From: a bacterium
GTDB lineage: Bacteria > Patescibacteriota > Microgenomatia > Daviesbacterales > UBA10151
NCBI GenBank assembly: GCA_021790255.1
Contig: JAJYIE010000011.1
Location: 1-33,516 of the forward strand
Direction: 5' to 3'
DNA: 33,516 bases
Shown here: piece after piece, positions 1 to 33,516 of the stretch
How positions within the stretch are numbered: position 1 is the first letter of the stretch
Layout of the letters: every line of letters starts with the position of its first letter
Made by a program: the position numbers and the translations under genes
Notes under the pieces: generated by a model
Told to the model about the DNA's origin: nothing
Seen by the model: the letters and a program-made list of their open reading frames with translations, nothing else
Databases searched by the model: none

Positions 1-1
1 T

Positions 2-391
2 TATTCTTTGCCGGCAGGAGCAAGGGTTGAAGATGCCATTAAAGCAGCTGGAGGGGTCAGCTCAGATGCAGACGGGACGTTTTTATCAAAATCGGTAAAT
101 CTCGCTCAAAAGCTATCAGACGGCATGAAAGTATATATTCCTAATAAAAACGATCACATTGCTGCCGGCGACTCAGCAGTGGCCGGGGCCAAGACCGATT
201 TGACGGCGACTCAGGTCAATATTAATAATGCATCTTTAAAAGAGCTGGACACTTTACCGGGAGTGGGGCAGGTAACAGCCCGGTCGATTATTGATAAGAG
301 GCCTTACGGCAGCATCGACGACCTGCTTTTAAAAAAAGCTGTTAACCGTTCGGTTTATGATAAGATAAAAGAGATGGTAAGTGTGTATTAG
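2..391 (+). CDS. comEA: ComEA-like protein (SLBB plus helix-hairpin-helix), 5' truncated by window edge
   Basis: Frame is open to the window start (YSLPAGARVEDAIKAAGG); the HhH motif VNINNASLKELDTLPGVGQVTARSIIDKRPYGSIDDLL is characteristic of ComEA. Confidence 0.85.
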   Translation, partial: YSLPAGARVEDAIKAAGGVSSDADGTFLSKSVNLAQKLSDGMKVYIPNKNDHIAAGDSAVAGAKTDLTATQVNINNASLKELDTLPGVGQVTARSIIDKRPYGSIDDLLLKKAVNRSVYDKIKEMVSVY

Positions 392-453
392 GTAGCTTGC
401 CTATGCAACTTTACTGCGGACCTTAAGCCGCAAGACTGGCATATAAAATATAA

Positions 454-1467
454 ATGAGCAGATTGCTTATCGCCGGAGCTTTCCTCTGGGTGGTGTTCTT
501 TTCGGGGCGGGTAATCCAAATAGGGGGGATTGACCCCAAATTTAAGGACAGCGGCACGCAAACTCTTGCTCCGCTTCAGAATTATTTGGGCAACCTCACC
601 CAGCGTCTGACGCCTTATCCGCAGTCCGCTCTGTTTGAGGGAATTGTCCTGGGAGAAGGGCAAAAGATTCCGTATACCTTAAAACATGATTTAAAGTCTA
701 CCTCGACAATCCACATAGTCGTGGTTTCCGGACAAAATCTAACCATTTTAGCCGGGTTTGTGATGGGAGCGGCGGGGTGGATCGGCCGCCGGAAGGCAAT
801 TTATCTGACACTATCAACGATGATATTTTATGCCCTACTGACCGGTTTCCAGGTTCCGGTGGTGCGTGCTTTGATGATGGTTTCTCTCGCTTACCTCGGG
901 CAGCTTACCGGCAGGGATAAAACCGGGTGGTGGATTTTGATGCTCACCGGCGCGGCCATGCTTTTGTATAACCCGAATTACCTGCTCAATATCTCTTTTC
1001 AGCTGAGTTTCCTGGCTACTTTCGGGGTTGTGGTGGTCAGCCCCCTGCTGGAAGAGGGATTGCAGCGCCTGCTTAACCTGGTCCGCCAGGATTTAGCTGT
1101 TACTCTGGCTGCCCAAGCCATGGTTTTGCCGGTTATAGCCTACAATTTCGGGCAGATTTCTCTGGTCGGGGTGGCAGCTAATCTGCTGGTTTTGTGGACA
1201 ATTCCTTTGATTATGATCGGGGGAGCAGTCAGCCTGCTGGTGGGGCTGACCAGTACTTTTTGGGGGACGGTCACCGGACTGTTGCCGACAATTTTAGTTA
1301 CTTACCTGATCGACACTATCCGGCTGTTTGCTGGCCTGCCTCTGGCTAGTTTTCGCCTGACGCAGACCCCGCCCGTGCTTTGGGCAGGATATTACCTGCT
1401 GCTGGCAGCGGTCTTGTGGACCATTTTCCTAAGGCAGGAACGGGCCATGCCAACTCCTGCACCATGA
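454..1467 (+). CDS. comEC: ComEC/Rec2-type competence membrane protein, core domain only
   Basis: Competence-domain motif STIHIVVVSGQNLTIL, polytopic hydrophobic segments, immediately after comEA; no metallo-beta-lactamase domain at the C-terminus. Confidence 0.85.
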   Translation: MSRLLIAGAFLWVVFFSGRVIQIGGIDPKFKDSGTQTLAPLQNYLGNLTQRLTPYPQSALFEGIVLGEGQKIPYTLKHDLKSTSTIHIVVVSGQNLTILAGFVMGAAGWIGRRKAIYLTLSTMIFYALLTGFQVPVVRALMMVSLAYLGQLTGRDKTGWWILMLTGAAMLLYNPNYLLNISFQLSFLATFGVVVVSPLLEEGLQRLLNLVRQDLAVTLAAQAMVLPVIAYNFGQISLVGVAANLLVLWTIPLIMIGGAVSLLVGLTSTFWGTVTGLLPTILVTYLIDTIRLFAGLPLASFRLTQTPPVLWAGYYLLLAAVLWTIFLRQERAMPTPAP

Positions 1468-1487
1468 TTTATGGTATCATCTAAAGT

Positions 1488-3167
1488 ATGGTTAAGAAGC
1501 GGCTGGAAGCAGACTTAAAAAGGGCGATAGAAAAACTTGGTTTTACCGGTACTGATATAGTTTTATCTATTTCTCCGAATTCATCTTTCGGGGACTATAC
1601 AACAAATATCGCGCTGCAACTGGCTAAACGTGAGCATGCGGAAAATAAGCAAACGGCCTTAGAGGTTGCTAATAAAATCCTAAATAACTTAGGTGATTTA
1701 AGTTACTTGGAGAAAGCCGAAGTTGCCGGGGGAGGGTTTATTAATTTTTTTCTCAGCGACCAGATTTTGCTGGATAATCTGAAAGAAGCAGGTAATATTT
1801 CCCCGCTGGAACATGCCCCGAAGGTATTAATTGAATACGGCCACGCTAACATCTTAAAGGAAGTTCACCTCGGGCACCTGCGCACATTTATTTTGGGGGA
1901 AAGTTTGGCCAGGATCATACACTCTCTTGGCAGCGAAGTTTTCCGGGCCAATTACCAGGGTGATATCGGCCTGCATGTTGCCAAGGCGGTATGGGGAATG
2001 AAAAAAATGGGCCTGCCCAGCCGGGAAATGAATCTGGAAGAAAAGGCTGAATATTTGGGCAGGGCGTATGTTTTAGGCAGCAGTGATTATGAGATTGATC
2101 CCGGTTTTAAAAAGCAAATAGATAAGATTAATGCAGATTTGTATGAGAAAAATTCCGAGCTTCAGGATTTATACGAGCTGGGCCGCGGCTGGAGCATTGA
2201 TTATTTTGAGTTAATTTATCGGCTTTTAGGGATAAAATATGACCGCTGCTTTTTCGAAAGCGAGGTTTACGAGCAGGGCAGGCGGGCTGTTTTGGATAAT
2301 ATCGGCGCAATTTTTGAGCGAAGCGACGGAGCGGTCATCTTTCCGGGAGAAAAATACGGCCTGCACAACCTGGTTTTTTTAAATTCCGCCGGCTACCCGA
2401 CTTATGAGGCCAAGGATATGGGGCTGGCTGAGTTAGAATATAAAACTTTCCCCTATGATAAATCAATCCATGTGGTGGGAAGCGAGCAGGAAGGTTACTT
2501 CCGGGTGGTTTTTAAAGCCATGCAGCTTCTTTATCCTTATCTGGGGGGCAGGAAATACCATTTATCTTACGGTATGGTTGATCTTAAGGAAGGCAAAATG
2601 TCCTCCAGGACTGGGGAGATTGTTAGTGTTGATGATTTAATCAAGGTGGTAGGAGAGAAAGTTCGGGAGATTATGAAAGAAAGCCGGCTGGAAGTAAACC
2701 AGGAGGTGGTACGCCAGGTAGCAATAGGAGCTATAAAATTTGCTTACCTGAAGTTTGCTCCCGCCTCAAACATTGTTTTTGACCTGGAAAAGTCAGTTTC
2801 CCTGCAAGGGGACAGCGGCCCTTATTTACAATATACCTTTGCCCGTACCCAGTCGGTGCTGGAAAAAGCGGGAGTTAAATCCCGGGAGGTTGGTAAGGAA
2901 GAAAGTCTTGAGGAAGAGGAACGGGTTTTGCTTCGGAGGCTGGAGTATTTTGATGAGGTGGTTCGGCAGGCAGGCGTGGAGTACCGCCCCAACTCTGTTG
3001 CCGAGTACCTCCTGAATTTGGCTAAAGACTACAACTTGTTCTACCAAAAATACCGTATTATCCAGTCGGAAAAAGAGGAGCTGAGGCTCACTGTTACCGA
3101 CGCTGTCGGAAGGGTGATGCAAAAGGGGTTGGATCTTTTGGGGATCAGCGCACCGGAGAGAATGTAA
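1488..3167 (+). CDS. argS: Arginyl-tRNA synthetase
   Basis: 559 aa; HLGH (HIGH-type) in KEVHLGHLRTFILGE, KMSSRTGEIVS, GDSGPYLQYTFARTQSVL, C-terminal anticodon-binding domain. Confidence 0.93.
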   Translation: MVKKRLEADLKRAIEKLGFTGTDIVLSISPNSSFGDYTTNIALQLAKREHAENKQTALEVANKILNNLGDLSYLEKAEVAGGGFINFFLSDQILLDNLKEAGNISPLEHAPKVLIEYGHANILKEVHLGHLRTFILGESLARIIHSLGSEVFRANYQGDIGLHVAKAVWGMKKMGLPSREMNLEEKAEYLGRAYVLGSSDYEIDPGFKKQIDKINADLYEKNSELQDLYELGRGWSIDYFELIYRLLGIKYDRCFFESEVYEQGRRAVLDNIGAIFERSDGAVIFPGEKYGLHNLVFLNSAGYPTYEAKDMGLAELEYKTFPYDKSIHVVGSEQEGYFRVVFKAMQLLYPYLGGRKYHLSYGMVDLKEGKMSSRTGEIVSVDDLIKVVGEKVREIMKESRLEVNQEVVRQVAIGAIKFAYLKFAPASNIVFDLEKSVSLQGDSGPYLQYTFARTQSVLEKAGVKSREVGKEESLEEEERVLLRRLEYFDEVVRQAGVEYRPNSVAEYLLNLAKDYNLFYQKYRIIQSEKEELRLTVTDAVGRVMQKGLDLLGISAPERM

Positions 3168-3173
3168 GAGCCT

Positions 3174-4223
3174 ATGTTTAAACAAACCGAACCTGTCCGC
3201 CGTAAAAAAGGCTTCTTGCCGCTCACTGTCTTGAGGCTGTTTTTATCTTTGGTTATCATGGCAATTTTTGCCGTGGGTGTTTACCAGGCTTTCCGCTATT
3301 TTTCCGGCCTTGATCCCCTGGAGGTAAACCCCAATACTTTAATCGGTTCCCTGCTGGCTTCAGACAGTGTCGGCAGCACCATTTCACGCTACCTGGACGT
3401 TACTTTACCCGGCGGCCGCCAACCGCTTAAAAGTTTAAGCAGCAGGTTCCCGATACAAGATAAGGTTGTTTCAGGAGATAATCAGCCGGATACAAAGTCA
3501 CAGGGGGAGTTGTTGTATAAATTTGCCGTTGTGGCCGACTCCCACAACGATAATACAGATCTGGATAAGGCTTTATCTCAGGCAAAGGTTGCGGGGGCGA
3601 AGTTTATAATCGGGTTGGGGGACTGGTCACAGGTTGGAACTGTAAAGGAGCTGGAAGAGGCAAAGGCTGTTTTTGACGCCTCAAGTTTGCCATATTATGT
3701 CACGGCCGGGGACCACGATTTGTGGGACAGCCGCAATAAGGACTGGCTGCCTCTTGCTGACTTTAACCAGGTATTTGGGCCTGCCTATCAAACCTTTTCC
3801 GACGGCAATATCCGCTATATCATAATTGACAACAGCGACAGCAACGGTGGTTTGGGGGTCGAACAGACGGATTGGCTTAAGGCAACTCTGCAGAGTATCC
3901 AAAGTAAGCCCCCGGCGGCAACCTTTCTTTTTATGCATATGCCGCTTTATCACCCTACCTCTGATCATGTGATGGGAAATGGTAGCTCCGACCGGGCTGC
4001 GGAAGCAAAGCAACTTATCAATCTGGCAAAGGAAGCAGGAGTAAAAACAGTCTTTGCCGGGCACGTCCATGCCTTCACCAGCTACACTGAGCCGCGAAGC
4101 GGATTAAAAATGGTGACTGCCGGGGCAATTACGGCGGAGCGAAACACCCAAAACCCGCACTTCCTGATGGTTGACGTCTACTCCAGCGGCGATTACAATA
4201 TTGAGGATACGGAGATTAAATAG
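3174..4223 (+). CDS. Membrane-anchored metallophosphoesterase
   Basis: N-terminal TM helix then VVADSHNDN, GLGDWSQVG, AGDHDLWD, FMHMPLYH, FAGHVHAF, the calcineurin-like phosphoesterase motif series. Confidence 0.88.
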   Translation: MFKQTEPVRRKKGFLPLTVLRLFLSLVIMAIFAVGVYQAFRYFSGLDPLEVNPNTLIGSLLASDSVGSTISRYLDVTLPGGRQPLKSLSSRFPIQDKVVSGDNQPDTKSQGELLYKFAVVADSHNDNTDLDKALSQAKVAGAKFIIGLGDWSQVGTVKELEEAKAVFDASSLPYYVTAGDHDLWDSRNKDWLPLADFNQVFGPAYQTFSDGNIRYIIIDNSDSNGGLGVEQTDWLKATLQSIQSKPPAATFLFMHMPLYHPTSDHVMGNGSSDRAAEAKQLINLAKEAGVKTVFAGHVHAFTSYTEPRSGLKMVTAGAITAERNTQNPHFLMVDVYSSGDYNIEDTEIK

Positions 4224-4247
4224 CATATATAAGTATACACGCCACCC

Positions 4248-4763
4248 ATGAGTCAAAAATCCTTTGTTTTTATCAAGCCGGACGGAGTGCAGCGCCGTTT
4301 GGTTGGCGAGATTATCAAACGTTTTGAGGAAGCTGGGCTAACCATCGGGGCTTTGCAGATGCAGGAGCCGGATAAGGCAACTATCAGCAAGCACTATCCC
4401 CTTGATAACCGCGAGTATCTGCTTGGCCTTGGTCACCGGGATACAAACGGCATGAGCGAAGAGGAGCTGGAGCAGCTCTACCAGAAGAATTACAAGATTG
4501 TCCGGGCGCTGCAGGAGTATGTTGGTTCCGGCCCGATTGTCAAAATGATTCTGGAAGGTAGGGATGATACGGTTGAATATGTGCGCAGTATTGTCGGCAA
4601 GACTGATCCGGCAGCCTCGCCTAAAGGGACGATCCGGGGTGATTTTGGGGTTGACTCATTTGCCCAATCTGATAAAGAGGGCCGATCAGTGCGGAATGTG
4701 GTGCATGCTTCCGGGACTCCTGAAGAAGCAGAAGCGGAAATTAAACTCTGGTTTGAGGTGTAA
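4248..4763 (+). CDS. ndk: Nucleoside diphosphate kinase (171 aa, with central insertion)
   Basis: KSFVFIKPDGVQRRLVGEIIKRFE and active-site RNVVHASGTPEEAEAEIKLWF. Confidence 0.93.
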   Translation: MSQKSFVFIKPDGVQRRLVGEIIKRFEEAGLTIGALQMQEPDKATISKHYPLDNREYLLGLGHRDTNGMSEEELEQLYQKNYKIVRALQEYVGSGPIVKMILEGRDDTVEYVRSIVGKTDPAASPKGTIRGDFGVDSFAQSDKEGRSVRNVVHASGTPEEAEAEIKLWFEV

Positions 4764-4922
4764 CCCCTTTTTCCCGGTTTTTGTTTTAGCAATTACACTG
4801 TTTTGCCGCCAACATTTATGGCAATTATAAAAGGATTGTCCCGCCGCTCCAAACCATGATTGAGCACAATTTGTTCAATCAATCAAAATATATCAACTAT
4901 TAAGTAAAAAATTAAAAATTTG

Positions 4923-4994
4923 TCGGGGTGGAGAGAATTGAACTCTCTGCCTCTCGGTCCCGAACCGAGCGTTCTGCCGATGAACTACACCCCG
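4923..4994 (-). tRNA. tRNA-Pro(CGG)
   Basis: Minus-strand cloverleaf: acceptor CGGGGTG/CACCCCG, anticodon arm CTCGG-TTCGGGA-CCGAG, T arm GAGAGTTCAATTCTC; CCA not encoded. Confidence 0.9.
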
Positions 4995-5003
4995 ATAATA
5001 AAG

Positions 5004-5076
5004 TACCCCTGGAGGGAATTGCACCCCCGACCAACTCCTTAGGACGGAGCTGCTCTATCTACTGAGCTACAGGGGC
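5004..5076 (-). tRNA. tRNA-Arg(CCT)
   Basis: Minus-strand cloverleaf: acceptor GCCCCTG/CAGGGGT, D arm GCTCAGTAGATAGAGC, anticodon arm GCTCC-GTCCTAA-GGAGT. Confidence 0.9.
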
Positions 5077-5153
5077 ATCTTAACTCCTGTCCGTGAAGAT
5101 ATTTTACCAGATTCTGCTCCTGAGAGTAAGCTGGGTCACGGATTACGTTGGGC

Positions 5154-6374
5154 TCACTTCAAATTAATCCCGAACAAGTTCGGAACGGAGGCGGTGGGGG
5201 TGGAAAAAGAAGTTAAAATGACCAGGCGGGAGGAATCCGGCCACGGGAAGACAGCATTTTCAGCAAACTGGCTGCCGAAAATCACCGCTACATTGCTACC
5301 ATCATACTCGCAGATGCTGACTTTGCCTGGTTCAACAAGGATGATGTGGAGGGAATCGGGAAGCCAGATATAATCTAAAGCCGGCGGCAGCTCAAAAGAT
5401 TTGCTTGTTTCCAGATCATAAACTTTTACGCCTTGTAAAAGCTGTGGGGTAGGAGTGATGGTAGTTTTGGCGGGCGTGGGAGTGGGCCCCGACCCGATTG
5501 AGGTAGATTGCTCATTGACGGCAATACCGTCAATAAACTTAGTTTCATCAGGCGACCAGCGGATGTTGGCGGAAGAGGAGGCGGTGTTTTGGATCGCAGC
5601 ATCCCGGATGGTGGAAATAAGCGCGGCATCCTTTTGTTTTTGATCGTCAGCCCAGCTTTGCAGTGTGGCATTGAGAGAGGGAGTGATATCTCTTAGGTTG
5701 GAAAGGTCGGTAGCTTGGTCAGGAGCCAGGAGATAGTTGTGCTCATCTCCAGCACCAGGCGACGACTCAGGTAAACTGACCAGCAATTGCTTTGAATCAG
5801 GCGACCAACGAAGCGAAGCCTGGGAGAAGTCCAGACCGGAGGCGGATGTCAGGATTTGCCTGGGCTGTGCTCCCCGGGCAAATGAGATCGGCTGGGAAAC
5901 CAGGCTCCATACCCAAATGCCGCCTTTTTGCTGCAACTGGGAATCTTTATCCAGGGGGACACTGAAGGCCAGTTTTTGCCCGTCAGGTGAAAGGACTGCT
6001 GAAACTACTCCGTTGTAAGTTAAGGGATAAATTGTCGGCAGGGCCGGGAAAAGGGTAGCTTTAATTTCAGTGGCCAGCCCGGCTTTTACCTCAACCTCCT
6101 TTTCCCAGGGGATGTAGCCGTCTTTGCTGATTTTAACAGTGTATTTTTTGGGGGTCAGCTGCGAGAGGGTGGTATCGGTGGCGTTAATCAGATGCCCGTC
6201 CAGGTAAACTAATGCTCCGTCGGGTGTGGAGCTGACTGCGATAATACCGGTTCCGACAAGTTGTTTCTGGGTGGATGAGAAGGTATATCCTTTAGCCAGC
6301 ATTATTGCTAGGCCTGCACCGGCAATAATCACCAGCAGGGTCAGTAAAGTGGCAATAAAACGCTTGCTCATCAC
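5154..6374 (-). CDS. PEGA-domain membrane-anchored protein with propeller-like repeats
   Basis: N-terminal TM; GIIAVSSTPDGALVYLDGHLINATDTTLSQLTPKKYTVKISKDGYIPWEKEVEV is a PEGA domain; SPDGQKLAF, RWSPDSKQLLV and RWSPDETKFI are WD40/TolB-like repeats. Confidence 0.82.
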   Translation of the reverse strand: MMSKRFIATLLTLLVIIAGAGLAIMLAKGYTFSSTQKQLVGTGIIAVSSTPDGALVYLDGHLINATDTTLSQLTPKKYTVKISKDGYIPWEKEVEVKAGLATEIKATLFPALPTIYPLTYNGVVSAVLSPDGQKLAFSVPLDKDSQLQQKGGIWVWSLVSQPISFARGAQPRQILTSASGLDFSQASLRWSPDSKQLLVSLPESSPGAGDEHNYLLAPDQATDLSNLRDITPSLNATLQSWADDQKQKDAALISTIRDAAIQNTASSSANIRWSPDETKFIDGIAVNEQSTSIGSGPTPTPAKTTITPTPQLLQGVKVYDLETSKSFELPPALDYIWLPDSLHIILVEPGKVSICEYDGSNVAVIFGSQFAENAVFPWPDSSRLVILTSFSTPTASVPNLFGINLK

Positions 6375-6395
6375 TTCTAATTGTACAACCGGGGG

Positions 6396-7118
6396 TCAGT
6401 CGCTGGCAAGTTTGGCCCGGACAATCAGCCGGTTGATAAGCGTGCCCGGGGGATCACATGTCTGCAGGGTCAGCACCGAATCGCTGTATGTGTCCGTTAA
6501 GAAATGCACGTCAGCGGGCTTGGCGATGGTTTTGTCGAAAACGATGTAGTCGTAGCGGCGCCCTTTGTAAAAAAGGATAATCCGATCGTCCAGATCCAGC
6601 TTATTCAACAGAAAGAAGATGGCATTATAACGGACAATATCCCAGGGAGCATCTGTGGAATGGGCAAAAAGGTATATGTTGCCCTTTTGGCCGGGGAAAG
6701 CGGTACCCTTGGCATGAGCCACTCCTTCCATTAAGGCCGGACCATAAACCGCCTCGTTACCGGGATCAACATTAGGAATTACCCGGGCATTAGCCCCGAT
6801 TTTTTCAATGACGATGCCAAAATCTGTAGAAACCGGGATGACGACCTGTTTGCCTCCGTTTTTTATGACATCGGCAAAGCTGTTTTGGGAGTCATCAGTT
6901 TTGGTTCCCTGAGAGGTAACTACATGCGGGACGACGTCCCGGATGCCGAGTATTTGCCGGACGTCGAATTTGACTTCTTCGCTGATGACTGGTTCAGAGG
7001 TCAAAATGATGGTCAAAAGGCCGACCTGAATTAAAAAATAGGCCAGAAAGCGCACCATAAATATCAGTCGGAAACGTCCCGAGCCAAACATGACTTTTAG
7101 CAGGTTAAATTTTACCAT
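6396..7118 (-). CDS. Sortase
   Basis: N-terminal TM; catalytic His in IYLFAHSTDAPW, Cys in VLTLQTCDPPGT, Arg in NRLIVRAKL. Confidence 0.85.
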   Translation of the reverse strand: MVKFNLLKVMFGSGRFRLIFMVRFLAYFLIQVGLLTIILTSEPVISEEVKFDVRQILGIRDVVPHVVTSQGTKTDDSQNSFADVIKNGGKQVVIPVSTDFGIVIEKIGANARVIPNVDPGNEAVYGPALMEGVAHAKGTAFPGQKGNIYLFAHSTDAPWDIVRYNAIFFLLNKLDLDDRIILFYKGRRYDYIVFDKTIAKPADVHFLTDTYSDSVLTLQTCDPPGTLINRLIVRAKLASD

Positions 7119-7158
7119 GTCAGGTCCAAAAAAGGGGATTGGATATGCTACAGATTGA

Positions 7159-9738
<2,580 letters not shown>

Positions 9739-9744
9739 GACTCT

Positions 9745-11271
9745 TTAAGTTACCTTTTGTATAGTTGCGCTAGTGTTTGACATTTTCATGTGTGATGAAT
9801 TAGCCCGTGTTGTAGCGGTAGGCTGAAGTAAAGAGGCAATGTATGGAGTGTACTGCTGCAGAACGGACAGCAACTGATCTTCGCTGCTCAACTGTGTAGC
9901 TTCCCTGACTAAATTGATTAGTTCGGGCTCTGTAGAGAGCAGCTCAATGATCCGGCCGTGGTTTAACCTGGCAAAAGACTTATCTTTGTCCTGAAAAAGG
10001 TTTGTCAAAGGCAGGGCCAACAGGATAATCTGAAGCTCTCTGGGCAATCTGGTCAGGGGAGGCTGCTTTATCATCTCTTCGATAGCATCCCGCTGATTTA
10101 GGGTGAGTCTGGTAGCGTAAGGAAGCTCAAAACTAAAGCTGCTGACGGTTTCAAGTTGGGCAGCCTCGGCCAAAATTTGCTTAACTCTGGTAGCTAAAGA
10201 GTTTTGGACACGATTTTGAGTCTGCTGGCCGACCCGGGAAACAGAGAGTGACAGATCAATTGCCGGACGCTGGCCCTGGTTAAAAAGTGCTGATCTAAAA
10301 AGCAGATGACCGTCGGTCATGGCCATGATATTGGTGGGAATAAAACCGGTAAAATCATTTAAGTTAGTATCAATTACCGGCAGGGCAGTAATCGATCCGC
10401 CACCGGCCATCGGGTTGAAATTCCCGGCCCGTTCTAAAAGATGCGCATGCTGGTAGAAGATATCCCCGGGGTAAGATTCGCGGCCGGGAGCCCGGTCTCC
10501 CAACAACGCAATCTCCCGGTAAATTTTAGCATGGATACCCAGGTCATCCAGGATTACCAATATATCCTTTCCCTGCGTCTGGAAGTATTCTGCCAAAGCG
10601 AAAGCGGTTTGGGGTGTCAGAAAGATTAAGGGGGCAGGGTCGGAGGAGGAAGCAGCGACAATAATAGTGTAGGGAAGAGCCTGGTTGGTACGCAGGGTAT
10701 CAATGAGGCTTCGGACTTCGGCAATCGGCTTACCGATTGAAGCATAAATGCAAATCACTCCGGTGTTTTTTTGATTAATAATAACATCGATCAGGAAATC
10801 GATTTTACCTGAACGGGGATCACCGATGACCAGCTCCCGTTGTCCTTTACCGATCGGAATGAGGCTGTCAACCAGAATTATGCCGGTCTGAAGCTGCTCA
10901 TTAATAGTTTGCCGGAATTTGATGCCGGGGGCACTACGATCAAAATCAGCGCTTGTTTTACTGCTTTCCTTCGGCAAGATTTTCCCGTCAATGGGGACCC
11001 CCAGGGGATTTATTGCCCGGCCTAAGAGAAATTGCCCGGAAGGAGTGGTAATCTTTTGGCCGGTGCTCCGGAAAAGCTGTCCCGGTTGGCTTTTTCCTTC
11101 GTCTAAAACCAGCGCCTCAACGCTGTCCGGCAGCAGAGCGTTGACCCAAGCCCTGATGCCGTTGTCGCTTTCTATCAGATCATTGATGCGAACAGAAGGA
11201 AGTCCGTTTAAATGGATTAAAAAGTTATTCACGCTGGTAACAAAACCAACTTCCTGGGTTTTTTGCGCCAT
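9745..11271 (-). CDS. atpA: F-type ATPase alpha subunit (degenerate Walker A)
   Basis: PIGKGQRELVIGDPRSGKID, RAPGRESYPGDIFYQHAHLLERAG, DGHLLFRSALFNQGQRPAIDLSLSVSRVG. Confidence 0.92.
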   Translation of the reverse strand: MAQKTQEVGFVTSVNNFLIHLNGLPSVRINDLIESDNGIRAWVNALLPDSVEALVLDEGKSQPGQLFRSTGQKITTPSGQFLLGRAINPLGVPIDGKILPKESSKTSADFDRSAPGIKFRQTINEQLQTGIILVDSLIPIGKGQRELVIGDPRSGKIDFLIDVIINQKNTGVICIYASIGKPIAEVRSLIDTLRTNQALPYTIIVAASSSDPAPLIFLTPQTAFALAEYFQTQGKDILVILDDLGIHAKIYREIALLGDRAPGRESYPGDIFYQHAHLLERAGNFNPMAGGGSITALPVIDTNLNDFTGFIPTNIMAMTDGHLLFRSALFNQGQRPAIDLSLSVSRVGQQTQNRVQNSLATRVKQILAEAAQLETVSSFSFELPYATRLTLNQRDAIEEMIKQPPLTRLPRELQIILLALPLTNLFQDKDKSFARLNHGRIIELLSTEPELINLVREATQLSSEDQLLSVLQQYTPYIASLLQPTATTRANSSHMKMSNTSATIQKVT

Positions 11272-11272
11272 A

Positions 11273-11794
11273 CTATTTTTTATGTCGGTACTCTTCTAAA
11301 ACTTTCAGAATTGCCTGGTGGTTGTCGCTGATTTTTTGCTGCAGCGAGTAATCTTTATAAATACCTTTCCAGGAAAAGGCGGCACCGGCTATAAGATATG
11401 GGTTAATGCGCAGCTCAATTAGAAAATGGCTGCCGAAATCCTGCCGTAGGTAAGCGCCCAAGGTGGAGATTTCCGTTTCCGGAAGCTCAAAAGCCAGGAA
11501 AATGATTAAGGGCTGGATACTTTTAATGTTTTCCTCGGCCCGGGTGAAGATATTATGCAGACTATTCTGGTTAAATCTATTAAAAAGATCTATCGGGAGG
11601 TTGTCCAGCCACTGTTTTTCCCGGACAGAAGCCAGCTGGTACTCGGATTGGCCAGCCTCTTCGGTAGCCTGAAATAATTTATCACTGACGCGCTCTTTTA
11701 AAAGCCTCAGGTACCGCATGGCTGAGGTAGGCGTGAAGCTCTCGTGCAAAATTAAATCAACCAGTTCTTCGGGTGTCATTTTACAATTAGACAA
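11273..11794 (-). CDS. atpH: F-type ATPase delta-like subunit
   Basis: 173 aa; C-terminal INPYLIAGAAFSWKGIYKDYSLQQKI resembles the delta C-terminal motif; position between b and alpha. Confidence 0.68.
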   Translation of the reverse strand: MSNCKMTPEELVDLILHESFTPTSAMRYLRLLKERVSDKLFQATEEAGQSEYQLASVREKQWLDNLPIDLFNRFNQNSLHNIFTRAEENIKSIQPLIIFLAFELPETEISTLGAYLRQDFGSHFLIELRINPYLIAGAAFSWKGIYKDYSLQQKISDNHQAILKVLEEYRHKK

Positions 11795-12470
11795 AGAACT
11801 TCTCTGCCTTAGCTTTTTCCAGTGATTCTTTAATCAGTTCCATATGATCTTTTAACTCCAATTTTTTGGGCAAAACCAGCATCAGAGTTTTTTCCAAAAT
11901 TGCAATAATATTTTCATCCACCAGCATTAACTGCTGGGCTTTGTAGGTATCAATCAGCTGACGGGCAGCCTTGATCTCAAGTTCAATTGAAGTCAGGCTT
12001 TGCTGCTGGGTTTGGGTTAAAAAAGTTGCCAAGTTTTGCTCAAACCGCTCAAACAGATCATTAACCTGCTGCCGGGCAGTTTCTTCAATCCGGGCCTGAG
12101 TCTGCTTGCCAGTGGCAATCAGGTCCTGCAGATATTTGTCATATTGTTTGTTGGCAAGGTCTACCTCATGCTGAAAACTGCCTTCCAATGCCCCCGCCAG
12201 CTGATTAATCCTTTGTTCATAATTGTCTACCAGCCTGCCAGCGTGCTCCTCGCTGCCCTCTACCACTTTCAGGGCGTCATTCTCGGCATTGGTAATAATA
12301 TCATTGGCATTTTGAACTGCCTGATGCAGCAGTTCGATGCTTTTCAGGTGATTTTCTTCCAACACCGGCGGTGGGAACTGGTTGCTCGGTTTGGGACGGG
12401 AAAAGTACTCTTTCAGGAAGAGAACAAAAGCGACTACGGCAACCAGGGACAGCAGGGCAGTTATTGGCAT
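11787..12470 (-). CDS. atpF: F-type ATPase b-like peripheral stalk subunit
   Basis: 227 aa; single N-terminal TM, long charged coiled coil, C-terminal MLVLPKKLELKDHMELIKESLEKAK; 8-nt overlap with the delta gene. Confidence 0.75.
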   Translation of the reverse strand: MPITALLSLVAVVAFVLFLKEYFSRPKPSNQFPPPVLEENHLKSIELLHQAVQNANDIITNAENDALKVVEGSEEHAGRLVDNYEQRINQLAGALEGSFQHEVDLANKQYDKYLQDLIATGKQTQARIEETARQQVNDLFERFEQNLATFLTQTQQQSLTSIELEIKAARQLIDTYKAQQLMLVDENIIAILEKTLMLVLPKKLELKDHMELIKESLEKAKAEKFFV

Positions 12471-12482
12471 ACAATCATCATA

Positions 12483-13307
12483 TCAAATCTTTAAAATAAG
12501 TATGGCAATGGCAATGCCCAATACGATAATTACTATGGTAAACATGAGACCCAGCACAAGCGAGATATATATTGAGACACGGGCCAAGGGGTTACGGCCG
12601 ATTGCCTCCAGTGCTTTGGGAACGGCTCTGGAGAAAGCAATAAGTCCTCCCATGAAAGCAGAAAGGACCAGCAAGGCTGCCAGCAGGTAACGTACTGCCT
12701 GATTAAAGCTATTCGGAGATGGGATTTGGAAAAATGAGAGGGAGCTCAGAGGAGCAAATATTCCGGTGGTAAAATAAGACAGGGGAATTTGCGCATACTC
12801 GATATGTAAAGCCACCGAAACCCGGCCGATGGTAGCTTTCCTGGTCAGTTTTGGGTTAGTGGGGTCCTGGTAACTGATCTGGGCACCCTGTCCATCTTTT
12901 AATCCCTCCAGAGCCCGCCCCAAAACGTAACCGGGCTTGTCGGCCCGTTGCCCTTTACCAGATATGTCTGAAGAAGTGATCAGGTCCCCCGCACTAATCG
13001 GGCCGTTCTCTGTAGTCACATTGACATAGGCCACGCCGTTTCTGGCAATCGGTACTCCTTGGTTATCGTAGCGGCGGTAGATAAGCAGGGAATTATTTTG
13101 GATTACCCCGAACAGATTCATGTCATACGCAGTAGAAGCCCGGGCGATTCCTTTACCGCTGCTGGCACTGACTATATCGCCGTCTGTGGCAGCATGGTCG
13201 CTGACTGTAAAAACATCAGTAACTTCCACGGTGTTTTGGGCGAAACCAGGGGTGGGCTGGAAAATCAGGAACGCCAGAAAGCATAAAATGAGCAGGCGGT
13301 AAAGCAT
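12483..13307 (-). CDS. Signal peptide plus secreted domain fused to an F0 c-like hairpin lacking the ion-binding carboxylate
   Basis: N-terminal signal FLAFLIFQPTPGFAQ, then about 170 aa (TDGDIVSASSGKGI...TTENGPISAGDLITSSD), then C-terminal AFMGGLIAFSRAVPKALEAIGRNPLARVSIYISLVLGLMFTIVIIVLGIAIAILILKI, with the c-subunit loop EAIGRNP between two TM helices. First gene of the ATPase operon. Confidence 0.8.
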   Translation of the reverse strand: MLYRLLILCFLAFLIFQPTPGFAQNTVEVTDVFTVSDHAATDGDIVSASSGKGIARASTAYDMNLFGVIQNNSLLIYRRYDNQGVPIARNGVAYVNVTTENGPISAGDLITSSDISGKGQRADKPGYVLGRALEGLKDGQGAQISYQDPTNPKLTRKATIGRVSVALHIEYAQIPLSYFTTGIFAPLSSLSFFQIPSPNSFNQAVRYLLAALLVLSAFMGGLIAFSRAVPKALEAIGRNPLARVSIYISLVLGLMFTIVIIVLGIAIAILILKI

Positions 13308-13363
13308 AAATTTGCTGACTACAGCTTACAAACTTTCCCGCTAAAAAACAAGAAAAAGGAGGG

Positions 13364-14539
13364 TTATTCGGAAGCAATTTTTTGGAAAAGTTTCAGAGTT
13401 TGTGCTGCACACTTATCCCAGCTGAATTTTTTCACCTGATCAAACCTTTTCTTGGCTGCTGTGGCTCCCGGGATATGGTTGCTAGCCAACAGGACCATCT
13501 TCCGGCTGATTTCTTCAGTTGAGTTAGGGTCGACATAAAGAGCCGCTTTGCCACCTACTTCCGGAAGGGAAGAAACACCGGAGGTAATAACAGGTGTCCC
13601 GCAGGCCATTGCCTCCAGAACCGGCAGCCCGAAGCCCTCATAAAGCGATGGAAAGAAAAAGGCAATAGCGCCGCCGTAAAGAGCCGGCAGGATCTTGTCC
13701 GGCACATAACCCAAGAATTTAACCCGGGTTCCGATTCCGAATTTGGCGGGTAGTGAATAAATATCCTCAGTCAGCCAGCCACGGGAGCCGGCCAGAACAA
13801 GTTCGGGTATGGAAGTGGGGTCATGATTTTGAAGCTGGTCTGGGTGTTGGGAGTCGGGAGTTAGACGGTTATTTAAAAAGAGGGCATATGCTTTAATTAG
13901 CTGCTCCAGGTTTTTACGGGGCTGGATTGTGCCAACGAACAGGAAGTATGTTTTAGGTAATAGGTTATAGTCGGTCAAACTATGAATTAATGCATCATTT
14001 TTAAGGGGGTGAAACAATTTTTCATCGTAGCCTTCGTAAATAACGCTGATTTTGTCTGCCGGTATGCCGGCTTTCTTGGTGATATCCCGTTTGGTGGCCT
14101 CTGAGACCGCAATCAGGTGGGCGGCTGACTTAAGCTGATAATAGGTCATCAGCTTAAGGTAAAGCTGCTGCTTGAGTTGATGGGTTTGGGGTAAGTATTC
14201 CGCTCCCAGATCATGGACGGTCATAACGGTTTTCAAGCCCGGTTTTCTCACCAGCGGCAGGGTATGGGAGGGGACAAAAAGCAGATCAAGGTGGTCAATA
14301 AAAGTCTGCCCGGCCAGGCCGACCTGGGTCCAGAGGAATTTATAATTTAATCTTAAGAATTTAAAATTAGCAGGCCAACCTTTAAGCTGGTTAGGATCAA
14401 AGATGCCGGGGTGAAGAAAGACTTTGTAGGTATTTTCGTGGTCGATTTTAGCCAAATGGGTGAGGAGCTGATAGGAGTAATTTTCCGTGCCTGTTCTTTT
14501 GTTAACAAAAGCCCGTGAAGCGTCAAAACCGATAATCAT
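13364..14539 (-). CDS. GT4-family glycosyltransferase
   Basis: Probable start at [21 protein letters not shown] (the ORF track extends upstream into mreB); [15 protein letters not shown] and [25 protein letters not shown]. Confidence 0.9.
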
Positions 14540-14552
14540 AGAATTCAGCCGT

Positions 14553-14624
14553 CGGTTCTCAGTTGTCGGTTGCCAGAACCTGGGTTGATCATTTTCAGAC
14601 TGACTCACCGGGAACTGATTACCG
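14553..14624. repeat. Imperfect inverted repeat between glycosyltransferase and mreB
   Basis: CGGTTCTCAGTTGTCGGT vs reverse complement of ACCGGGAACTGATTACCG (14/18 matches). Confidence 0.5.
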
Positions 14625-15635
14625 TTTTGTAACTGACCGTTTATATAAATCCAAATTTTCCAGGGCCAATCCCGTTCCTGCCGCAACACACATTAAGGGC
14701 TGGTCGGCAACATGGCAGGGGACTCCAGTCATTTCCGTAAGCAGCTTGTCCAAATTAGCCAGCAGGGAAGAGCCGCCGCTTAAAACGATGCCTTTATCAA
14801 TAATGTCCGAGGCCAACTCGGGCGGAGTTTGTTCCAAAACAGCTTTGACGGCAGCAACAATCTTTTGCAGGACCGGATCAATCATCTCCGTCACTTCTGC
14901 TGCTGGTAAAGTAATTGTCCTCGGTAGGCCGGTAACAGCATCCCGCCCCCGTACTTCCGTAATTTTGCTTTCGCTATCCTTAAGTTTTAAAGCTGAGCCA
15001 ATCTTGATCTTAACTTCTTCGGCCTGGTTTTCACCGATAATCAGGCCGTACTTTTTGCGGATGGCTGTTTGGATTGCCTCATCAAGTTTATTTCCGCCAA
15101 CTCTGGCGCTGTTGTGTACCACAACCCCACCCAGGCAGATCACTGCTGCTTCCGTTGTGCCGCCGCCAATATCAACAATCATGTTCCCTGAAGGATTGGC
15201 GATGGGGATTTTGGCTCCGATAGCTGCGGCCAGCGGCTCATCGATCAGGTAGGCTGTTTTGGCCCCGGCCGATAAAGTTGCATCAAGAACAGCCCGCCTC
15301 TCCACGGAGGTGACACCGGCAGGAACGCAGATCATAACCTCCGGCTTGAACAGCCGGGACCGTCCACAGGCTTTATCGATAAAATATCGTAGCATGGCTT
15401 CGGTGATGACATAATCAGCGATGACCCCCTCACGCAGGGGGCGGGAAGCGGCAATATTGCCGGGAGTACGCCCAAGCATCTCTTTGGCCTCGTTCCCGAC
15501 TGCGAGCACCCTGTTATCGTCAGTAGAAACGGCCACAACCGTAGGCTCATTAAGAATAATGCCTTCACCAGCCAGATAGACCAAGCTGTTGGCGGTTCCC
15601 AGATCTATACCAAGCCGTTTGCCAAAATTAAACAT
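14619..15635 (-). CDS. mreB: Rod shape-determining protein MreB
   Basis: RLGIDLGTANSLVYLAGEGIILNEPTVVAV, NMIVDIGGGTTEAAVI, GIVLSGGSSLLANLD. Confidence 0.95.
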   Translation of the reverse strand: MFNFGKRLGIDLGTANSLVYLAGEGIILNEPTVVAVSTDDNRVLAVGNEAKEMLGRTPGNIAASRPLREGVIADYVITEAMLRYFIDKACGRSRLFKPEVMICVPAGVTSVERRAVLDATLSAGAKTAYLIDEPLAAAIGAKIPIANPSGNMIVDIGGGTTEAAVICLGGVVVHNSARVGGNKLDEAIQTAIRKKYGLIIGENQAEEVKIKIGSALKLKDSESKITEVRGRDAVTGLPRTITLPAAEVTEMIDPVLQKIVAAVKAVLEQTPPELASDIIDKGIVLSGGSSLLANLDKLLTEMTGVPCHVADQPLMCVAAGTGLALENLDLYKRSVTKR

Positions 15636-15741
15636 ACACTATACGCTAATAATATGCTAACAAAAACCCGATCACAAGACTATTAAAATAGATCAAACAT
15701 GTGCAAAGTAATCATGCATTATTGTGGTAAACTTAGCATAT

Positions 15742-16506
15742 ATGGTAAGAGATGAACCTCAGCGAGTAGATATTATGGGCATAAACGTAGACCGGGTCAA
15801 TATGGCTCAGGCAGTGGAAAAAGTTGTCAATTGGCTGGAGGTTGGAAGGGGTTCTGTCGGAAAGCATTACGTTGTGACTGTAAACCCGGAATTTATCATA
15901 GCGGCCCAAAAAGATAAAGAATTCCGCCGGATTTTAAACGCTGCTGATTTAGCTGTTGCGGACGGGGTGGGTTTGCGGCTTAGCGGAAAAGTCACTGATA
16001 TAGTTGGAGGTATTTACCTGCTGGAGGAGCTCTGTAGGGTGGCTTCCGAACGGGGCTTTACAGCGGCCTTTTTGGGAGGGCATAAAAATGTAGCAAAGCA
16101 AGCTGCCGATTGCTTACAAAAAAAATACCCCGGACTGAAAGTAGTCTTTGCTGAGGACGGACCGGAGATAAACAGTATGGGGTATGAAGTATATAGTATA
16201 GAGGAAGGACAGAAGAGAAAACCCCGACATACTACATACTCTATACCAAATACTGATTTGTTATTTGTCGGTTTTGGCCAAATCAAGCAGGAAAAGTGGA
16301 TTGCCCGCAATCTGGAAAAGCTGCCGATAAAAGTAGCGATGGGTGTGGGGGGATCATTTGATGAGATAGCCGGGCGGCAAATCCGGGTCCCGAAATGGGG
16401 CCAGCAGGCGGGCCTGAAATGGCTGATCCGCTTGATCCAGCAGCCTTCACGCTTCAAGCGCCAGCTGGCAATTTGGCAGTTTGCATGGAAGGCGATCAGA
16501 GGCTAA
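15742..16506 (+). CDS. WecG/TagA/CpsF-family glycosyltransferase
   Basis: HYVVTVNPEFIIAAQKDKEFRRILNAADLAVADGVGL and LLFVGFGQIKQEKWI; start at the second Met (MVRDEPQ) or upstream at 15724. Confidence 0.9.
   Translation: MVRDEPQRVDIMGINVDRVNMAQAVEKVVNWLEVGRGSVGKHYVVTVNPEFIIAAQKDKEFRRILNAADLAVADGVGLRLSGKVTDIVGGIYLLEELCRVASERGFTAAFLGGHKNVAKQAADCLQKKYPGLKVVFAEDGPEINSMGYEVYSIEEGQKRKPRHTTYSIPNTDLLFVGFGQIKQEKWIARNLEKLPIKVAMGVGGSFDEIAGRQIRVPKWGQQAGLKWLIRLIQQPSRFKRQLAIWQFAWKAIRG
16174..16254. repeat. Imperfect palindrome embedded in the TagA-like CDS
   Basis: AGTATGGGGTATGAAGTATATAGTAT pairs with AGTATTTGGTATAGAGTATGTAGTAT (reverse complement of the right arm), about 21 of 26-27 positions. Confidence 0.6.
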
Positions 16507-16541
16507 GTACTAGTCGCTGAGTATTGTGCTAGACTAAATTT

Positions 16542-17408
16542 ATGAGAGTTTTTGCCGGTGTTGATTGCGGGGCTACTAACTTGCGGGTTGGGCTTTCGGC
16601 GGAAAACGGACAGATGCTTGGCTCAGTCAAGGTGGCATCGCCCTTAAAAAATAACCCACTGCAGTTTGCTTCGATCATCAAACAGCAGATCACACAGCTG
16701 ATGACCCAGGTAAAATGTAACCCTCCCCTGGCTTTGGGGGTGGGCACTCCCGGGCCGCTGGATTTACAAAAAGGGTGGATTTTACCCTCGGCTAACCTGG
16801 GGAATTTTGCTCCGATAGATCTGCGCAGTCAGCTTGATGCTGTTTTAAAAATCCATATCGCGTTGGACCGTGATACGAATGTTGCTCTCATCGGGGAAGC
16901 TTGGCGGGGAGCGGCAGTCGGTAAAAAGGATGTTGTTATGTTAACTCTGGGTTCAGGAGTGGGGGGGGCGCTGCTTGTTAATGGTGAGATTGACCGGGGG
17001 GTAGGCGGCAAAGCCGGGGAATTGGGCCATATGTTCTTGGAAGTTCCTGAGGTTGTTCATGGTCCTGCCGGGCGTTTCCTCCATCCGCCGCCCCTCGCTA
17101 TCCCAAAGTGCGGGCTGGGCCATGAAGGTTGTTTTGAAGCGTTGATAAATTCAGCACGAAGTCTGGAAGAGCTTTCGTATTATCTGGGATATGGTCTGGC
17201 AAATATCGTGGATATTTTTAACCCGGAGATGATTGTTATCGGAGGTGGCAAACTGTTTTGGGGGGATTTTTTGCCTGGGGCAATCAAGGAAATGAAAAAA
17301 CACACCATTGATGGGGTGGTAGATAGGGTAGAGGTAACCTATGCCAAGCTACGGGACCTGAGCGGGGTTTATGGTGCGGCCAGGCTGGCCATGGTAAGAA
17401 CGATTTAG
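16542..17408 (+). CDS. ROK-family sugar kinase
   Basis: VFAGVDCGATNLRVGLS, LTLGSGVGGALLVNGEIDRGVGGKAGELGHM, CGLGHEGCFEAL. Confidence 0.9.
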   Translation: MRVFAGVDCGATNLRVGLSAENGQMLGSVKVASPLKNNPLQFASIIKQQITQLMTQVKCNPPLALGVGTPGPLDLQKGWILPSANLGNFAPIDLRSQLDAVLKIHIALDRDTNVALIGEAWRGAAVGKKDVVMLTLGSGVGGALLVNGEIDRGVGGKAGELGHMFLEVPEVVHGPAGRFLHPPPLAIPKCGLGHEGCFEALINSARSLEELSYYLGYGLANIVDIFNPEMIVIGGGKLFWGDFLPGAIKEMKKHTIDGVVDRVEVTYAKLRDLSGVYGAARLAMVRTI

Positions 17409-17452
17409 ATAGTAGTGAAGTTGTCTCAAGAAAGATTCTGGAAGAGAACAGA

Positions 17453-17668
17453 TTAAACTGCTGACGGTGTTTTTTGAGTGATACCCAAAAGCCAAAGGAC
17501 CGCTTCTTTTTTGTATCGCCTGTCCCCACGAGAATTAATTCTGATGGCTGGTAGTTTGCCTCTTTTGCCCCACCTTTTGATGGTTAAGGGAGAAACACGC
17601 AGGACTTCAGCAACTTCTTTGACTGTCAACAGATCAGGGAGATTCTCAAGTGATAATTTATCAGCCAT
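17453..17668 (-). CDS. Helix-turn-helix (MerR/excisionase-type) DNA-binding protein
   Basis: LLTVKEVAEVLRVSPLTIKRWGKRGKLPAIRINSRGDRRYKKEAV. Confidence 0.8.
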   Translation of the reverse strand: MADKLSLENLPDLLTVKEVAEVLRVSPLTIKRWGKRGKLPAIRINSRGDRRYKKEAVLWLLGITQKTPSAV

Positions 17669-17765
17669 TCCACCTCAATATATATCATATTCCTTCAGAC
17701 TCTGTCAATGCCTTTATACAGCTTAATATGGCTTTATGATACCAATTACTAGCATTAACTATAAC

Positions 17766-17798
17766 AAAATCCCCCTCGGGAAAAATAAGGGGGATTTT
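17766..17798 (-). terminator. Rho-independent terminator (potentially bidirectional) after rplL
   Basis: Perfect 11-bp stem AAAATCCCCCT / AGGGGGATTTT around an 11-nt loop, U-rich on both sides. Confidence 0.8.
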
Positions 17799-17872
17799 TA
17801 GTGTTAGAGTGGCAACTGGAATTTTTATTGTTCTTACAAGAGGATACCCCGATCGAAAGATCACGGGTAAAC

Positions 17873-18307
17873 TCATTGCAGTTCTACAGTTGCCCCTGCA
17901 GCGGTAAGCTTAGTTTTTGCCTCTTCGGCTGTGACCTTATTCACACCTTCCATAACCGGTTTCGGTGCCGCCTCGACCAGATCCTTGGCCTCTTTTAAGC
18001 CCAGAGTGGGCACTAACTCACGGACGGCTTTAATAGCTCCGATTTTATTAGCACCGGCGCTGGTTAAAATAACATTAAAGGTGGTTTGTTCTTCAGCTGC
18101 TTCACCGTTTCCGGCTGCCGGAGCGGCGCCTGCCGCGGCCACTGCTACCGGGGCAGCTGCCGTTACACCAAAGCGGTCTTCCAGGGCTTTTACCAGATCG
18201 GCCAGCTCCAAAACTGACATGCCTTCAATATCTTTTATGATTTTTTCCAGCTTCTCAGAAACAGATTTACTCTCTTTTTTTGTTTCTTCTTGTGTATCGT
18301 CTGCCAT
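17873..18307 (-). CDS. rplL: Ribosomal protein bL12 (L7/L12)
   Basis: [21 protein letters not shown], Ala/Gly-rich hinge, [40 protein letters not shown]. Confidence 0.95.
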
Positions 18308-18314
18308 ATAGTTT

Positions 18315-18378
18315 GTTATTAGTTCACAGTTCGTGGTTCGCTGATATTTCTACTAATTACCAACGATGAACTAATAAC
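18315..18378. repeat. 12-bp perfect inverted repeat filling the rplJ-rplL intergenic region
   Basis: GTTATTAGTTCA at 18315-18326 and TGAACTAATAAC at 18367-18378, ending at the rplJ stop. Confidence 0.75.
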
Positions 18379-18912
18379 TTAGTTTTCACCTCCTTTGCTG
18401 ATTCTAATCTGATCCAATGCATATACTAGATTGCGCAGATTGGCCTGGAGTACTCCGACCATGCCCTGCAGGGGAGCGGCCAGGATACTGACAGTTTTCC
18501 CGCGCAACTCCTGCTTGCCCGGCAAGGTGGAAAGCCGAACCATGGCATATTCATCCATAAAAGCATTATCCAAAAACCCGCCCTTGACTTTGCCCAGGCC
18601 GTTATCTTTGAAAGCCCTGACGAGGATTTTCAGGGGGGAGATTTCGTCGCCAAAGGCAAAAAGTGTGGCGGTGGGGCCGGTTTGGATATTATTAGAAGTT
18701 TGAGGTAGCCTGGTGCTTTTTAAGGCCAGTTCCATGAGGGTGTTTTTGGTCACCAGAAGCTGGGCTTCTTCCGAAGCTAATTTGCTGCGCAAGTCAGACA
18801 GCTGGCTCATGGTAAGTCCCCGGTAGTCAGCAAAAATCACGGATTTGGCCGACCGTAATTTATCGGCCAGATGGGTCAGTTGTTCTTCTTTTTGTGCCCG
18901 TGTTTTAGCCAT
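18379..18912 (-). CDS. rplJ: Ribosomal protein uL10
   Basis: SVIFADYRGLTMSQLSDLRSKL, VTKNTLMELALK, located upstream of rplL. Confidence 0.93.
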   Translation of the reverse strand: MAKTRAQKEEQLTHLADKLRSAKSVIFADYRGLTMSQLSDLRSKLASEEAQLLVTKNTLMELALKSTRLPQTSNNIQTGPTATLFAFGDEISPLKILVRAFKDNGLGKVKGGFLDNAFMDEYAMVRLSTLPGKQELRGKTVSILAAPLQGMVGVLQANLRNLVYALDQIRISKGGEN

Positions 18913-18914
18913 AA

Positions 18915-18985
18915 TAATAGCGCCCGTGAGGCGCTTTTAAGAGTGTAACTACACACTAACTATAAACGCCTCGGTGAGATTTATG
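18915..18985 (-). promoter_or_regulatory. Putative rplJ (L10) leader RNA with alternative pairings
   Basis: Upstream of rplJ on the minus strand: GAGGCG(TTT)...(AAAA)GCGCCTC long stem enclosing AGTGT/ACACT, and an alternative GCGCC-TCACG-GGCGC hairpin just before the ATG; a further TGAGAT/ATCTCA pairing lies upstream. Confidence 0.5.
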
Positions 18986-19088
18986 CTTGTGCGACTCACT
19001 ATCTCAAGCTATGGGTATTTTACAAGAAAGGAGCGAAAAAAGTCAATGTTTTGAATTTGGGGGGAGCTTTTAAGGTATAATGGACTGC

Positions 19089-20093
19089 ATGGCAAAAAAA
19101 CCTTCGCACAAGCTTGTTTTGCGGGTTGTTTTCAGTTCTCTGTTGGGAATTTTCCTGATAATACTCTGGGCGCATTTTGTCAATTTTTCCTATCTTTTCG
19201 CCCGCTTAAAAACAGCTGACCTGCAGCTGGCCTCTTTATTTTTTGTGCTGTTTGTTGTTTCCGGAACCGGGCGGGGTTTTCGCCTGAAAACTTTGTTGAA
19301 AAAGTATAGCCTTCCTTTTAAAAACATTGTCATGCTGACTTTCCTGGGCCAGTTTTTATCATTCTTCATTCCGGTGCGGGCAGGGGAAATTACCAAGAGT
19401 GCCTATCTAACTTCTCGCTATGATTTACCTCTCGGCAAAACAATTACCTGGATTTTCATTGACCGCTTCCTTGATTTTCTGGCAGTGCTCTTTTTCATTG
19501 CCTGGCTGATATTTCTGGTTCCCAACCGCCTGTCGAAGGACACTCCGCTTATTGCTGCCGGCCTTTTTGCAGTATTTTTACTGTTTTTTATTGCTGCGGT
19601 GTTGGCTCAGTCTGTATTAAAAAAAGTTTTAATGTTTGCCAGCCGGTTTCTGGTCTTTCCCAAGATTAAAAAAGGGTTTTTATCCTTCAGCACTCATATA
19701 GTTGATGGTTTTGAGGTGCTGCGGCAGGGATGGGGGATTCTGGTGGTGGTGATAGGTTTGACGGTTTTTGTTACCTTGTCTGATAGTTTGATGTGGTTTT
19801 TTGTTTTCCGGTCGGTGGGAGTAAGTGTAAATTTTGAGACCGGCCTCTTCGGCAATTGCCTGACTGCCCTGACTTTTCTTATCCCTTCCACTCCTGGCTA
19901 CATCGGCTCAGCTGAAGCTGCAGCAACCGGAGTTTTTGCCGCCGTTTTAGGGGTAAACATTAACGCTGCCTCGGCAGGAGCCGTACTCATGCATCTGATG
20001 ACAGCACTCGCTTTGCTTGCGGCTGGGCTGAGTGCCATCTACCTGCTGGATTTTGACCTGGGCACTGTTTGGACAAAAATCCGCGGACAATGA
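19089..20093 (+). CDS. Flippase-like integral membrane protein (lysylphosphatidylglycerol synthase TM / UPF0104 family)
   Basis: Multiple TM segments; GRGFRLKTLLKKY, PVRAGEITKSAYL, DRFLDFLAVL, IPSTPGYIGSAEAAATGVF. Confidence 0.85.
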   Translation: MAKKPSHKLVLRVVFSSLLGIFLIILWAHFVNFSYLFARLKTADLQLASLFFVLFVVSGTGRGFRLKTLLKKYSLPFKNIVMLTFLGQFLSFFIPVRAGEITKSAYLTSRYDLPLGKTITWIFIDRFLDFLAVLFFIAWLIFLVPNRLSKDTPLIAAGLFAVFLLFFIAAVLAQSVLKKVLMFASRFLVFPKIKKGFLSFSTHIVDGFEVLRQGWGILVVVIGLTVFVTLSDSLMWFFVFRSVGVSVNFETGLFGNCLTALTFLIPSTPGYIGSAEAAATGVFAAVLGVNINAASAGAVLMHLMTALALLAAGLSAIYLLDFDLGTVWTKIRGQ

Positions 20094-20119
20094 TACGCAA
20101 ATAGTGTATGCTGTAAAAG

Positions 20120-20602
20120 ATGGAAGAACCAAAAATCATTGAAAGTTACAGTGAGCATGTTACTAGCTCGCCCCGGGAAAAGAGACGTTATACCCTGGCC
20201 TTAGGCCTTGCCGGGGGAGCGGCTCTGCTTTATCTGGCCTTAATGTGGGCCTTGTTTTTCCATAAATCGGCGCCATCTCCCAACAGTGCTCAGCAGGCAA
20301 CTGCTGGCAGCACCACTCCTGCGCAAATTACCATTAGCAGTTTAGGTTTTGTACCGCAAACGACGGTTATCCAAAAAGGGACTCGGGTGGTCTGGCTTAA
20401 CCGGGATAAAATTGCCCACCAGGTAACCCTGGATTTATCGCGCAGCACAAATAACCCGCCCGGATTTACACCTGCGCATCTTTCTCCCGGTCGGTCTTTC
20501 AGTTACATCTTTAAAGAGTCCGGCAGTTTTTCTTACTATGACGGCTTAGTCCCGACAGGGACAAAAATCCAGACTTTGCACGGCCAGGTTGTGGTCAGGT
20601 AA
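20120..20602 (+). CDS. Membrane-anchored cupredoxin-like protein
   Basis: N-terminal TM then ITISSLGFVPQTTVIQKGTRVVWLNRDKIAHQVTLD...GRSFSYIFKESGSFSYYDGL...HGQVVV. Confidence 0.8.
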   Translation: MEEPKIIESYSEHVTSSPREKRRYTLALGLAGGAALLYLALMWALFFHKSAPSPNSAQQATAGSTTPAQITISSLGFVPQTTVIQKGTRVVWLNRDKIAHQVTLDLSRSTNNPPGFTPAHLSPGRSFSYIFKESGSFSYYDGLVPTGTKIQTLHGQVVVR

Positions 20603-21379
20603 TTAGCTTAAGGAGGAAACTTCCACCTTCACTGAAGGCCCCATTGTGGGGGCGATGAAGATACTTTTGATCCTGGAGCGGCCGATGGTGTTATAAAGCG
20701 CTTTGATGTTGGCGCTGATTTCTTCTGCGGACTGGTTGACTTTGCCCACTGCCAGATGGATGATCTGGCCGTTGGCCTCAGTTTTATATTCTGTCTTACC
20801 CTGCTGCAGCTCGGCTACGGTTTTGGTTAAATTATCAGTGATGGTGCCGCTTTTTGGGTTGGGCATAAGCCCCCGCGGGCCTAAGGTCTTAGCTGCCCGG
20901 GCAAGTTTGGGCATCCACTGCGGGGTAGTGACAACAACATCAAAATTGATTTTTCCCTTCTCAATCTCCCCGATGGTTTCTTCAGTACCCACGATATCTG
21001 CACTTGCTTCTTTTGCACCGCTGCCAAAAGCTAAAATGGTCAATTTTTTGCCGGCGGTGTAGGGGAGAGTAACCAGGCCGCGCAAACCTTTAGTTGTGGT
21101 GTTAATATGCACTTCCATAGTCGCAGGGAATTTGGTATAGGAAGCCTGTTGGGCTGTCTTCACAGCTTCCGTAAGCGGATAGTGCTTATTTCTTTCTACC
21201 TTTTCCCTGGCAGCCTGGTATTTTCGGCTGCGGACTTTTTTGGCTTTAACTGTGTCTTCTTTGGCGGCATTTTTTTTACCGGTTGCTGAAGCTTCTTTTG
21301 CCACGTGTTGTGCAGCCTGGACTTTTTCCGGCTTTACTTCCGTTGTTTCTTCAACTGTTTTAATTTTTGTTTTACCCAT
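20603..21379 (-). CDS. rplA: Ribosomal protein uL1 with N-terminal Lys-rich extension
   Basis: RNKHYPLTEAVKTAQ, LGPRGLMPNPKSGTITDNL, MGPSVKVE. Confidence 0.93.
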   Translation of the reverse strand: MGKTKIKTVEETTEVKPEKVQAAQHVAKEASATGKKNAAKEDTVKAKKVRSRKYQAAREKVERNKHYPLTEAVKTAQQASYTKFPATMEVHINTTTKGLRGLVTLPYTAGKKLTILAFGSGAKEASADIVGTEETIGEIEKGKINFDVVVTTPQWMPKLARAAKTLGPRGLMPNPKSGTITDNLTKTVAELQQGKTEYKTEANGQIIHLAVGKVNQSAEEISANIKALYNTIGRSRIKSIFIAPTMGPSVKVEVSSLS

Positions 21380-21807
21380 TATTTTGTCACCCTAACACCC
21401 ATCGAGCGGGCTGTACCTTCCACCACTTTCATGGCCGCTTCGACATTTTTAGTGTTCATGTCCGGTAATTTAGCCTCGGCGATCTGGCGGACCTGGGCCT
21501 GGCTGATGGTGCCTGCGGATTCCTTGCCGGCTTTGCCTGAACCTTTTTCAACCCCCAAAGCTTTTTTGATCATTTCCGCAACAGGCGGCTCCTTGGTTAT
21601 GAAAGAAAACGTCCTGTCCTCGAAAACCGTGATCACAACAGGCAGAATATTGCCTTTTCTGCTTTCCGTTTTCTCATTAAACGACTTAACAAAATCCATA
21701 ATCGGCAGGCCGTGCTGGCCCAAAGCAGGCCCCACAGGGGGAGCAGCCGTGGCCGCCCCGGCTGGAATATTTAATTTAATGTAAGTTTTTATTTTTTTTG
21801 CCGCCAT
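21379..21807 (-). CDS. rplK: Ribosomal protein uL11
   Basis: [35 protein letters not shown] and ARSMGVRV. Confidence 0.95.
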
Positions 21808-21859
21808 ATTTTTCTTTTTATATAATTCGAAGGCAGAAAAAGCAAGCTTTGCTTATTTT

Positions 21860-21985
21860 TTAGCTGCCATAGTTAATCTTTATCCAAGTAAGGCGCTCTG
21901 ATAAAACGACTTCCAAACAATGAACCCCATTTTTTGAAACAGACTTAACTGGTTTGGCTTGATTCATTTCAGTTTCTTTATTCAT
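21860..21985 (-). CDS. Candidate 41-aa small protein between nusG and rplK
   Basis: ATG starts 2 nt after the nusG stop; translation MNKETEMNQAKPVKSVSKNGVHCLEVVLSERLTWIKINYGS; below the ORF-track length cutoff. Confidence 0.4.
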   Translation of the reverse strand: MNKETEMNQAKPVKSVSKNGVHCLEVVLSERLTWIKINYGS

Positions 21986-21987
21986 AC

Positions 21988-22782
21988 TTAAAGTTTGGCA
22001 ACCTGTAAAAAGTCCAACTCAACCGGTGTTTCCCGGCCGAAGATGGACACCAGCACCCGCACTTTGCCTTTCTCCTTATCAACGTTATCCACTTTACCGA
22101 TAAACTCAGTAAACGGCCCATCCACAATTTTGACTGTATCGCCTTCAGAAAAGATCTGTTTATAAGTGGGCTGGCCGCCTTCTTCCATAAAGTTGACGAT
22201 TGATTTAACCTCCGATTCGGAAATTGGGGTAGGTTTATTGCCCATACCCACAAAAGAAGTCACGCCCTGGGTGGTTCTGACGGCCAGCCATGAATCATCA
22301 TCCAAAACCATCTTCACCAGGATATATCCCGGAAAGATCTTTTCTTTAATAGTTTCTTTCTTGCCGCTTCTGATCTCAATTTTTTGCTGAGTGGGTACCA
22401 GCACATCAACAATCTTATCATCCAGATGCTCCGATTCCACCCGCTGTTTTAAAGCTGTAGCTACCCGGTTTTCGTGGCCGGAGTAGGTATGAACGACGTA
22501 CCAGCTGGCTCCCGGAGTATTGTCGGTCAGGGCTTCCTCAATGGCTTTATCGACAGGCTCGGCTGCTTCTTCGTCTTTCGCTTCTTCCTCAGCACTGGTT
22601 TCCGGCTCTTCCAGTTTGGTTGCCTCTTCTGGAGCCTGCTCCGACTCGGTCGGAGTCTGGTCTTCCGTTAGTTGCTCCGGTTCGCTGACTTGTGCCGGAG
22701 TTTTTTCCCCGGCCACAGGTTGGTCAACCTCTTGCCCGGGCTTTGTGTCCTGATCTTTAATGTCGTCCTGTTGATCGCTCAT
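21988..22782 (-). CDS. nusG: Transcription antitermination factor NusG with acidic N-terminal extension
   Basis: SWYVVHTYSGHENRVATAL, FPGYILVKM, VRTTQGVTSFVG, FSEGDTVKIVDGPFTEFIGKV (KOW). Confidence 0.95.
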   Translation of the reverse strand: MSDQQDDIKDQDTKPGQEVDQPVAGEKTPAQVSEPEQLTEDQTPTESEQAPEEATKLEEPETSAEEEAKDEEAAEPVDKAIEEALTDNTPGASWYVVHTYSGHENRVATALKQRVESEHLDDKIVDVLVPTQQKIEIRSGKKETIKEKIFPGYILVKMVLDDDSWLAVRTTQGVTSFVGMGNKPTPISESEVKSIVNFMEEGGQPTYKQIFSEGDTVKIVDGPFTEFIGKVDNVDKEKGKVRVLVSIFGRETPVELDFLQVAKL

Positions 22783-22787
22783 GTGAT

Positions 22788-22973
22788 CTATTTATTCAGT
22801 ACTGCTGACAAAACCTGCGTTAAAATGTAATCTAATCCGCCCACAAAAAAACCTACTATAACAGTAACAATAATTACCACCATAGTAAGTTTGATAGTTT
22901 GTCTAGGTGTTGGCCAGACAACTTTAGATAATTCTAACTTAACTTCGGTCAAAAAGTCAATTGCTTTGCTCAT
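22788..22973 (-). CDS. secE: Preprotein translocase subunit SecE
   Basis: 61 aa; FLTEVKLELSKVVWPTPRQTIKLTMVVIIVTVIVGFFVGGLDYIL, located upstream of nusG. Confidence 0.93.
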   Translation of the reverse strand: MSKAIDFLTEVKLELSKVVWPTPRQTIKLTMVVIIVTVIVGFFVGGLDYILTQVLSAVLNK

Positions 22974-23034
22974 GGCTTAATAATCCTACCATAATCGGGA
23001 TCAAAACTGAAGTGATATAATCCTGGTAAGGATT

Positions 23035-23067
23035 AGCGTATAGTTATCTATTCCTCAACTATACGCT
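23035..23067. repeat. Perfect 11-bp inverted repeat (hairpin)
   Basis: AGCGTATAGTT - 11 nt - AACTATACGCT. Confidence 0.75.
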
Positions 23068-23075
23068 ATTTTGGT

Positions 23076-23486
23076 ATGCACAAACACTTAGCAATCATGC
23101 ATAAGGCTGCTGCTGAAGCTATTCTCTCGGGTAAGAAGACTATTGAGACCCGTTTTAGCAGGCACAAAATTGCCCCTTTCGGGCAGGTCTGTGCGGGCGA
23201 TGTAGTCTATATGAAGCTCCCCGGAGAAGAGGTGATCGGGCAATTCCGGGTTAAAAAAGTGTTCTTTTATGATGGTTTGGAACAAACTGATGTCAGGGAG
23301 ATTTTTGAGAAGTTTGGTGGGAAAATTTCAATGGGAGATAAAAATGAAGACAGGAGATACTTACAGAGTAAATTGGACAGCAGATTCGGGACACTGATTT
23401 TTATTGCCGATTCGGAAAGGTTTATCACTTCACCCATTAAGCTTCAGAAGCATGACCAAAGAGGTTGGATACTGCTGGGTCACTAA
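23076..23486 (+). CDS. ASCH-domain (PUA-like) protein
   Basis: AEAILSGKKTIETRFSRHKIAPFGQVCAGDVVYMKLPGEEVIGQFRVKKV. Confidence 0.75.
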   Translation: MHKHLAIMHKAAAEAILSGKKTIETRFSRHKIAPFGQVCAGDVVYMKLPGEEVIGQFRVKKVFFYDGLEQTDVREIFEKFGGKISMGDKNEDRRYLQSKLDSRFGTLIFIADSERFITSPIKLQKHDQRGWILLGH

Positions 23487-23488
23487 CC

Positions 23489-25825
23489 CTATTGTGCTGC
23501 TTTGACCTGAGACTCGTTGGGAAGATACGCGGAAAAAGGATCGGTATAAGCGGTGATAATTTTTTGCTGGCCGTTTTGGTCAGTTTGCGGGACATTTTTA
23601 TACCCCAGGATGGTTTTGGGCACCTGCCCGGAAATTGCCAGATCTTTGTGCCCGTCAACTGTCGCTTCAATAATACCCGGGGGGCGGCTGAAGGCCGTAT
23701 CAGGCTGACCAGCTAGTAAATTGGTGATAATATCGTGCCAGATGGGAGCAGCCCCGGTAATGCCAGAGGTCAAAGCCGGATCCATTGGGGAGTAATCATT
23801 ATTGCCCACCCAAACGCCGACAACATACTCTGGCGTGTATCCGAAGGTCCAGTTGTCCCTTTTATCATCAGATGTGCCGGTTTTAACAGCCACGGTATGG
23901 CCGGGAATATAAAGCAGCGAGTGGGGGCCGAAAGCCGGAGCGCGGGCGCTGTCATCGGAAAGGACATTGGACAGAAGATATGCCACTTCGAGGGTTAAAA
24001 TTTGCTGGCCGCCATCGTGAGTATGATCTTCCAGGACATTATCATAAGGATCGGTGACTTTGAGAATTGCCTGCGGCTGGTGTTTCACTCCGGCATCGGC
24101 CACTGTGCCGTACACACTCATCATGTCAATCAGCCGGACGGCACCCCCACCCAAAGTTAAGGATAGGCCGTAATTTCCATTGGGATCCCAGGTATTGATG
24201 CCCATTTCCCGGGCAGTCTGCATCATTGCCGGCACTCCAACCGTAGCCAGCATTTTCACTGCCGGGATGTTGTAAGATGATCCGAAGGCAGTACGGATGG
24301 TCACCGGACCGTGAAATTGACCGTCATAATTGACTGGTGCGTAACTCTGTCCCCAGGCATTAGGAAAGTTTGTCGGGGTATCCAGCAAAACATTACCCGG
24401 GCTAAACCCTTGCTTGAAAGCTGTGGCATAAGTGACCACTTTAATTGATGAGCCGGGTTGGCGCAGGGCCAGGGCGGCATTGTAATTTCCCTGCGGCCCC
24501 CAGTAATTTTTGCTGCCGACCATAGCCATAATCTGGCCGGTTTGGGTATCAGTGACCATGGCTGCGCCATTGCCCACATTTAGGGAAGAAAGCTGGTCGA
24601 GTTGGTTCTGCACCACGCCCTCCGCCATCTTTTGGATATTTAAATCAAGAGTGGTATAAACTTTCAAGCCTCCCTGTGAGACAACCCGGTCACCGTACTC
24701 CGCAGCCAGAAGCGAGCGGACATACATGACAAAATGGGGAGCCTTGATATCGATGGTAGGAGGGCGGAAGTCCAATTTTTGGGCGTATGCTTTATCAGCC
24801 TGAGCCTTCGTCAGATACTCATCTTCTACCATTTGCTGAAGCACCTGTTTTTGCCTCTGTTTGCCCTGTTCCGGGTGGATACCGTAGGGGGAGTATTGGG
24901 TAGGCGAGGCAGGTAAACCGGCCAGATAAGCAGATTCAGCCAGGGTAAGCTCAGAAGCTTTTTTGCCAAAATACATCTCCGAGGCTGCTTCAACACCCCA
25001 GGCAGGCCCGCCGTATGGAGCTTCATTGAAATACATTTGCAGAATTTCATCTTTGGAGTAAATCCTCTCCGCCCAAAAAGCTAAAATAGCTTCCTTGATT
25101 TTGCGGGACCAGGTCTGATCAGGAGTAAGCATGGTATTTTTAATCAGCTGCTGGGTGATGGTTGAGCCGCCTTCCAGTTTCTGGCCGGCCAAATCAGCTT
25201 TAGCTGCCCGGATAATTCCCCAAATATCCACCCCCGGGTGGCTGAAGAAATGTTTATCTTCAATAGCGATAGTGGCATTAATCAGGCCAGAGGGTAGGTC
25301 ATCCAGCTTAACCAGCTTCCGGTTTTGCCCTTCATAAATTTGATAAAGCAGCTTGCCGTTGCGGTCATAAATTTCCGTCGTGAGGGGTGGTGTGTTGGTA
25401 GTCAGCTGGCGGGGAGAGGGCAGTGTGGTGGTTAGTTTGATGATCAGCACGGAGTAAAGGATAAAAATGACGCCGATGATGACCAAAAGAAGACGCAAAC
25501 GTGCAGGGCGGGGAACCAGGTGGCGAAAGAGCCGGGTCAGTCGACGCATTTGCCAGATAATCCAGAGCGTAGTCCGGGGCCGTCCTCTTTTGCGGCGCGG
25601 CAGGTGAAACTTGTGCGGAGCCGATAGACTGGGGCGTTTTTTGACCAGGCGGATGAATAAGTTCAGGCCTTTCTGTGGAAGACGGCCGATTTGTAAAATT
25701 ATGAAAAGCAGTAAAAAGAGGAAAGTTTTTAATGGTATGGAAAGTGCTTTTGGCCCAAACCGAATATGTTTGTACATTTTTGAAGTCTTGCTATTTTTGG
25801 CAGGTGAGCGGGACAGTTTTTTCAT
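23489..25825 (-). CDS. Class A penicillin-binding protein (transglycosylase/transpeptidase, PBP1A-like)
   Basis: ATIAIEDKHFFSHPGVDIWGIIRA, EGGSTITQQLIKNT, PGSSIKV, SSYN, VKTGTSDDKRDNW. Confidence 0.95.
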   Translation of the reverse strand: MKKLSRSPAKNSKTSKMYKHIRFGPKALSIPLKTFLFLLLFIILQIGRLPQKGLNLFIRLVKKRPSLSAPHKFHLPRRKRGRPRTTLWIIWQMRRLTRLFRHLVPRPARLRLLLVIIGVIFILYSVLIIKLTTTLPSPRQLTTNTPPLTTEIYDRNGKLLYQIYEGQNRKLVKLDDLPSGLINATIAIEDKHFFSHPGVDIWGIIRAAKADLAGQKLEGGSTITQQLIKNTMLTPDQTWSRKIKEAILAFWAERIYSKDEILQMYFNEAPYGGPAWGVEAASEMYFGKKASELTLAESAYLAGLPASPTQYSPYGIHPEQGKQRQKQVLQQMVEDEYLTKAQADKAYAQKLDFRPPTIDIKAPHFVMYVRSLLAAEYGDRVVSQGGLKVYTTLDLNIQKMAEGVVQNQLDQLSSLNVGNGAAMVTDTQTGQIMAMVGSKNYWGPQGNYNAALALRQPGSSIKVVTYATAFKQGFSPGNVLLDTPTNFPNAWGQSYAPVNYDGQFHGPVTIRTAFGSSYNIPAVKMLATVGVPAMMQTAREMGINTWDPNGNYGLSLTLGGGAVRLIDMMSVYGTVADAGVKHQPQAILKVTDPYDNVLEDHTHDGGQQILTLEVAYLLSNVLSDDSARAPAFGPHSLLYIPGHTVAVKTGTSDDKRDNWTFGYTPEYVVGVWVGNNDYSPMDPALTSGITGAAPIWHDIITNLLAGQPDTAFSRPPGIIEATVDGHKDLAISGQVPKTILGYKNVPQTDQNGQQKIITAYTDPFSAYLPNESQVKAAQ

Positions 25826-26036
25826 GGTTAAAAGCTAGGGGAAAATAGTGTTGTTTTAGATCATCGGCATCTCCTTTTCTCTATTTTCATCAGCCTGAAT
25901 TTGTCAGGCGTGATTTGTGCCTATTTGAGGGGGGGTTCTAAGCACATTGTACTCTAAAAAAGTTACAAGAAAAGTCTAACTAAATAGCACAAACACTAGC
26001 AAAATATGTCAATCGGATGATTTTTGGAAACTGGTT

Positions 26037-27074
26037 TTAGCGGAAAATACCTTCGGCATACTGCCAATACTGTGGATGGCCTTGTTCCTTCATCCAGTCC
26101 CACCATTCCGCGCCCCACAGGTAAATTTCATCGAACCCCACCTGGCGGGCAAATTCAACATTCTTTTTCATCTGCTCCGGTGACAGCCGCCGGATTTGTT
26201 CGGGTATGGGGATGGTAGTGATAGGTTGGGTAGCCCAGGGTTCAGCCTGCAGTTCAGAGATAATAATTTTTTGGTTTGTATGGGCAAACAATTTTCTTGT
26301 CACGTCGGATTTAATGCGGTAGAACCATGGCTGAAGAGGATAAGGCAGTTCGCCGAAATGAGGGTCATAAACCGTCCGGTAAAGGGTGGTGCCAAAATAA
26401 TCAGACAGCCTCATGGTTACGTTCCATAAACTCAGTTCACCGGAATCGGTTAAAATAATTGGTTTGTCGGTTAAACTGTGCACCAGCCCGACTTCCTGCT
26501 TTAAAAATCTTTCATCGGAGGGCGGGCAGATTCCGAAAGGGAAAAGGGGCTCATTTTCTACCTGAAAAGCGTAAATGGCAGGCTGGTTGCGGTAGCGGGT
26601 AACCACAGTTCGGATCATCGGCAGCTCTTCCTTTTCCCGGACGGATTGGTCCGAATGGTCCAGCCACTGTGGTGCCCGGCATTCCGGCCAGCGGGGCAGC
26701 TTGTAGCCGACTGTAAGCAGCACCTTGGCCTGGTGGCGGCCGGCCTCACCTACATAATAATCAAGGTCGTTGAAATCATAAGCTCCCGGCTGTGGCTCGA
26801 TTTCATTCCAGTATGCATTAAGGCGGATCAGTTTAACATCCAGTTGGCTAAGAATATCCTCGTAAGTTTGGTGTGGATCAAGGCCCAATTCGGCAGCATA
26901 ATCAGGCGAGTAAGACACCCCAAGCTGAGCCGGCTGGTTGAGGTAAATCCGGTCCAATACCCGGTTGTACCGGAAAAAAATAGCCACCGCCACAATTGCC
27001 CCGCCCAGAAGAATTATCTGGATATGCTGGTGGTGAATGTCAGCCTGTTGCCTGATATGATGACGGATGCTCAT
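26037..27074 (-). CDS. Membrane-anchored glycoside hydrolase (TIM-barrel, beta-galactosidase/cellulase-like)
   Basis: N-terminal TM; VKLIRLNAYWNEIEPQPGAYDFNDLDYYV, FQVENEPLF (acid/base), IIISELQAEPW (nucleophile candidate). Confidence 0.75.
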   Translation of the reverse strand: MSIRHHIRQQADIHHQHIQIILLGGAIVAVAIFFRYNRVLDRIYLNQPAQLGVSYSPDYAAELGLDPHQTYEDILSQLDVKLIRLNAYWNEIEPQPGAYDFNDLDYYVGEAGRHQAKVLLTVGYKLPRWPECRAPQWLDHSDQSVREKEELPMIRTVVTRYRNQPAIYAFQVENEPLFPFGICPPSDERFLKQEVGLVHSLTDKPIILTDSGELSLWNVTMRLSDYFGTTLYRTVYDPHFGELPYPLQPWFYRIKSDVTRKLFAHTNQKIIISELQAEPWATQPITTIPIPEQIRRLSPEQMKKNVEFARQVGFDEIYLWGAEWWDWMKEQGHPQYWQYAEGIFR

Positions 27075-28000
27075 TTGGTTAGCAAAAATAACCCCAGACT
27101 AATGATAAGAGCCCCGGCAGTTTTTAAAGCAATGACGTTTTTGGTGAGTGTTTCGTCCAAAAGTCCGGGCCTTTTTTTCGCCAAAGCCAGGGCAACCGTA
27201 ATAATGACAATATATTGGACGCCGAAAAGCGAGTTGACCAGGGCGGGATTGGCTAAAGAGATGGCGAAGGAGATTAAGAGGCCCTGGACAGCGCCCATGG
27301 TTTGGCCGGAAAACAATAATATTGCTGAGGTTTTAGTGCTGACTTCCCGGTCTTTTTTCCGGGAAGCGAAAATGTTTTGTCTAAGAGAAGGCCAAAGCAG
27401 GAAAGTTAAAACAAAAAGCCCGCTGGAAACCCGCGCCGCCACCAGACCGCTTATAAAATCCATGCCTTTATAAGCTTCCGCCAGCAGGACATACGAAACG
27501 GCGAATAACAATCCCGATAAAATCATCCAGTTGAAACGGTCATCAAAACGCAGTTTGCTGAACCAAATGTTGGCCGTCAGAATAGCTGATCCTGAAAGCA
27601 GGACGAAAAAACCAGTATACTGGTCGGGTGTCAGAAGCTGATGAAAGAGGAAACTGCCAATGATTAGGGCAAAGAAGGGATTGAGCATGCCGACAATGGG
27701 GCCGACTACTGAAGCCTCGTTTTTTTGCAGGCTGGTGTACATGGCCTGCAAGGCCAAAGCGGCGGCGATGCCGGAAAAGACGGCCATAACCATTTCTCTT
27801 GGAGCGCCGAAATTTTTTGCCCAAGGCAAAAGTAATAAAGCCGCCAGCTGCAAAACATTGACATAAAAAGTGTAGACAATAGGTTTGGGCAAACTGTGTT
27901 TGATAAGGATTTTATCAATAGTGATTGAGCCGGCGTTTAAGGTATAAGCCAGAACAGAAATCGGTAAAAATAAATTATGGATGGCCGAAAGGGCGCTCAT
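27071..28000 (-). CDS. EamA/DMT-family transporter
   Basis: About 10 TM segments in two halves; 4-nt overlaps with both neighbouring genes. Confidence 0.78.
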   Translation of the reverse strand: MSALSAIHNLFLPISVLAYTLNAGSITIDKILIKHSLPKPIVYTFYVNVLQLAALLLLPWAKNFGAPREMVMAVFSGIAAALALQAMYTSLQKNEASVVGPIVGMLNPFFALIIGSFLFHQLLTPDQYTGFFVLLSGSAILTANIWFSKLRFDDRFNWMILSGLLFAVSYVLLAEAYKGMDFISGLVAARVSSGLFVLTFLLWPSLRQNIFASRKKDREVSTKTSAILLFSGQTMGAVQGLLISFAISLANPALVNSLFGVQYIVIITVALALAKKRPGLLDETLTKNVIALKTAGALIISLGLFLLTK

Positions 28001-29295
28001 TTGATTTCTCCCAGTCCTGGAATGTCGATAACCTCATCAGCATGGATGCGGTGACCTAAGAATTTCATCAGCTCGTGGCGGATGCCGTTATATTTGATGA
28101 TATCGGTGTAAACTAAAGCTGACGGTTTGACCTTCCGCTCCTGGGTTTGCCGGTTGACTGCTATCAGGCCAAACTCTGGTTCAAAGCCTTTTTCCCACTC
28201 CAAATTATCTAAAAGCGACCAGTAGAAAAAGCCGCGCACATCCACACCGGCCCGGATAGCCTGGTGGACTTCCACCAGATATTGCATCAAAAAGCGTATG
28301 CGCCTGTCGTCGTTGGTGGTAGCTATGCCACATTCCGTAATATAAATGGGAAGGTGATCGGATAAATCCATGAGAATTTTAAAAATTCCCGGCGGATAAA
28401 TTTCAAAACCCATGTCGGAAACGTCTTTAGAAAATGCTGTGACATCGACCAGTTTAGGCAGCAGGCCGTTCTTACATTCCATGCGGTGATGGAAATAATA
28501 ATTGACCCCCAAAAAATCATGGTAGCCGCGGGTTAGGAAATGGAAAAGGTGGTTAGCAAAGATGTCGGAAAAGACGACGCCGAGTTGTTCAATCGGTGAG
28601 TGCATATGGAAGGCTTCGTAAGTTTGGACGTTTTGAGCGATGCCGACTTTGGCGCCGGGGATAAATTTATGGATGGTTTTGTAGGCTTTTTTATGGGCAC
28701 GGGTTAAATTCCAGTTAGCCTTCAGGACAGCCAAGCTGCTCTTTTTTTGTGGCGGCCAGCTGCCTTCAATATAATCCATATACACCAAAATTTCCGGCTC
28801 ATTGATGGTTACCCAAAGGTCAACTTGGTCTTTAATCTCCGACACAACGGTTTTGACATACCGCTCAAAATAGGCCGGAGCCCGGAAATTTTCCCAGCCG
28901 CCTTTTTTGGCGATCCACAATGGGAGAGAGAAATGGTTGAGAGTTAACATGATTTTAATATCGCGCTTTTTTAAAGCCTCAAGGACTTGTTTGTAATGCT
29001 CAATGGCTGAATAATCAAATTTGCCTTCTTCCGGCTCGATGCGCGCCCATTCAATACTTAAGCGGTGGGCATTATGATTTAAAGACTTGAGAAGGTCAAA
29101 GTCTTCCTCGAAGCGGTTATATTCATCGCAGGCTACCCCGGAGCGTTTTTCTTCCGGCTGGTGTTTTTGTTCCCACTCCCACCAATCGGAGTGGATATTG
29201 TTTCCCTCAACCTGGTGGGCGGAAGTAGCGGCACCCCAGAGGAATTCATCCGGAAAATTTAAAGTAGCGTGATCATGTTTGACGGGAAAAGACAT
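27997..29295 (-). CDS. GH1-family beta-glucosidase-like glycoside hydrolase
   Basis: FPDEFLWGAATSAHQVEGN, WVTINEPEI (acid/base), IYITECGIAT (nucleophile), GFFYWSLLDNLEWEKGF. Confidence 0.93.
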   Translation of the reverse strand: MSFPVKHDHATLNFPDEFLWGAATSAHQVEGNNIHSDWWEWEQKHQPEEKRSGVACDEYNRFEEDFDLLKSLNHNAHRLSIEWARIEPEEGKFDYSAIEHYKQVLEALKKRDIKIMLTLNHFSLPLWIAKKGGWENFRAPAYFERYVKTVVSEIKDQVDLWVTINEPEILVYMDYIEGSWPPQKKSSLAVLKANWNLTRAHKKAYKTIHKFIPGAKVGIAQNVQTYEAFHMHSPIEQLGVVFSDIFANHLFHFLTRGYHDFLGVNYYFHHRMECKNGLLPKLVDVTAFSKDVSDMGFEIYPPGIFKILMDLSDHLPIYITECGIATTNDDRRIRFLMQYLVEVHQAIRAGVDVRGFFYWSLLDNLEWEKGFEPEFGLIAVNRQTQERKVKPSALVYTDIIKYNGIRHELMKFLGHRIHADEVIDIPGLGEIK

Positions 29296-29332
29296 TCCGT
29301 CTTTAGCATATCACACTGTTATTTTTCGTGAG

Positions 29333-29363
29333 AATACCTCGTAGCTTTGCTGCGGAGTAGTTT
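29333..29363. repeat. REP-like imperfect palindrome
   Basis: aatacCTCGTAGCtttGCTGCGGAGtagtttatt: CTC-GTAGC pairs with GCTGC-(G)-GAG. Confidence 0.4.
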
Positions 29364-29382
29364 ATTGCACTTTGGAGCTGAG

Positions 29383-29772
29383 TCAGGCGGAAGTATATTT
29401 GTCGACAATTTTTACCAGGTCGTTGATATCAAAAGGTTTGGCCAGGAAATCGTCAGCACCCATCTTTCTGGCAATAGCTTCGCCCTCCGAAAGGGCGGAA
29501 ACAACAACAACCGGGATATTCCGCATTGATTTATTGGCCCGCAGCTTTTTGATAATCTCCGACCCGTCCATGCCGGTCATCCACAAATCCAACAGGATAA
29601 TATGAGGCCGGTTCTTCCGGATGGCGGGCAGTACTCCGGTGCCGTGGTTATGAACTATTACCTGATAATAGTGGTCTTCTAAAATGATTTTAATGACTTC
29701 AGAAATACCTAAGTCATCTTCAACTACCAGCACTTTTTTACTGTTCGACTTGGGTCGAGAGGTACCTTTCAT
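29383..29772 (-). CDS. Stand-alone response regulator receiver protein
   Basis: KVLVVEDDLGISEVIKIIL, IILLDLWMTGMDG, VVVVSAL, FLAKPFD; no output domain. Confidence 0.9.
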   Translation of the reverse strand: MKGTSRPKSNSKKVLVVEDDLGISEVIKIILEDHYYQVIVHNHGTGVLPAIRKNRPHIILLDLWMTGMDGSEIIKKLRANKSMRNIPVVVVSALSEGEAIARKMGADDFLAKPFDINDLVKIVDKYTSA

Positions 29773-31550
29773 TTTTTTGCCGGTTGCCTAAGTTGCGCGA
29801 CCTCTTTTAAGGGCAGTGAGAAGTAAAAAACTGAACCCTGACCTTCCATACTCCTCACCCACATCCTACCACCATGAAGTTTAACAATTTTATTGGCGAT
29901 GTAAAGACCCAATCCAAGGCCCGGGAACCGTTCGCCTTTTGGGCCTTTAATCCGGAAGAAACGGTCAAAAACCCTTTCCCGTAAACTGTCCGGGATACCG
30001 ACACCGAAATCTTTGATGCTAATGGTTAAAAAATGGGGAGAGTAGGTTGTTTTAATAATGATCGCGTTTGATTGAGGAGAGTATTTGATGGCGTTGGATA
30101 ATAAGTTAGTGATAACCTGAGCCAGATGGTCACGGTCAGCATAAATCTTTCCCCTGAAGGAGTTTTTGACTTCAATGCAATGCGTTGTTTCGGTTTGCTG
30201 GAAATCATTCACCAGATCCTCCAAAAATTTGTCAAAACTAAACATCTTTCTTTTCAGCGCAAAATTATCGCTGGCTACCTTACTGACATCTAACAGGCTT
30301 GTAACCAGTTCTAGGAGGCGGTTTAAATATGTTTCAAAGCGGCTGAAATATTGGTAATCGGCCTGCCGTTCGGGGCGGGCACTGCGCTGCCGGAAGAGTT
30401 GAGTAAGAGCTTTTAACGTTGTGAGGGGAGTTTTTAGCTCATGACTGGCAATGGCGATAAACTCATCCTTTTGCTGCTCCAGTTTTAATCTTTCGGAAAT
30501 ATCGTGGAGGGTAACTGCAACACCGGTCACCCTGTTATTGTTGATAATGGGGGAGGCGCTGGCTATGACGGCAATATCGGTACCTGTTTTAGTAGTAATA
30601 AGGAAAATGCGTCCGGTGACCGGCTTGCCCCTGATAGCGCCCAGAAAAAGATAATCCTCAAACGAAGCCGGTGCCCCGCTGAGGAGCCGCATTTTAAGTG
30701 TCTTGTTAACTTTTGTAAACCGTTTGCCGATAAGATCAAATCCCAGCATGGTTAAAGTTGCGGGGTTGAAGCTGGCCAACGTTCCCCGGGCATCATATAT
30801 TAAGACGGGATCGGTTAGGGCCATAAAAACAGCATCCAGTTCGCTGGCGTGTCTGCTGGCCTCCGCAGCCTTGCGGGCAGTCTGGGCCTGTTCTTTTTGG
30901 ATTTGGCTGAGCAGCTGTTCTCTCTCCAGATCAGAGTGGACATCCTCACTGACATCCACACAGGAAATAACCAAACCCGCGATTTTTCCGCCGCGTTTCA
31001 CCGGAACTAAGTTTAGATCCCAATAGGTTTCTTTTTCACTCCGACTGGGGAATGGCAGAAGAATCCGCGGGTATGTTACTTTCCGGCCCAGGCTGCAAGC
31101 CTGCTCAAACATCCGGCGGTACTTTTCGTCAGGAAAAAGCGCAAAATAATTTTTTCCCAGCAGTTCATGTTTTTTAAAGCCGCCGCTTTTTGCGTAAGCG
31201 GAATTAACTTTGAGGAAGTTAAAATTCCGGTCAACCATCGCCAGGCTGGCTTTGGTGTTTTCCAAGATTGTTTCCCGCAGGTCCCGCTCATATTTTAAGG
31301 CAGCGGCCCGTTTTTGGGTGTGTTGTATCTGCTGCCGGAAACGGGTAATCAGGCGGGTCTGGTCTTTTTCCGGCCGGCCAGCCAGCCATTTTTCTGAATT
31401 TCCGCCCCACGCTTTCTCCGACTGCAAAGCAGCCAGGCCTCCTTTACGGCCGGAACTGGACTTACCTCCTGTCCGGCGACCCAATTTTTTTTGAGGAATG
31501 GAATTCTTGCGGGTTACTTGATTTCCCAAAGCCTTATCCTCATAAGACAC
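29769..31550 (-). CDS. Soluble PAS-PAS histidine kinase
   Basis: Two PAS-like regions, IASHELKTPLTTLK (H box), NLLSNAIKYSP (N box), KDFGVGIP (G1), GLGLGLYIANKIV (G2); no evident TM. Confidence 0.92.
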   Translation of the reverse strand: MSYEDKALGNQVTRKNSIPQKKLGRRTGGKSSSGRKGGLAALQSEKAWGGNSEKWLAGRPEKDQTRLITRFRQQIQHTQKRAAALKYERDLRETILENTKASLAMVDRNFNFLKVNSAYAKSGGFKKHELLGKNYFALFPDEKYRRMFEQACSLGRKVTYPRILLPFPSRSEKETYWDLNLVPVKRGGKIAGLVISCVDVSEDVHSDLEREQLLSQIQKEQAQTARKAAEASRHASELDAVFMALTDPVLIYDARGTLASFNPATLTMLGFDLIGKRFTKVNKTLKMRLLSGAPASFEDYLFLGAIRGKPVTGRIFLITTKTGTDIAVIASASPIINNNRVTGVAVTLHDISERLKLEQQKDEFIAIASHELKTPLTTLKALTQLFRQRSARPERQADYQYFSRFETYLNRLLELVTSLLDVSKVASDNFALKRKMFSFDKFLEDLVNDFQQTETTHCIEVKNSFRGKIYADRDHLAQVITNLLSNAIKYSPQSNAIIIKTTYSPHFLTISIKDFGVGIPDSLRERVFDRFFRIKGPKGERFPGLGLGLYIANKIVKLHGGRMWVRSMEGQGSVFYFSLPLKEVAQLRQPAKK

Positions 31551-31664
31551 CTTTAGTTTAACCTAAACTCCTATAGATTGACACAATGGCCGGGGAGAGG
31601 CAATTAGGCAGATTACTGTTTGATACAAGTACGCTTTAGTAAACCGCGCCGGAAGAGATGTCGG

Positions 31665-31735
31665 CACGGGAGCCAGGATTTGAACCTGGAAAAGCAGTTT
31701 TGGAGACTGCTGTGATACCGTTTCACCACTCCCGT
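31665..31735 (-). tRNA. tRNA-Trp(CCA)
   Basis: Acceptor ACGGGAG/CTCCCGT, anticodon arm GCAGT-CTCCAAA-ACTGC, T arm CCAGGTTCAAATCCTGG. Confidence 0.9.
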
Positions 31736-31830
31736 AAACTTTTGATATTGTACCTTAAACGATCGGTTGAAACAAACCTCTTGCAAAATTGCCCAATCTG
31801 CGGTAACTATTAAGTATTACCTGTTAATAT

Positions 31831-32103
31831 ATGGCAATTATTGAGAAGGGACTGCGGGAGGGGACTGATCAATATACTGCTGGTGCTGTCACACAGTTAC
31901 CGGAACTGCCGCCTCGTATACTGGGTGAAGAAATTCTTTACCAGCAGGGAGGCTTTAAGAGAGTCCGCCGCTACCTGGCAGGGTATCATCCGCATTTGGG
32001 AGCGCTTCATTTTGGTTGGGCAGGGCTGGAAACAATTCAGGAAACAGACGTGATTTCCCCGATTCGGCTTATCAATGTAACTGGAAGCGGAGAGGCTACT
32101 TAA
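31831..32103 (+). CDS. Hypothetical 90-aa protein
   Basis: Open frame in a region otherwise unassigned on the plus strand; 3' end overlaps convergent rpmG by 8 nt; no recognisable domain. Confidence 0.3.
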   Translation: MAIIEKGLREGTDQYTAGAVTQLPELPPRILGEEILYQQGGFKRVRRYLAGYHPHLGALHFGWAGLETIQETDVISPIRLINVTGSGEAT

Positions 32104-32266
32104 TTTTTACCTCGTTGTGCAGAGTGGATTTATTGCAGACAGCACAAAATTTTTGCATGGCTAATTTTTCTTTGGTATTGATGACATTTTTGCTCGTCAC
32201 GTAATTTTTGCTGTTGCAAACAGAACACTCTAAATTAAAGATTTGCCGGTTGCCTTTCTTAGCCAT
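32096..32266 (-). CDS. rpmG: Ribosomal protein bL33
   Basis: Short ORF missing from the track: MAKKGNRQIFNLECSVCNSKNYVTSKNVINTKEKLAMQKFCAVCNKSTLHNEVKIK, with two CxxC zinc motifs. Confidence 0.92.
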   Translation of the reverse strand: MAKKGNRQIFNLECSVCNSKNYVTSKNVINTKEKLAMQKFCAVCNKSTLHNEVKIK

Positions 32267-32339
32267 ATTAAGTAATGATTATATCTTAGTTGGAATAATG
32301 TTGCAAGGCTAGAGAAGCTAAAGACGGAGAATTGTTCCC

Positions 32340-32414
32340 TGGAGCCTGAGACGAGAATCGGACTCGTGACTTCCATCTTACCAAGATGGCGTTCTGCCAC
32401 TGAACTACCCAGGC
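32340..32414 (-). tRNA. tRNA-Thr(GGT), CCA encoded
   Basis: Acceptor GCCTGGG/CTCAGGC then T-CCA; anticodon arm CCATC-TTGGTAA-GATGG. Confidence 0.9.
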
Positions 32415-32537
32415 GCTTTGCAGCTTCACTCCTTAAGTGTAAACTAACGGAAAAATTTTATCATGGATTGGACGAAGAATAAACTACAACTAGGAAAAAC
32501 TGTACGGCCATCATGATGTTGTCTCAATTGACTTTTG

Positions 32538-32610
32538 AGCCGAGACCGGGACTCGAACCCGGGACGTCCTGTTTACAAAACAGGTGCTCTACCAGCTGAG
32601 CTATCTCGGC
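32538..32610 (-). tRNA. tRNA-Thr(TGT)
   Basis: Acceptor GCCGAGA/TCTCGGC, anticodon arm CCTGT-TTTGTAA-ACAGG, T arm CCGGGTTCGAGTCCCGG. Confidence 0.92.
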
Positions 32611-32923
32611 ACTTTCAATCGCCGTTATTTTAATTTTACATTTTTCATGGTGGGAAAGGCAAGGTTTCTGAAGAAGTAGTAAATGATATTGTTCAAAAAT
32701 GATTGAGATAAAATGATATATTAATGCAGTATTTGGATATAGTGTTGGAATATGTAATTGAGGCGTTTGGTATATTAAGTAATAGTTTAGTATATTGACA
32801 ATTTTTGGTTTATGATTTAAAAAATGACAACTTGGAGAAGCAGGTGGATAAGAAACTTGCTTCTTTGGTGGTTTACTCCCCTGACCTGTTCATCCGTCTG
32901 TGGGGTCATTAAGGAGAAAACCA

Positions 32924-33154
32924 ATGTTGCTTTGGGGAGTTTTTACAGTCGGTTATCTGTTGGGGGTTATGGTAACCTTAAAATTTGTCAGCGGGGGAAA
33001 AGGGGAAATAGTTTCTGCGGCATCCAAGTCGAAACTGGTGATTACTAAGCGCCAACTGACAGCCAAAATTTTCTCATCTTTGTCCGGACAATGGGAACAT
33101 GAGGGCGTGTTTAAGGTCCTGACGCAGGTAAACTATCGAAATAGCAAGTCCTAA
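32924..33154 (+). CDS. Small single-TM hypothetical protein (76 aa)
   Basis: Strong AAGGAG Shine-Dalgarno at 32911-32916 before the ATG at 32924; MLLWGVFTVGYLLGVMVTLKFVSGGKGEIV. Confidence 0.6.
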   Translation: MLLWGVFTVGYLLGVMVTLKFVSGGKGEIVSAASKSKLVITKRQLTAKIFSSLSGQWEHEGVFKVLTQVNYRNSKS

Positions 33155-33302
33155 TAGTATTAAATATCAGTTAATACCGGAGCACCATACAATTTTCACA
33201 CCATTTTCATAGCTCTTTTCACAATTTGTGTAAATAAAAACATCCATGAGGATGGTTGGAAGGCTATAAAATTATAATACCCTATAAGTCAATAGTGGGG
33301 AT

Positions 33303-33516
33303 CTAAGTATGCGAAAGGTTGTTTGGCTCAAGGACGAAAGAGTATGCAAACCACCAGTAAAACATCAGCCAGGCGATGGTTACCAGCGCAGCAAAATAGT
33401 CATGGATCAACAGGGCAAAAACCGTGCTTACGTAATAAACCCCGGCAGAGATGAACACCATTCGGAAAACATTAACCAGAAATGTGCCCAGGAAACCGAT
33501 GGCAACGGTCTCCATC
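33303..33516 (-). CDS. Exosortase/archaeosortase-like membrane protein, C-terminal fragment, truncated by window edge
   Basis: GTFLVNVFRMVFISAGVYYVSTVFALLIHDYFAALVTIAWLMFYWWFAY: conserved NxxR and H spacing in hydrophobic helices; the catalytic Cys would lie outside the window. Confidence 0.5.
   Translation of the reverse strand, partial: METVAIGFLGTFLVNVFRMVFISAGVYYVSTVFALLIHDYFAALVTIAWLMFYWWFAYSFVLEPNNLSHT

What the first reader, a model, noticed from the sequence alone, without database searches (positions are those of the whole stretch)
12483..13307. Secreted domain fused to an F0 c-like hairpin that has lost its ion-binding carboxylate
Seen: a 274-aa protein with a signal peptide and an extracytoplasmic region of about 170 aa (TDGDIVSASSGKGI...TTENGPISAGDLITSSDISGKGQRADKPGYVLGRALEG), then a C-terminal two-helix hairpin with the diagnostic c-subunit loop KALEAIGRNP. 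Helix 2 (RVSIYISLVLGLMFTIVIIVLGIAIAILILKI) and helix 1 (AVRYLLAALLVLSAFMGGLIAFSRAV) contain no Asp or Glu. The position matching E. coli c Asp61 is Leu or Ile depending on loop alignment. Established: that carboxylate is essential for H+/Na+ translocation, and the c N-terminus faces outward, so the added domain is topologically compatible. Inference: an oligomeric ring would carry many extracellular domains and could not conduct protons. The secreted domain resembles the repeat-type domains I recall from CPR surface proteins, but this is unverified.
Basis: partly seen in the sequence, partly recalled or inferred. Interest (0 to 1): 0.93.

Follow-up and report, generated by a model that had tools for sequence, protein, structure and literature searches.

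The report
F1 motor with ion-dead outer ring
Many uncultured ultra-small bacteria carry a second ATP-synthase-like machine whose membrane ring cannot move ions and instead carries a phage-fibre-like domain outside the cell, so it probably spends ATP to move something on the cell surface rather than to make ATP.

Summary
The 274-aa protein is a signal peptide, a phage-appendage-like beta domain and a true c-subunit hairpin with the GRNP loop. Ile258 replaces the ion-binding carboxylate. Of 125 distinct homologs none has Asp/Glu at that column; all 17 canonical c genes sampled from the class do. The gene heads a conserved cassette, cfus-b-delta-alpha-gamma-beta-epsilon, without subunit a. The cassette occurs throughout Microgenomatia and in other Patescibacteria and is a lineage separate from the genome's normal F1F0 operon (100/100 support). 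F1 catalytic residues are invariant. In 20 sampled genomes with neither subunit a nor a canonical c, it holds the only F1 alpha/beta pair. It often sits beside a giant surface protein, and some of these carry the same extracellular domain. Best reading: an ATP-hydrolysing, ion-uncoupled F1 machine acting on the cell surface through an ectodomain-bearing ring. Rotation and ring formation are inferred, not shown. The nearest known systems are the mycoplasma type 2/3 F1-like ATPases, which have no recognised c homolog. I found no description of this system in the open papers searched.

The parts
12483..13307 (-). c-like fusion protein, 274 aa: signal peptide + secreted beta domain + c-subunit hairpin
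13236..13307 (-). signal peptide (residues 1-24, predicted end ...GFAQ)
   Evidence: sequence by eye; hydrophobic helix 2-16 in the model
12783..13235 (-). secreted beta domain (about residues 25-175), fold of phage head-decoration/appendage barrels; shared with giant surface proteins
12486..12716 (-). c-like two-helix hairpin (residues 198-274)
12582..12608 (-). loop EAIGRNPLA (residues 234-242), the conserved gamma/epsilon docking loop of c subunits
   Evidence: GRNP 89/89 in the class set
12534..12536 (-). codon of Ile258 at the position of E. coli c Asp61
   Evidence: gapless alignment to canonical c; 0 of 125 D/E
11787..12470 (-). b-like subunit, 227 aa, N-terminal TM helix and long cytoplasmic part
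   Evidence: position, TM and family conservation; weak family matches only
11273..11794 (-). delta (OSCP)-like subunit, 173 aa
   Evidence: PF00213 E 0.0021, below cut-off; NCBIfam delta E 0.0024
9745..11271 (-). F1 alpha, 508 aa, Arg finger present, short N-terminus
   Evidence: PF00006 E 5e-64
8878..9738 (-). F1 gamma, 286 aa
   Evidence: PF00231 E 4e-30
7470..8888 (-). F1 beta, 472 aa, all catalytic residues present
   Evidence: TIGR01039 above cut-off
7159..7473 (-). epsilon, 104 aa, beta-sandwich domain only
   Evidence: PF02823 E 6e-14

Best explanation
The cassette encodes an F1-like ATPase that is no longer coupled to ions. ATP hydrolysis in alpha3beta3 turns gamma/epsilon, which dock through the conserved RNP loop onto a ring of c-like hairpins. 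The ring has no ion-binding carboxylate and no partner subunit a, so it pumps nothing. Each ring subunit instead carries a phage-appendage-like domain outside the cell, so the machine delivers rotation or strain to the cell surface, probably to giant fibrous surface proteins. In most versions b and delta form the stator. Shown: gene order, homologies, intact catalytic residues, loss of the carboxylate, absence of a detectable subunit a, an ancient separate lineage. Inferred: secretion of the domain (from the signal peptide), ring oligomer, rotation, partner and biological task.
For: Hairpin is a c subunit by profile and fold. No D/E at +18 in 125 fusions, against Glu in 17 of 17 canonical c. 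Docking loop GRNP 89/89. Beta and alpha catalytic residues invariant. Same cassette in 19 of 20 and 59 of 67 neighbourhoods, no a beside it. 20 genomes with the fusion have no a, no canonical c and only this F1 alpha/beta pair. Separate old beta lineage, 100/100. Neighbouring giant HTH-TM surface protein in about 48 of 80 loci, some with the same domain.
Against: No direct evidence for a ring or for rotation; only a single-chain model was possible. Three loci lack b and delta, so a peripheral stalk is not always present and the anchoring of the F1 head is then unexplained. The window genome has no giant protein with this domain. A very divergent or unrelated membrane stator elsewhere cannot be excluded.
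Confidence: 0.6

Rival explanations
1. Stroke-like energiser: ATP hydrolysis cycles strain through the membrane hairpins to reset or release an extracellular binding complex, without continuous rotation, as its authors propose for the mycoplasma type 3 ATPase and MIB-MIP.
For: Same overall design as the mycoplasma type 3 cluster (PMC12994834); versions without b and delta exist, as in mycoplasmas.
Against: The c hairpin with its docking loop and, in most loci, b and delta are kept, which is the layout of a rotor and stator.
Confidence: 0.2
2. Export or assembly motor: the F1 part helps secrete, extrude or fold the giant surface proteins encoded beside it, comparable in role to type III secretion ATPases.
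For: Frequent adjacency to giant type II membrane proteins; alpha and beta also match T3SS ATPase models, but below F-type ones.
Against: F1 alpha/beta/gamma/epsilon plus c, b and delta, not a FliI/SctN type; no export apparatus genes recur beside it; many genomes have giants with the domain but no full-length fusion match.
Confidence: 0.12
3. Ion pump after all: the fusion uses another residue, or is mixed into the canonical c-ring and works with the canonical subunit a.
For: The loop is nearly the same as in the canonical c, and the window genome has both systems.
Against: No conserved acid in the membrane; the cassette is kept in 20 genomes with no detectable a or canonical c, two of them single contigs.
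Confidence: 0.05
4. Decaying duplicate of the ATP synthase operon with no present function.
For: Divergent b and delta with weak family scores.
Against: Open frames, invariant loop and catalytic residues in many genera and several classes; kept alone in reduced genomes.
Confidence: 0.02

Closest known systems
Mycoplasma type 3 'F1-like X0' ATPase (MSC_0618-0624; MMCAP2_0575-0581), needed for MIB-MIP function (PMC3369863, PMC12994834)
   Same: Extra seven-gene F1-like cluster beside a normal F1F0; alpha, beta, gamma, epsilon; ATPase without a recognised ion path; one member with signal peptide, large domain and two C-terminal TM helices; linked to surface proteins
   Different: Those papers report no homologs of a, b or c and no delta (membrane parts: a 12-TM protein and a 2-TM protein). 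Here c, b and delta homologs are recognisable, and there is no 12-TM protein.
Mycoplasma mobile type 2 / G1-ATPase twin motor (MMOB1610-1670; PMC8406192, PMC11864180)
   Same: F1-like ATPase thought to pass force to surface proteins; alpha without the N-terminal helix that binds the peripheral stalk
   Different: G1 forms dimers and chains through GliD and an extended beta; the window beta has no such extension (472 aa)
F-type ATP synthase (F1F0) of the same genome, contig C38
   Same: alpha, beta, gamma, b, delta and a c hairpin with nearly the same loop
   Different: Canonical c has Glu at +18, no secreted domain, and subunit a is present
N-type (alternate F1F0) ATPase
   Same: Second F-type operon in a genome
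   Different: N-type models score far below cut-off for all subunits; N-type has a and an ion-binding c
Phage head-decoration, head-fibre and preneck-appendage domains
   Same: Fold of the secreted domain (Foldseek probability 1.00)
   Different: Low identity, loose overlap in the PDB hits; here fused to a membrane hairpin

Membership tests
ATP synthase subunit c (ATP-synt_C, PF00137) | Two-helix hairpin of the c fold with a polar [R][NQ]P loop | tested here: met
   Fold 1.4 A, target TM 0.86; profile hits only c chains in the PDB; GRNP loop
ATP synthase subunit c (ATP-synt_C, PF00137) | Score above the Pfam cut-off | tested here: not met
   No hit for the window protein at E<=1; 11 of 78 relatives at E<=0.1, best 0.0015; 0 of 20 fusion-only genomes ring
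ATP synthase subunit c (ATP-synt_C, PF00137) | Ion-binding Asp/Glu in helix 2 | tested here: not met
   Ile258; 0 of 125 homologs
ATP synthase subunit c (ATP-synt_C, PF00137) | Oligomeric ring that rotates with gamma | not testable with these tools
   Only single-chain structure prediction available
F-type ATP synthase (F1F0) | F1 head with catalytic residues | tested here: met
F-type ATP synthase (F1F0) | Subunit a with the ion half-channels | tested here: not met
   None in the cassette; the only a in the genome is in the canonical operon; none at all in 20 fusion-bearing genomes
F-type ATP synthase (F1F0) | Peripheral stalk b and delta | tested here: met
   Present but divergent in most; absent in L111, L123, L178
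Mycoplasma type 2/3 F1-like ATPase | alpha/beta above the NCBIfam type-specific cut-offs | tested here: not met
   MMOB1660 336 of 600, MSC_0619 274 of 520, MSC_0618 365 of 570, MMOB1670 347 of 850 bits
Mycoplasma type 2/3 F1-like ATPase | 12-TM membrane protein in the cluster | tested here: not met
   No such gene within the contiguous cassette
Mycoplasma type 2/3 F1-like ATPase | Protein with signal peptide, large domain and two C-terminal TM helices | tested here: met
   Architecture of the fusion; homology to MSC_0620 not tested
N-type ATPase | Above cut-off to alt_F1F0 models | tested here: not met
   alt_F1F0 alpha 377 of 750, beta 420 of 752 bits
Type III secretion / flagellar ATPase | Above cut-off to SctN/FliI models | tested here: not met
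   Far below cut-offs

The most novel reading that the evidence does not exclude
A widespread class of rotary machine in Patescibacteria in which an F1 ATPase spins an ion-dead c-ring studded with phage-fibre-like domains on the outside of the cell, driving giant surface fibres for attachment, motility or host interaction; in some lineages it is the only rotary ATPase left.
Probability: 0.35. Interest if true: 0.97.

Novelty: new variant of a known kind. Interest (0 to 1): 0.88.

Why it matters
If right, rotary ATPases have a second way of life outside mycoplasmas: mechanical output to the cell surface through a c-ring that has given up ions. It gives a homology-based picture of how torque might cross a membrane, the missing step in the mycoplasma gliding and MIB-MIP systems. 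It also bears on ATP synthase annotation in Patescibacteria: some genomes scored as having an incomplete synthase may carry this non-bioenergetic machine. And it is a concrete candidate for how cells that live on other cells could power contact with their hosts.

Tried and rejected
Chance or assembly error: rejected. A carboxylate elsewhere in the membrane: rejected; 4 of 125 have D/E at +9 or +12 near the cytoplasmic end, none conserved. Subunit a nearby, or in trans as a general rule: rejected. N-type ATPase: rejected by family scores. Sortase as a conserved partner (one lies downstream in the window): no recurrent sortase family among the neighbours. Viral carriage of the fusion: no relative found in the viral contigs. 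Phage family names for the secreted domain ('head scaffolding', 'cement') are weak resemblances, not functions. Direct comparison with the mycoplasma X0 proteins: not possible, no sequence at hand. Literature: no paper describing this system found; most subscription papers and preprints are outside the library, so absence is not proof.

Full report
What is in the window. The finding's ORF, 12483-13307, is on the minus strand and encodes 274 aa. It is the first gene of a tight minus-strand cluster: c-like fusion, b-like (11787-12470), delta-like (11273-11794), alpha (9745-11271), gamma (8878-9738), beta (7470-8888) and epsilon (7159-7473). Pfam recognises alpha, beta, gamma and epsilon firmly, delta weakly, b hardly at all, and the fusion protein not at all on its own. 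NCBIfam gives only weak c-subunit matches at residues 200-272. No subunit a lies in the cluster.

The genome has a normal ATP synthase too. The assembly (941 kb, 45 contigs, 91.6% complete) has one Pfam-detectable subunit c and one subunit a, both on contig C38 in an operon a-c-b-delta-alpha-(275-aa gene)-gamma-beta. Its c reads ...KAVEAIGRNPEASNKILPIMLLGMAFTEAIAIYALVIAFVK, with Glu at +18 from the loop Pro. The window protein aligns to it without a gap (KALEAIGRNPLARVSIYISLVLGLMFTIVIIVLGIAIAIL): score 80 against a shuffle maximum of 52 in 2000. Ile258 takes the Glu position. So the window holds a second, separate F1-like system.

The hairpin is a c subunit that lacks the ion site. A profile of 78 homologs matched ten PDB sequences at E<=1, all of them c subunits. 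The same profile finds the genome's own canonical c at E 8.9e-6. The AF2 model (mean pLDDT 91.8) matches c subunits at 1.4-2.2 A with target TM up to 0.86. Across 125 distinct fusions the +18 residue is I 45, V 24, L 21, A 15, F 9, G 5, T 4, M 1, S 1, never D or E; D/E at +9 to +29 occurs in 4 sequences, at +9 or +12 only. In contrast, RNP in the loop is kept in at least 121 of 125. In the 89-member set GRNP, A at +2 and I at +6 are invariant. All 17 canonical c sequences sampled in the class keep Glu at +18. In F-ATPases that loop docks gamma and epsilon (established knowledge). Selection has kept the docking face and discarded the ion site.

The secreted domain. Residues 30-172 are a beta domain predicted with high confidence. 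Foldseek places it with phage head-decoration and head-fibre proteins (8pkh, 6qvk) and preneck-appendage barrels (probability 1.00); the PDB overlaps are loose (rmsd 7-10 A), while the best predicted viral ones are 2.3-3.6 A. The same domain occurs inside proteins of about 900-4400 aa.

Conservation and distribution. 174 of 240 genomes of the class match the protein at E<=0.01; this count mixes full fusions with giant proteins that share only the domain. A scan of GTDB genome contigs kept 80 loci, mostly from Daviesbacteria, Levybacteria, Gottesmanbacteria, Woesebacteria, Roizmanbacteria and other Microgenomates, a few labelled Sungbacteria, WWE3 or Saccharibacteria (these labels were not checked). 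Nineteen of the first 20 neighbourhoods carry fusion-b-delta-alpha-gamma-beta in that order, 18 of them with epsilon. Of 67 loci with at least 6.2 kb downstream, 59 have all six partners. Some loci in the two sets are the same contigs. Other classes of the phylum have the cassette as well. A beta tree of 60 rows separates cassette and canonical beta by a 100/100 branch, so this is an old separate lineage, not a recent decay.

It looks catalytically intact. The beta Walker A lysine and threonine, the Glu and Arg of the GER motif and the Walker B Asp are invariant in 65 of 65; the alpha Arg finger in 73 of 73. Epsilon is short (104 aa in the window), too short for the usual inhibitory helices (inference). 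Alpha has a shortened N-terminus (median 13 residues before the reference column, canonical 24); the M. mobile G1 alpha also lacks this helix (PMC11864180).

It stands alone in some genomes. 82 of 240 class genomes have no detectable subunit a. I took 20 of these that carry the fusion: none has a Pfam-detectable c, and each has one alpha/beta pair beside the fusion (split over contigs in two) plus, in most, one weaker match that is probably transcription factor Rho (the Rho reading is inference). Sixteen of the 20 are at least 90% complete; G033 and G227 are single contigs. So ion coupling through a borrowed subunit a cannot be the general role. G033 and the Woesebacteria loci L111 and L123 even lack b and delta.

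Link to giant surface proteins. In about 48 of 80 loci a neighbouring gene encodes a protein with an N-terminal MerR-type HTH, usually a TM helix, and a very long remainder; it lies downstream on the same strand (Daviesbacteria) or upstream and divergent (Levybacteria, Woesebacteria, WWE3) (many are cut by contig or locus ends; HTH confirmed by Pfam in the two tested). A few carry the secreted domain within the part read. In G033 the gene abutting the fusion encodes 1501 aa with a Peptidase_S74 tail-fibre chaperone domain. In the Sungbacteria locus L121 the fusion itself is 580 aa, with an HTH-like start and a TM segment by eye before the secreted domain. The window genome shows no such neighbour and no second protein with this domain, so the association is common, not universal, and relatedness of the loci was not corrected for.

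Mechanism. Best supported: ATP hydrolysis drives gamma/epsilon and with them an ion-dead ring bearing ectodomains; the output is mechanical and outside. The ring, the rotation and the target are inferred. Stroke-like energisation, as its authors propose for the mycoplasma type 3 ATPase and MIB-MIP (PMC12994834), is the main rival.

Relation to known systems. [quoted passage not shown] Those papers found no a, b or c homologs. The present cassette has recognisable c, b and delta, and its alpha and beta fail the type 2/3 model cut-offs. It works like them at most by analogy; it is not a member on the tests done. A survey of rotary ATPases took alpha, beta, gamma, a and c as the sign of a functional enzyme (PMC11738941), and another reports that 30% of the CPR sampled lost genes for a canonical synthase (PMC10656485); I found no mention of this cassette in the passages read. 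[quoted passage not shown] whether that bears on this cassette was not tested.

Noticed in passing
L137:6741-7565 (G000 contig C38): A 275-aa gene sits between atpA and atpG of the canonical ATP synthase operon; no Pfam match at E<=0.001. By eye it resembles a pyruvoyl-dependent arginine decarboxylase, unverified.
   Followed up: partly
L168, L169, L170, L171: In one family of another class (f118) two different fusion paralogs flank a single cassette.
   Followed up: no
L111:5628-10181, L123:453-4956, L178:3431-8091: Five-gene version of the cassette (fusion, alpha, gamma, beta, epsilon) without b and delta.
   Followed up: partly
L121:7876-9615: Sungbacteria fusion of 580 aa that begins with an HTH-like segment and a TM helix before the secreted domain (no Pfam match).
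   Followed up: partly
L042 (G157:C3:11000-28000): Lone full-length fusion gene with no cassette genes found in the 17 kb around it.
   Followed up: no
window 6396-7118, minus strand: Sortase gene directly downstream of epsilon on the same strand; not a recurrent neighbour elsewhere.
   Followed up: partly
L188 (G007:C1): Canonical operon with two adjacent c genes, both with Glu at +18.
   Followed up: no
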